From contig SCHM01000001.1 of assembly GCA_004123355.1 (NCBI GenBank), positions 2,224,001 to 2,288,000 of the forward strand: DNA of 64,000 bases. The letters run 5' to 3'. The notes below the pieces were generated by a model. That model was not told the DNA's origin. It did no database searches and saw only the letters and a program-made list of their open reading frames with translations. The position numbers and the translations under genes are program-made. The stretch comes from Amphirosellinia nigrospora. Lineage: Eukaryota > Ascomycota > Sordariomycetes > Xylariales > Xylariaceae. Positions 1-64,000 of this stretch are shown in pieces (the first letter of the stretch is position 1; each line of letters opens with the position of its first letter).

Positions 1-36
1 CCTGCCATGCTTGGAAGATAAGTAGCAATTCCAAGC

Positions 37-482
37 CTAGTCAACAGTGTAGACAGTCGCTTCATCAGCTGAAGCGCGCTTGTCAACAGTGTAGACGGTG
101 GCTTCATCAGCGGAGGCACGCTTATCAAGAGTGTAAACAGTGGCCTCGTCAGCAGAGCCGCGTTTGTCGACAGTATAGACAGTTGCTTCATCCGCGGAAG
201 CTCTTTTATCAGCGGTGCTTTGGCACAAGTAAGCGAACGATGCTACCGATGCAGAATTACAACAAAACATACTAAACTGTCGCTTCGTCGGCTGAACCTC
301 GCTTGTCAACGACGTAGACGGTCGCCTCATCAGCGGTCGCGCGCTTCAGGGGGGTGAGAGCATCTTTACAAAGGTTAACTGGGCACTAAACTGTTGACGA
401 TCTCCTTACTTCTAGCTAACGGAACAGCTGCGACGAGGCAGATGAATTGGGGGAGTAGAGCGAGAAGAGTTGTTGACTTCAT
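37..482 (-). CDS. Kex2-processed repeat peptide precursor (RiPP-like candidate)
   Basis: I reconstruct three exons: 482-410, 363-273 and 217-37. Introns are 409-364 (GTAAGG...AAAG) and 272-218 (GTATGT...AAAG). The result is a 114-residue protein ending at TAG. The first 23 or so residues are a clear signal peptide (MKSTTLLALLPQFICLVAAV). A short spacer ends in Leu-Lys-Arg, followed by six 12-residue units, five of which are followed by Lys-Arg: ATADEATVYVVD, GSADEATVYTAD, ASADEATVYTVD (three times) and GSADEATVYTLD. The second intron splits a Tyr codon inside repeat 2, and removing it restores the repeat exactly, which strongly supports the model. Lys-Arg sites after a signal peptide are the hallmark of Kex2/KexB-processed precursors such as dikaritins (ustiloxin, phomopsin), epichloecyclins and alpha-type pheromones. 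The Tyr-x-Val-Asp end before KR resembles phomopsin-type cores, but this is inference. No UstY-like (DUF3328) gene is visible here; one could lie left of the window. A TATAAA lies near 620-626, about 140 bp upstream. Confidence 0.85.
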
Positions 483-2071
483 GGTGGCCTGATTTAGGAT
501 GGTTTTGACGGTAAATTAAAGTCGGTTTCACGAATTGTTACAGGACTGCGGTTTGTTAGATTGTCGAGAGCAGCTGCTGTTTTCGAATTTTTGTGTTTAC
601 TCGCCTGGTCTTATACTCAATTTATAGAACATGATCTTTACGCCTTATACTTCCATCTTCAATAGCCTGTCTAGGTTCATGTTAAGTTCCTTGAGATGTT
701 AATGCAATGTCATTGCAGATACCTCGTCGGCCTTGTGTCATTTGAAGCTACCGGGGCCTATTCCCGCCGCCTTGTAAACTATCTGCTATCACAACAGCAG
801 CGAGTCCCCGGGTTGAGGTCACCCCCAGTCTCGAATAACACACATCAGCTCGCAATGACGGAGTGTGTGCTGCAATTCTTCTCGTTCAGCGAGATGGAAT
901 CGTCGATGCATAGTAACATGACTACTAGATTGGATAACCCCTATCTGCAGGCTAAAGCCATCTATATGCTGTATGTATGGTAAGCTATGTCCTAAATAAG
1001 CCTCTATATAGCGTAGTATGATAGACAGTGCATATAGACATAACATTACAGCAGCTGGCCTACATGCCTGCTAGCAAGAATAGGGTTCATATTGCGATCC
1101 AATGCTCGGCCATTATGCAGTAATTCTTGTTGTTGGTGAGAAATTGTACTTGTAGGACTTAAGGGGGAACTCCGGATCAAAGGCCTATTGGTTTTACACT
1201 GACTGAAAACACTGTGTGAGGGCTGCAAAAAAAGAAGATTTACCTCGACGATCAGATTATACGTTTTTGAATTGATTACGGAAATATTTGCCATGTTGCG
1301 GACTTTGAGCACCTTAGGTACCTATCTCTGATGCTTGTTAGGTGGATGTCCTTTAGAGTAAGCGGTTACACTAGGTAGGTAGTTAATCCGTATCTAGTTA
1401 GCGCCACATATCTCGACTTTGCGTTGACAAGTAAACATACAATTGTTTATGCTTCCAACTAAAAAATTCTTTTGGTTCATTTATACTTCGAACGACAAAG
1501 AAGATTGGACTGATGAAACGCCGTGAATTGCATCGCTTAGATACCACTTCTACAGAAAGGTGTTGGTATTATTATGGATCGGCTGATCCTAGCAGAGTCA
1601 AGAGCCAGAATGTAGCCGTGCACTCGCGTGTTGGGTGTTTGCATTTGAAACATTGTCACACGGGCAATATGATTCTACAAACAGTAATAGCGGATTAGTA
1701 CTGTGTTGAACGTTCGCTTACCACTCCCTACCAGTCTACGACTTGGTTACAGAGTGTCAGCAGTTTGCACCTAATAACTAACAATTAATAACTAAGACAT
1801 TTTATAAGATGCGAAATGATTTGTTGTTAAGTAATCTAATGTGTTCACCGCGTTGCGGAGGTAATGTCGGAGCTCGGACATCGCTTGCCGCATGCTGCGC
1901 TGGACAATGAGGCAAGCAGGCTGTATCCAACTCACCGGTAAGCTTTTCCGTTTTCTGCTACTTCTTCGTCCTTCCCAAACTTTTTCTGCATTTCTGTTTG
2001 TTCACTACTTTCTGTTGGCGCATCGATTTAGGTAACTTTTACTCTGCATTTGTCTTCCGTCAATTGGCCAC
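483..2071. other. intergenic, no supported gene
   Basis: Only short unrelated open frames are present, without recognisable domains. The block nearest 482 is the presumed promoter of the repeat-peptide gene and contains TATA-like A/T runs near 610-630. Confidence 0.5.
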
Positions 2072-3861
2072 ATGCGTGTGCCAAGAAAGATGTCAGCCCC
2101 CCATGCAGCACCAAAATCATCTTTCCATGCAGTCAGAGATCTCGGCGTGGAAAGCGAGAAAGTTGCCAGAGCGCCCGAAATCGGGGCCACATTACCAACG
2201 AATGGGGACAACGCCAACATTGGTGACCCAGAGAAGGCTTCCATACATGCTGCCATCAACTCCGAGATTCCAACTTCTGATGAGGATGTCGGGATGCCAA
2301 TTGAGACGGATCCCTACCTTGTAAGCGTTCTTATTTGCCATAACGACAACACGCGACAACCGAGCATCTTTGATACTTGCTACCAAAGTCTCTGTGTCTC
2401 CAGCTGTCCTAACCTCCCTATGCTAGGTAACCTGGAATGGCCCGGCCGATCCCACGAATCCCTTCAACTGGTCCCAACGGAAAAAATGGGTTGTCACACT
2501 CCTCGTCTCTCTGGGAGGCATGGTTACCCTGATGTCTTCAACTATGATTGCGCCGGCGCTTCCTTCCATATCGAAGGATCTACATATCGACGATGCAACA
2601 ACCCAATTGACGCTTTCAATCTTCGTCCTTAGTTATGCAATTGGCCCCATGATACTAGCACCTATGTCCGAAGTATTTGGCAGGAAGCCAGTGTGGTTAC
2701 TGTCTGGTGCCTTCTATATTCTTTGGAATACGGTGTGCGGCTTTGCAAAGACAAATGCTGTTCTTATCGTCGGTCGACTTTTTGTCTGGTCTGGTAGTGC
2801 TCAATATGCTGTAAGCGCACTTGACAACTTGACGAAGAGCAGAAGTGAACAGCTAACAGTAGTTCTAGATTGAATTTCCTGTCCTCAGCGACTGTTGGCC
2901 CCCTGAACAGCGTGGTCTCTCGTTCTCCATCGCAACCTTTCTCCCTTTATTAGGCCCCGCAATAGGTCCTATACTGGGTGGCGTCTTGACTGGTACTATT
3001 GGATGGCCCTGGATATTCTATATCCTTTCTATATTCGATGCTGTTCTACTAGTTTGCGCCTTCCTATTCTTCCCTGAGACATTCTCAACGATTATTCTGC
3101 ATCGCAAAGCCAAGAAACTCCGCAAATCGACCGGTGAGAACTACTACACCAAGCAGGAAAAGGACGGCAAATCTCTTTCGCAGCTTCTACTCATCTCCTT
3201 GGCTCGTCCTTGCCGCATGCTCCTCACTCATCCTCACATTCAGGTCTTGGCTTTCTTCTTGGCGTTGAATTACGGCATCCTATATATCGTCCAGTCTACA
3301 TTTGCGGAACTGTGGATTGAGAAGTATAACCAGTCCGTGACAGTCTCCGGGCTTCACTATATTGCCCTTGCAATCGGCTCTATACTTGCAGCTCAGGTTG
3401 GTGCACAGTTCATGGACCGCATTTGGAAATACCTGAAAGAACGAGCAAAGGGCGAAACTCAGCCTGAATATCGTGTACCACTGCTCATCCCCGGTGCCGT
3501 GCTTATGCCGGTCGGCCTCTTCTGGTATGGATGGACCGCTCAGGCTCGCGAGTTTTGGATTCTTCCCGATATCGGCATCGCAATATACGCTTTGCACTAT
3601 CTCTCGACTCAAGCTATGCAGGCTTATGTTGTGGACTCCTATCCAGAGTTCGTTGCCAGTGCTGTCGCGGCAAGCCAGCTGCCTCGTAATATCACTGGGT
3701 TCGGCTTCCCCTTGTTTGGCCCGGCACTGTACAATAAACTCGGATATGGTTGGGGTAATAGCATCTTGGCATTCTTGTTCATTGCCATTGGCTTCCCATC
3801 GCCAGTAATTCTTTGGAAATTTGGTGCGAAGTTGCGATCGCTCAAGACCGAGAAAGTATAA
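2072..3861 (+). CDS. DHA1-type MFS drug/metabolite exporter
   Basis: Exons are 2072-2320, 2427-2810 and 2869-3861, with GTAAGC introns of 106 and 58 nt, giving 541 residues, normal for fungal 12-TM DHA1 proteins. The splice joins the family signature DPYL/VTWNGPADPTNPFNW before TM1. Motif A appears as LAPMSEVFGRKPV between TM2 and TM3, and motif C as GPAIGPILGG in TM5. An acidic N-terminal tail of about 80 residues is cytoplasmic. It probably exports a small molecule by proton antiport at the plasma membrane. No frame break is seen over 1.6 kb, unlike many neighbours. It lies 1.6 kb from the repeat-peptide gene, divergently oriented, so it could export that product; this is inference from position only. 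A second Met, seven codons in (MSAPHA), is an alternative start. Confidence 0.9.
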
Positions 3862-4322
3862 TCCGAGAGAAGATGTATAAACCGCAAGAGATCGATTCTA
3901 GTCATAGACAAAACGGAACCTACGTCAAGCAAGGGACAATGACCGGTGCATTGACTTGCAACTTCAGGTTCGGATTGAAAGCATGTGAGAATATACAGAG
4001 AGCACATAGAGTTTGGAAGATGTAAATATTACTGTTCGCTCGCCGCAACGAAGTGTATAGCATTGGAGTCATGGATCATTCACTAGGCGTGACGCGGTCG
4101 CAAATTGATGATTTTCTCGAATGACTTCGATGGTTCACTTCTACAGTATGTACCACGGTACATCAGTTGCTAGCTGAGCCGCCAAAGCGCTATCTCTAAG
4201 TGCGGGAAACCACTGGTACACCATCTCGCGTGTTAGTAATTCTTCTCAATGGAAATGGGAGAGGCTGATAACTACCCCCTAGGAAGAATCTAAGCGTGTA
4301 TATGAACAGGACAATGACTTAC
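3862..4322. other. intergenic
   Basis: This is the 3' space between the convergent exporter and sedolisin genes. Short open frames here show no similarity I recognise. The true last exon of the sedolisin (after GTAAGT at about 4322) may begin in it. Confidence 0.4.
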
Positions 4323-6251
4323 TGGCGTCCCCCATCCACTAGCTGCATCCTAGCCCGCCTGAGTGGAAAAACCCGTGCTATTACATCCCTTCGCGCTCCC
4401 GTGGACTACATCAGTGAAGCCCTCCCCCCGTTTCCCCATCTCCCAGATCCAGGGATTCAAGAAGCCAAGGACCTGTTTCCCTTCCGCAAGCAGGGCATCG
4501 TTCACTAGGGCGATGATGGTGGCGAAAGTTGGGGCACTGGCACTCGTCCCACTCATCAGCCTCTCCGTACCGTTCCAGAAGACCGCGTACTCATACCCGC
4601 GCACTAACATCCGGGTATGCCACCCCTTGCGCGTCATACATGCCGGCGTGCGCGCCGGCCAGGCTCTCGATGTACTCCTGCACGGGTCCGTCCTGCCACT
4701 TCGGTCGCGGGAAATACCGGGAGAACCCGCCGCCCGAGACAAATTTCTTTTCGTCTAGCACGGCAACTTGCTCTGGGTTGATCCCCATCGTGGCACCCAC
4801 GCTCGTCACGTAGGGACAGGCGTCGGGGAAACCGGTCGGGAACTCGGGCGTTTCGGGCGTCCCGTCGTTGTGGTTGGTGTGGCACATCCCGTCGTGGCCG
4901 ACACCTGAGTCCCCAGATCCGAAGATCAGAGATACACCCCGCGCGCCGAGCTGCGCGAACGGGTTGCAGACGCGCCGCGCGTAGGAGGGCGGGAGCGTGT
5001 GCTCTATGTCCCCATAGCTGGTGCTGATCACCTTTGGGAGCTCTGCGTCCGGCAATGCTAACATATATTCGAGCCAGATGAGATATGGCTCGTTCGTATT
5101 GTTCGGCGCAAATGCCGTTGGCCGAAAGGGCGGAGGGGTTCCACGTGTAGAGTATATGGTGAGGGGGGTTGGATAGGCGATGCCAAGCATGGCTTGGATG
5201 TCCAGATTGCCCTCTTTACCCTTGCCGTGCTCGAGCTGATCAGGGGTAGCGAGGGTTTGCGGGTTTGTGCCCCCAACTGAGACGTCAGTGAAGTCCCATG
5301 CGGCAGGAGCGACATCAGGCCGGTACTTGGCGAGAAAGAGAGATGTGTCAGAGCGATTATTAAACTGGCCCAGATAATTTGTCAATGCCATTGAGTTTTT
5401 GCTGGGGACTTGAATCTCGTAGTCAAGGGTGCCGTAAAGCGTGCGAAGACATAATGGCGTAACATCGCTAACATTGCAGGCGTCCCGGACTGCAACAACA
5501 TCTCGTGGCGGGTTCTCTTTTGTGCGTGCCCTGGCTTGATTTCCATCCCTGAGGCCGCGGCCCGATACAAGATCGGATTTGATCAAAACACTCCGAGAGG
5601 CTGGTTGTGTGAGCCTGAAGAAGGAGTTGGTAGGTTGAATGCATTCGATATGGCTATGCAGATGGTCTGGTAAGGACCATTCCCCGGCTCGTATAGCGTG
5701 GACTTTCGGAACTCCCGTCGAAACGCGAGAATCTGTGGTACTCCGTTTCTAACAACTGTTCAAGATGACGGACCGGCATGTCTACCGATATCCAGTCACG
5801 ATTGGCGGAGAATGATATTCTCTCTTCGATAATTCCGTTCTCCCCGAGCCATTCTGTGACAAGCTGAATAGTCTCGGTGCTGGGCTCAACAAGAGAGCGA
5901 ACCTCTTCAGCGCTCAAATGATTTCCATATTGAGGATGTGATGGTGATGACACTTAATATGGCAGTAGATTAGTATGTGATGTGAGTTGATACTTCGCCA
6001 GGGATGTTACCTTCTATTAACCGTTGCTCGAGTATTTTAAATCGACCCTGTCGTAAACCAATCCGAAAGTCGATGTGGTGGTCGGAAGGGGTTCTACCCG
6101 TCGCCACCCAGCTTGGTGGGATATGATGCCTTTCTTTTAAATTATACGATGACCGTGAGCTACGGCCCTTGAGACCACTACATGAAACGCAGCCGAGTAG
6201 GTCAGTCAATAGTATTAATGATATTAGAAGAGCCACAATTGCAGTCGACAT
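4323..6251 (-). pseudogene. Sedolisin / tripeptidyl-peptidase (S53), disrupted
   Basis: The ATG at 6251 starts a signal peptide (MSTAIVALLISLILLTDLLG). An intron at 6010-5953 joins the pro-domain (SHPQYGNHLSAEEV). The mature enzyme has all S53 catalytic elements: Glu and Asp in EGNLDIQ (about 5190), Asp in SGDSG (about 4910) and Ser in SGTSASAP (about 4540). It would be a secreted acidic endo- or tripeptidyl-peptidase. There are three lesions. One is a frame change near 5715 (pro-domain to GEWSLPDHLHSHI). One is a frame change near 4590 (between PDVSAR and GYEYAVFWNGT). The third is an in-frame TAG at 4352-4350 where the family has Trp in the GWD..TG.GTP C-terminal motif. Each frame change needs +2 or -1 nt and could be assembly error, but the stop is a single G-to-A change and looks real. 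The coding frame is otherwise well kept, so decay would be recent. Confidence 0.8.
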
Positions 6252-7644
6252 GTCGATTCTCAAGTGTCTCACGCTTTTCAATTGCCCATCCGCGAGAAAA
6301 AAGTAGTTTTGAATTCATCTGCGGGTCAAGACTGTTCATTCAAATTGTTCGCCATATTCCATGAGCCCTTGGATGGTTTAGGAGCACCGCAAGGTTACGC
6401 TTTTCCAAAGCTGCTTTTATTCGTGGTGATGTCATTTCTACACATTATCTCCCCTCTTCATGCCGCTCAATCGATAATCTGCGCGCTTGGGCTCGCCTGG
6501 ATTGATGGTGAGCTCTTCCGAAAGGGCGGTCTGTATCCTCCACTCTTACTCTGAAATCAGTACATATGATACATGACATTGCCGTCAGCACTCTCCTGCA
6601 GGTGAGATCGGTAGAAGTAAGGTAAAGTGCACTCTCACTCTGCATGCTAATCATAGCCTTATGCAATGAATAGTATTACTCGACCCTGCAGACGCGTGAA
6701 GTTGACCTCGCAGATGCATTAGACTAAGATCAGAGCCGACCAATCGCCTCTTCCTTCAAGGTTATTCTATCATACCCCATGCGATACTCGATTCAATAAT
6801 CGGGCTGGAAGCTGTCGGACTTACAACTTGGCTTTGGTGGATAAAACGCAGAATTGGTGACAAGAAGCGCGGGATAGAGAGCAGAGTAAGAAATCGACCT
6901 CTAATACTGTAACGTATTTCACCATCGAAGATGACGAGGACGACGAGGATGATTTACCCTCAGTACAGTCACAGAATGAGGAATATAACCCCTTGATGAA
7001 TAAGGTCGAGAAAGAGGAAGCGTAAATTGGGTCTGAGGAATTACTAGTTAATATAACAAAAGAACTTTCAGAAAAAGACGACATGAATCAATGGGTTAAT
7101 GGCTTATGAATATTTTCCAAGCTGTGAGACTTGATGACTGTCCGAACGGCGCTTTGGAGGAGCCCGTACCCAGAGCTTCCTCTGCGTATAGCAACGCACT
7201 TTTCACTCTGTGCAGTATGACGCAGTCCGCTTTCGTATGCATATACCGCTAGGATAGCAATACACGGTGATATAAAGTAAGGTGACTACTTAGGCATCAT
7301 CTTACCGGCCCCAATTATCCGGAGCGCTTGTTTCTCCGTCATAGTAGTACTATGGCGCATTTTTTGAGGGATGATTGGTGGCGGCTGAATTGCTCCGAGA
7401 ACAACCACTTCTGCCAATTCGAGAACAAGAAATAGTATTAATTATGTAGTATCTCAATTGATGATTAGAGGCCGATATTACGTGAATTAATATGCACAAA
7501 GCGGCAATTGATAGTCTCAATGGTAGGAAGATGTAGATTTACTTAACTTCGGATCCTTTCTATTCACCAATTCTTATATTCGATGTTTGCTGATCGGTCT
7601 GACCTATCCAGAGGTCAACTCGCAGTATCTTTAGTTTTTCTTCA
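6252..7644. other. intergenic, no supported gene
   Basis: This stretch of 1.4 kb holds only short open frames. One at 7084-6821 contains a Ser run coming from a simple-sequence GAC/GAG tract and looks like a chance frame. Confidence 0.5.
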
Positions 7645-8726
7645 ATGATGTGGGCGATTACAGCTTATCTCGGGCTATTCGCTGCATTAGCAAGCGGGAA
7701 GCGATCGGAAGATCAGAAGTCATGGAAGCGGCCCATTGTCCTTGATAGCTCAGGGGGATTCAACGTCGGTGGGAAGACCATCAAGAGCCCATACAATCCC
7801 AATATGACTTTGACCTGCGACCACGGCTATATCGAGTATTTCCTCCCCTGGAAACGCCGGAAGACAAGTCTCTTCATGTGGCATAGCTCAAGCACGCAGA
7901 CGTGGCAGAACCGATACGACGGCGGCGAAGGCTTCAAGGATATGTTCCTGAGACGCAACTATCCAGTCTACCTCTGGGACGCCCTCGTCTCGGCCGCGCC
8001 AACTGGGCTTGTGAACGGACTTCCTATGCACCCGACTATCGAGACCAGGGCAATTTTGTGGCGTGGAATTTCGGTCCTTCGTATCCCAATTTCTGGCCAG
8101 ACACGCAATTCCCTGCCGACAACCAAACGGCCTGGGAACAGATAACTGGTGGTCGCTACGTCGAATACGACACAATAGCCAACGTCTGGCTCCACGCGAC
8201 TGCCGCCGCGATAGCTGCGGATTCATACAAGGTCGGCGACAGCATCGTCTACCTGACGAACTCAGCAGCAGGACTGCGTGCGCAGCTGGCAGTGGCCCTA
8301 AGCAACACGACCAACACCAAGGCGATCGTAGCGTACGAGAGCTTCGGCTACATCTTCCCCGACAACATGAACATTACCGCCGGCGGACCTTTCGGCCCCC
8401 TCCTCGTGTCGGTCGAGCAGTTCAAGAAACTCGCTAAGCTACCGGCCATACAGTACATATTCAGTGACCATCGTTCCGAAAATTTCACGTTCCTCGCACA
8501 GGCGCGCCTTTCCGCCAAGATTATCAATATGTACGGCGGGAATGCCGAGATTCTCCTACTTGGGAAAGATGCGGGACTTAATGGAAGCACACACATTTCG
8601 TTCATGGATATGGATAACGATAAAGTGGCGGGACTGTTAGATAAGTTCCTGGCGAAGAACCGGCTTGATGATTATGCGGAAGATGACGATGGCGATGGCG
8701 AAGATGATTACGGTTATTACAGGTAA
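7645..8726 (+). CDS. Secreted alpha/beta hydrolase (esterase-like), one frame break
   Basis: The start at 7645 gives a signal peptide (MMWAITAYLGLFAALASG). The body matches a fungal secreted alpha/beta-hydrolase family: LFMWHSSST corresponds to the HGSG oxyanion region, then FRDLF-like and YPVYLWD strands, then RDQGNFVAWNFGPSYPNFWP. A likely nucleophile region is YLTNSAAGLRAQ, and a C-terminal His lies in NGSTHISF. The C-terminus is an acidic tail of Asp, Glu and Gly followed by Tyr. The frame changes near 7981: WDA continues as PRLGRANW only if one C is added to GCCC. I treat this as a homopolymer undercall. After repair the protein is about 360 residues. Substrate unknown; esterase or lipase activity is a family-level inference. 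Confidence 0.7.
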
Positions 8727-9295
8727 GGCGCGAAGAGGTGGGGGTTTCTGACATCGATGTTAAGCTCGGTGACTGCAAGGAGGTCACCTCATTAAATCGG
8801 GACGGCGAGTCAGGACTCAGAACGGCCAAAGCTCATTAGGAGTGCTTTGATATCAATGAAATTAGTATCCAGCGCACCTTGTTCCATGATAAAGGATTTT
8901 GGCTATGAGGTTGAATTATATGTTGATCCTAATAAAAATAGCTCGAGCCAGACTTTGCCTCCTATTCTTGATGATCGAACAAATTTAGACGGTATGCTTC
9001 TTATGAGATGAACCAGTAGCTGAAGAAGGTGTTATTTCTAGCGGAACTAAGCGACGGGCGTGTCTTATCACTTGTCCCCTTCATGCCATTCGGTCGTAAG
9101 TCATAGTCAGTCAATTTAATCTGACTTCTAATGTTACAACTTAGTTTTAATAAGGGAGACTTTTTCACAAGTTGGGTTGTGAGCGGTACCAGCCGTGATC
9201 CAGGATAATGTACGGCCGGTAATACCGAAGTACGTTTGCCAACACAACGCCCAATCGTCTGTAAAGTCAGCTATCAGTTTCCTCTCACAGGCAAT
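8727..9295. other. intergenic
   Basis: No gene or repeat is recognised; this is convergent 3' space between the hydrolase and the small secreted protein. Confidence 0.4.
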
Positions 9296-9906
9296 TCAGA
9301 TTGCAGGCTCACAATATAACACGTCTACGCTGACGTTAGCCGGTTTATGCGGAACCGTGAGCGAGTCGTCGACATAGTAATCGAGGAAAGCCTTATCGTC
9401 TGCATCGAAACCAGTGAGGTCGACGGTGCCGGTGCTCGCGCCGAAAGCCGGCATCGCGACATTCGTGTTGGGCCTATACTGCAGAGACATGGCCTTTCCC
9501 AACAGGCCAAGGTTGTTGGGCTCTCCGACCGTGATATCGGAGACGAAAAACCCCAGCTCGTGCCCTTCTGTCTGCATCCTGCCGGTGTAGTTGAAATAGA
9601 ATCTGTAAGACGAGTTGTCCGCTCTTGGGGCGGTGCTAGCGTCATAGTGCAGGATTAGCTGCGGCTCCGGGTAGGAGGGGATATCAGTGCTGTGGAGGTA
9701 GCCTAGCATGGTTTGTTAGTTTTGTTTCTTGCCGAAGAAGTTAGGACTACGATATGGGCCGCACCATCGATTGGGCTATTGCTAGCTAGGCCCTTAACGC
9801 GTAGGGCGAACGGCCCGTCGGCTATCAGGTCTGGGATATCATCATCTTGTGCGAGGGCTCCCGTGGCCATGAGGCCCAAAAACTGCGCAACAGTTTGGAA
9901 TCTCAT
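9296..9906 (-). CDS. Small secreted fungal protein (DUF7907-like)
   Basis: Exons are 9906-9765 and 9702-9296, giving 182 residues. The intron (9764-9703) begins GTGCGG, contains two CTAAC branch-point-like sites and ends CTAG. Splicing joins SPIDG to YLHSTDIPSYPEP in frame. The first 19 residues are a signal peptide (MRFQTVAQFLGLMATGALA). The mature part starts with the acidic DDDIPDL, then FALRVKG, the pattern I associate with the secreted DUF7907 group (FALRV...DG.L). There is one C-terminal Cys and several N-glycosylation sequons (NSS, NYT, NVS). Function is unknown. It could be a cell-surface or effector-like protein; the DUF assignment is from memory. Confidence 0.65.
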
Positions 9907-10468
9907 TACTAAGAATCAAGTAGTCGGGCGGACGGTGATTGGATTATGATTATGAGAAACAATGAAAGGCAATGACTTTTGACTTGTTTGATTTTAAACT
10001 ATTGAACTTCGTGTTATATACACATATTCATCTTACTTCTGATATCTTAGAACATGGAACTTACTCCAGGACACAAGTTGAAGGCTACAGCTGGTGTGCT
10101 GTGCCGTAATCCTTTCAGGCTGCTGTTTAAAAGTCTCCTTCATTTGTTTATGTCTTTGGCATCTGACGGCTAACTTACTTAAGGTACTAAGGCAGGAAGT
10201 TTGTTGATGCCTGGGCTAGAGTGCCCCACTGTAGACTATTTTTACCATCTTTAGGGCTGAACCTATACGGAGGTCTGGCCAAGATTAACTATTATCCTTG
10301 GCAATGACGTAAAGTGCAAATGTTTCGGCTAGCAATGGTCTATAAATTATACGTGCAGAATTCGCACCCGCCCTTCTACCCTATTACTTACCTACGTTAT
10401 TTAAATTTATACTTTTGTTTTTTGCTTTAGTTACGTTGTTTTATTTATTTATTTAACTTTGCTATAGG
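9907..10468. other. intergenic, locally A/T-rich
   Basis: No gene is seen. The right part (about 10380-10460) is a T-rich stretch with ATTT runs directly abutting the hairpin element. Confidence 0.5.
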
Positions 10469-10591
10469 GTAAGTAGTTTCGGCTAGTTTTCGAAGCTTGG
10501 GATCGCCGAATTTGTACCTAAGGGGTTGGTTACTGTACATCAATTACCCCTTAGTACCGCTTTCGCTACGAAAACTAGCCGACAGGCTTAC
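10469..10591. repeat. Hairpin (MITE-like) element, about 123 bp
   Basis: The ends are imperfect inverted repeats. GTAAG, six bases, CGGCTAGTTTTCG, one base and AGC on the left (10469-10496) match the reverse complement of the right end (10566-10591). The 13-bp core CGGCTAGTTTTCG / CGAAAACTAGCCG is exact. An inner pair (GTACCTAAGGGGT / TACCCCTTAGTAC) extends the fold. No open frame lies inside. It could be a small MITE or a structured regulatory hairpin; I see no second copy in the window and no clear target duplication. Confidence 0.55.
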
Positions 10592-10940
10592 GCCCTTCCC
10601 AATACAAGTTACTAGTGTTATTACCTGTGTGCGCGCCCTGTGTGTGTTGTAGATGCAAGCGATCTTCGCAGATACTGACTGACGCGAGAAATTTACCGCT
10701 TTAGGAATCGACTTCACCCGACATGTCGGTCTGCTCTACTCTTGGTCACTTATACGAGTCACTGATATGCAAGACGCATCGCTCGCAATCCTATATGTTT
10801 ATAGTTGAACGTATCTACGCCGCGGCCAGACATAATGCCCTCCTTCCCTCCATCTTTGCTCATGCACCGACAGACGTGCAGCTCATATCCGATAAAACAC
10901 CCTGCATAACCGCCAACTAGTCCCCAAGGCTCACCGCATC

Positions 10941-12138
10941 ATGGCCCCACCTATCACATCGCACGAGGTGACCTATGCCGCCGGCCAGAAAAAGATTCAC
11001 TATTATGCCGCCGGCCCCGCCAACGGACCCTTGATCATCTTCGTGCACGGCTTTCCGGCCACGGCCATCTCATGGAAACCGCACATCGAAGCTTTCGCCG
11101 CAACGGGGTTCCGCGTCGTGGCTCCGGACTTGCCGGGCTCGGGCAAGTCGACCGCCCGCCGCGTCCTCGACGACTACTGCCAGGAGGCCTTGGTCGATGG
11201 CATGATGGTGGTGCTGGGCGCGACGGGCCGCGAGGCGGCTATATGGATTGGACACGATGTGCGTTGTTCATCTCTACCTCGTAATCTCTTCCTTCATCTT
11301 CTTCTACAGCTGCGGACCTGTGTACAGTGTTGAAGTACTCAGACTAACTCCCTCCTTTTTTGGTGACAAACAGTGGGGTTCTGCCGTTGTCTCTACCGTC
11401 GCGACGCAGCACCCGGAGGCCATTAAGGGGCTCATTAACATTTGCGTCCCCTTCGCCACATTAGAGCGGGGATGGGGTAATATGTTGCCCTACGTGAACC
11501 GCGAGCTCTATCCCACAGACGAGTATGAGTTCGGCCAATGGGACTACCACCGGTACTACGAGGAAAGCTTCGACAACGCCGTCGTCTGGTTCGAATCGGA
11601 CATCGCGGGTCTTGTCTCGGCCGTTGCCACGGTCCCTGCCCCTGGCCCCGTGGGATCGCGTAAAGAGACGGATCATTCCCATGCGCGCAAGGACGGCGGC
11701 CTGTTTGGCGGTATTCCCCGGCCCCCAACGGTTGAGCAGACGGCTGGAGCGCCTAAGATGGTCGCGCCCGACGTCCTCGGGAGCTGGATCGCCGACATGC
11801 AAAAGTCGGGCTTCTACGGCGGCTCGGCTTTTTACATGCACCACGAGCGCAACGCCGCGTACAACAGTGAGAGCGCGCCCGGGCACAGGCTGGCCAAGCC
11901 GGCACTGTTTGTCCACGCTGCCCACGACCTGCTTTGTGACACCAAGACGTCGCGTTTGATGGACCCTATGCGCCAGCTCTGCTCCAATTTGACCGAGATC
12001 ACTATTGATGCCGGTCATTGGGCGCCACTCATTAAGCCAGCCGAGTTGCAGGCTGGGATATTTAGATTCATCCTCGACGAGGTGCCGGAAGAGTGGCCGG
12101 GTATTGGCATAGCGGATATACCAAGAAGCACATGCTGA
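10941..12138 (+). CDS. Epoxide hydrolase (alpha/beta hydrolase fold)
   Basis: Exons are 10941-11258 and 11374-12138, giving 360 residues, with a GTGCGT...ACAG intron. The oxyanion motif HGFP lies at residues 34-37. The nucleophile elbow GHDWGS is split by the intron directly after the catalytic Asp codon (residue 106). The charge-relay acid is probably in AAHDLLCDT, and the catalytic His is in DAGHWAP. The cap domain contains aromatic-rich segments (WDYHRYYEESF). Members open epoxides to vicinal diols in the cytosol. It is the leftmost enzyme of the putative polyketide cluster and is intact in frame. Its substrate may be an epoxide formed on the polyketide by the P450 or flavin monooxygenase; that is inference. 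Confidence 0.85.
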
Positions 12139-12744
12139 GATAGAGACGTTGTATCGAATCTGTGATAGACATCGGGTAGTGACTAGGTTCCACTTTCCCT
12201 ATACCATAGCCTTGATATCTCATAGTAGCATCTTTAACCTGGTCGTATGCTATAGGAGAGAAGTACGGTGCCTTATAAAAGCCTATCTGTCAGCCTTACA
12301 TTCGAGCGCATGCACGCACGTAAACTGTTTTCCGAAGTTACCTGTTTGAAATTTCGCATATTATCAAAGGCACTGGTTAATTACATTACATGATGAAGAG
12401 CCTACGCCGCAGGTGAAACACAGGTCATAGATATAGTAGATGCCTTTCTACTTGCATTCAAAGGTGGATCGTTTATGTGTATGTAAGTTGTGGATTGAGT
12501 GCTAAGATGAAAATAATACTGTAGAAGCAGAGCTTCAGATCTAATTGTGCTATCGTGATGTGCTCTCTAAAAGCCATCTCTATAAACATTTCCGATGACC
12601 TGGTCTATTCCGTATACAACTGCTTTCTGCTCTTCGCAGTCTATGCGATCGGATCGCATTGATGCAGCAACGGGAGTGCCCTTTGCCACGGCCTTCACCT
12701 CTGTTCACGCCGAACGGCGATTCAGAAAATCTCGCATTTCCAGA
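12139..12744. other. intergenic (convergent 3' ends)
   Basis: This stretch of 600 bp lies between the epoxide hydrolase and the convergent MFS gene. No supported gene or repeat. Confidence 0.5.
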
Positions 12745-14465
12745 TCAGCTTATAAAAGCATCAGGAACAAGCCGCTTCCATCCCGATACCCCATTCTTGT
12801 TCCGAAAGTTCTCCTCAAGCTCTTCCAACTTCGCATTGCGCGTCTCAGTCATGAATAGCCAGCAGACGCCGGTCGTGAAGAGAAGACAGGCGCCAAATAG
12901 AAAGTAAGCGCCGTAGACGGTGGTGGCGATGAGTATCGGCGTGATAAGAGCCACGGTGAAGTTGGACAGGCTGTAGCTGAAATAGGCCATGCCCATCGCC
13001 GTTGCCCGAGTCCGCTTCGGTTGGATCTCGGCCGCATATACCTTGATGTGGACGTTCCACGTGATGCAGTAAATTACCACGTAAATGTAGATGGTGACAA
13101 TTACGACCCAATTCCCGGCGGAGCCGCCTCCGGAATGGACTGCGCCGCCCGCGTACAGGCCTCCGATCAGGAACATGAGCGTGGCCATGGCAACGCCGCC
13201 GAGCACGATGCTCGGACGTCGGCCCCAGCCATCGGCCCAGATTGTCGCTGGGACCGTCACGGCGAAGATGACGATTCCAGAAACGCCTGAGGCAAGGAAA
13301 CTCGACTGGTCTGTGGAGAGTCCGGCTTCTTGGAATAGCAGAGGGGCGTACTAAGATCGTGAGTTCATGTCATCTATCAGCGTACGTGCGGCCTAAAATC
13401 TCCACTTGTTATGCAGCTTTCGGCTGTCATTTGACTTACAAACAAAACACCGTCGATGCCGCTCAGCTGCTGCATTCCCATCAGGAACAGGGCAAAGAGC
13501 AGTTGTGGTCGACTGTTGGGGGAAGAGAACACCTCTAATATGGAAGCCTGCTTGAGTGCTGGCTCTGGCTGAAGAATATGCTCGGCAGGTCGTCTCTGTT
13601 CATCTCCATTCGCCTCATCCTTCTCGAGCCTGCTCCCCTGCGGTGAATCTCTGGTCGTGGTCTTCTCTCGGTCTTCCGGATCAATTTCAAGATACTCCCA
13701 AACGGCCGTCGCTTCGGCATCCCTCCCATGCATTGTCAGCCTGCGCGGCGACTCGGGGAGAACGGTGAACGCCATGATGGCGAACGCCAAAGAGTACACG
13801 GCCAAGATCAGGAACGGCAGCCTCCATGAGAAGGACGACGGGATATTCGTCGTGCCGTAGCAGGTGAAGAACCCGACCACCAAGCCCAAGGTGTGAAGCA
13901 GCTGGGGCGCCGTTGTAAGAGCGGCCCGATGCCTTGCTGCCGAAATCTCGCAGATGTAGCTATATCTCACAGGAGTCAGTGGCGGAAAATCTTTCTCGGC
14001 AGAAAGCAGCTGACGTTCACGTAATGCAAGGGCTTACACGATCTGCGGACCAACATAAAGGCCCTCGCCGATGCCCTCGACAATGCGCCCGACGATGAAC
14101 ATGGTGATGTTGACGGAGCCCGCCTGGAGAGCGGCGCCGACGGAGAAGATGAGAGCGCCGATACAAATCCCGCGTACGCGGCCGACCATGTCAGCCAGTC
14201 TTCCCGCGACGAGCGACGAGACGGCGGAGGCAAGAATGAGCGACGAGACGATCAGCCCCTGAACAGTGGCCTGGGAGCTGCCGCCGATGGTGCGCCGGAA
14301 ATCGTCCATGACGATGACGGGCCCTATAATGCTGGTCTCTACGCCGAAGGAGAAACCCCCCAAAGCACAGAGAAGGCTCGCAACAATGTAGCGTCGGGGA
14401 CGCTTGGACAACTTGGAGAGTCCCATGATTCCTCTGTTTTCTTGAAGGGTAGGAAGCGGGAACAA
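12745..14465 (-). CDS. Sugar-porter-type MFS transporter
   Basis: Exons are 14465-14038, 13965-13440 and 13350-12745; introns are 72 nt (GTAAGC) and 89 nt (GTAAGT). The protein is 519 residues from 14465, or 506 if translation starts at the internal MGLSK. Family marks are in order: GRLADMVGR between TM2 and TM3, the TM4-5 signature GRIVEGIGEGLYVGPQIV, then PESPRRL before the central loop, and EIQPKRTRATAMGM in the second half. The central loop is long, charged and low in complexity (about 60 residues). It is a 12-TM plasma-membrane transporter. Within the cluster it may move a precursor or product instead of sugar. No frame break is present. Confidence 0.88.
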
Positions 14466-15013
14466 TCAGATGTCAGAACCTGAAATTGAACAATCTGGGC
14501 ACTTCAAGAAATAAGGGTTCTTGGTGAAGTTATAGAGCACCCGGCACCAACAGACAAAAGCGGAAGTTTTGACGAGTGATAATGCCCCTATCTAGCAAGG
14601 AGACGAGTGATCATCATCACCATTTCCCGATTAGGAAGTATTTACGCGGGTATTGGCCCCTGCTTGACAGAGTCTCGACAACGTCAGGCCGTCTTGCATG
14701 TTGTTGAGCTGGCTTTCGTATCCTTCTACATGCCATCACACAACCCGAGCACATTTTTCTAGCCAGTCCAATCATGTTACTCTCAAGAGCTGTATGATGT
14801 AGTTCGATGTGAATTCTAGGCCTTGTGCAAGACGATCATACCATGGTGTCAAGGGCTTGTGCTGCCAGTATTTATTCATAAGGGGTATCGTGTCCTTTTC
14901 TCTCCTGTTTGGTGCATTATTGTCCCTAGGGAGTTTCTTATCACATTTGTGACAGCTTACACCTACAAATCAGACTTGTCTTCCATCAGAAACCCACGAT
15001 TAGACTGAACACG
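14466..15013. other. divergent promoter region of the MFS and P450 genes
   Basis: This 548-bp spacer lies between two divergently transcribed cluster genes, so it is the likely shared control region. I see no confident CGG-N-CCG palindrome by eye. Confidence 0.45.
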
Positions 15014-16644
15014 ATGCTGAGCCTCTTGACATCCCTCATCTTTGCCATCCCCGGCATCATATTCCTTTCTGCCGCGTGGGCCATCATCGATCATCTTCGA
15101 GACGCTAGGGGTTTCCGAAAGTACCCCACACAGAACTTCCTCTCTGGTATCACTCCCTTGGCTTACAACTGGGAAATGGGACGCACACACAAGCTTCACC
15201 GCTCGCGCCGACTTCACGAACTCCATCAAGAGAAGGTCCTGTCATACGTGTAGCACCCGATTGGCTCTCATTCAGCACCTCGGCCTCCGTGAAAGCCATC
15301 TACGGGCAGAAGTCACCCCTATGCAAGAATGATCTCTATTACGTCCTTCAGAAGGGGGGCCAGAATCTAGTGAACATAACCAATAAAAGTTATCATTCGG
15401 AGAGACGACACATGGTCGCTGCATCCTATGGACCGAAGAACTTCGATCTCTGGGAGGCCAAGATCAGCTCCGTGTTCGATACTCTCCTTTTTAAGATGGA
15501 TGCTCTTTGTACATCTCCGCTCCTTCCAGGTCAGGTGCCCGCTAAGAAAGACCTCCTATTTGACGGCAACAAATGGGCGCTTCTATTATCCTTCGACTGC
15601 ATGGCAAGAATCGGGATCAGTGCGGAGCTAGGCTTGGTCGAAAAGGGGTCTGACGTATTTCAGCTGCACAGAGCAGACGGAACCAAGATCGGAATCAACG
15701 CTATCGACAGCGGCCGTGATCATAATGCCGCGGTGGCCACCTTGGTCTGGGACACCACGAGATTCCCGATGCTCCGTAAGATGAGCGGCCTTGTCTCACA
15801 GTGGTATGCCAACGCTTGGGTGGACGGCGAGCACTGGCGCGACTTTCTGGGCCAGCTCGTCACCGAAAGGGTCAGGCGCTTCGACAGCGGTGAAGTTCTC
15901 GACGACCTCATCCAGCCGCTGCTGCAGAACATGAAGACTGGCGACGCGTCTAAAGTTGCCGCGGCGGATAAAGTGGCCGAGATGGATCAGATCTGTATGT
16001 TACCTTCCAGTGGCACATGTGCTGGATCGAGCTAACGAGTTTGTGATAGTCACGGGCGCATCCGACGGAATCGGTAGTTCGTTGGCGAACACGTTGTATT
16101 ATCTAGTCAAGCACCCTCAAGCCATGCAGCTCGCCCGTGCCGAAGTCGACGCCGCGCTTGATCCCAACGAGACCGTCGCGCCATGGTCCAAAGTCAGGTC
16201 ACTCCCATACCTGAAAGCCTGCATCGACGAGGCCCAGCGCTTGTCCCCTAGCGTGGCTGGTGATCTTCCTCGAATGACCCCTCCCGGGAGCACGCATGTC
16301 GTTGATGGCGTGACGATACCCGGCGGCAGTAGCGTGAGTATATCTGCCTACACCGCGCAGCGCGATCCCGACATTTTCCCCGATCCCGAGGCATTCAGGC
16401 CCGAGAGGTGGCTGATGAAGGGGAGGACCAACTGAGGAGAATGCTGGACGTGAATCTCGTCTTCACCATGGGCTCCAGGATGTGCATGGGAAAAAGCGTG
16501 ACCATTCTGGTTCAGACCATATACCTGGCAACCCTGCTGCATAGGTACGAGTTCGCACTAGAAAGTCCCAGTTGGGGACTGGAGTGGACCGAGTTCTTCA
16601 ACATGTGGCCGGGAAAGCTTCCCCTGAAAGTATGGAGACGATGA
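15014..16644 (+). CDS. Cytochrome P450 monooxygenase, two frame breaks
   Basis: The start at 15014 gives an N-terminal membrane anchor (MLSLLTSLIFAIPGIIFL), followed by the P450 fold. The I-helix has TGASDGIGSS, the ExxR motif is EAQR (about 16230), the PERW segment is at about 16405, and the haem loop is FTMGSRMCMG (about 16465-16495), with Cys as thiolate ligand. One intron, 15995-16049 (GTATGT...ATAG), splits a Phe codon before the I-helix. Frame changes near 15236 (before GPVIRVAPDWLSF) and near 16412 (PERWL to DEGEDQL) are both cured by one extra G in a G run. After repair the length is about 525 residues, normal for fungal class II enzymes on the ER. It likely oxidises the cluster polyketide. 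Its 3' end is only 38 bp from the convergent regulator. Confidence 0.85.
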
Positions 16645-16682
16645 TTCGACAAAGCTCACGAACGATTCCACAACCCTGTTGA

Positions 16683-18454
16683 TCAGACATTCGACTCAGC
16701 CAGCTGCTGTAGTTTCTGCACCCGGGCTCGAGTTTTGAGGCCACACCTTACTTCTAGATCAATTAACAATGCCCACAACTTTGCTTTCTTCCCGATGCCT
16801 TCGATGTGTTTGGCAGCTATGCACGATGCAGAAGTCAGCTCGCTTGCTGTACGGGGCGTCGTGATTAAGGTCTAGTTGAAACGCACCAAAAAATAAAGGC
16901 TGGCGGAAAACCCGCGAACACTATCGGGGAGTTCCGACACAGCAATATTAGAGATTCCGATCGCGTGGTTTTGAACCTAACCGTTCTTGTTAGTCTCAAT
17001 GATTGTTTAATCGAGAGAAAAATCTCCACGCTCACCTGATAGTTGCGCGAAGGGTACTGTGATGTCGTCTCGGCGCCGAGAAGAATGAAAAGAAGATGGT
17101 ACCACATCATAGCAGCGGCTTCGTCCCAAAACGGAACCGCTCAGTATATTTCTTCAGTTGTCACGACGATTATATGGATTACTCACCTGCTGCAGGCACA
17201 GAAACATAGACTTTTGTGAACCCAATGTCACTGCTTTGACCGTAGTGAACCGCTTGGAAGGAAATGGGAAGATTCTCAAACCACGCAATGGCCTCCGTAT
17301 GGATATCCTCAAGACCTTTGTCTATAATTAACGCTTCCTCAGAGCCGTAGAGAAGATGAATAGTTCTGGCAACAAGCCACATGAGTTGGTTTCCCAATAC
17401 ATCCTCGTCAGTCTCACGCCCTTGGATGTCGACGTTCCACTCATCTGGTGTGAATTGCAGGGGGGTCTCGTTCTCCAAAGCCAAGGTGATCTCATGTCGA
17501 ACGTATATCCAGAAGTTGGCCCCATCCATCCCTTGGGAACGAGCATCAATATGCTGAATCCGGAGCAGCGTCGATGCACCGTTTAGATGGCCCTGGTGCT
17601 CATGAGCGTGGGCATCTAGCATCTCGTAACTGGAAAGGAGCATGTTGGCAGTGAGCGCGTCGCCCTGGGTCGAGCCGGGACTGCTATCCAGGTGTCGGAT
17701 CAGCAAGCGTAGCGATTCACCGTAGTAATGAGTGGCGCGGGCGGACCAGATATCTCCCGAGGGCAGTCGGCTCAGATGCTTTGCAGTGAAAGCGCAGACG
17801 CATTGGGTCAAAAGCGTTGAGGTGAGACAGCGACGGGGTACCTTACACTGGTAGGAACGGTTGTGATCGAAGACGTCCATCCAGGTTGCCAACCCGGTTG
17901 TGTAAACCGACAGGAGATGCGCCACCTCTACATTGAGGGGAAGGGGAGTCTGTCTTCGTGCAGCGTCGGGCGATGAGCCCAAAACGGGAGCATCCGGTGT
18001 TGAAACAGATGTCGGTGGCGTGAGCTGCCGTCGAATCGACATGGCTCATGTGGGACTAGTCTCGGCTGTAGGGTTTGTCTCAGATGGAACATCTTGCTCT
18101 TCTTGGACGGCAGTATCGGCGGACCACCAGCTTGAGCGAACGATGAATTCAAACTGCCGACAGGGAAGGTTTAGACGCTCGCAGTTCCGACAAACTGGTT
18201 TGTTCTCATCGCAATGGGTATGACGCGACTTGCATGTGTAACTGTCACAACGGTCGAAAACTAGATCAGTCTGCTTGTGCTCCAGCACAGTACGGGAGTA
18301 TATATAACTGACCATCCTAGTCGCGCAAATTAGCGTCAGTTAGCAAGGTAGTTCGTGTCGAGTAGAGAGAGAAGTAGGAGAGCTCACCTGTCTTCCTTCG
18401 TGGACCTGAACGACGTCTCTGCCTTGCTCCACTGGCGCCGGAGTCCTGCGACAT
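16683..18454 (-). CDS. Zn2Cys6 transcription factor of the cluster, with in-frame stop
   Basis: The ATG at 18454 starts a basic N-terminus rich in Gly, Arg and Lys. Exon 1 (18454-18388) is followed by a predicted 4-nt microexon (18316-18313), and exon 3 starts at 18241. Together they give the zinc cluster CYTCKSRHTHCDE then KPVCRNCERLNLPC with six Cys. The middle region (18042-17179) is a fungal regulator domain. It continues through further exons: one near 17125-17038 (FWDEAAAMMWYHLL), one near 16976-16880 (NHAIGISNIAVSELPDSV) and a last one ending at TGA 16685-16683. An in-frame TGA at 18048-18046 lies between the DNA-binding and middle domains with no obvious intron to remove it. It could silence the regulator, or be an assembly error. 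As the only regulator within 15 kb of the PKS it is the likely pathway activator. Confidence 0.8.
18313..18316 (-). other. Predicted 4-nt microexon (GATG)
   Basis: It is flanked by CTAG on its 5' side and GTCAGT on its 3' side. Exon 1 ends ACAG (before GTGAGC) and exon 3 starts TTACACATGC (after GACAG). Only with GATG inserted does the reading become Thr-Gly-Cys-Tyr-Thr-Cys-Lys, restoring the first zinc-ligand Cys and the usual CX2C spacing. A single intron from exon 1 to exon 3 leaves the frame wrong. This is a model from sequence only. Confidence 0.55.
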
Positions 18455-19307
18455 AGTTATATGGAATCAAAGATTGGCGAAAAATCCGGTATTACTGCAA
18501 AACGAGGGTTAAAAAGCTAGAACTCTCTCAGATAAGTTGTTCACGCCAAGCGGGAGTTTCACACATATATCTAACCAGGAGAGCTAGGAAGTGTCTGTAA
18601 AGAACGCTAAGAGTTGATCCCGTCATGCTGTCCATGCAGCAGACGGTGACGACATCTTTGAATGTAACCTCATCGCTGCAACGGGATCGTACTTCAACTT
18701 CCCCGCAAGGACTTCCATTGTCCACCGCCTTTTCTCAAATCATTGGTCAGAGATCTCACAGACTATATATCTAGGGTTAGGGGTATTTATTCGTGATTTC
18801 TATTTTAGATCAACATCTGTAAGCTAATTGCTGGTTGGCGAATAGACTTACTACAAAGGTGGTCCGTGAAGTCTTCGGTCAGGATCTTCGGTAATGGCCC
18901 TATGACAGGCTATAGCTTCTCCATTATCTGCTGCTACTTTCAAAGAAGAAGGCAGCCTTGAGATCCTTTCGCTAAAATGACTTGCAGGAGGCTACCGGAT
19001 AAATCATTTGTTTGGGGAGGATGTAAGCATGCCTATCCTAGTTCTGCTTAGTGCCATCTGCTGCGTGGCAGAAGGGATGAGAGCGGGGGAAAGACGCTTT
19101 GAGGCGATACCGTAAGGTAGCTATATTTCCAATTGTCAGATCAACCTCATTTCATGGTGCCAGATAAGAAAAACCCCAGTGTACTTGCGATAAGAGTAAT
19201 AAAAACAAACCAACGACTGCGCATTCCGAAGGAACAAAAAAAAAAAAAAAGAACCGAGCACAATGCCTGTTTTCCGACTGACAAGAATATGTTGCGACCA
19301 CGACAGC
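18455..19307. other. intergenic upstream of the regulator
   Basis: No gene supported. It contains the regulator promoter and, at the right, an A-run (about 19236-19250) and the 5-bp target site ACAGC that precedes the LTR. Confidence 0.45.
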
Positions 19308-19655
19308 TTTTACACGGATCCACTACAGAGACAGTGTCACACGGATCTAGCACGGAGCTCGCTAAATACCACCCTACGAGGTCGAGGCAGTCGTACAATA
19401 TTACCATAAGTCTCAAGCAGACGCCAAAGCTGAGAACGAACACCGAGACACTCAATCTCCGGTCACACAGGTCTCTTTCCAGGTCTGTGGAGTTCTGCGA
19501 AGCTGTAGGAAAGAAGAAGAGAATTCTGAGCATAAAAGGGTACGGAATCCCCTTCTGGAGAATAAGGAACTTAGATTTTATGGCACCTTTGGCACTATAA
19601 TTGTTTATTATTTAATTTAAACCAATTCTAAGCCCTCTATATGACCCTTGTGACA
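19308..19655 (+). mobile_element. Solo LTR, RIP-like mutated copy
   Basis: This 348-bp block is clearly related along its length to 59606-59946. It is bounded by a perfect 5-bp target duplication ACAGC (19303-19307 and 19656-19660). Its 3' end is TTGTGACA as in the other copy, and the 5' end TTTTACACGG corresponds to TGTCACACGG there. It carries a TATA-like GCATAAAAGG (about 19533). Most differences from the 59.6-kb copy are C-to-T or G-to-A in this copy (for example ATTTAATTTAAACC against ACTCAATTGAACC), the signature of repeat-induced point mutation. No gag or pol frame is adjacent, so it is a solo LTR. Open frames crossing it are chance. Confidence 0.85.
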
Positions 19656-20858
19656 ACAGCTTATAATTGCAGGCTCTTGAACGACATAGAGAAATCCATG
19701 GACCGAATCTGAACAGAATTCAAACCAGTCGTCGTTCCCCGTAAGGGTACAATAAGGCCTAGGCTTGTCTTTAGAGAAGAGCAGGTCATCATTAATGAAT
19801 AACTATAGGTTTATTGAAGAACAGGAGATAATCCTCGCAGCGGATGTGTGGTGATACTTCTTTGCCTACCTGTCCCCCGCCGTCTTCCGGCAACCGTGAA
19901 TTAGATGTGAGCTTTAGCAGGACTCTCCCTAAGACACGTCTAATCCCAAATAGAATGCCGAAACTTAGAGCTATCTATCTATATAGATTGCTTAAGTCCT
20001 CATTGATCGCTGTCCGACCGGAATGTTATGCTGTGAATATCGGAACTTGTAACTGAAGGCCTAATTTTCAAAACTAGGTACCTATGATAGGTTCTAAGCA
20101 GTATTTAGCTTCTTCCAGTATCGCTTATCGCGAAATAAAACTACTTAGCTTACAACTTGAAGACTCCTGATTTCCAAAGATCCTAGAAAGTTGGAGATAA
20201 GATGTAGGTAATGGGAGAGTTTCTGATCCATGGTTGACTCCTGAACACAATGAGAACTTAGGTACCAAGACGTTAGCGCTGCGTGCCTGTAATTAAAGTA
20301 CAAGTACGCTGCGGAACGTCCCGTAGCCGCTATGCTAAATTGGGCTAAGCGCTTGGGGTATAGGATGGTATCTTAAGTACTTCTCTTCAATTTTCACTTC
20401 AATATCAACGAGAAACCAGTCAATTAAGGGCCAATGCTTGAGATTTATGGGACATTTATGCACTTTAAATAGATGTGGTGTTAACTGGTATTGACTGATG
20501 CAGCTACAATATTTAGGTGCGGGTGTCACGGATAAGTAAAACCAGGTACTATGAGCTTCAAGGACTAAGGCTCGGATAAACTATAGTCCGGATGATCTCT
20601 TGTAGGTACCATATAAAGGATTATAGCACACTCATTTCACTTGTATACAACTCCTACATTAGATCATCTGAATACACTTTATATAAACCCCTCTAGAGAA
20701 TGCACTGGTTTACTTTCTATGATAGATCGTATCCACAAATACGTCAGGCGGAGTACCTACTAATACCTCCATTCAGTAGCGCCCCAAACTAACCCGTCAG
20801 GCCATAGTCCTTTGCATCGTTGCCTTGAATATGGATACGCCGTATAGGCCTATGCAGA
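19656..20858. other. intergenic, no supported gene
   Basis: This 1.2-kb A/T-rich stretch lies between the solo LTR and the 3' end of the second epoxide-hydrolase-like gene. Short frames lack any recognisable domain. Confidence 0.5.
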
Positions 20859-22021
20859 TCAGGTAACCTCGACGGCGAAGCCCTGGAGCAAGCCATGCAG
20901 CTCATTCGGCCGCTCCAGGGGGATCCAGTGCCCGGTATTCTGCAGCAACTCGACGCGAACCCGCTTCGAATATTTGAGAGTGTTCTGACTATGCATGTCA
21001 GCGCGCGTGACGCAGTCGAGGTCGCTGACCACCAGCAACGTCGGTACATCGAAGGACTTGTCCTCCTCCGGACGTGTTCCTCGTCCGGTAGGTTGACGCC
21101 CCGTATCGCCGCCTTGTACCAGTTCAGGGGTCCAGTGTAGCCCTTGGCGGACAGGATGCTGTCTCGCATCTTGTATTCTTCTTGGCTATACCACGCCGGA
21201 AGATCGTCCTGTTTCCCCCAGCGGACATAGTCCTGTGCTGCGCCCACGGGTGCGAAGGTGGTCCTCCAATCGTTGGGTCTTTCGGGTAAATGAGGCTGAA
21301 AACTGATCTGGGCTGTTTCTCGGCTTTAGCACAAGTATCACTTTCCAACATTAGTTGACCTTATCTGTAGGACTCACATTCGCATCACATTCCTTCGCAG
21401 ATTCATCCGAATTATGCCACGGCCAGTATCCATAAGTTTCGTACCCGAATGCTTGTCTAGTGAGAGCTATCATAGCATCTAGAGACGTGTATGTCAGTGT
21501 CCATGCATTAGATACGCTTTGAGTTCCTTACCGACGTCCCACACAAGGCCCGGTTCACGTAACCGACAGAAATGAAAACGGCACCCAAAAGGCGATCGGG
21601 ATATATGTGATGAGCCTCGAGAGTAGCCCTCCACCCTGTAAGTCCAGATAAGCACTCTTCGTACATCTGGCGATAGCCCGGAATACGAACCAGTCATGTG
21701 ATACAGCAATGCATCGAGACACACCCTCCTTGTCTAGTATCTCTGCCATATGTCCCGACATTGCCTTCAAGTTGTATGCCGTCGCATCGGCCGGCGAATC
21801 AGTGTCTCCATAGCCAACAAGTCGGCCGCAATGACCCCATAGCCCGCATCAGAAAGGGATGCGATCTGGTGGCGCCAATCGTAGCAGGAGCTGGGATAGC
21901 CGTGGAGCAGGAGAAAAGATGGCTTGTCTGGTGATGTCGGAGCTACTGCAACGTATCCGTAAGTCGTGCCATCAGACAAAGTTGCCTTCTTAGCGAGTGA
22001 TGGGAACGCAGTTGACGCCAT
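20859..22021 (-). CDS. Second epoxide-hydrolase-like alpha/beta hydrolase
   Basis: The start is ATG at 22021 (MASTAFPSLAKKATLSDG). The order of motifs is LLLHGYPSSCYDW (oxyanion HGYP), the strand GYGVIAADLLGYGDTDSP, the nucleophile elbow AVSHDW with the catalytic Asp (about 21690), a cap region QAFGYETYGYWPWHN (about 21420), the strand TLLVVSDLDCVTRADM with an acidic residue, and the catalytic His in NTGHWIPLERP, with the end at TGA 20861-20859. Several introns split it (around 21690-21630, 21530-21480 and 21390-21330). Frame changes near 21825 (GG for GGG), at the elbow and near 21280 fit homopolymer undercalls. It probably hydrolyses an epoxide or ester of the cluster product. Exact exon borders are uncertain. 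Confidence 0.75.
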
Positions 22022-24049
22022 GGCAGGGAACGATGGTTTCTCAAACTCCAAGAACGAAACTCATTTGACAGTCTTCATTCCAGCTATCGAGACTACTCAC
22101 GCTCTGGTCGGCGCTGCTGGCTTAAACTTATATAGACATGGTCTAATTGACACCTCGCGAGTGCTCTCACATCATTCCTGTTATATTTACCTATTTTGGA
22201 TGTCTGCGATGGTTGGTGCAACAGCGATTGCCGAATAGGGATATGTTTACCAGTGATTGCAATAGTACGACAAATCCTTTTTTTACATGACATGAAACCT
22301 CATATGTCTCCCTTATTCTCGTAAACATTGCTTATTCGGGTGGAATAAAGATTTCCCCGCACCTACCCCTTATCTTATCCCTAAATGAGACGTAGATTTC
22401 TGCCTACCGCCTCGCCACTCGCACATGGTCACATTCGCTAAACGATGCGGCGCAGACGGACCAGGATCACCAAAAGTGGCTGCCAGCAATACCTTTCCCC
22501 ACGTTTCCTAGCAAAAGGTACAAGCTATCCCTTGCGGCACATCTTGAGCTCCCGCAGGATTTGAATGTAAATAGTTGTAAGGATTATAGCCAATTAAACC
22601 CCGCCTATTTAGGTGGAAGAGGAAAGAATCGCAATAAATGAGCATAAGGGTTCTCGAATGCTAGTTCCCGCGTATATCTAACCTATTACGTTTAGTCGGC
22701 CCCCGGAAACCGGGACTTCCGATCGGCGCCATATGTGAGTTTGTCATGTACCAAATGTTCAGATTGGGCAGACCTGCATTTTACTATCTACATACTTACG
22801 CCGCAATAGAAGAAAAGGAGCTTTCGCTCCGCAGATATCAGGGCAGAGGCAAAGATCTTCATCGGCAGACATAGCCCCAATTCGGGCACCGGTTGTGACG
22901 TCATATCTGTAGATTGTCCTGTCGCAAGTTGAGATCTCACCAAAAGGTCGGTGTCCCGTCAGGATGGTATAGATTTGGTACGAGTTTTCTCTATACGATC
23001 TTACCTGGTCAGACCCGGTGATAACAAGCGAAGTCGAGAAATGCAAGTGCTCGACGTTGTGTAACCAGTTGGGAGAGAAGTAGGGCTGACGATCGACGGT
23101 CTCATACCCCAATCCGGGGCTTATCGCGAATATGATGATGGAATGGACAAAGTATTCGTGTACTCATCCGACTTTTACTGGTTGCCTCTGTGAAACGGTA
23201 ATCATATACGAACTTTGCGTGCGGTGATAACAGGCTATGCAACCTGACGAAATGCAACGAAACGAAATGTTGGCACCTTGTCAGAACGACGCACAGAAGA
23301 TTGCTCAAAGCGAAATACGATGGTGATCAGAAGCAGGACATAGCGCAGGATCTCTTCTTGATCGTTACCAAGGTAGACCACGGCTATTGCCATATCAAGA
23401 TTGGCTTCGGATTTGCGAGACCTCTTCTCCACGTTATTCTTTACTAACAACAATGATGGTGATCGCTCGCTAGTCATGTTAGTGCGAACACACAACACAG
23501 GGATTATCTGTGCCATGATCACCAATCCGGATGTAGCGATCTAAATAGCGTTTCTATTGAATCGTGACGCTCGTGCTTAGATATCAGCCGAGCTGGCGCG
23601 CCGAGGGACAGTGTGACATTGTGTAGCTCAACTCAGTGCATTGCCAGCATCTCTCCAAGCGGCATCCCCTTTGCGACTTTTGCAAATGGCTCATAATACT
23701 TGGGGAAAAGATTACCCAGCAAGTATTAAGTACCTAGTCTCAATCATGTTGCACAAGCCTCACGCGCTTACTTTTGCCAGGGTAAACGTAAGCGCGATGC
23801 CCAAGTACAGATCCTAGTTTCCACCTTTTGTATTCATTGGAGGACGGTTAACAGACCATCAGCCCATCTCAAAGTACCTTGCAGTTTTGTTCATAGGATG
23901 TCGAGAAAATAAGGAGCATCGTAGTGGTTTATATATGATATATGAGGCATTCACAACCACGATCAAAAAAGCCAAGAAGTTATGAACAAGAGTACCGTGA
24001 ATTATTTATATGCTGATCAATATCACACCGGATGCTACACTTGAATTTA
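22022..24049. other. intergenic or unrecognised region
   Basis: This 2-kb stretch contains several minus-strand open frames (23112-22759, 23308-23102 and 23525-23235). The longest is 117 codons and has no domain I recognise. A small multi-exon gene is possible but not supported by codon pattern or motif. Confidence 0.35.
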
Positions 24050-25983
24050 TCAGGCGTATTTCATCTTACGCACAGCCAACCACTCATCCACCACACCATG
24101 GTAACAATGAGGGCCATATGGAGCAAAGAACTCGGCCAAGACACCACCATGTCTTCTAGAGTTCAGCCCCAAATCCATCATCAGACGATCCAGGTAAGGA
24201 ACCCAGTCAAATAGGGCATAGGGATATCTCTCACCTACGCTGGCGTAGCGCTTACGTGTCCAGGCATTCCACTCGGAAACCTCCCTGACCATGGCGGGCT
24301 GTTGGGGAGCTCAAGATGCCCCAACAGATAGGCCGCTGCCCATAGGGACTGGATCTCCGCGACGGTCGCGTCTGTGTCGTGTGGATCTGCCCCAGAACTA
24401 CGATGTTGTCGGCTCCAATGGGGACCATTCGGTTGTACAAGCGCCACCTGCGCACCTTCATGGCCTTCTGACGTGAGCCTGGAATGTTCCACCCGTTGAA
24501 GTCTGCCGACCCCCCTAGTAGGGGCAGTTTCCGCCGCACCGTCTCATCCGCTGCCTTGTCGGGTGCAGCCCACCAGTCGACATTCCCAGTACCCTTGGCA
24601 TCTCTGGCACTCGAGAACCCTTGCTAGCCCTCGAGCCGGTAGAGTCTGTATAGTGGGGATCCCCAGCTCGTCTTTCAGCTCAGGAGAGAAGAAGCTGAAG
24701 TGATCACCCCAGCCTGTTGCATAGATGACGTAGTCCGCATCTACTCGCTTGCCAGACAAGAGTTTGACTCCATTTGAGTCGGCAGTGTCTACTCTGTCTC
24801 GAACAATAGTCAAGTCGCCCTTTCGGAGGGTGGTCCAGAAATCCTCCATGGTGATAAGACCCAAAGAGCTATCGCACCAGAATGTGCTACAAACGTCACG
24901 AGTAAGCAAGGGGAAACCTCGAGGAAGTACAGAGAGACTCTTACCTGTTATCTTTTATACTCGGTTTCAGGAGCTCAGTCTGACCCCCAGTCGTACCGAA
25001 GCCGGCAGCTTTGTCCGCCATCTTGGTAATGTAGCCCCAAGCTGCCTTGGTAAGCCATCTGCCTAGCCAAGTGCGGTGGAAGAAGGCGCCGGCGTACGAA
25101 TCCGTCGTCATGAGAGACGGGCTCAGGTTGCTCATCAGCCGGCTGGTACTCATGGTAATTGAGTTTTGGCCCAGGAGCTTGATGGGCATGATGGGCATGG
25201 GTCCTGATCCGTCCTCTCGGATCACCCACGTGACCTTCTTGCCGAGGGAGCAGAGCAGATACGCGGCATCGTAGGCGGACTTTGCCGATCCAACGAGAAC
25301 AAAGTGCTCGAGTCTACTGTCAGCATCGGCGATGCGCGTAGTTTCCTTAGCTAAGTCGACGACGTGCTTCACTGGGATAGACCCGTCCTGGACGGTGAAG
25401 CCTGGTGGGATAGTTTGCGTAGTGACGCCAGTCGCGCATATCAGCTTGGCTGCCTCGACTCTCCGACCATTGACGTAGAGAACCCAGCCGGTGCCCTCGA
25501 TGCTTCGTTCAACACTGGAGACCCAGCTATTAAAACGGATGTGACGCTTCAAGTCATTGTCTTCGGCAAACTTCTCGAGGTAGTTGCAAATCATGTCACC
25601 GGAGACGAGATTGGTGTCGGGCTTGCCGTTTAGGGGCATCGGGGTAGAGGGGTAGTTCTATTCTGATATTAGTATCAAGCGAATTTCCCGTTTGAGTTTG
25701 CGGAGAATTGCCATACAAAGTAGCCGAACTCGGCTTGCGCCACCAAGTTCGGATAGATGCGGTCTCTTGACCATGTCCCACCCACACTTTCATATTTATC
25801 AAAGACGGCGAGTTTCGTGTTAGGTGCCAATTTCAGAAAGGTCGAAGCCGCTTTCAACCCGTACCATCCTACGCCATTGTCAGTCGACTAGGCTCCCTAT
25901 ATGTAAATGCGTAAGATCCACTTACCGGCACCAACGATAGCAACATCGAGGGTGAGGACTTCATCAGCAATGGCATGAGGCAT
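24050..25983 (-). CDS. Flavin-dependent monooxygenase (FMO-like)
   Basis: The ATG at 25983 starts MPHAIADEVLTLDVAIVGAG. Intron 25925-25869 joins to WYGLKAASTF, so the FAD Rossmann motif GxGxxG is VGAGWYGL. Further introns are 25716-25658 and 24944-24887. A second dinucleotide motif, VGSAKSAYDAAYLL (about 25275), should bind NADPH, and YATGWGDHF (about 24715) is the LATGY-like FMO motif. The C-terminus ends FFAPYGPHCYHGVVDEW. The Baeyer-Villiger fingerprint FxGxxxHxxxW was not found, so simple hydroxylation or heteroatom oxidation is as likely as lactone formation. Frame changes lie near 24625 and near 24380. The enzyme sits between the hydrolase and the PKS and is a probable tailoring oxidase of the pathway. 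Expected length is about 590 residues. Confidence 0.82.
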
Positions 25984-27141
25984 TGTATACGAATTGGTCC
26001 AGCTGTCGACTGTACGGAGATAGGAAATAGATTATGAGTGAGGAAGATGACCGTTTGAACAACGAGGCCGTGGCGTCCAGGTCATAGAGAATATATATCG
26101 GTTTCAATTGAGGAATACTCCTCTCATATTGTGTATCGTATGAAAGATTTCAGCATCTCTGATATCAACCAGTCGTTCATCGTAAGAAGATGTCTTCGCT
26201 GCGGTGCGTCATGGCTAACTTTAGTGCTTAGAATCTGCAAGAATCTGCATTTTCATTCCTGGATGTTCCTCGTAAATATTGCTCAAAACGGATCAGACAA
26301 ACCCGTATATTAAAGTCGCTGCGGGGTAAGCTGCAAGAGCACAAGACTCGGCAATGAGGCAGAAGTGGATATGGAGATCTGGTGTAAATTGCCCCTTTGG
26401 GCCAAAAACACGGTTATAGCGACGAATCATCGGCTGCATGGTGACGGCAAGATCGACAGGACGGATCTTCAACAGCCCCAGCTGCCGATTATAGATCTTC
26501 AATCTCCAAATATTACCTACATGATGCATCCTACCGAAATAAAACCCTCCAACACCCCGTCTGCCTATCGTATCAGAGTGATTGGCCTCTGGGGCTTTTA
26601 AGATGTGTCGATCACGGACGATCCCCGGAATAGATACTCGGAAACATTTGCTCACAGGCAACCCCAAACAACAAACAGCTCCTCACAAGGCTCAAAGATC
26701 ACCGATCTTCACATATTTTCGCGTCAAATTTTTATTGTAACCGTCAGCAGTGCGTTTCTTTATCATGCCTGCAGAGATTGATGACGCGTGCAAATTTATG
26801 TTTCTGCCAGATACAGGATCAAAGTTGATGGAACATCTGCCTCCTGATATGTTGTACCTCGGCGGTGCCTTGTTGAATTGCAAAGGCGATGGTCGGGTAT
26901 CTGGTATATAACAGGAGTGAAGAAGCCGGGTATTGATGTTATCTTAAGTGTTGACACCACAAACCGATTCTCTCCTTTCCCAAGATTATCGAGTCTTCGC
27001 TGATATAAACATCATCACAATCATCTCTTCGACTCTTCTGGGAAAACGTTTTCGCCTGTGTAGCTCGAAGCGCCCGATTCCACATTCACACTTGATGACT
27101 AGGGACAGACCTATCTCAACCCTCGACCAACTTTACTCACT
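25984..27141. other. divergent promoter region of FMO and PKS
   Basis: This 1.16-kb spacer lies between the divergently transcribed monooxygenase and polyketide synthase genes. No supported gene is seen; several C/T-rich stretches occur just upstream of the PKS ATG. Confidence 0.5.
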
Positions 27142-30100
27142 ATGCCGTTCATCATTGAAGAACAGAGCCAGGGCTCGAGCCGATTGCAATTGTCGGCATG
27201 GTATGAGTCGACGACCCAAGTCAACAAAAGTGAAGCAGCAAGCTAACATCGTAAAACAAAAATACAGCCTGTCGCCTACCTGGATCCCTCGACTCAGCCT
27301 CCAAGTTCTGGCAGCTTCTCCAAAGCAAGGGGTCGGTTCAGACGCCCAAAGTCCCCCCGACCCGCTTCAACATCGACGCTCATTATCACCCCGACCTCTC
27401 CCGGCCCGGGTCCTATTCGTCTATGGGAGGTTACTTCCTCGATGAGAATCCTGTTGATTTCGACCCTACGTTCTTTAACATGACTCCTGTTGAAGCTCAG
27501 TGGCTGGATCCACAGCAGCGCAAGATGCTCGAGGTGTGCTACGAGGTGTTGAGAATGCGGGATTGTCGCTGCAAGACGTGGCCGGATCCAACACCGGCGT
27601 CTACGCCGCCACTTTTACCAGCGATTATCAGCAAATGTCCGTCTTCGAGCGAGACTTTCGGCACAATTATGCGGCCACGGGTGTTGATCCCGGCAGTAAG
27701 CTGACCCTTCCTCCCCGCCCCCTTTTCTGCCCCTCTCCTTTTTCCTGCCAATATTGAGAGATAAAGCATAAGAAAAGAGATCAAAAGGGTCATTTATCTT
27801 GGACTGACTTTGATTTGCACTACGCAGTCATCGGTAGCCGTATCAACAACGTCTTCAACCTCAGCGGTCCGAGCAGCGTCATCAATACAGCCTGCTCTTC
27901 GGCTCTATACGCCATTCACAATGCCTGTCATGCACTACGTACGCGGGACTGCGATGCAGCTGTTGCCGCCGTAGTAACATCATCATGATGGTGGTAAGAC
28001 GAGCTCCCTGACGCTAATGTGGCTGTAACTCGGTTCAGGAAGCTGATCACCGACAAAACAAATAGGACCAGCAATTGAATACAGCCAAGCTAGGCGTGCT
28101 TTCACCAACGTCCGAGTGAGTGCTCTCCTGTTCAAAGGCGCAGGCATAGATCATGCTAATATAAGGAATCTTTAATCAGATGCCACACGTTTGACGAATC
28201 CGCCGACGGTTATGGACGTGCCGAAGGGTCGGAGCTCTTTACCTCAAACGACTGTCGGATGCCATCAGAGACAATGATGTCATACGGTGAGCATTTCAAC
28301 ATGAATGTCGTCGAGAGGCACATCTAACGTTTTGATAGGGGTGTGATACGGACGTCTGCCGTCAACACAAACGGAAAAGTCGACGGCATGGGCATCACGT
28401 TCCCCAACGCCCTCGGACAAGAGCGCGTGCTGCGTCAGGCATATGGGCCGGTCTCAACCCGGACCAAACCGCCTACCTGGAGTGTCACGGCACAGGCATT
28501 CCCACCGGCGACCCCATCGAGGTGAAAGCCGTGGCCAGCGGCATGAACGACACGAGGAGCACGGACAAGCCTCTGCTCCTCAAGGCCAACATCGGACACA
28601 GCGAAGCGGCTTCCGGTATCTTTGCTACCATGAAAGCGGCGCTCATGACCGAGAGCGGCCAAATCCCCGGCGTTTACGGCTTCAAGAAGTTGAACCCGAA
28701 CATCAAGGACAAGGAATGGAACGTCGAGATCGTCAAGGACCTGATGCCGTGGCCCGAGGAGTTCGAGGTCCGCCGCGCAAGTGTGTCGTCTTTCGGGTAC
28801 GGAGGCACGAACGCTCATCTGGTCGTCGAGGCCATCGAGAGTCTATGTCCATGGTATGAGCACGGCGCACCCAAAATCGGGCGGCGTACACATACGACCA
28901 GGGCTCTATTGATCGGCCTTTCCTGGTGACCATGAGCGCGCACGACCGAAAGACGCTGGCGAGGAACATACAGGCGCACCAATCCATCGCCGCAGACTAC
29001 CACCTCCCTGACCTCGCTTATACGCTTAACCAAAGGAAGACCCATTTCTCCGCGGCGAGAGGCTACACGATCGTCTGGCCCGGTCAAGAGACGGAGGCGA
29101 TCAGCCCGGAGAACTTTTCATACGGGTCGACAATCCCATGTCCCAGGAGGCAGATTCCGGTATCGGGTTTGTGTTTACCGGTCAGGGAGCGCAGTGGGCT
29201 CGCATGGGATACGAAGCGATACGTCGATTCCCCGCCTTCAACGAGACCATTAACGCCCTAGACCGCGTTCTCCAACGCGCGGTTGAGCCAAAGCACAGGC
29301 CGTCGTGGTCCCTGCGCGAGGTCCTCGAGGCACCCGTTGAGTCGAGCAAGGTGGGACAGCCCGATATATCCCAGCCAGCGTGCACGGCCATCCAGATCGC
29401 CATCGTCGACCTCTTCGCGTCATGGGGGATCACACCTGCCGTGAGCATCGGTCACTCCTCAGGAGAGATAGCCGCGGCCTACGCGGCCGGCCGCATCTCA
29501 GCCCGAGGCGATCCTGGCCTCATACTTCCGCGGCCGGGCCGTGGGACGACTGGCTCCAGAGGGCACCATGCTTGCTGTCGGGCTCGGGGCCGGCAAGGTG
29601 CAAGAGTACATCGACTCTATGCCGGCCAATATTGCGGCCGCCATTTCCGTCGCCTGCGAGAACTCCCCGGGAGTACGACTGTCAGCGGCTTTCACGACGA
29701 CATTGAGAAGCTCAGGGGGGTCATGAACGAACGTGGCGTATTCGCTCGCCTGCTCAAGACGGGGCGGGCATATCACTCGCCTCAGATGGACGTCGTCGCA
29801 CCTCTATACGAGGAGCTCTACACCAGTGCACACGCTCGCCTCAGGTCTGCGGACTTTCTTGGCGACAGTGTGAGAGCGGCATGATATCGTCGGTCACGGG
29901 ATCGAATATCGAGGACAGGCCCCTCGACATATCTTACTGGTGTGACAATCTTCGTAACCGTGTCCGCTTCAATGAGGCGGTGCAAGCTCTCGGGCGGGAC
30001 GACGAGTTCGAGAATGTCAAGATTCTGACAGAAATCGGACCACACTCAGCCCTGCAAGGTCCAATAAAGCAGATCATAGCCGAGCACGGGCTCGACCTCG

Positions 30101-33100
30101 AATATGTGGGCTCACTCATCCGTGATAAAGACGACGCCGTATCCCTCTTGCAAACAGCCGGTGAACTACATATCCGAGGAGTCGACGTGAAATTCGACAT
30201 GATCAATGCCCTCAGCCTAGCCGCTGCGCCGATTGCAAGCAAGGCCGCGGGTCAGAAGAAACAAGCACGCTACCTTCCTGATCTGCCCCCTTACCAGTGG
30301 AACTACGAGCGACAGCACTGGTACGAGCCACGCGCCATCGCCGAACTGCGAACATACAAGCATGCACGTCACGACATCCTCGGCCGACGCATATTCGGGC
30401 TCTCCCAGCACGCGCCCGCCTGGAAGAACATCCTGCGCTGTCGCGACGTCTCCTGGCTCTCGCATCACACACTGGGCACGGACGTCATCTTCCCCGCCGC
30501 GGGCCACATCTCGCTGGCCATCGAGGCGCTTCTGCAGCAGCTGGATCTCGAGCCGTCCGAGGCGGCCGGCGTCAGACTTGCCGACGTCGACATCCAGAAG
30601 GCCCTGGTCGTGCCCAACAACGACGACGGGGTCGAGGTGCACACGCGGCTGGAGCAGAGCCACTCGTCAGACGCCTGGTACGCCTTCACGGTCGAGTCGG
30701 TGGCCGTGGGCGGCGGTGGCACCTGGACGCGCCACAGCGCCGGCAAGATCAGGCTCAACCAGGAACATGGGTACAGGCAGCGCGCCGCTATCCCATACGA
30801 CCCCATCGCACTGCACCAACGCGTGGCTCCCAAGCGCTGGTACCGCTCCCTCGAGCGCGTCGGGTTCCGCTACGGACCCGAGTTCCGGACCATGACCGGC
30901 TCTGTCCGCGCCAACGGGAAGGACCGGTGGGCGTCTGCCGGCATCATGGTCCAGACCAGGCAGGACGATCTTGAGTCGCGCTACATGCTGCACCCGTCTA
31001 CCGTAGACGGATGCCTCCATGCCATCATTGCCGCCACGCACAGGGGGCAGCATAAGGAGATGCCTTGGGGCGTGATCCCGCTCACGATTGAAACCATGTC
31101 GATCAACTTCCCGGGTCGTCGTGAGGGTTTTGACTCTGTTAAAAGTGAGGGTAACTGTAACGCGTGGACCGAAGATGACCCGAGCAGCAGCAGACACTTC
31201 TTCGGAAACGCGCAGTTGCTCGCTGCCGGAGGCGCGTCGGAATGTCTGATGGAGATTCGGAACTTGAAGATGGTCGCCTTCGAGTCGGCGGTTCCACCCT
31301 CAGCTGCTGAACCAAAGCCGAGAGCGCCGTACACCAAGGTGGGGTGGAAGCATTCCGACGAAGATACAGAGTACGTCAAGGCCAATATGGACACCGCCGC
31401 CAGCGTGGGCAGTAAGACAATAGTGCTGCTGCACGATGGCCAGACTAGTCCTTCTACCATCTCGGAGGCATTTGGATGTACCGCCAGATTGATCTCGGAA
31501 ATATCAATCAATGATCTTGAAGATTTTGATGAGATTCTCATCGATGACGCTGATGGGTCGGTCCTGGCATCTGCAACCGAGAGAATCTGGACGTCTCTGC
31601 AAACTATTCTCCTCAGCTCGAACAAGCCCATCATCTGGGTGACTCGCGATGCCAACGCAGGAAAATCGGCAAGCAGTGGTCTCCCTCAGGGATTCCTGCG
31701 TGCCGTACGCTCGGAGTCACTCGGAACCAAGGTCTGTCTCGTCGATGTCGATGACGAGACACCCATATCTGCCGTCTCAGCCCTCTTGCGACGCCAGATA
31801 GCCGCACTAAGAGATGCTAACAGTAGCGCAGCTTCTCTACACGATGTTGAGTACTGGCTTACCAGAGACTCGCGAGTTTTAATTCCTCGCCTGGAGTCTC
31901 ATGATTCCCTGAACAGCCTCGTGTATGGGAAAGACCTAAAACACGACACAGGGGCGCTGTCAGCAGTTGGATCTTACAAGAGCAGCATTCTCGATGACCA
32001 GCTCGTCTGGAAAACTGTACCCGAGACGACCGAATTGGCACCACTTGCGGTTGAGATACGCGTTCAGCTATCCACGCTAACCAGAGCCGACATCTCAGCG
32101 AATGCCGAAAAGGGGGGTCCAAGGTTCGTTGCAGGCACCATTGTGCGTTCTGGCAAAGACCTGGACCATGATGCCCTGGATGGCAGTATCGCAATTGCCG
32201 TCAGCGACCGTCCATCTGGCGATGTCTTGATGACAAATATCGTCACTCCAAAGTTTGCTCTCCCAGACAAGGGTGCGGATGAAAACCAGAAGGCGAGTTT
32301 GATTGCGTCTCTGCCACAACTCGTCGAAGCCCTCACCACTCTCGGACTGGAGAACACTCGGGACATCAAATATCAAAACGTCGTCGTCCTGACGACAGCT
32401 GAGGATGCTGCACGTACAGAACCATTCCGTATCGTGGGTACCCAGCTCGGTTTCCAAGTTTCCACGATTCGCGACGCTGGCGACCGCAACAAGTTGGCAT
32501 CGGCCAATCTTGTCGTGGTCATGGGGAACCCGGACGCTGAGATCGTCCATGAGATCTGGAATGCCACGCCAGCGAACACCAGCTTCGTCTTTGGTTCCGA
32601 CACTCGTGTCGAGTCGTACGGCCCGTTAGACATTGGGCCGTTGACGAGAGGCGTCCGGCCGAGCAAGGTCGGGACACCATCCAAGGCAACGCTGGAGATG
32701 GGTCTGGAGCTGCTGAAGATTCTTGATGCCGCCCCTCACGCGGTAAAGACCACTGTCACCGACGTTGGGGAATTTTCAGGATCTTTGGAAGTGGTCAGGA
32801 AAGATATTTTCAAGCCGGAAAACGGCTACAATATCTTGAAGATCGAGTCTGGCGAGAGCAAGGTGGAGGTAAGAAAGGGTACTCCCCACATGCACACAAG
32901 ATAAACCGAGACTAACTTTGTTGATCCGTGATGATAGGTACGCAAAGCGTTGGCCCAGCAGACACAGCTGTCACCCGATTCTGCATACATCCTCGTCGGA
33001 TGTCTCGGCGGCATAGGCCGCAGCATCACGACCTGGATGTTCGAAAGGGGCTGCAGGAACTTCGTGTTCCTCTCGCGATCCGGCGCAGCCAAGCCGGAGG

Positions 33101-34145
33101 CGGTCCAGATGCTCGGAAAACTCTCGGCGGCGGGCGCCAGCATCCAGGTCTTCCGCGCGGACGCGAGCGACAAGGAGGCGGTCGCGAAGGCGGTGCGGAG
33201 CGTGTCCCGACGGCTGCCGATCAAAGGCGCGGTCCACGCCGCCATGGTGCTGTGGGACGGCCTGTACGAGAAGATGACCTTCTCGGCGTACCAGGCCGCG
33301 CTGCTACCCAAGATGCTGGGGGCCGTGGCGCTCGACGAGGCGCTGGGCGGCGCCGAGCTCGACTTCTTCCTCATGACGAGCAGCATCTCGGCCGTCCTGG
33401 GCAACCCGGGACAGGCCAACTACTGCGCCGGCAACAGCTTCCTGGATTTCGTGGCCCTGGAGAGCGGCGGAAGGGGCTGGCGGCGTGCTCGATCGCGCTA
33501 CCGATGATCGACGACGTCGGCGTGGTGGCGGAGAATCAGGGCACGGCCGACGCGCTGGCGCGGAAGATGCCCTTTGGCATCAACGAGAAGGACATGCTGG
33601 CAGGATTCGAGGCTGCCATCATCCAGGGCAAACCAACTGGCAAGGACCGGGAGGTAGACCTCGGCGACGTCCAGCTAGTGCTCGGTCTGGAGCCGGCGGC
33701 GATGCTTCAGGCCATGACAGACGATGACGTGGACGTCTCGGACGCGTTCTGGTACCGCGACGCGCGGCTGTCGTCTGTGAGGGGGTCAGTCGAGGCCCTT
33801 CAAAAGGAGCAGGGTGCCAGCCTGGCGGGTCAAGGGGGCTCCGAGCGGTCTTTCGTGGCGGGGTTGAAAGGCCTGCCCTCGGACGAGGTGCTCAAGGCGT
33901 TGGGTTTGCATATTGCGGAACGCACAGCTCGCATATTGGGTTTGGAGGCGGAGACCTTCCAACTGGACGGGGTATCTGTGGCCAAACATGGCGTCGACTC
34001 TATGATCGGGGTCGAACTGCAAAGGTGGCTTTTTAAAGAATTTGGTCTGCAGGTCGGCATCACCACGCTGTCGGATCCCGTCACGACTTTCTCAGGTCTT
34101 GCGCAAGCCGTGGCAAAACACGCTGGTCTGGACGTGAATAGTTAA
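27142..34145 (+). CDS. Highly reducing type I polyketide synthase (KS-AT-DH-ER0-KR-ACP), many frame breaks
   Basis: The ATG at 27142 starts [13 protein letters not shown], then PIAIVGM opens the KS. KS marks are [12 protein letters not shown] (active Cys, about 27890), [12 protein letters not shown] (28480) and [10 protein letters not shown] (28600). AT marks are [14 protein letters not shown] (29170) and the active Ser in [14 protein letters not shown] (29450). DH marks are [16 protein letters not shown] (30465) and [13 protein letters not shown] (30990). The region 31320-32870 matches a structural KR half and an ER-like fold but lacks an NADPH-binding GGVG motif, so I call the ER inactive. 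No S-adenosylmethionine motif is seen. KR marks are [12 protein letters not shown] (32990) and [15 protein letters not shown] (33385). The ACP has [10 protein letters not shown] (33990). No thioesterase or reductase follows. Introns lie at about 27190, 27696-27827, 27994-28065, about 28115-28180, about 28290-28340 and about 32866-32938. About a dozen frame changes, nearly all one lost homopolymer base, interrupt the gene. The repaired protein would be about 2200 residues, making a partly reduced chain. Confidence 0.88.
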
Positions 34146-35391
34146 ATGCTATCATAAAATTCTTAAGACAAGAGCACAATTTCATTGCCACAATCATTCA
34201 TGCTGCCTTAGGTAGCTAGAGTGGCAGCCAGTTCCCGCCTCTAGAACTTGCACAGGCTCCTCATGTTTGCTCTTGATTTGTACGACATCGAGATTTTCTC
34301 TCAGTTTCTTCTCCAGTTCCACTATCTTTTGCATGTTCGCCATTATCTAATGTTATGGCGATAATAGCAGGAGCCCAATAGTCAAACCAGAGAAATGATG
34401 GCGATTTACGTGGAAGGGGCTGAAAAGACTTAGTCATTCTGTTATAAAACTTAAACAAAACTGTTAAATAGAAATATAATAATTAACAAATACCCTATAA
34501 AATTTACATTGAACTTAATTAATGTTATATTATATGCTTCTAGCATATGATAGATTCGAGGCACCATGTAAAACACATCAAGCCCACATTTTAATAAGTA
34601 CAAATTACGGATAGGAGACTTTCATTCAAGTTTTATCAATTGATCTTGGGGTATATAGGCACAGTACTAAAGATCAACTTACTAAGAATTGCCTACATGT
34701 ACAAATCAGAACAAAAAGAAACGGATTCGTCTGCGGAGGCGGTAACAGGAATCCTGGAATCTTGAAGATCGCAAGGATCCGACCAAACGAAGACATCACA
34801 TCAGTCAAAGGTCACTTATCAATACAAACATTAGGGTAACAGTGGCGTTGATAAGAAGCTATGTAGTAGGAACTACACTATCGAGATGCCATATAGCCCC
34901 CAAGATGGACGCTAGTCCACTCGCGCCTACATCTTCGTCAACTCGTACCATCATAGCCTAGATCGCGGCGCGAGGCAAACGGTTTCTTAGACATCCTCTC
35001 AGGGAACATGCAAATTTGCCACTTAGTCCTAGCAATACGTTACCAACAGGCACAGCAGGCTCATATAGCCTGTCTTGAGGTCTTCTCAACATTCTCAACA
35101 TATCCCAAGCTCGGCGATGGCGGATAGAAAAATCTCGGGGGTCAGAAAGCCAAGTCCGAGCCAGAATATATCTTCCTCATTATCGTAAACATCTCTTCGT
35201 CCTCAGAACATTGCTCTCCTATCAACACCGATGTCATACCCGTTACTCGTTCATCTCTCAAATATCTCGTGATGGCGTAGCCTCATGGTATCTTAACAAC
35301 GCCCTAACGCCGTGTTAGAAAAGACAGATGGGTATATAAAGTACAGTCGAATTATACTAGAAAGCTCTGTCCCGAGCTGGAGACGATGAAC
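34146..35391. other. intergenic, A/T-rich right border of the cluster
   Basis: This 1.25-kb stretch lies between the PKS stop and the phosphodiesterase 3' end. 34440-34570 is strongly A/T-rich. No supported gene. It is a natural right border for the polyketide cluster. Confidence 0.5.
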
Positions 35392-36824
35392 TCACAGCCC
35401 AACTGAGCTTCTTTTCTCGGCCTCGAGAAGTTGTGATAGAATCAAATCCCCTGGATTCACCTCATCCACAAGTTTATCTTTCACGTGTATAATCACCACC
35501 TTGAGACCTTGGAGGGCTTTGACAAACTGTGGAACGTTTGCCAAAGGGATTAAGTTGGCCTCAAAGTCTTTGAGCGACATTTCTGCCGTGGGAGTTGCGA
35601 TGTGCGGTGTGTTGACACCACTGCGTTCTCCACCGGCCACGGAACTCGGCCCTTTCTTAGCGGGTCGTGTGGATTTGGGCGACACTGGGTGGTCATCTAC
35701 CTGGACGGGATCGGCGCCATTGGATCCTTTTTTACCCTCCTCGGTGTCTCGCTTGCGCTTCTTAGTCGGATCGAGTTTGACGAGGGCCTGGCGGGCCAAT
35801 TCCACGGCAGCTGCAAGCGCTTGCATTTCTGAACGACATATCTGGGCGTCAGATGGCCGAAAAGGCAGTCATCCGACTGGCTGTTGTCGTATGAGCATTC
35901 GATAAAGATGGCTGTCAAGTTCCCGTTGGCAATGCGGGGTGCTGCCTCACGCCAAATCCCTAGGTTTCGCGGGGATAGTGACATCGAGTCAGGTTCGACG
36001 TCGCCAAACATCAACACTTCGCGGCCCGTGGCATTATCACGGATAAAATACGCGCTTGAATCATAGACGCAAATCGACTCCTTCTCCTGGCCTGCGCCGG
36101 AGGTTCTGAATAGAGACGGTGGACCTGACGCGGCAGTGCTGCCGGGCACACCTCTAGGGGACGCGACGAGCGAAGCGGCGTCGAAGCTGCCAAACCGAGA
36201 AGAGGCCGACGAGCCACGATGCGGGTGTTTCTCGATACAGTGGCCATGGCTGACACTGAATAGTTTCACGCTTAGACCGTCACTCATCTCAAGATAGCCT
36301 TTGCTGTCTCCTTCGCCGAGTGCCGGGCTACCTCCCTCCACAAGGCGCATGTAGGTCACAAGGCCGGCTCCGTTGTTCTCATCCGACAGGTTCGGCCAGA
36401 TAACATTGAAAATGTGCTGCTTGAAGGCGGCGATAGTGGAAGGTAGGCCTGCTAGTCGCTTAGGTCTAGATCCGGAAGCCCCGCCGTGTTGACGACAAAA
36501 CCACTGATATGATCGAGATGTGGATGCGTAATGAGATAGGTATCTATGAGATATCTCGTGACCATGACCAAGCGTTGACAGATGCCGAGGCCGACTTGAT
36601 CTCCAATCCGGCGAAAGGGCCCGTCTCCAGCGTGTGTGGGAGTGCGATGGAAGTACCCAGGCCCGAGGCTGCGTTTCCTCTAGGATCCTGGTAATAGCTG
36701 AGAGATGGACGCCCGCGTCGAGGGCCATGACTGATCCCCTAGACCATTCCGTGTGGAGGGACCGGACAAGCAATGCTGTCACATTGTGTTCTTGGGGTCC
36801 TCGCCCGCGCCCTAGGACAAGCAC
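35392..36824 (-). CDS. Class II (low-affinity) cAMP phosphodiesterase, frame breaks
   Basis: The order matches the PDE1 class II family (metallo-beta-lactamase fold). It begins GPQEHNVTALLVRS (36790) and VMALDAGVHLSAITRILEE (36720). The zinc-binding core THPHLDHISGFVVNTAG (36510) carries the HxHxDH signature. Later come KQHIFNVIWPNLSDE (36400), FSVSHGHC (36250), VLMFGDVEPDS (36010), FIECSYDNSQSDDCLFGHL (35900) and the C-terminal LKVVIIHVKDKLVDEVNPGD (35480). It hydrolyses cAMP in the cytosol. A variable insert with a basic KKRKRD run lies at 35760. Frame changes occur near 36630, 36530, 36480 and 35830, so the gene needs several small repairs; one at 36470 is a G-run undercall. The true start is probably upstream of 36824 behind an intron. 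It is household and not part of the cluster. Confidence 0.8.
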
Positions 36825-39800
36825 TCATGTTAGTATTTACCCAAGTACTAAGTAGAAGTAGAAAGTAGGTAGTAGTAGCTTTGGTAAGTGGCTAGAATTC
36901 AAGCGATGACGTAGGGCTGCCGGGCTAAAAATCATGCCGCCCATTAGGCACCTAAAGTACAGCACTCGAGGCCCTGGTCCATTGCCCATGTGCCTAGGTG
37001 TTGCATATACCCGGATAAGAACAGTTGCATGGACAACAGCCGGCCCAACCGGTGCGTATCGACAAAGACGGCCGCCATGTAATAAACGAGGCGTTCACGT
37101 GATACGTCCAACTAGCTCCGAGCCAGTGCTGCCATCTCGAGGGATCTGAATTAAGACCTTTAGGCCAAACTCTCATTGTTTGCCACATAGGTTGACACAG
37201 CCAATTCCTACTGTACTCGAGACACGACTCGAACCTCTGCTATCGAAATCCTTCGATAGTCATCGATTCTAGCAATATTCAGTTTGAATGTCCATCAATG
37301 GTTTACCGGGTCCAACTCTATGCATCCGGACCTAGGACATGGCTACTGATTGAGTCCCCTCGGCATTTGGCGGCTGGAATAGCGCAAGCGCGCGGTGCGC
37401 GGCACCATTGACTCGACTATCCCGGGTTGGGCCAATCTTCTTCTGCATAAAAGATCGACATCGCAGAGCAAGGCTTAGTATGTAGCACGTGGCCCAATAG
37501 CCGTCGAGTGACTGAACGGGCCACACAGAGCCGGTAGATGACTTCGGAATGATGCCTCGATGACAAAGCGATGCGACGCCGATGGGGTCTATCGGAGATT
37601 GATTATGCAAAAGACTAAAGCGGCCATGATCCAGGTGTGCGGCCCCGAGGCCAACCAATCGACTGATGGGCCACTGTTTCTCGGTGTGTTGCAGCGCGCC
37701 CGCAGCGCCCAGGCCATAGGGATGCGCCAATGCCGCACAACCACCAAGAACACGAGTACAAGGGAATTGTGTGCGCGGATTGCGCGTGGATTCGATGTTC
37801 AAAAAGGAAAATTCCACTTACGAGAACGATGACCTGAATGGCGGGCGCCTTTGCACCATCCGTCTCAACCCTTCCCGCCATGCTTCCTTGGGGCACGACT
37901 ATGGATGGGCCGTACTTGCGATGTTCTTCTTCCTTGCCTTTACCCTTCTTGTTGTATGCGCACACTAGGAGTAACGAATTGGGATGGGAAAGTAAGATAA
38001 GTTGTAATTTGGGTGTACGGATGTATGTTTTATGTACCCGGCTCGATAAGTGCAATGCTGAAGTGGCAACGAAAGGGTTTCCGGGGTGAGAAGTGAGTTC
38101 GGTCTTGTAGTGTAGGAGGATGGAATTGTTGCATGAGCTAAGTGGCTGCTCCCACCCCCAGAAAGCACGCTACGGGTTATGGTCCCGGATAACTTCTGGA
38201 CACCCTGCCTAGGCTGGCTGCCTTGTCGCGAGCACAACACAGCCCTGACGGTAGCCACGTGACGCTCCCCGACTGTGATTTCTTTTGCAGCAACACACTG
38301 GTACGGTTTGTCTCTGGCACGCTCTCCGGTTGCCCAGACGTCTTCCTGATTGTCCACGTTCTTTCCTCCCTCTCGAGGTTCGTCTGTTCCTGTGCCATCG
38401 GTTCGCATGCGGGTAACGAAGGCAAGGGAGAATAAAAGAGGGGTTTTCCTGGCTACTCAGTGTTTGGGTAACGCCCAAGAAATAACGGTGCATTCGGTAG
38501 TTGTTACACAGAGCTGCATACGACTCCAACAAGGCGATCCGGGAACCTGGGGAAGATCACCTTTAGGGTTAGATTCATCGCAACGCGCATACAGGGGGCC
38601 TCCTGTCGTCAGCTTAACGTCGCAACAAGCCATGACTATGACTGCCTGAAGTCCCTACGGAAACTACCTGCCCCCCGCATGCAGCAGCAATAGAAGATTA
38701 GGTCAGATACCATCTTGGCACATCCATGCGCGAAGGTGAGTTCCCCTGCACAGAACTAGGTATTGACCTGTCGTAGTAGCATTCCACTGCTACTGCTACA
38801 CCTAGGCATGCGGCGCTCCGAGTGTGGGCTCCCTCGCGCGAAGGATCATTTTCCATCCCTCGAATCGGGTCTTACGAGGCCTGCCGACCCGGCGCCACTC
38901 TATGTGGTCTGTATGTGGGCTAGCTCTGTTCCCTGTCGGGAAACTCATCAATTTCCTATCGGAGAGCCCGCTGTAACGCCCCGCCTGCAGCATCCTGGAC
39001 ATTCGTGCGATACGGCGCCGCCGACCACTGCAGGTACAGCGCCATCGATGGCTTCTTTGTGCAACCCCTCATACGATTCTCCCTGCTCTCCCAATCGCGT
39101 CTATCGTGATAATGAGCATGCGACAGTGGTTCGCGTACGACTCGACTTCAGATCTGTCACACCGCATTGAGGACTAACGGGTGTCCACCAGCCTACCGTA
39201 CCGATTTACCTTCCAAGTTAGTGTTCGCGGCGCTCATCAAAAGTTAATTCAACAACGACTGTTTGCGCTCTTTGTTCCCTTTCTTTGCCTTACTACATGG
39301 TGTCTTGCCTTGATCATGAATTCATTGTTCTTCGGCTTGGAGGTCCTAGACTCGGCCATCCCGGTCAAGCTGTAGCCCTTCGTGCTGCGGATCGATCGAT
39401 CTACTACTAAACCTTCCCCTGTGTAACTATCACGGATTCCACACGATATACAGGTAATCCACATCACAGCAAAATCCTTCAGATCAGGCTTAAATTTCGG
39501 AATATTGTAATATATAGTTTTATATCGATTTACCCAAGCAATGTCGGCTTCAGTAGAGTGCTTTTAACGGTTAATGCCTTTCACGATACTTAGGTACCTC
39601 CCACATTAATTAAATCTCAGCTCCTCCGAACACGCTTAATGAATCCACAAACTGTAACAAGCGGTTTAATAGCGAACTAGAACTTTCTATTCCAAGTTCG
39701 TCTATACAAAAACTATCTATTCACACATCGGCTATGCCGTGAATGATGTTACTCACCTGTGGCCACCAAGATATCATCGTCGTTGATCTCATGACTTATA

Positions 39801-39869
39801 TTTACACGATCATATATAACTACGCGGCGGGAAAGACTCCCGGCATTAACTTACTTTTTACTTGATACT
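36825..39869. other. gene-poor 3-kb region
   Basis: Open frames on both strands are short, overlapping and without motifs. I could not assemble a gene with plausible splice sites. The first few hundred bases probably hold the 5' exon and promoter of the phosphodiesterase. Confidence 0.45.
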
Positions 39870-42668
39870 TCATTGGCTGGAGTTTGGGGAACACATCTCG
39901 AGCGGGGAGAGACAGCGACGCCTCGTCGGCGACCCCGACGGCGTTGAAGGCGTGCTTGAACCCGGCCTACCGAACAGGCCACCGAAACTATCACCATCAC
40001 TATCAGACTGGTTCGCCCTGGCCTCGTGAGGGGTAGGCGCCGGTTCTGGTTGCGCCAGCGTTGGTTGCGCCAGGGCTGGCCCCGCTTGCGCCGCGTCGTT
40101 GCCTACTTGATTATCGATATTACCTATCATCTTATCATTGTCTGGAGCCGCATTGGCGACCGGGTTGTCGAAGAATGAGTCTAGAACGTCGTTGCCTAGT
40201 TTGTGATCTAGACTGAGATAATCGACGTCCATCTTATAATCGATCGGCGGGTCCCATGTTGCGATGATGTTAGTCTCTAGGTAGCCTTGCGTCGGCATCG
40301 CGGCGTCGCCGTTGGGGACAGAAAGGCCCGGTAGGTTTTCAGCTGATGGTAATGTGGGTAAGGTTGGTTCAGTCACGAGGCGGTTGTAAGCTGGTGTGCT
40401 GTCGGTTAATCGCTGACGTTTGGGCGATGATGTTTCTTGCTGGATCGGCGGTAGTGGCTCAGCTGCCGCTGGAATATGCATCTGGGGGAGTGTCCAATCT
40501 TCTAAAACGACCTCATCCCAACTTCGCTTAGACCGTGATGGGCTGGGGGCGGGTAATGAGTAGGGATTTGCGAGGATGGGCGGATTGGGTGGTATGGGAT
40601 GAGGGTTCGGGTATACTAGATTTGGGTTGTATACCGGCAGCGTACCAGTATCCATAGACTTCATGCCCGTCTGCTGGTGGGGATATGGGTATTGATAGTC
40701 ATAATTTGGGGCTGATACCGAAGAGGGATGAGGTGCGGCAGCCATTACTGAGCTATGTGTGTTCATCTTATCCCTTCGATTCGGGTTCTCTATATCGTCG
40801 AGGATTTCGTCGGCGTCCGGAACCGGACATCCTTGATCATCAAGTAACCCGTACTTCCTGAAGGCTTCTAGCTTTAATCGAACCTCGGGGTTACCACGAT
40901 GCCTGGAGATGTCGATGCCGCCCCTCTTTTGGCGGCTCTTCATCGACGACTTGGACTCGTTGTCGAGCTTATGCTCGACGAGACTCTGCGTCAACGAGGA
41001 CTCGTGGGTCCGCACCCGCTTCAGCCCGCGCGACCTCGCGATTTCCCAGTTCCGGAAGGCCGTGTGCCACCACTCCTTGACGACGGCGTCGATGCCGGGC
41101 AGCTTGTAGGCCAGGCAGAAGTAAGGATGGGACTCGCGCTTGAAGGAGCGGTAGTCGGGCCGGATGTCGAGGTACTGCCACAGGTCGACGATGTCGAAGT
41201 TGCGCTCGAGGCAGAACAGGTGCAGGTAACCCGCGTTGTGGAACGGGTCGACGGCCTCGCCGTCGACGTTCTGCCGCTCGTCCAGGATGACCCACGGTCC
41301 CCAGCGAGATGGTGTGCAGCCGGTACGGGCAGTTCTTGAACCGGCACTTGCTCGACTCCCCGCTGCGCGGGTATCGCGTGTTCGACATGGCCGGGGCCAG
41401 CCGATCCACAACGTCAGCCCCTGCCGCATCTTCTTCGTCCGCAGCTTGACGCCGGGTAGCTTGAAGGGCCCCTCGAAGCCGGCGGCCCTGTCTTTCGGGC
41501 TCGGCCCGAGGAGGTACTGGCGCATCTGCCGCGCCGTGAGGTACAGCCCCGCCGCCAGCTCGCCCTTCTCCGTGTACGTGAACAGGGACCTCCCCCGGGC
41601 GTCCTTCGGGCCCCAGTCCCGCGGCTTCGGCGGCGACGGCCCGTAGTACCTCTCGGGCTCTACCATCCCGGGCCCCTTGCCCCGGTGCGTCTTGCGCGGG
41701 ATCCGCTCGTTCAGCAGCGCCTCCCCGTTGTGGTTCCTGGCCGGCCGTCTCAGCGGCGGCGATGTCGTCTGCGTCCCTGCCGAGGGAGCTCTCTGCTGTT
41801 CCGCGAGCTGCGGAGGTGGACTGGGATGAAGGAGTTGGTGGTTGGGTCGACTGGTTTGTGCTCTACCGGAGGCAGCGGACCTGTGGGGATTGGTCTTGAG
41901 GGCATTGGGTGATACACTTGTTGATTGGGCGGTGGCGGCATTCCTGGAAGCCTCGGTTGTGGCATTGCCGGCGGCACTCCTGGTTGTGTTAGTATCGGCA
42001 TTGATGGTGGCATAGGTAGTGGCATTTGTTCCGGGATTGGTTGAAGGTTTGCTTGAGGTATATATTGCGTGACTTGCTCATGCTGGAGCGGCCACGAGAC
42101 TTGGTAGCCAAGGTCCACAGGCTGTTGAAGTAACATTTGTTGCCCGTTGATTTGATGGTTGGCTCCGGGTTGTTGGAGAATGATAGGTTCGTTCCTTTGA
42201 TTGCTCATGGGGAAGTAGTTGGAATACGTCTCGGTATGGAGCTGGAGCGGATTAAAGAGGGGATCTTCGGCTAATGTTTTCTCTAAATCTTGAGCTAGGA
42301 CCATATCCAAATGTGCCTGGCCAAAGGGCCAGTTAATCCCCAAGTCGAAGGTGCCGTTCAAATCTTCGGGCGCATAACCAGGTAGAGGAGCGCCGAAAAT
42401 GTCCTGGGGGTTGACGAACTGTTGTTGGCTGTAAGCTTGTCTCGTCGTTGGGCTCGGGCAGAATATGTGCCTCTGGTTGGGTAGGGGCTGGTTCTTCCTG
42501 GACTGGGTCTTCCTGGACTGGGTAGTCCGCTGCGAGCCTCGCCTCAAACTCCGGATCGACGGCTTCACCGAAATTCACGTCAGCGAAGATATCATCAAAC
42601 GTACCTGCCTGAGGATCCTGTTGCGGATCTGAAAAATCGAAATCAAAATCTGTGTTGGCGTTTGCCAT
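39870..42668 (-). CDS. Conserved fungal protein of unknown function with CRFxxC motif
   Basis: This is one long gene in three frames. It begins with an acidic, Asp/Phe-rich N-terminus from 42668 (MANANTDFDFDFSDPQQDPQ). A Pro/Gln-rich middle follows (to about 41830). The conserved core (about 41720-41000) contains LLNERIPRKTH, VEPERYYGPSPPKP, GLTLWIGW, YPRSGESSKCRFKNCPYRLH, LDERQNVDGEAVDPFHNAGY and LFCLERNFDIVDLWQYLD. A low-complexity acidic C-terminus ends near 39870. I recognise the core as a recurrent Sordariomycete family of unknown role; Cys-x4-Cys-x4-His could bind a metal. Frame changes near 42440, 41800, 41395 and 41300 fit missing bases in C or G runs. Total length about 930 residues. 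The disordered, acidic flanks suggest a nuclear or regulatory protein, but this is inference. Confidence 0.7.
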
Positions 42669-44365
42669 CTTTTTGCTCGCGCCACCATTATAATGTAGCT
42701 GGACAAGATCGGCTGATCAGTGTTGAACTGGTAGTGAGGCCTGCTCCGCTACCCCGATCGTGTGCAGCCGAGATTGATTCAATGGTGCGAAGTATAATTT
42801 AGGTGAGGTGACATAGGGCGAGCTTTGTGATGGAGAGAAAGATTCAAGGTATTTTATATGAACGTATATACAACATCGTCTTTATCTACCTACCCTCATA
42901 AATGACATTGTTCTCATACAACGAGGGGACGACCTCAATGGATAGGGTGAACCGCATTCTTTGATGATAATTACCTTGTTCTGTTCTTTTTGTTCTTATT
43001 GTGATATTGTGTACATCCATATTCATAACAAAGCCCAATCAGTTGCAGATTCTCGAAGGACAATACCGACCGTGACGTCTAGGTGGTGCCCAATTCAGGA
43101 CCGGTCATTGAATTTTAGGATCACAGCTAACCTACCTACCGAAAGACAAGCCGAGAGCGCGTATCAAGTATTGGACACTAATGAGAAATCTAGAACCAGG
43201 TTAGCGAGGATTCCAAGGATAAAACCTGAATGTTTAATTTTGAGTAGGAAGGTGTAATCAGTAGAGCTCAATGCATTTTTTCAACATTAAAGTTCAGAAC
43301 AGGTCTGTGAATGCGTTGCTTTCATCATCTAAAATAATGTTGGGGAGGGAGTGGTAAAGTGGCGAAATGCTTACCAAGAGTTTGAACTTCAAGAGGCCGC
43401 ATTTCCCTCAAAATAAGAGATAGGAGCAGTGCGCATTGCAAGTATGGCATGGTGGTAAGTCGATGATGACATGCCACATGGCCGACGCGTTTTCAACACG
43501 CCAACGCTGCCGACTAAGTTTTTGGTCGCATACCCAATTGAGAGAGTCGCTCGGCAGCTCCCGCTCGCGATCTCCCGCTGGTTGGGTCGTATCACATATG
43601 AGCGGTAGCTGGGCGCAATAGGTAAGGAGTGTCTCGATGAAGAGAGTACCTATTCACGGGCGAAAGTAAACGTTCTACCTTGAGAATGCAATGAGGAAGA
43701 TGGATAGAAATTGAAAATGGGTAAAAGAAAAAAACTCAGCTCTTTTATCGAGAAGACTTATCGATAAACCGAAGTTGGCCTAGACTGGGAATTTATTGTC
43801 GGGGATAAAAGGCTTAGGTCCGACCTGGAGTACGGTGACAGAATATAGAATACCTACTAAGTACTGTATGTGCATGTATAAAAGCCTCCTTCTTTTAGGT
43901 ATCGAGCCAAGACTAGGCAGCTTTTTCTTAGGTTTATGCACCTCTCGGACTCATAGACTGGTCTGGTTTGAATCCAGGCTTAAATTGAACCTTCTCAGTT
44001 CAAGTTTCTCAGGTAGACTGGCTAGAATAAAGCTGTTTCCCCCCTCGACCTCGACCTTGCCCGTGTGCCATTCTTAGTTCTGTAACGCGTTAATTGTCGT
44101 GATTAATACCTACCCCCCTACGTCTTCTGGGAACCCGTTTTGCTATGGAGCTATAAGAACAGTCTTTTATCGAACACTTCTCATCGATACTATTATAATT
44201 GGGTTATATATCGACAACCCAGGATGGCTGCTACGGAAACCCAGTTGATATCCAACCAGACACGGATCTGAACGCGGCTAAGGATAACTTAGCCCAGCGC
44301 ACCAGCTGGACCACCTAATAAGCCCATGGACACGTTTGGCCCGGGGCAGACGTGAAGTGTTTCAA
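42669..44365. other. intergenic, no supported gene
   Basis: This 1.7-kb stretch lies between divergent genes. Short frames have no motifs. A weak tRNA-like fold at 44230-44320 was considered and rejected. Confidence 0.45.
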
Positions 44366-45422
44366 ATGCTATCCACATCACAGGATCGAGCGATAAAGAT
44401 CTTCAAGGTGCTCCAACGCCTGGAGTTTGAACGAGCGCCACGAATAGTTACCCGAGTACACTGCGTCGGTAACTGCGATCAAGTCGTTTTCAAATATCCC
44501 CGTCATTTTGCCATGGCAGAATGGCTCGGCATCCATTTAGGAGCCCCGGCGGAGATTGTGGCAAGGGATCTAGTAACCGTTCAAGAACAGATCTTCCGTG
44601 ACATTGATCTCCTATACAAGGGCGTTCCTTACACCCCTGACTTGACTAGACTTTTGGTCACGCTGGACAAGTCGGGAAACCTCCAGCCATTCATCCGTGC
44701 CCATGACTTCGACTATAGCTCTGATGTCGATGATCCAAGAGGAATGGTGCTTTCAAGGAAGGCAGAGATCGGGGCTCAGTTTGAAGTGTTCAGTGTAATA
44801 TCTACCTGACCCTTTAGGGGACACGATATCTCTAGAGTGATAGCTAACGCATCAGACGCAGTTTCTACACGCATTATCCAGAGCCACCAGTCCCGAGCCT
44901 GCGCGGCCGGCGGTGAGCACGGACCCTAGAATTATGAGCAAAATACTCCAAGTCACCGGCCTACTCATTGGCCAGTTAAACAGCCACTCTTTTTCACTTT
45001 GGAAATTCCTGACCGATATAAGTCGGCGCCTTGCGTCCCACATTATCTCGCGAAAGGAAGTCACCGTCGACGAATGGAAGCAAGATAGGATCCATGAATA
45101 TCTTATGGTGAATTATCATGGGCTCCGTCTACTAGGCGAATCTCTTCGACAGTACAGAGGAGAAGGCACGGAATATGAGGTTCTTTTGTTCCAGCGGGCG
45201 GCCCTGCTCGCAATCCGAGCCATCATGTTGATTTACTTACACGCCAAAGTCAACCCAGCGAGTTATTCGCTAAGCTTACTCGAGGAAAGTATCCAGTATA
45301 CGGCAGACGCGTATACCACGCCCGAAGGCTATGACTCGGTCACCTTTGCTCGCCAAATGGCAAAGGAAGCAATCAGCGGATTGAGCCAAGCAACCGCTGT
45401 GACGTTCAAATTTGCTCTGTGA
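44366..45422 (+). CDS. Hypothetical protein, two exons
   Basis: Exon 1 runs to 44794 and exon 2 is 44856-45422; the intron starts GTAATA and ends ATCAG and keeps phase 0. The first ATG in the open frame is 44366 (MLSTSQDRAIKIFKVLQRL), giving about 331 residues; a further upstream exon is possible. The protein is soluble and mostly helical by composition, with no signal peptide or obvious membrane segment. Distinct stretches are HCVGNCDQVVFKYPRHFAMAEW and a helical C-terminal half with YEVLLFQRAALLAIRAIM. I do not recognise the family. Continuous coding frame over 1 kb and a clean intron argue that it is a real gene. Confidence 0.6.
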
Positions 45423-45948
45423 AATTCCAACACGACGACTTCATCTGAAGGTACAAGGCGAAGCTAGCAGGAATATGCCCCGTATAAATGCGACGAGTAG
45501 AAAACATGTAATGCTAGGAACAGGGAAATATGGGCGGAACAGGAGAGCAATACAAACGATGCATTATAGCAACATTCATACATATTTGCTGCACGGCGTT
45601 TGCGTGGTAATTAAGGTGAAGTTCCAATGTATCTTATTCCCAACGTGTTTCAGCTGCCGAGGTGGAGGTGGGTTCGGAGAGGTAAAGTTGTAGGGGTCTT
45701 GCCCCTGTCGCCAGTTCTGGCCAAGGCGCTTTTCCAAAAGCGCAAAAGTGGCGCTTCGTATTGATCCATTACATCTATCCGGCCTATTGGCCCATTTGGT
45801 GCCTGCTACGTAGATCTGGCTGTCAACCCCTCTCCAGCAAATCAGCGTTAGCAACCCGGCGCAGCAGTCGCTCCCCTCCGCCCGTACTTGCATGCAGGCT
45901 GGCCGGCGGTAACGAGAAACAACGTCGCCAGATCCGCCGGCCTGCACA

Positions 45949-46033
45949 TTCACCTTCACCTTCACATATACATACAAATATACATACATATTCGCATCCG
46001 CCTTCGCCTTCACCTTCACCTTCACCTTCAACC
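45949..46033. repeat. TTCACC-type hexanucleotide microsatellite
   Basis: Imperfect tandem TTCACC/TTCGCC units flank a short ATACAT tract, 330 bp upstream of the DIP2-type gene start, probably in its promoter or 5' leader. Open frames crossing it (Lys-Val repeats on the minus strand) are artefacts of the repeat. Confidence 0.85.
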
Positions 46034-46366
46034 TCACTCCAATCCGACAGAGGAGACGAAACATACGGCCGGAACCGCATTGTTTCTTGTGTATTTCTTT
46101 TTCTTTGGTTTATCCTCGTTGTGTACTCTGTCTGCCCTGTGCATTGGTCGGTCGGTCTATCGGTCCTCGATCGTGCCCTGTCTTCCTTCCTCCTCTTCTC
46201 CAGTCGTGCAAGCCATGCTCTCCTCCTCCTCGACGTGACATTGCGATTCGCTCGCCCGTCCAATCCCGTCCGTTCCGATCCGCCTCCGCTGTCATCGGTA
46301 CCGGCGCCATAGTCAAATACACATTTTCTTGATAGACTCAATAGACCGCGCTTGCGAGACCCAAAC

Positions 46367-49300
46367 ATGGCTCAATACGACCAAACTCTACAACAGAAGC
46401 TCGATGAGCTGACTAAAGAGTTTGACGTACGTCCCTCCGCTTCTCCCTGTCTCTTCCTTCCGCTTTCTTCGGCCGCAACACGCCTTCGCAATTTCGGACC
46501 ATGACAAACAATGTCCAGAGATAGGGATGCGAACGTAGTAGTCATGATCTCATCGGCCATTGCTAACTGGTTACGTGGTTGTAGGAGGGCGATATCACCG
46601 AGAAAGGGTGCGTACGCTCCATTCGCGACACTGCGAAGTCCCATTCCCACCCGACATTAAGTTAGCAGGTCCTGCGAGTCTGAACTAAAAAAACATGGCC
46701 TCAGATTTCAGAAGAGAAGAACGCAGCTTCTTTCCCAGTTCTTTCCCGCCGACAAACAGCAGGGTGGCCTCCGAATACACACCGTCGACGACGAGCCTGC
46801 CGTCGCAGATGGTGATCATCGAGGCGCTGCCTTTGCCGCCCTCAATGCCGCAAGTCCGAAGCCCGCCGAGCAGTGGTCTCCCAGTACCGTAACGCCTGCC
46901 GTTGATTGGCGCCCTACGCCCGCGCCAACCGGGCCGTCTTCTCAGCAGTTCTCCCCTGCGCACCACTTTCCCCATGACGCGGGCGCCGACAACCCAGCCG
47001 GCCTACTGCGGCCTGGTGGTCCTCTTGCTGCCGAATATCGACCTACCATGGCACATCGTGATTCTCTCTTCCTCGATCCGGCCTCCCACACCATGATGTC
47101 TGACCTTGATGCGCCTACGCGGTCAGGGACCATGGTCTCTGGCGACTACGCCTTCAAGCCCGAATACCAAGCCCCCTATCACCAACACCCGGCCACCCTT
47201 ACGATGGCCTCACTGGGACCACGATGGATTCACAAGCTTATTTCTCTGACTTCGCTGGCCAGCAGTCGTATGAGCAGACGGCTGAATACGGTGGTGGCGT
47301 TCAGAGGTACTCAATCGGCGACGCTTTTCTCCCACGGCTGCTATGGCGCCTCCCATGCTCACGGCAAACGATCTTCCTCCTGCCGAGCTTCAACACTTAG
47401 CACCCTTGGAGCCGCGTGAGATACCCTTTGATATTCATGATCCCCACGATGAAAATACAGCCATGTCGACTTTTGAGAATATCGCCTCCGTGCTTCGACA
47501 CAGGGGACAAACTACCGCTAAATTGCCCGCTTACTGGGTTCTTGATAGCAAAGGAAAAGAGATTGCGGCCATTACGTGGGATAAACTAGCGTTACGAGCA
47601 GAAAAGGTTGCACAAGTCATCCGGGAGAAGAGCTCTTTATACCGCGGTGACCGTGTCGCACTCGTATATCGAGACTCAGAGATCATTGATTTTGCTATTG
47701 CTCTGCTTGGTTGTTTCATTGCGGGCGTTGTCGCGGTGCCGATCAATGACCTAGAAGACTATGCAAAACTGGGCTCGATTCTGACCTCCACCCAAGCACA
47801 TTTGGCCCTAACTACTGACCACAACTTGAAAACGTTTCAGCGCGATATTACCGCGAACAAGCTAAGTTGGCCTAAAGGGGTCGAGTGTGGAAGACGAACG
47901 AGTTTGGGAGCTACCATGCTAAGAAGAAGAACGATCTACCCGCCTTGTCCGTCCCGGATTTGGCCTATATTGAGTTTTCTAGAGCGCCTACTGGCGATCT
48001 TCGCGGTGTCGTCCTAAGTCACCGTACCATCATGCACCAGATGGCGTGCCTTAGTGCCGTCGTATCAGCGCTGCCTGACCATGGCCCTGGAGACACCTTC
48101 AACCGCGCCCTTCGAGACAAGAATGGCAGGCTAATTGGAGGTGGCGCGAGCAGCGAGATCCTCTTATCGTACCTAGATCCCAGGCAGGGCATAGGTATGA
48201 TTATCAGTGTACTCCTCAATGTGTATAGCGGGCACACGACGGTGTGGGTTGAACATCAGGCTATTAACACCCCTGGTCTATACGCTCATCTCATCACAAA
48301 GTACAAAGCAACATTAATGGTGGCAGATTATACAGGTCTGAAAATAGCTGCATTCAACTATCAACAGAACCCGATGGCCACGAGGAATTTAAGAAAGGCA
48401 TGGAACCGAATTTCCAACACGTCAAACTGTGTCTAATAGACAGTTTGACCGTCGATAGCGAGTTTCATGAACTATTAGCTGATCGATGGCTACGGCCACT
48501 GCGAAATCCGCGAGCTAGACAGGTAGTAGCGCCAATGCTCTGTCTACCGGAACATGGCGGCATGGTGATCAGTGTTCGTGATTGGCTAGGAGGTGAGGAG
48601 CGCATGGGCTGCCCCTTGAAGTTACAGTTGAATGAAGACATCGAACCCGGCGATGAAAAGGATGAGGAAGACGAAGAGAAAGGCAAGGAGAAGGCAACAC
48701 CATCAAACGGTTTTGGAAGTCTCCTAGCAAGTGGGCCAACAAAGACGAAAGAACACGATGCTAGTAATGACATTCTTGAAGTCTTATTGGATCGAGAAGC
48801 CTTGAAGACAAACGAGGTAGTCATTGTCGCCATCGGTGAGGAGGCCGCAAAAGGGCGACGGCCGAACCCAATACAGTTCGAGTTGGTGCCTTTGGCTATC
48901 CCATTCCAGATGCTACCTTAGCTATCGTAGATCCCGAAACAGGGCTATTGGCATCCCCACAGAGCATAGGAGAGATCTGGGTTGATTCGCCATCCCTATC
49001 GGGGGCTTCTGGGCATTACCAAAACATACAGAGCAGATTTTCCACGCGAGACCCTACAAGTTCGAGCCTGGCGAACCGACCCCTACGCCTGTCGAGCCCG
49101 AATTCCTCCGGACCGGTCTTCTCGGGACTGTAATCGAGGGTAAAGTCTTCGTACTCGGTCTTTATGAGGATCGTATTCGACAAAAAGTAGAATGGGTGGA
49201 GCACGGCCATGAAATCGCTGAGCATCGCTATTTCTTTGTGCAGCATATAGTCTTTACGATCCTGCGAAACCTGACCGGGCAGGTGTCCGACTGTTCAGCA

Positions 49301-52033
49301 TTCGATGTCTTCATCAACGACGAGCATCTGCCCATCGTAGTACTGGAATCAGCATCAGCGTCCACGGATCCAACATCATCTGGTGCTCCGCCTAGGCAGC
49401 TGGACACTGCGTTGCTGGATTCAATTTCGGAGAAGTGCATGGACCTACTGCTGCAAGAACATCACTTGCGAGTTTACTGCGTGATGATTACGCCTCCGGG
49501 GACCCTACCACGCGTTACCAAGCACGGTAGGCAGGAGATTGGTAACATGCTCTGTAGACGCGAGTTCGACCTAGGAAATTTGCACTGTGTCCATGTCAAA
49601 TTCGGGTTGAGCATGCTGTGCTCAATTTACCTATTGGTGTAGACCCATTGGGCGGTATATGGTCAAATGTTGCCTCAGACTCGCGAGCCACCATTCTAGG
49701 ACCCTCTGACAGACAATATTCCGGTATAGATAGGCGGGAGGTCGTCATGGATGATCGGACATCAACGCCACTCAATAGCTTTTCCAGCATCACAGATCTA
49801 ATACAATGGCGAGTCGCGCGTCAACCCGAGGAACTCGCTTTATGCAGTATTGACGCTAAGGGTAAAGAAGGCAAAGGCATCACCTGGAAGAAGTTCGATA
49901 CCAAAGTGGCTGCCGTCGCTGTCTATCTGCGGAATAAGGTCAAAATACGACCGCGAGATCACGTTATGCTCATGTACACACATTCCGAGGATTTCATATT
50001 TGCTGTTCACGCTTGTATCAATCTGGCGCCGTGGTAATTCCTACCGCACCCATGGATGAGCGACGGCTGTATGAAGATGTGCCAGCTTTCCTTCACCTCA
50101 TCAACGATTATGGCGTCAAGGCTATCCTAGTCAATAACGACGTTGACCACCTACTAAAGCTGAAGGCGGTTTCGCAGCACATCAAGCAAACGGCACAGGT
50201 ACTCAAGATCTCCGTACCTGGCGTATACAATACATCGAAACCTCCAAAGCAAAGCAATGGGCTTCGAGATCTCGGTATCAAGATGGAGCCTACGTGGGTT
50301 CAACAAAATTATCCTGTCGTCATATGGGCATACTGGACTCCAGACCAACGCAGGATATCGGTACAGCTCAGCCATAGTACCATTCTGGCCATGTGCAAAG
50401 TACAAAAAGAAACTTGTCAGATGACCAGCACGCGGCCCGTGTTAGGCTGCGTGAGAAGCACTACGGGTCTGGGTTTCATTCATTCCTGTCTTATGGGTAT
50501 ATACATAGGCACTGCAACATATCTGGTGTCGCCGGTCGACTTTTCGCAAAACCCCATCTCCTTATTCTTGACACTTAGTAGATACAAGATCAAGGATACT
50601 TACGCAACATCACAGATGCTCGATCACGCGATGAATACAATGGCTGGGAAAGGATTCACTCTTCACGAGCTTAAGAACATGATGATTACAGCAGAAAACA
50701 GACCCCGCGTGGACGTTTCCAGAAGGTCCGGCTCCATTTCGCTGGCACCGGCTTAGACAGAACGGCCATCAATACGGTTTACTCCCACGTTCTCAACCCG
50801 ATGATCGCCTCACGTTCGTACATGTGCATAGAGCCACCGAGCTCTGGCTTGACCAACGAGCTCTCCGTAGGGCCTAGTCATCCCGGTCGATCCGGACGCG
50901 GATCCAAAAGCTCTTCTTGTTCAAGACTCGGGAATGGTGCCAGTGTCTACACAAATTGCCATCGTCAATCCAGAGAGTCGCTTGCTCTGCCGTGATGGGG
51001 AATTTGGCGAGATATGGGTTGACTCGGAAGCGTGTGCTGACTGCTTCTATGGATCCAAGGACCCCTTTGACGCTGAGCGTTTTAATGGACGAGCGGTGGA
51101 CGGAGATCCGAATATCTCTTATGTTAGGACTGGTGATCTTGGCTTCCTGCATACTATAAGTCGGCCTATTGGGCCAGGCGGGCAACAAGTTGAAATGCAG
51201 GTCTTGTTTGTGCTCGGTAATATCGGAGAGACCTTCGAAATCAATGGCCTAAACCATTTCCCGATGGATATTGAGGCCTCTGTGGAGAGGTGTCATCGGT
51301 ACATCGTGCCGGGTGGTTGGTAAGTAGCCCGCAAAGAATCAGTGTCCCTTGGCTAACCTATCTCCAGTGCCATTTTCCAAGCTGGCGGTCTCGTGGTTGT
51401 ACTTGTCGAAATCTCTTATAAAAGGTTTCTTGCGGCTATGGTACCCGTCATTGTGAATGCCATTTTGGGTGAGCATCAGATCGTGGCCAATATTGTCGCC
51501 TTCGTGAACAAAGGCGATTTCCCTCGTAGCCGGCTTGGCGAGAAGCAACGTGGTAAAATTTGGCCGGTTGGGTAACCCGCAAGATGCGCACGGTAGCACA
51601 ATTCGCAATCCGTGACACGAACTCAAGTGCCTTGGAGGGTGCCGACGGTGCTCCTGACAGTCACCGTACAAGCGTCGGCAGTATACGAAGCAACAACATG
51701 GCTGGAGCAGCTCCCTGAGAAACATGGAGCATGCCCCACAAATACTGGAAGAGCTTGATCATCAAATGGACGAAATGTCAGCTCTTCCGCCACGTCTCGA
51801 ATCGTCTACGGCAAGCAGTAGCCGACATGACACCGCATCCACATCCGATCAGCCCGCTGGATATCCTTACCCCAGTTTGACTTTGGCGATGAATTCCCAC
51901 GGCCACCACACAGCAAGGGCCGCCTCAGATCCAACTTCCAACTGTAGATGGACATCATGCGCAAATATCACTGGAGGATGAGGACTGGCAGCGTGATGCA
52001 ATTAGACAGATGAATTTGGCCAGCCAAGGCTAA
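46367..52033 (+). CDS. cps1: DIP2/CPS1-type protein: DMAP1-binding domain plus two adenylation domains
   Basis: Exons 46367-46426 and 46585-46607 and a long exon from 46705 join to MAQYDQTLQQKLDELTKEFD, EGDITEKG and FQKRRTQLLSQFF, the DMAP1-binding domain found at the N-terminus of DIP2 proteins. A disordered linker leads to adenylation domain 1 (about 47440-49640; AITWDKLALRAEKVA, LKLQLNEDIEPG) and domain 2 (about 49780-51580; GITWKKFDTKVAAVAVYL, VRTGDLGFL, GETFEINGLNHFP). A short tail ends SLEDEDWQRDAIRQMN. Relatives are Cochliobolus CPS1, needed for virulence, and yeast Cmr2/animal DIP2, linked to diacylglycerol balance; both domains resemble fatty acyl-AMP ligases. At least eight frame changes (47890, 48390, 48860, 48920, 49610, 50030, 50720, 50845) occur, most cured by one homopolymer base. 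About 1800 residues after repair. No carrier domain, so not a peptide synthetase. Confidence 0.85.
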
Positions 52034-53085
52034 ATTGTTTCCATTGGAACTGTACTCGAGCATCAAATACCACGACATGCCCATATATAATTAATAGTCA
52101 TGGCCGGGCTCTTTGCCCCGGCCACGTGCTTAATCTATTAAGCATTTCCTCCGTGGTAGCTATTTGGCTACTTCGCGAGAATTCCTCTTTTATGTGCAAT
52201 GTTCTAGATCTACTAGAAATAAAATTTCACATCATGGACGAAGGAATGGGTTGGTTACGAAGGATTATGAGTTTTACGGTTCATAGCGATACTGGAAGGG
52301 GCATTCACTGCAAGGGTGACCTATTTGCCTACCAACGTCAATACAAGTTATTAAATAAATAGGCCCGGGTTATAGTCACAATACTGTTGCTTTGTTGTTC
52401 GCTATTAACTCATGGCTATTGCACTCCTAGGTACGTCAACTCGATGGAATTCTGAGTAATACGCTCCGCTAGCGGTTGCCCTATTTTAGCCCGAGATCTA
52501 TGCAATCTACTCCAAGTTGCGTTCCTAGGTTAGGTTAGTGTAATCGCTCGATCGCTTGGCGATCCCTTCTAGATATAACGGCTACCGAAACGCCGACGAA
52601 TCAGCACCAATAGATTTGTTATAGAAAAAAGCCTGGAAAGCAAGAATTGGGGTTGAAGAAAAAGCCCACCCTTCATTACCTCGATTCCGCACAGGGGCGA
52701 AAATTACAAGGTTCAAGGTTCCGTATCAATCAGCTTCCCGGAAAGCCAGCGTTGAACCTTGTCCAATCAAGCAGCCCACGATACCCACGAGTATCCATGC
52801 TCGGCCACCTCAGCTGTCTATAAGAGGAAGCTAGGTTGCGTCTACACCTCTATTGTGCGGAAAGCTTGCATTACGGAACGCCAGCGTTTTATGCACGTGG
52901 TTCGCTGTAGACTTCATCTCGGTTACGGATATAAATGTAGAGTTGTCTCATTGCGTTGATGGTACCGCCATGTGAACCCAACGGATGAACCGCTCACCGA
53001 GCAGGTGAGAAGTAGGTGGTTTTCTCTACAATTGCAAACGTCGTAAGCTTTGATTACCGATTGCGCTTGATTACTCGCACACATC
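52034..53085. other. intergenic, no supported gene
   Basis: This 1-kb stretch holds the 3' region of the DIP2-type gene and the promoter of the phosphatase. Nothing else is recognised. Confidence 0.5.
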
Positions 53086-54760
53086 ATGAAGTCCGTCGCC
53101 GCTTCCATCGGATGGGTCTCGGCACTGACCGCCGGCGCCATGGCCGGAGCCAGCTATCCGGCGATACCGGCTGACAAAACGACGCCGACGCAGCAGCGCA
53201 TCGCCATCAAAGGGCCGAACTGTAAGTAAACAATACAATAAATAAACAACTACACCCAAGATCATAACTGCTAATTTGTACCTATGATAACTAATTAGCC
53301 GTCGCAATCGGCTGGAACACATACCAACAACAAAGCAACCCCTGCGTGCAATATGGAACATCGAGCGACCCTCGACTCGACAGCATGTTCCACAATCTCA
53401 ATCACGTACCCGAGCTCGCGGACGTGGGGAAACACAGTAACATTGCCAGACTTAAATCCAGGAACGACGTACTACTATAAGATTGTCTCGGGAAACTCGA
53501 GCGTAGAGCACTTCCTCAGCCCTCGGCCGGCCGGCGACACGGGGGCGTTCTCCTTCACTGCCGTCATAGATCTCGGGGTGTACGGCGCAGACGGGTACAC
53601 TATCGCAGCGGATAACGCGAAGCGGGACACGATCCCGCTGATCGACCCCTCGCTGAACCACACGACGATCGGGCGTCTCGCTAACACCATTGACGACTAC
53701 GAGTTCGTGGTGCACCCGGGTGATCTGGCGTATGCGGATGACTGGCTTCTCAAGCCCAAGAATCTCTTCGATGGCACCGACGCGTACGCTGCTATCGTGG
53801 AGCAGTTCTACGGCCAGCTCGCACCCATCGCCGGGCGCAAGCCGTACATGGTGGGCCCCGGAAACCACGAGGCGAACTGCCAGGAGATCCCCAAGTACGT
53901 GTTCCATTCTCTACGTTTCCCCTGAACAGACTCGGAGCCAGCTCCCGCATGATCGCCACGCTTGATATTAGTAGTGATGCTAACCAAACCCAGCGCCCAA
54001 CTACTCTGCGCCGCAGGCCAGAAGAACTTCACAGATTACATGAACCGCTTCGCAGATCTCATGCCAACATCCTTCCCGTCTCACTCCCCCAACGACACAG
54101 CACGAATTAGCGCCAACGCCGCACAGCAGCTCTCGAACCCACCGTTCTGGTACTCCTTCGAGTACGGCATGCTGCACTTCGTCATGATCGACACCGAGAC
54201 CGACTTCGCGCAGGCGCCCGACGCCGGGCGGCTCAGCGGGGCTGAACAGCGGGCCCTTCGGGGCGCGCGCGGACCAGCAGCTCGCCTTCCTCGAGGCGGA
54301 CCTCGCGGCCGTCGACCGCTCCGTGACGCCCTGGCTCGTCGTCGGGGGCCACCGACCGTGGTATACGACGGGCAGCGGCAGCGGGTGCGCGCCCTGCCAG
54401 GCGGCCTTCGAGCCGCTGCTGTACAAGTACGGCGTCGACCTCGCCATCTTCGGCCACGTGCACAACGCGCAGCGCTTCCAGCCCGTGTACAACGGCACCG
54501 CGGACCCCGCCGGCCTCGACGACCCGGCCGCCCCCTTGTACGTCGTGGCCGGCGGCGCGGGCAACATCGAGGGCCTGAGCGCCGTGGGCGCGAGGCAGTC
54601 GTACAGCGCCTTTGCGTACGCCGACGACTTCAGCTACGCGCGCGTCTCCCTCCTCGATAGGAGTCGGCTGCGGGTCCAGTTCGTGCAGTCTACGACCGGC
54701 GAGGTTCTCGATGAGTCTGTTTTGGTCAAGTCGCATTCCGAGAGCTTTGTCGTGCAGTGA
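53086..54760 (+). CDS. Secreted purple acid phosphatase
   Basis: The ATG at 53086 gives a signal peptide (MKSVAASIGWVSALTAGAMA). Intron 53222-53298 (GTAAGT...TTAG) joins QQRIAIKGPN to VAIGWNTYQQQ, the fibronectin-like N-domain. The five metal-ligand motifs of the purple acid phosphatase fold follow: VIDLGVYG (53570), PGDLAYADDW (53715), GPGNHEANC (53855), GGHRPWY (54345) and FGHVHNAQR (54450). A second intron is likely at about 53896-53995. Frame changes near 53380 and near 54245 (before ARADQQLAFLE) are small indels. Repaired length is about 500 residues, as in Aspergillus acid phosphatases. It releases phosphate from organic esters outside the cell or in the wall. Confidence 0.85.
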
Positions 54761-55245
54761 GGGAGGACGGTAATGGGTGACGTTTCGGTTGGGAAGAGCG
54801 CGGGGTCTGGAAAGGGGGATAATTATATGGTAATGTGGTTATGAGTACTGGTAAATGAATCTAATGATGAATACTCTATATCCTAATTCTGTGTTCTTAA
54901 TACGACTAGAATCATAGGGTGGCCAAGAACGGCCTCGGGATGACTTAACTCTACAGCAGGTTTAGCACCCCGACTGAGGTTTTAAGAAGCACAGCTTGGC
55001 AACTTAGAAAACGAAGGAGACTTTCAACTTCGTTTAAAATATTTAGATCGCTATCCAAGGGTAGCTTGTACGTTCTCCGAATCGTGAATCTAGACACCGC
55101 CGAAGCTTAGTCGTCTGGTAATGTTCTCCTGTTCGTCCAATTTCAAATTCCTACATATCATACTCTCCCAATCCCATCGGGAACCATTGTGGTGGTGGCT
55201 GTGCCGGACGGCTGTATGGCTACTCGTACATCAAAAACGAGGCTA
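54761..55245. other. intergenic
   Basis: This is 3' flank of the phosphatase with no gene. It ends at the fold-back element. Confidence 0.45.
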
Positions 55246-55862
55246 CACACAAGCTGAGGTAACAGTGCGTTTTTTGGGTAGATTTGACCCACAGAGTACC
55301 TAGCCCACATACTCTAGCTACCTGACCTATAGATACTATTTAAAAATATTGCTTTTTAACGGGTACGTCGTATTCAACGAACGTATCTGTATTTAACGAA
55401 TATAATAACTGAGTTATAAGTGTGTCGGCGTAGGTGTTGTGTTGGCGCAGGTGGTGTTGGGTGCGGCTGTGGCTGGGCTAGTGTGGTTAGTGTGGCTAGG
55501 TTAGGGGCAACTCGGGTAGTCTGTATGGCCGGTGCGGCTATTAGGCCAGCTATTCTAGCCACATCAGCTACACTACCTCCTACCACAGCCGCGCCTAACT
55601 ATTCTACTTATACCACGCGCGCGTCAACACCTACTCCTACGCACCTGCGCCCTCGCTGCTGCTTTTATCATTCAGTTATTATATTCGTGTTAAATTATAT
55701 TATCGAACACTACGCACGCGTTAAAAAGCAATATTGAATAGGTAGTACGCGTAAGTTAAGTAGCTAAAGTAAATTGGCTAAAGTACTTTATGGGTCACAC
55801 CTACTTTCCTAACGCACGGATACCTTCGGGTTGACAGGGGGTGGCTAGCCTCAGCTTGTCTG
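55246..55862. repeat. Long fold-back (MITE-like) element, about 617 bp
   Basis: The arms pair almost throughout. Outer ends are CACAAGCTGAGG (55246 onward) and CCTCAGCTTGT (to 55862). Next inside, GTGCGTT and GACCCACAGAGTAC match AACGCAC and GTACTTTATGGGTC. Then AATATTGCTTTTTAACG (55345) matches CGTTAAAAAGCAATATT (to 55735). Innermost, CGGCTGTGGCTGGGCTAGTG matches the CTAGCCACATCAGC to CACAGCCG arm. No transposase frame is present; the open frame across it is chance. The shape is that of a non-autonomous DNA element that can form a cruciform or hairpin RNA. Target duplication was not established. Confidence 0.7.
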
Positions 55863-57046
55863 ATGTCTCATCAAAAACTGCTGTCCACACATCAAACTAG
55901 AATATGACACCTACCTGCCAATTACTACGCATTTGCTATTCCCATCAAAATAATGTTCTATCTCTAGCTACCGAATACACTTTTTTCATATTAAAATACT
56001 TCTCTGCTATATTCTTTTATTATAATTTATTACCTCTGCAGACGCGTTAAAACTGACTATATGTAGACTGTTGTTTCTAAATTTGCTCCTTGGCTGCTCG
56101 AATTCTAACCCGATTTAGGTGACGTGTATGGCAGTCGAGATGTGTATGTAGAGACTAACTGGAAACGGCTAGTTTGATGTGCGGATAGCATGTGCCATAC
56201 AACATTAGACGCTCAGCCTTAGCTGAATCGAACTCCAATTTCCACGCGCTTGCCCTTGACACAATTACCATACGCACTACCCGAGCCTAGTACCCGAAAC
56301 AACCCGCTCACACCATTCAGAGCATAAGATTATTTCCAAATCAATCCAAGAAAGCCTGAGCTTTGCCCTTCGACCCGTCCACCCAACCTCTCCATAATAA
56401 GGCTAGCACCGCCACGCACGCACGCACAGTATGGCGCTAGCGAGCAAAGTGTGGAGGAGCCCAATGCAGGAGCGAGAGGCGTTTTGGCATCATGCAGGCT
56501 ACTCTTGGGAAATCTCAACACCCCAAGTCTTGGGATCGATTATTGGTTGATCGAAGCCTTTGATAAGAGAAAGAACCAATGGTAGTAGAACACTATTAAT
56601 CCGCTGCAAGCCACTTTGCTGCAGAGTAAAATTAAGTTCGCATAGAAATAGCTGCCGTAATGTAAGCTTTGATTCTAAGACTATGTAATTGATGATACTC
56701 GAAACAACTTGTCTGACATCGAACATGTGAAATTTTCGAAAGTAACTCTATTGCATTTGTATGCAACGGGGAGTGAAGTCATGGCGTATCTCAGGCTGGG
56801 GTTAATTATTCAGCTACGAGGTGGTCTGGTAGAAGCCCTCAGGCTACAATAAATGTCGGGGTCGTTTCCCTGACACCAATATTTGACATGGCAAAGTGCT
56901 CGGGTCACACAGCCTTCTTTCACAAATAACATGTTTATAATGTACAATACCTGCTGATCTATCGGTCGCAAATTCAGACTTCTCGTGTTCAGTTTCACCC
57001 TTAGTCAAGCCATCTTTAACACGTCTTCACATAAAGTCCTTTCAAA
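55863..57046. other. intergenic, no supported gene
   Basis: A/T-rich stretch of 1.2 kb. Short minus-strand frames (56521-56330, 56726-56499 and 56998-56810) lack motifs. The right part is the transporter promoter. Confidence 0.45.
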
Positions 57047-58686
57047 ATGGCATCGTCCCTCGATCCTGATGAGCGTGGTCCATATTTAAAACATCTAGAC
57101 TCGAAGAATAAGTACGAAAGCTGGATGGAATGCCTAAAGGGATACTGGGCCGGCGACGGCGGAGTGATTCACATTTGCGATATCATGCCTTCCGGCCAAT
57201 TCGACCACTGGCATATTCAGGCCACACGTACTATCGACCTTTCCTCGGAGCTGACGTCGAAAAGTCTTACCCATGGCACTCGATTGATCATATTTTCTCA
57301 TCGGAGTCGGCCGTATGTACAACAACATGCCGGTGTTCTATACGACGTTGACCCCGAATTCTTCCGATCTGTGGCAGTGAATTGCGATGAAGATGGATAC
57401 TACGATGGGGTCAAGCACCGCGTACCGGAATTTCTAGCCGGTGGCCGGCCACAGCATCTGGACTTAGGCTACGGCTGGGCTGGGGTCATAATTCGACACA
57501 CTGAAACTTGCAATGTCGGTAAGTAATCAAGTATATCAACTAATTCACTGATCATGATGTTCACTGGGAGTTGCAGTACTCGTATCTGGTGCCATGTACC
57601 ATGGCGCAAAGCCCCCTGGTTCCGAGCTTGCATCCGATCGTAGTCAGGAGAACATATATCTCGGTCTCCAGTATCTTTCCTACGTATACTTTAAAGCCCT
57701 ACTCAAACGGGATGAAAGTTTCTTCGTGGAGGTATATAAGCAACCTCTCCTTTTACTGTTGCCTGTATTGGATATTCATGCTACCTATTTGTACGAGGGT
57801 CTCACTGAATCAGATCGGCTTTTCCGTTTGGGACGAACAAGCCACCAAGAGAATCCAGGCTATGTTGAAAAGTCTTGGAGTGCCCTGTGTATGATGAGAC
57901 ACGACGGCATGGGGCCATTAGCTTGCGTTCAGAAGTACGACAAAGACCACAATGATGGCAGAATTCAACGTTTTGAAGAGTATGTACACTTGGTTGAGAG
58001 ATTCGAATGCATCGAAGCACGGATAGTTCATACAGAAGCGCTGGCTCGAGAATACTTACAACATCTTGTTGGATTGTACAGTCTTGACGAATCGCGGGCA
58101 TCCATCAAGCAGGCAAGGATTGCAATCGAAGAGAGCAAACGAACAAAACTGAGTAAGTGATAGATTAATCCATCTTTGCTCTCCGTTTACCTACTTAGCT
58201 TGCATCACTTTCTAACACTTCGGCAACTTAGTCACCGTGCTTGCGATATTTTTCGTGCCAATAAGCTTGAGCACATCTGTGTTTGGGATGAACATCCATG
58301 AACTCAATGACAATGGACAGCCCATATGGGTTTTCCTTCTGACAACAATTTTCATCGTGGCAGGGACAATGGTGTCATGGGGCTTCATGTACCAGACTCA
58401 AAAATGTTATTCACTGCAAAATCATAACTCCCAGGGCGAAAAAAAGACTTGGTGGGCTAGACTAAGTTGTCTTCTCCAACTTATTTCTCATGGTCATATT
58501 TTTTGGGCCTGGAAATCTGGAGTATTAGTCTCCTTATTCACAGACGGCCGAGTATCATTCATGAGGTCTTGCCTGGGAGAAAATTGTTTTTTTCATGATC
58601 GGCACCAGCCGTGTGAGTACATTACGGTCCATCTGGGTTCCGAAAGAGGTGGCTTCAAGTGTTCTAAGCTTGAAGGCTCAAGATGA
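57047..58686 (+). CDS. CorA-like Mg2+/divalent cation transporter family protein
   Basis: Exons are 57047-57518, 57577-58152 and 58232-58686; introns are 58 and 79 nt, both GTAAGT, and the phases fit. The protein is 500 residues. A long soluble N-domain is followed by helical segments (FECIEARIVHTEALAREYLQ) and two C-terminal membrane helices. Helix 1 begins TVLAIFFVPISLSTSV and ends in GMN, the selectivity motif of CorA channels (FGMNIHEL, residues about 374-381). Helix 2 is PIWVFLLTTIFIVAGTMVS. It is probably a pentameric cation channel-type protein of the plasma or vacuolar membrane, though fungal members with large N-domains are poorly studied. The tail after helix 2 is unusually long (about 90 residues). 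No frame break. Confidence 0.85.
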
Positions 58687-59274
58687 AGCCCGGAGGAACT
58701 TTAATTAGTTTGGCCAACGATGGAACCCTCCGGAAGGAAGGGAAGCGGAAGGCACACTGATGTGACCAGGCATGGACTTCGGCGCACCAAACCTTCCTGA
58801 CTGATGTAGTGAGGGACCGGTACACGTGGGGACGCCTCTGCCTAGAGATAATGGATGCTGCCAGTCCTTGGAGCGGACTGCCACGGGACGCACTTGGATA
58901 TGGAGGATTGAAGGGAGAGCGGCCAGCGAGACACTGGATAATAGCGACGAGAATGGAATCGGGATATCAATACAGAGTGCGTATTGTCTCCTGTCACTTC
59001 CAGACAATACATATAAGACAGGCACAGAATAGGCATGTTGCTTTTCATATTATTACTTAGTAATCCAGGCCTATACAGGGTCAGCTCATGATACATCACA
59101 TAACATATCTCCACGAGCTCGGGTAGCGCCACTCCTACACTGCCGTATAGACAATCCTACCAGATCCCAAGACAGCCAATTGCCATCTACACAATAAAAT
59201 AGATTTTTCTATTAAACCCCCTGACACATTCCTCATACGCCTCCGCTTCCAGCGATCTTTCATAACGGATACCC
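58687..59274. other. intergenic (convergent)
   Basis: No gene supported between the transporter and the gene remnant. Confidence 0.4.
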
Positions 59275-59605
59275 TCAAGAATTAAACTGGTATTTCCCTT
59301 GGAAGGCTTGGGATGTCAAGTTTCCCCACGCGTCTGTACAAGGGACGAACAGAAGCTTCGATCCTGCCCCGTTGATCCCCCAAGGAGGCTGCTGTACAGA
59401 CTCGATAAGAATCACCGAAGCTTCGGCGCCGATTTCGTGGTCGAAACCATGTCTAGCTCCAAACCCCAACAGCAGTGCTGCAGTGACTTGCCGTTGTGCG
59501 CTTGGTGTGAAGTTGATATTCGGCATGGAAACCGCGTTCGTTCCATCGTGGAGGTTGGTCGAGGAGGTGTGTAACGAATTGCTGGAGCTTGGATTGCGGC
59601 TCAGC
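59275..59605 (-). pseudogene. 3' gene remnant cut by the solo LTR
   Basis: An open frame with coding character ends at 59275. Its conserved-looking part is NINFTPSAQRQVTAALLLGF, then FGARHGFDHEIGAEASVILI, PPWGINGAG, FVPCTDAWGNLTSQAFQG and a stop. The frame is open leftwards in protein sense (NPSSSNSLHTSSTNLHDGT) right up to the LTR at 59606, with no start beyond it, so the 5' part is missing or displaced. I do not recognise the family. It may instead be a short intact gene starting at the internal ATG 59526. Confidence 0.5.
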
Positions 59606-59946
59606 TGTCACACGGATCCTGGTCAGTGCGCAATACAGTGCCACACAGGGTCTTATACGGAGCTCGCGAGATACTACCCTACGAGGCTGAGGCTGTCGTA
59701 CGAAGATATCGTGAGTCTCAGAAGCAGATACCGAGCTGAACTCGAACACCGAGACACTCGCTTCTCCGGCTACACAGGTCTCTAGATAGGTCGCGGAGGT
59801 CCGCCAAGGAGGAGAATTCTGAGTATAAAAAGGGCTCGAATTCCCCTTCGAGGGAAGGAAACTTGGATCTATATGGCCCCTTTGGCACCATAGTCGTTTA
59901 TTACTCAATTGAACCTATTCCAAGCCCTCAAAGAGCCCTTGTGACA
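59606..59946 (+). mobile_element. Solo LTR, better preserved copy
   Basis: The 341-bp element has inverted ends TGTCACA / TGTGACA and a perfect 5-bp target duplication TCAGC (59601-59605 and 59947-59951). It is homologous over its length to 19308-19655, and both lie in the same orientation. It includes a promoter-like GAGTATAAAAAGGG (about 59820). No internal retroelement sequence flanks it. It separates the HET gene from the remnant at 59275-59605. Confidence 0.88.
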
Positions 59947-62012
59947 TCAGCCGTGCACGAATCATCCCACTCAACGCTATCAGATTCGATGGTAAGCTCG
60001 CTCTCCAAGACCGATCCAAAAGGATCGTGTGCTGCGATCAAGGACGTCCGAACATCTAAGACCAGAGGCTCTGTTCCGTTTTCACCAGGTTTTGGTACAT
60101 AGAGCGGTATCTTAAGCTCCGATACATCTCCATTCAAACTGGCCCAACACCACGACGGCCCGTTATTCGTCAGCTCAATGTCTTGCCCGACACGGGCCTC
60201 TCCAGCCGAAGGCGTCATTTTCGAGGTGTCAACTTCTCGCTTGTGGTATATGAACATCGTATCGCCATAGCAAGCTGCGTATGATATCGCTCTTCCATAG
60301 CCCAACGTAGTACTCATCGCCCGTGATTTCGCAGAATAGTGCTGCGAGGCCTGACAAAGCAGGTAAACGATCACTATACTTGGTGAGCCGACGCTTGTTG
60401 TACTCCATGACCGTATGATTTCACATCTGATACGGGGTGCAGCCCGCCCATTGCGAGATATCGTCCCACGCCTTGGTACCGCTAAGACCCCTGTTGCAAC
60501 TGGATTACCGTTGACATCGTCCGAAGTCTCCTCAGAGCCGCCGTCCAACGCCCCCAGTACCGTGACATGAAACTCCGTTTATCTAAGCAGTTAGCTATGT
60601 CTATAGTAGTTATATGCTGTCCATTCTCGCGTTCTACGTGCTCTAGGCACTCCCATGTTACCGTTTCCTTGGTGAACAGTAAAAGACGCCTGGCCACTTT
60701 AGCGAGGTATGTCAGCGGTTCCTTTTTTTCCCCTGGAAAGTAAAAAGTATCGCTCACAAGGTATTAGAAGTAAAGGTTAATTGAAGGCTAAACGGAAAGC
60801 GGAATTTGCCAAACAGAATTACTGGGACCAAAAGGAGCAACGAGAAAAATAAAAATAAAAAGAAAGAAATTAGCAGGCATACAGAAGTCTTCCTGCAAAG
60901 TCACGCGCGGCTCATCCACCGAGACAATTGGAAAAGACGATTCTCGTCGACCTAATTGAGTCGAGCTTTTTGCGAACTCCTATCTTACTTCGACCTTCGA
61001 CCAGTGCGTGTTACTGAGCCATCGTCTTGGCGGCCCACCCAGGGCAATGTAGCCGAAGGCATAGATCTCAAGTTAAATATACCGCTATTGACATCATCGG
61101 ATGACGTTGCGGCTATGACCAAATCAGCATTCGAGTATACGGTTTTCATCGGCGGCGATTCCCCCGCCAATCTTCTATAGAGTCTTGAATGATACAGCGG
61201 GCGTCAATCCAGATGTATTGGATACCCAATTCCCGCGTAATTATCATGGCGTCACGAAGAGTCGGCGAGAAAGACTCTAGTGCTACGCCTCGCTCCAGCT
61301 GGTCCTTGGATGCACTTGTGAGGACGAAGGTTGCATCCTGACCCAGCAAGAGGTCAAGGCAACCCAATGACCTTTAGCAGCGCGGTGTCTATAAGACACG
61401 GGTTCCGGGTCTCACAGCCTACATCGATAACCCGTGTTGGTAACCGATGGCTGTGTCTAGATGAGCAATTAGTGTGAGATGCTTTGCAACGGGCTAGCCA
61501 TTGTGAGGCATATTGAAGTGTCCGTGGCGAGCCTGTGTTTGGGTCTACAAATCGAGATAGGACCGCCAAGATGTCTTCATCGTCTATAAATCGGACCCTA
61601 TCACAAGAATAACATCAGAATAAAACTTAGCAAGTCCATAAAAAACAGTAATGCTGTAGCGCTGGGCCGAAGTGCCAGACATACCTGGTAGAGGAAAGAG
61701 CTCGAAGTTTGGCCTGGCCCCAAATCCCAGAAGATGGAGGGCAGATTTTCCCGTGTTGATTGCAGACACATCGAGCGTGAGACTGCCGCTTGTAGCTAGT
61801 ATATGCGGATACAACTGACGCTTCAAATTCACTTCACCCGATACGAGCTTGTATAGCTCACAGCCACTTTGGATACCATCAAGCAGTTCCTGAATAGAAT
61901 TGTACAGAGTTATCCTGCGGGATCGATAATGCGTAGGATCTCGGATAGCATTGATCAGTAATGCGCGTACATCAACAGCGCTGCATCTTATGCAAAGAGA
62001 CATCTCACGCAA
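59928..62012 (-). CDS. HET-domain (heterokaryon incompatibility) protein
   Basis: The start at 62012 gives MREMSLCIRCSAVDVRALLI, a Cys-containing N-terminus usual in this group. The HET domain follows: ALTSCW near 61345 and GQDATFVLTSAS beside it, then SPTLRDAMIITRELG (61270), YIWIDARCIIQDSIEDW (61200) and VYSNADLVIAATSSDD (61140). The C-terminal half includes SWCWASLNGDVSEL (60140). At least four segments in different frames are needed, with an intron near 61600 and frame changes at about 61340 and 61165 that each need one more G in a G run. The protein terminates inside the solo LTR at 59928, its last five or six codons being LTR sequence. HET proteins trigger cell death when incompatible hyphae fuse; whether this copy works is unknown. 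Confidence 0.75.
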
Positions 62013-62577
62013 TTGGATGATTGATACTGGAGTGGGGAGAGAGGTGAGAAAGAGGGGTTAAAATAGTAAAAAGTGCCGTAGGTGTTAAATTTAACAATAT
62101 GCACGATAGACATACGCGCGTATATACCCATACTTGTATACTTCTATAGCCACATATTAATTTTCATGATAGCTTTCATTTTGATCTTGGACAGTTACTG
62201 TCCTACTAAATTAGCCCGTGCGCTCTAGGCTAACTTACTAGCTACGACTCATGCACAGGCCAGGTGTATCGACGTCTGACTACCTTTTCATACCTATATC
62301 GTCATCTACTAAAACTGCATACCTTTATTTATCGCAGGTGATTCACTTGTTGTTCTTGTTTGCAAACGCCCCAATACCCAGCTTCATGTAAATCGAGCAT
62401 CGATATTCCAATTATATGGAGGTTCCAGTCAAAATTATTCGAGTCAAATAGTTAGCGGTAATGCGTAGAGCTTCGCTGAAAAAGACTGGTATCATCAATA
62501 AATCTCTAATCGCCTACAATGTCATTAGTTATCATAATGTCACGAACCTCATAACCCCTCCAGTACATGGCAGCTCG
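62013..62577. other. intergenic
   Basis: This is a 565-bp A/T-rich spacer, probably the HET promoter and the 3' flank of the STAND gene. No feature recognised. Confidence 0.45.
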
Positions 62578-64000
62578 CTAGCCGTACTTGAGCTTTTGCC
62601 TCGTTCTCGCATACGAAGCTTTCGTCCCGCTCTTGAGCCAATGATACATGGTTTTTGCGGTCATTCTTCCTCCAGGTGTGCGGCCTGGGTGCATTATCTC
62701 TGTATAATGCTGACTAAAGTGAGATTTGATGAGCTTGTCATCCGGCTTATAGCCTGTTGACGCAATCATCTTGATGATGCTAAGAGCATCATCGCTCTTT
62801 TGGTGCGATTGGAATGTTACATACTTCATCATGGTAAAATCGAAAAACTCTTCAAGCACGACTCCGCTAGGGCGCCCGGTCATCTCTGCGCCCGTTATAA
62901 GGCGCTGGATCAACTCAGGCTCCTCGAAGGGATCTTGGACGATCTTGACGAGCCCCAAGATGGCTCCGTCTAGGGTTCGTTCGTCTGACAGGAGCTTCAA
63001 CTCGGCGTAGCCGGTCAAGCCATGGAGCACGCAGCACGCAAGAACCTAGCCAGCGTTTTCGTGCCGATTTTTGAAAGGTGCGTAACGCCCCAGCCTTGCA
63101 ATATGGTCTCGTGTATCACGTCGAGCTCGACCCCATCGTCCTGGGCATGTTTAGCAAAGTACGTGAGTTCATCCAATGCAACGGTTATGCCCGGGGGTTC
63201 CTGGAGGCTTATCGTAGCGTTGAAGTCGGAAAACGACGGGTGGCGCCGAATAAAGAGGATTATTGATTTGCAGATCGTGAGCCATGTGCGTTGTCGCTCA
63301 TAGGTCGATTGCTTTGTCAAAGCACTTACACTCCCTGCCATGAGAAAGTCTCGCACGGACCGATGAAGGAAGTCCACCTTTACTTTCGTATAGTCGTCTT
63401 CGAAACCACGAGAATTCTGTTCGGACTCGACAAGCTCAAGTAATCCCTTACACCAAGCGTCCAGTTTTCGTTGCATTGTGTCCCGTCGCTGTAGGAGCTC
63501 GTGTTCAAGGCATAGGTCATAGTAGTCCCGAATCAAGACCTGTTCAACGTCCCCTAGAAAACTGTAACACAACATTGGAAGCGGTTCAGAGGCGGAGGCT
63601 GATAACTGAAATATCCGTATCGTTTCTGGTAAATAAATTTTGTCAATGGCGTCAAACATGTGCTGAAAGAATTCTTCTAGCGTGGCCGGGAAGCTGTCCA
63701 GGCGTTGTCGCATTATTCCGATTGTATCGTTATATGTAAGTCCATCGAGAAGCTCGCGGACGACGAGGAAAACCCACAGGAACACGCCTCGAGATTTTTC
63801 AACGACTTCATCGACGAGGGTGGAGTAGCTAGGATCTCTTTGAGTGAGCTTGAGAAATTGGTTGTGCGAAGACAATTTATCCGTGGTATAGTGTCGAATG
63901 TCGCCTTCGGTCAAATCCTCTAATCTCAAACAGCGGCTGATGTCTCCGTTGAATGCATCCATATACACAGTCAACGGCCTGCTCGAAACGCATAGTTTGA
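62578..64000 (-). CDS. NACHT/STAND (NLR-like) protein, 5' part outside the window
   Basis: The reading frame enters at the right edge with KLCVSSRPLTVYMDAF, the end of a NACHT NTPase domain (sensor-2-like SSRP). It continues LRLEDLTEGDIRHYTTDKL, EKSRGVFLWVFLVVRELLDG and RLDSFPATLEEFFQHMFD, the winged-helix region typical of fungal NACHT proteins, then VKVDFLHRSVRDFL (63370). Near 63020 the frame shifts (one base short) into HGLTGYAELKLLSD, continuing to the stop at 62578. No ankyrin, WD40 or TPR repeats are seen in the C-terminal 470 residues, so it is a short-tailed member or the repeats are absent. Such proteins are immune-like receptors and allorecognition factors. It is adjacent to the HET gene in the same orientation, consistent with an allorecognition island. 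Confidence 0.75.

Follow-up and report, generated by a model that had tools for sequence, protein, structure and literature searches.

The left end of the 64,000-nt window (the whole stretch of DNA analyzed here, C1:2224001-2288000, in a genome of 48.1 Mb and 11 contigs) carries an array of near-identical peptide units, and the locus raises the question of what kind of secreted peptide this array would yield: whether it belongs to a described family, and whether its products are plain or cross-linked. A first-pass annotation had read the array as an undescribed Kex2-processed precursor with phomopsin-like dikaritin cores.

Gene structure and selection on the repeat units

As read from the DNA, the repeat-precursor gene consists of three exons on the minus strand (Table 1), and its spliced transcript is predicted to carry one uninterrupted reading frame (114 codons and a stop codon), whereas the unspliced frame is broken. 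Both of the short introns that the first-pass annotation had proposed begin with GT and end with AG, and their removal leaves a single open frame. With intron 1 excised, the propeptide reads NALTPLKR and is alignable with two annotated relatives, P0001 and P0002; with intron 2 excised, unit 2 is exactly restored as GSADEATVYTAD-KR. The 114-residue precursor thus comprises a hydrophobic N-terminus beginning MKSTTLLALLPQFICLVAAV, a short propeptide ending in NALTPLKR, and six 12-residue units. Hydropathy of the N-terminus peaks at 2.48 over 12 residues (within the first 30 residues), and this region is conserved in P0001 and P0002. With two introns, one of them within a repeat unit, the gene illustrates how readily gene callers can overlook or shorten loci of this kind.

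Table 1. Positions of the repeat-precursor gene, its parts, and the domain matches of neighboring open reading frames
Feature	Position	Strand	Remarks
Repeat-precursor gene	482-37	-	exact limits; three exons
Exon 1	410..482	-	start codon in CCACCATGA context; N-terminus MKSTTLLALLPQFICLVAAVPLAR, hydrophobic and likely a signal sequence
Intron 1	364..409	-	46 nt, GT..AG
Exon 2	273..363	-	last part of propeptide, including LKR; unit 1 ATADEATVYVVD (340-305) and KR; first part of unit 2
Intron 2	218..272	-	55 nt, GTATGT..AAAG; interrupts Tyr codon of unit 2
Exon 3	37..217	-	remainder of unit 2; units 3-6; KR after units 2 to 5
Unit 3	201-166	-	
Unit 4	159-124	-	
Unit 5	117-82	-	
Unit 6	75-40	-	
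Stop codon	39-37	-	immediately 3' of unit 6 Asp
Flavin reductase domain	9 kb left		Pfam
MFS domains	2.4-3.9 kb		Pfam
Pro-kumamolisin activation-domain matches	4.6-6.3 kb		Pfam, below cut-off
Exportin-like match	7.9-8.7 kb		Pfam, weak, below cut-off
Alpha/beta hydrolase	10.9-12.1 kb		Pfam
Sugar transporter	12.7-14.0 kb		Pfam
P450	15.9-16.4 kb		Pfam
Fungal transcription factor domain	17.2-18.0 kb		Pfam

Units 1 to 6 read, in order, ATADEATVYVVD, GSADEATVYTAD, ASADEATVYTVD, GSADEATVYTLD, ASADEATVYTVD, and ASADEATVYTVD. KR follows each of the first five, and unit 6 runs directly into the stop codon, so that both the earlier count of five KR-followed units and the list of variable positions (1, 2, 10, and 11) hold in the spliced translation; Tandem Repeats Finder gives the array scores of 198 and 218. 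Near-identical repeats with KR between them are expected of a Kex2-processed repeat protein (KEP), and the spliced gene together with its repeats supports the initial description of a Kex2-type precursor with two introns that would give a set of related 12-mers.

The repeat array is not a product of chance, and it is under purifying selection at the protein level. Across the 15 pairs of units, codon positions 1, 2, and 3 show 15, 18, and 103 differences, respectively, and variable columns among the six units number 3/12, 3/12, and 12/12 at these positions. The third base thus differs between copies in every one of the 12 codons, yet eight of the 12 residues are unchanged between the six units; the repeats have therefore been selected as protein. 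A neutral simulation with the same number of changes (a rough test, given its premises of a star tree and of uniform mutation) gave a mean of 10.4 varying residue columns, compared with the four observed, and none of 5000 runs gave four or fewer. The differences by codon position agree in direction with this simulation.

Relatives and a published peptide family

Protein searches identified two annotated relatives that share the N-terminus, the propeptide, and the units with the window gene (E=1.8e-31 and 1.0e-30). P0001, the hypothetical protein F4677DRAFT_442973 of Hypoxylon crocopeplum (Xylariales), shows 75% identity across 76% of the query, but its 87-residue model differs from the window gene in having four units and in ending at VDK. 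P0002 (O1611_g3379), with 79% identity and 82 residues, comes from a record that bears the label Lasiodiplodia mahajangana. Neither model reaches the length of that of the window gene or has a whole terminal unit, and both may therefore be truncated. With the N-terminus and units recurring in these two independent records, alongside the spliced frame, the repeats, and the signature of selection, the observation first made at this locus is confirmed as a whole. The protein of P0002 is about as close to that of the window gene as the Hypoxylon one despite its label, Lasiodiplodia presumably being a Dothideomycete; mislabelling or transfer is possible.

Over three protein searches, at least 19 relatives were found at E<=10, a lower bound in that each search scored the 8000 candidates sharing the most words with the query. 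The more distant of them include proteins from assemblies named Alectoria sarmentosa and Chaenotheca gracillima, which we take to be lichen fungi, as well as many short ORFs from contigs. At least one unit fitting the family pattern is present in 18 of them, P0013 being the exception. The pattern held D4, A6, and Y9 fixed and restricted positions 3 and 12, and the invariance of these five positions is in part a consequence of that design. At positions left free, the residue is S or T at position 7 in 30/30 distinct protein-unit pairs and Val at position 11 in 28/30 (both among the relatives listed). The units of the relatives form a series from ASADEATVYTVD through ADADSASVYTVD and ADADTATKYVVD to ADADAATQYAVD, in the direction of a motif already in print. 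When P0011, whose units read ADADAATQYAVD, was used to query the 48 Mb genome, the sole matches at E<=10 fell at this locus (E=3e-10 and 0.22).

Several relatives that are short contig ORFs (P0005 and P0015-P0019) have a family-like start (e.g., MHQSTLISLLPLLAALTTAAP..ADADSASVYTVDK) and run on after VDK with V; they seem to read on as if an intron begins at that point. Many gene models of the repeat family are probably truncated. A whole-genome protein search returned one weak match beyond the three at this locus, at C9:638416 (E=0.04), which was rejected as a paralogue: it is a 293-residue ORF that appears to have coiled-coil-like repeats and no signal sequence. A Pfam scan of five family members (window gene, P0001, P0002, P0005, and P0006) gave matches below the curated cut-offs alone, and these were judged to be chance.

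The motif toward which the units lead is that of Le Marquer et al. (2019), who, in the available text, describe a new conserved KEP peptide of Pezizomycotina with the core DADAATXYV[A/V]D (motif 3), grouped their motifs by manual similarity, discuss this core separately from alpha pheromones, and leave open the cyclisation of Tyr-containing KEPs (PMC6339444). Compared with this published consensus string, rather than with the paper's own proteins, units 1 to 6 agree at 8, 7, 7, 6, 7, and 7 of the 10 fixed positions; none agrees at all 10, and an equal fit was reached in 10 to 68 of 20,000 shuffles per unit. The closest relatives scored, P0006 and P0011, agree at 9/10. Like motif 3, the window units form a repeated core between Kex2 sites, with A, D, A, T, Y, V/A, and D at equal positions; unlike it, they have S/T for the first D and E for the fourth residue (A), and T is commoner than V after Y. 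By sequence, the window gene is a KEP gene related to the conserved Pezizomycotina family of motif 3.

The original claim that the core was undescribed is accordingly not supported at the level of the family, whose core was reported in 2019 (PMC6339444) and is resembled by every unit at six to eight of 10 fixed positions. It stands for the exact unit, which, with its KR, occurs in no paper of the literature searched and so appears new within a family known for some years. The same literature yielded no paper giving a family of the motif 3 type a function and none on a Kex2-processed repeat in Xylariales. The string DADAAT was met, in the text available, in Le Marquer et al. (2019) and one Pseudomonas paper only; the strings DAD and VYT are both absent from the accessible part of a paper on lichen RiPPs (PMC12048977), and a survey of Hypoxylaceae metabolites, as far as its text was available, calls the RiPP clusters ustiloxin-like (PMC8403587). 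The locus adds a full gene model, from a well-assembled genome, to one of the few KEP families reported across genera of filamentous ascomycetes.

A second published group, type G-6 (#13) of Umemura (2020), may be the same family, judging by its description. In the portion of that paper available, G-6 is high in Y with several D, spans genera including Hypoxylon and Chaetomium, and has DUF3328 within 15 genes in 46/49 members; more generally, Tyr is reported in 65.6% of DUF3328-linked KEP repeats versus 38.2% of others (PMC7329392). The window gene resembles G-6 in its richness in Y and D and in the inclusion of Hypoxylon, but differs in that no DUF3328 was found nearby. If G-6 is indeed the same family, a modified peptide would be favored.

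Genomic neighborhood and the dikaritin comparison

Dikaritin precursors such as those of ustiloxin and phomopsin share with the window gene Kex2-separated repeats, a Tyr near the C-terminus of the unit, and, as the hydrophobic N-terminus of the latter suggests, probably a signal sequence. The published descriptions, in the parts available, give EDYXI as the core of ustiloxins and phomopsins (PMC6339444), Y-x-I as conserved in both (PMC7329392), and YVIPID, with Asp as its final residue, as the phomopsin core (PMC7099791). The window units likewise end in Asp but read TVY[TV][VAL]D, and thus contain Y-x-V/A/L-D in place of EDYXI or YXIX.

Nor was a dikaritin-type enzyme found in linkage. The genome contains 53 matches to the UstYa model (PF11807) at E<=0.001 and 65 at E<=10, and none of them, even at E<=10, lies between C1:1,785,704 and 2,895,491, the nearest being ~438 kb from the gene. 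This search proceeded exon by exon with 61 scored candidates, and since only the best candidates were scored, it may have passed over a UstYa gene that is highly divergent or broken into very small exons. The nearest tyrosinase match (PF00264; 30 scored candidates) ends at C1:1,975,164, ~249 kb away. The UstY-like oxidase, tyrosinase, or methyltransferase that the first-pass annotation had suggested looking for was also absent from 40 flanking ORFs scanned with Pfam at E<=0.01 (two ORFs plus 38 of a set of 43, spanning 24 kb on the left and 20 kb on the right), whose domain content is given in Table 1. An HxxHC string in an ORF at window positions 1435-1695 was rejected as UstYa and judged to be chance, as it lies in an 87-residue frame in which PF11807 has no match. 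On the basis of the UstYa and tyrosinase searches and the flanking ORF scans, a linked dikaritin cluster was rejected for this locus. The likeness to phomopsin-type dikaritins is weakened by these results: the Tyr near the C-terminus and the terminal Asp stand, while Y-x-I and a linked UstYa or tyrosinase do not.

A positive control for linkage came from a subset of the genome's UstYa loci (30 stretches of ~3.2-3.7 kb and 13 of 9.9 kb, with some overlap between them), in which two other Kex2-repeat ORFs were found near UstYa matches, on C5 and C4. UstYa-linked repeat ORFs therefore exist in this genome, and the window gene is not among them. The ORF on C4 (L049:2478-2990, ~1.07 Mb) has seven repeats of AQPIWVNELEVTKD..KR and lies ~1.5 kb from the UstYa match with the highest score in the genome, which makes it a candidate UstYa-linked RiPP precursor. 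The ORF on C5 (L003:2947-3495, ~1.79 Mb) has three to four DDSTNWYSDSASGVAESLSK..KR-type repeats and lies ~0.7 kb from a UstYa match.

Two further observations concern the surroundings. One MFS ORF of the window, compared with plasmid records by tblastn, matched distant bacterial transporters only. At 24-30 kb left of the window (C1:2194001-2200000), a block of at least 6 kb has a GC content of 11-15%, with TA/AT of 1.24-1.36 and (CA+TG)/(AC+GT) of 0.17-0.39, ratios that we take to be the signature of repeat-induced point mutation; the adjoining DNA is normal at 42-56% GC. The block is possibly a heterochromatic island or a centromere.

Nature of the peptide products

Precursors of this kind are known to carry a signal peptide, to be cut by Kex2 after KR and trimmed by Kex1, and to have their products secreted; KEPs of Coprinopsis were expressed in Pichia pastoris by Vogt et al. 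(2022; PMC9769878). We infer that the precursor would enter the secretory pathway via its likely N-terminal signal sequence, that Kex2 would cut after each KR, that a Kex1-type carboxypeptidase would trim the KR, and that acidic 12-mers of the type ASADEATVYTVD would be secreted. Because no gene for a cyclising enzyme was found in linkage, these peptides would most likely be linear, and they may act as an extracellular signal or in interaction with other organisms. The calculated [M+H]+ of the linear forms is 1241.553 for ASADEATVYTVD and the isobaric GSADEATVYTLD, 1253.590 for ATADEATVYVVD, and 1199.506 for GSADEATVYTAD. We regard this account, of a KEP gene yielding linear secreted 12-mers with such a role, as the probable one.

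What speaks most strongly against it is the resemblance of the invariant Tyr and of the Y-x-V spacing to cyclised cores. The window gene could accordingly encode a RiPP precursor similar to dikaritins, in which a UstYa enzyme encoded elsewhere in the genome cross-links the Tyr, for instance with the second residue after it. Tyr9 is present in every window unit, and its distance from the Val that predominates at position 11 of the family equals that of Y..I in ustiloxin and phomopsin; the genome's many UstYa matches could supply an enzyme, and type G-6, mostly DUF3328-linked, is possibly the same family. However, position 11 is Ala in unit 2 and Leu in unit 4, the ustiloxin/phomopsin core is lacking, and the wide intervals free of UstYa and tyrosinase matches contrast with the two repeat ORFs that adjoin UstYa matches elsewhere in the genome. 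These data make the cross-linked product unlikely. As the precursor stands apart from UstYa genes, it offers a testable form of a broader question, namely whether conserved Tyr-containing KEPs without a linked UstYa are linear or cross-linked.

The layout of the precursor (likely signal sequence, propeptide, and repeats between KR sites) is also that of sexual alpha-type pheromone precursors. Such pheromones carry W or C, and Ste13 removes X-Ala and X-Pro dipeptides; the window units contain neither Trp nor Cys, and the residues after KR are AS, GS, or AT, so that neither the Ste13 dipeptides nor a pheromone core is found. None of the five members scanned (window gene, P0001, P0002, P0005, and P0006) matches a Pfam pheromone model at E<=10, and the separation of this core from alpha pheromones in the available text of Le Marquer et al. 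(PMC6339444) points the same way, which leaves a pheromone precursor extremely improbable. A structural surface product, like the Rep1 peptides of Ustilago, would be a further alternative to a signal. Rep1 peptides are longer and hydrophobic, whereas those of the window are short acidic 12-mers, and the near fixation of residues among the relatives found hints that the peptides have a specific binding partner. KEPs in such a role do exist, according to the discussion of Le Marquer et al. as available (PMC6339444), but a surface role is very unlikely here.

A more far-reaching proposal is that the family represents an old secreted signal of filamentous ascomycetes, conserved from Xylariales to lichen fungi, in which A3, D4, A6, Y9, and the C-terminal acid are nearly fixed and which would be read by a conserved receptor, the form at this locus being either a plain 12-mer or one with a Tyr-to-Val cross-link made by an unlinked UstYa enzyme; we offer this as a speculative and rather doubtful extension.

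Two results bear on processing to linear 12-mers. The genome has one match to the proprotein-convertase P-domain (PF01483), at C1:7.54 Mb. Unit 6 stops at Asp, the point where trimming of KR would leave the other units, and the sequences of P0006, P0010, and P0014 as listed likewise end in a whole unit (three of the 19 relatives listed, the other 16 not doing so), a pattern that fits the acid as the mature C-terminus.
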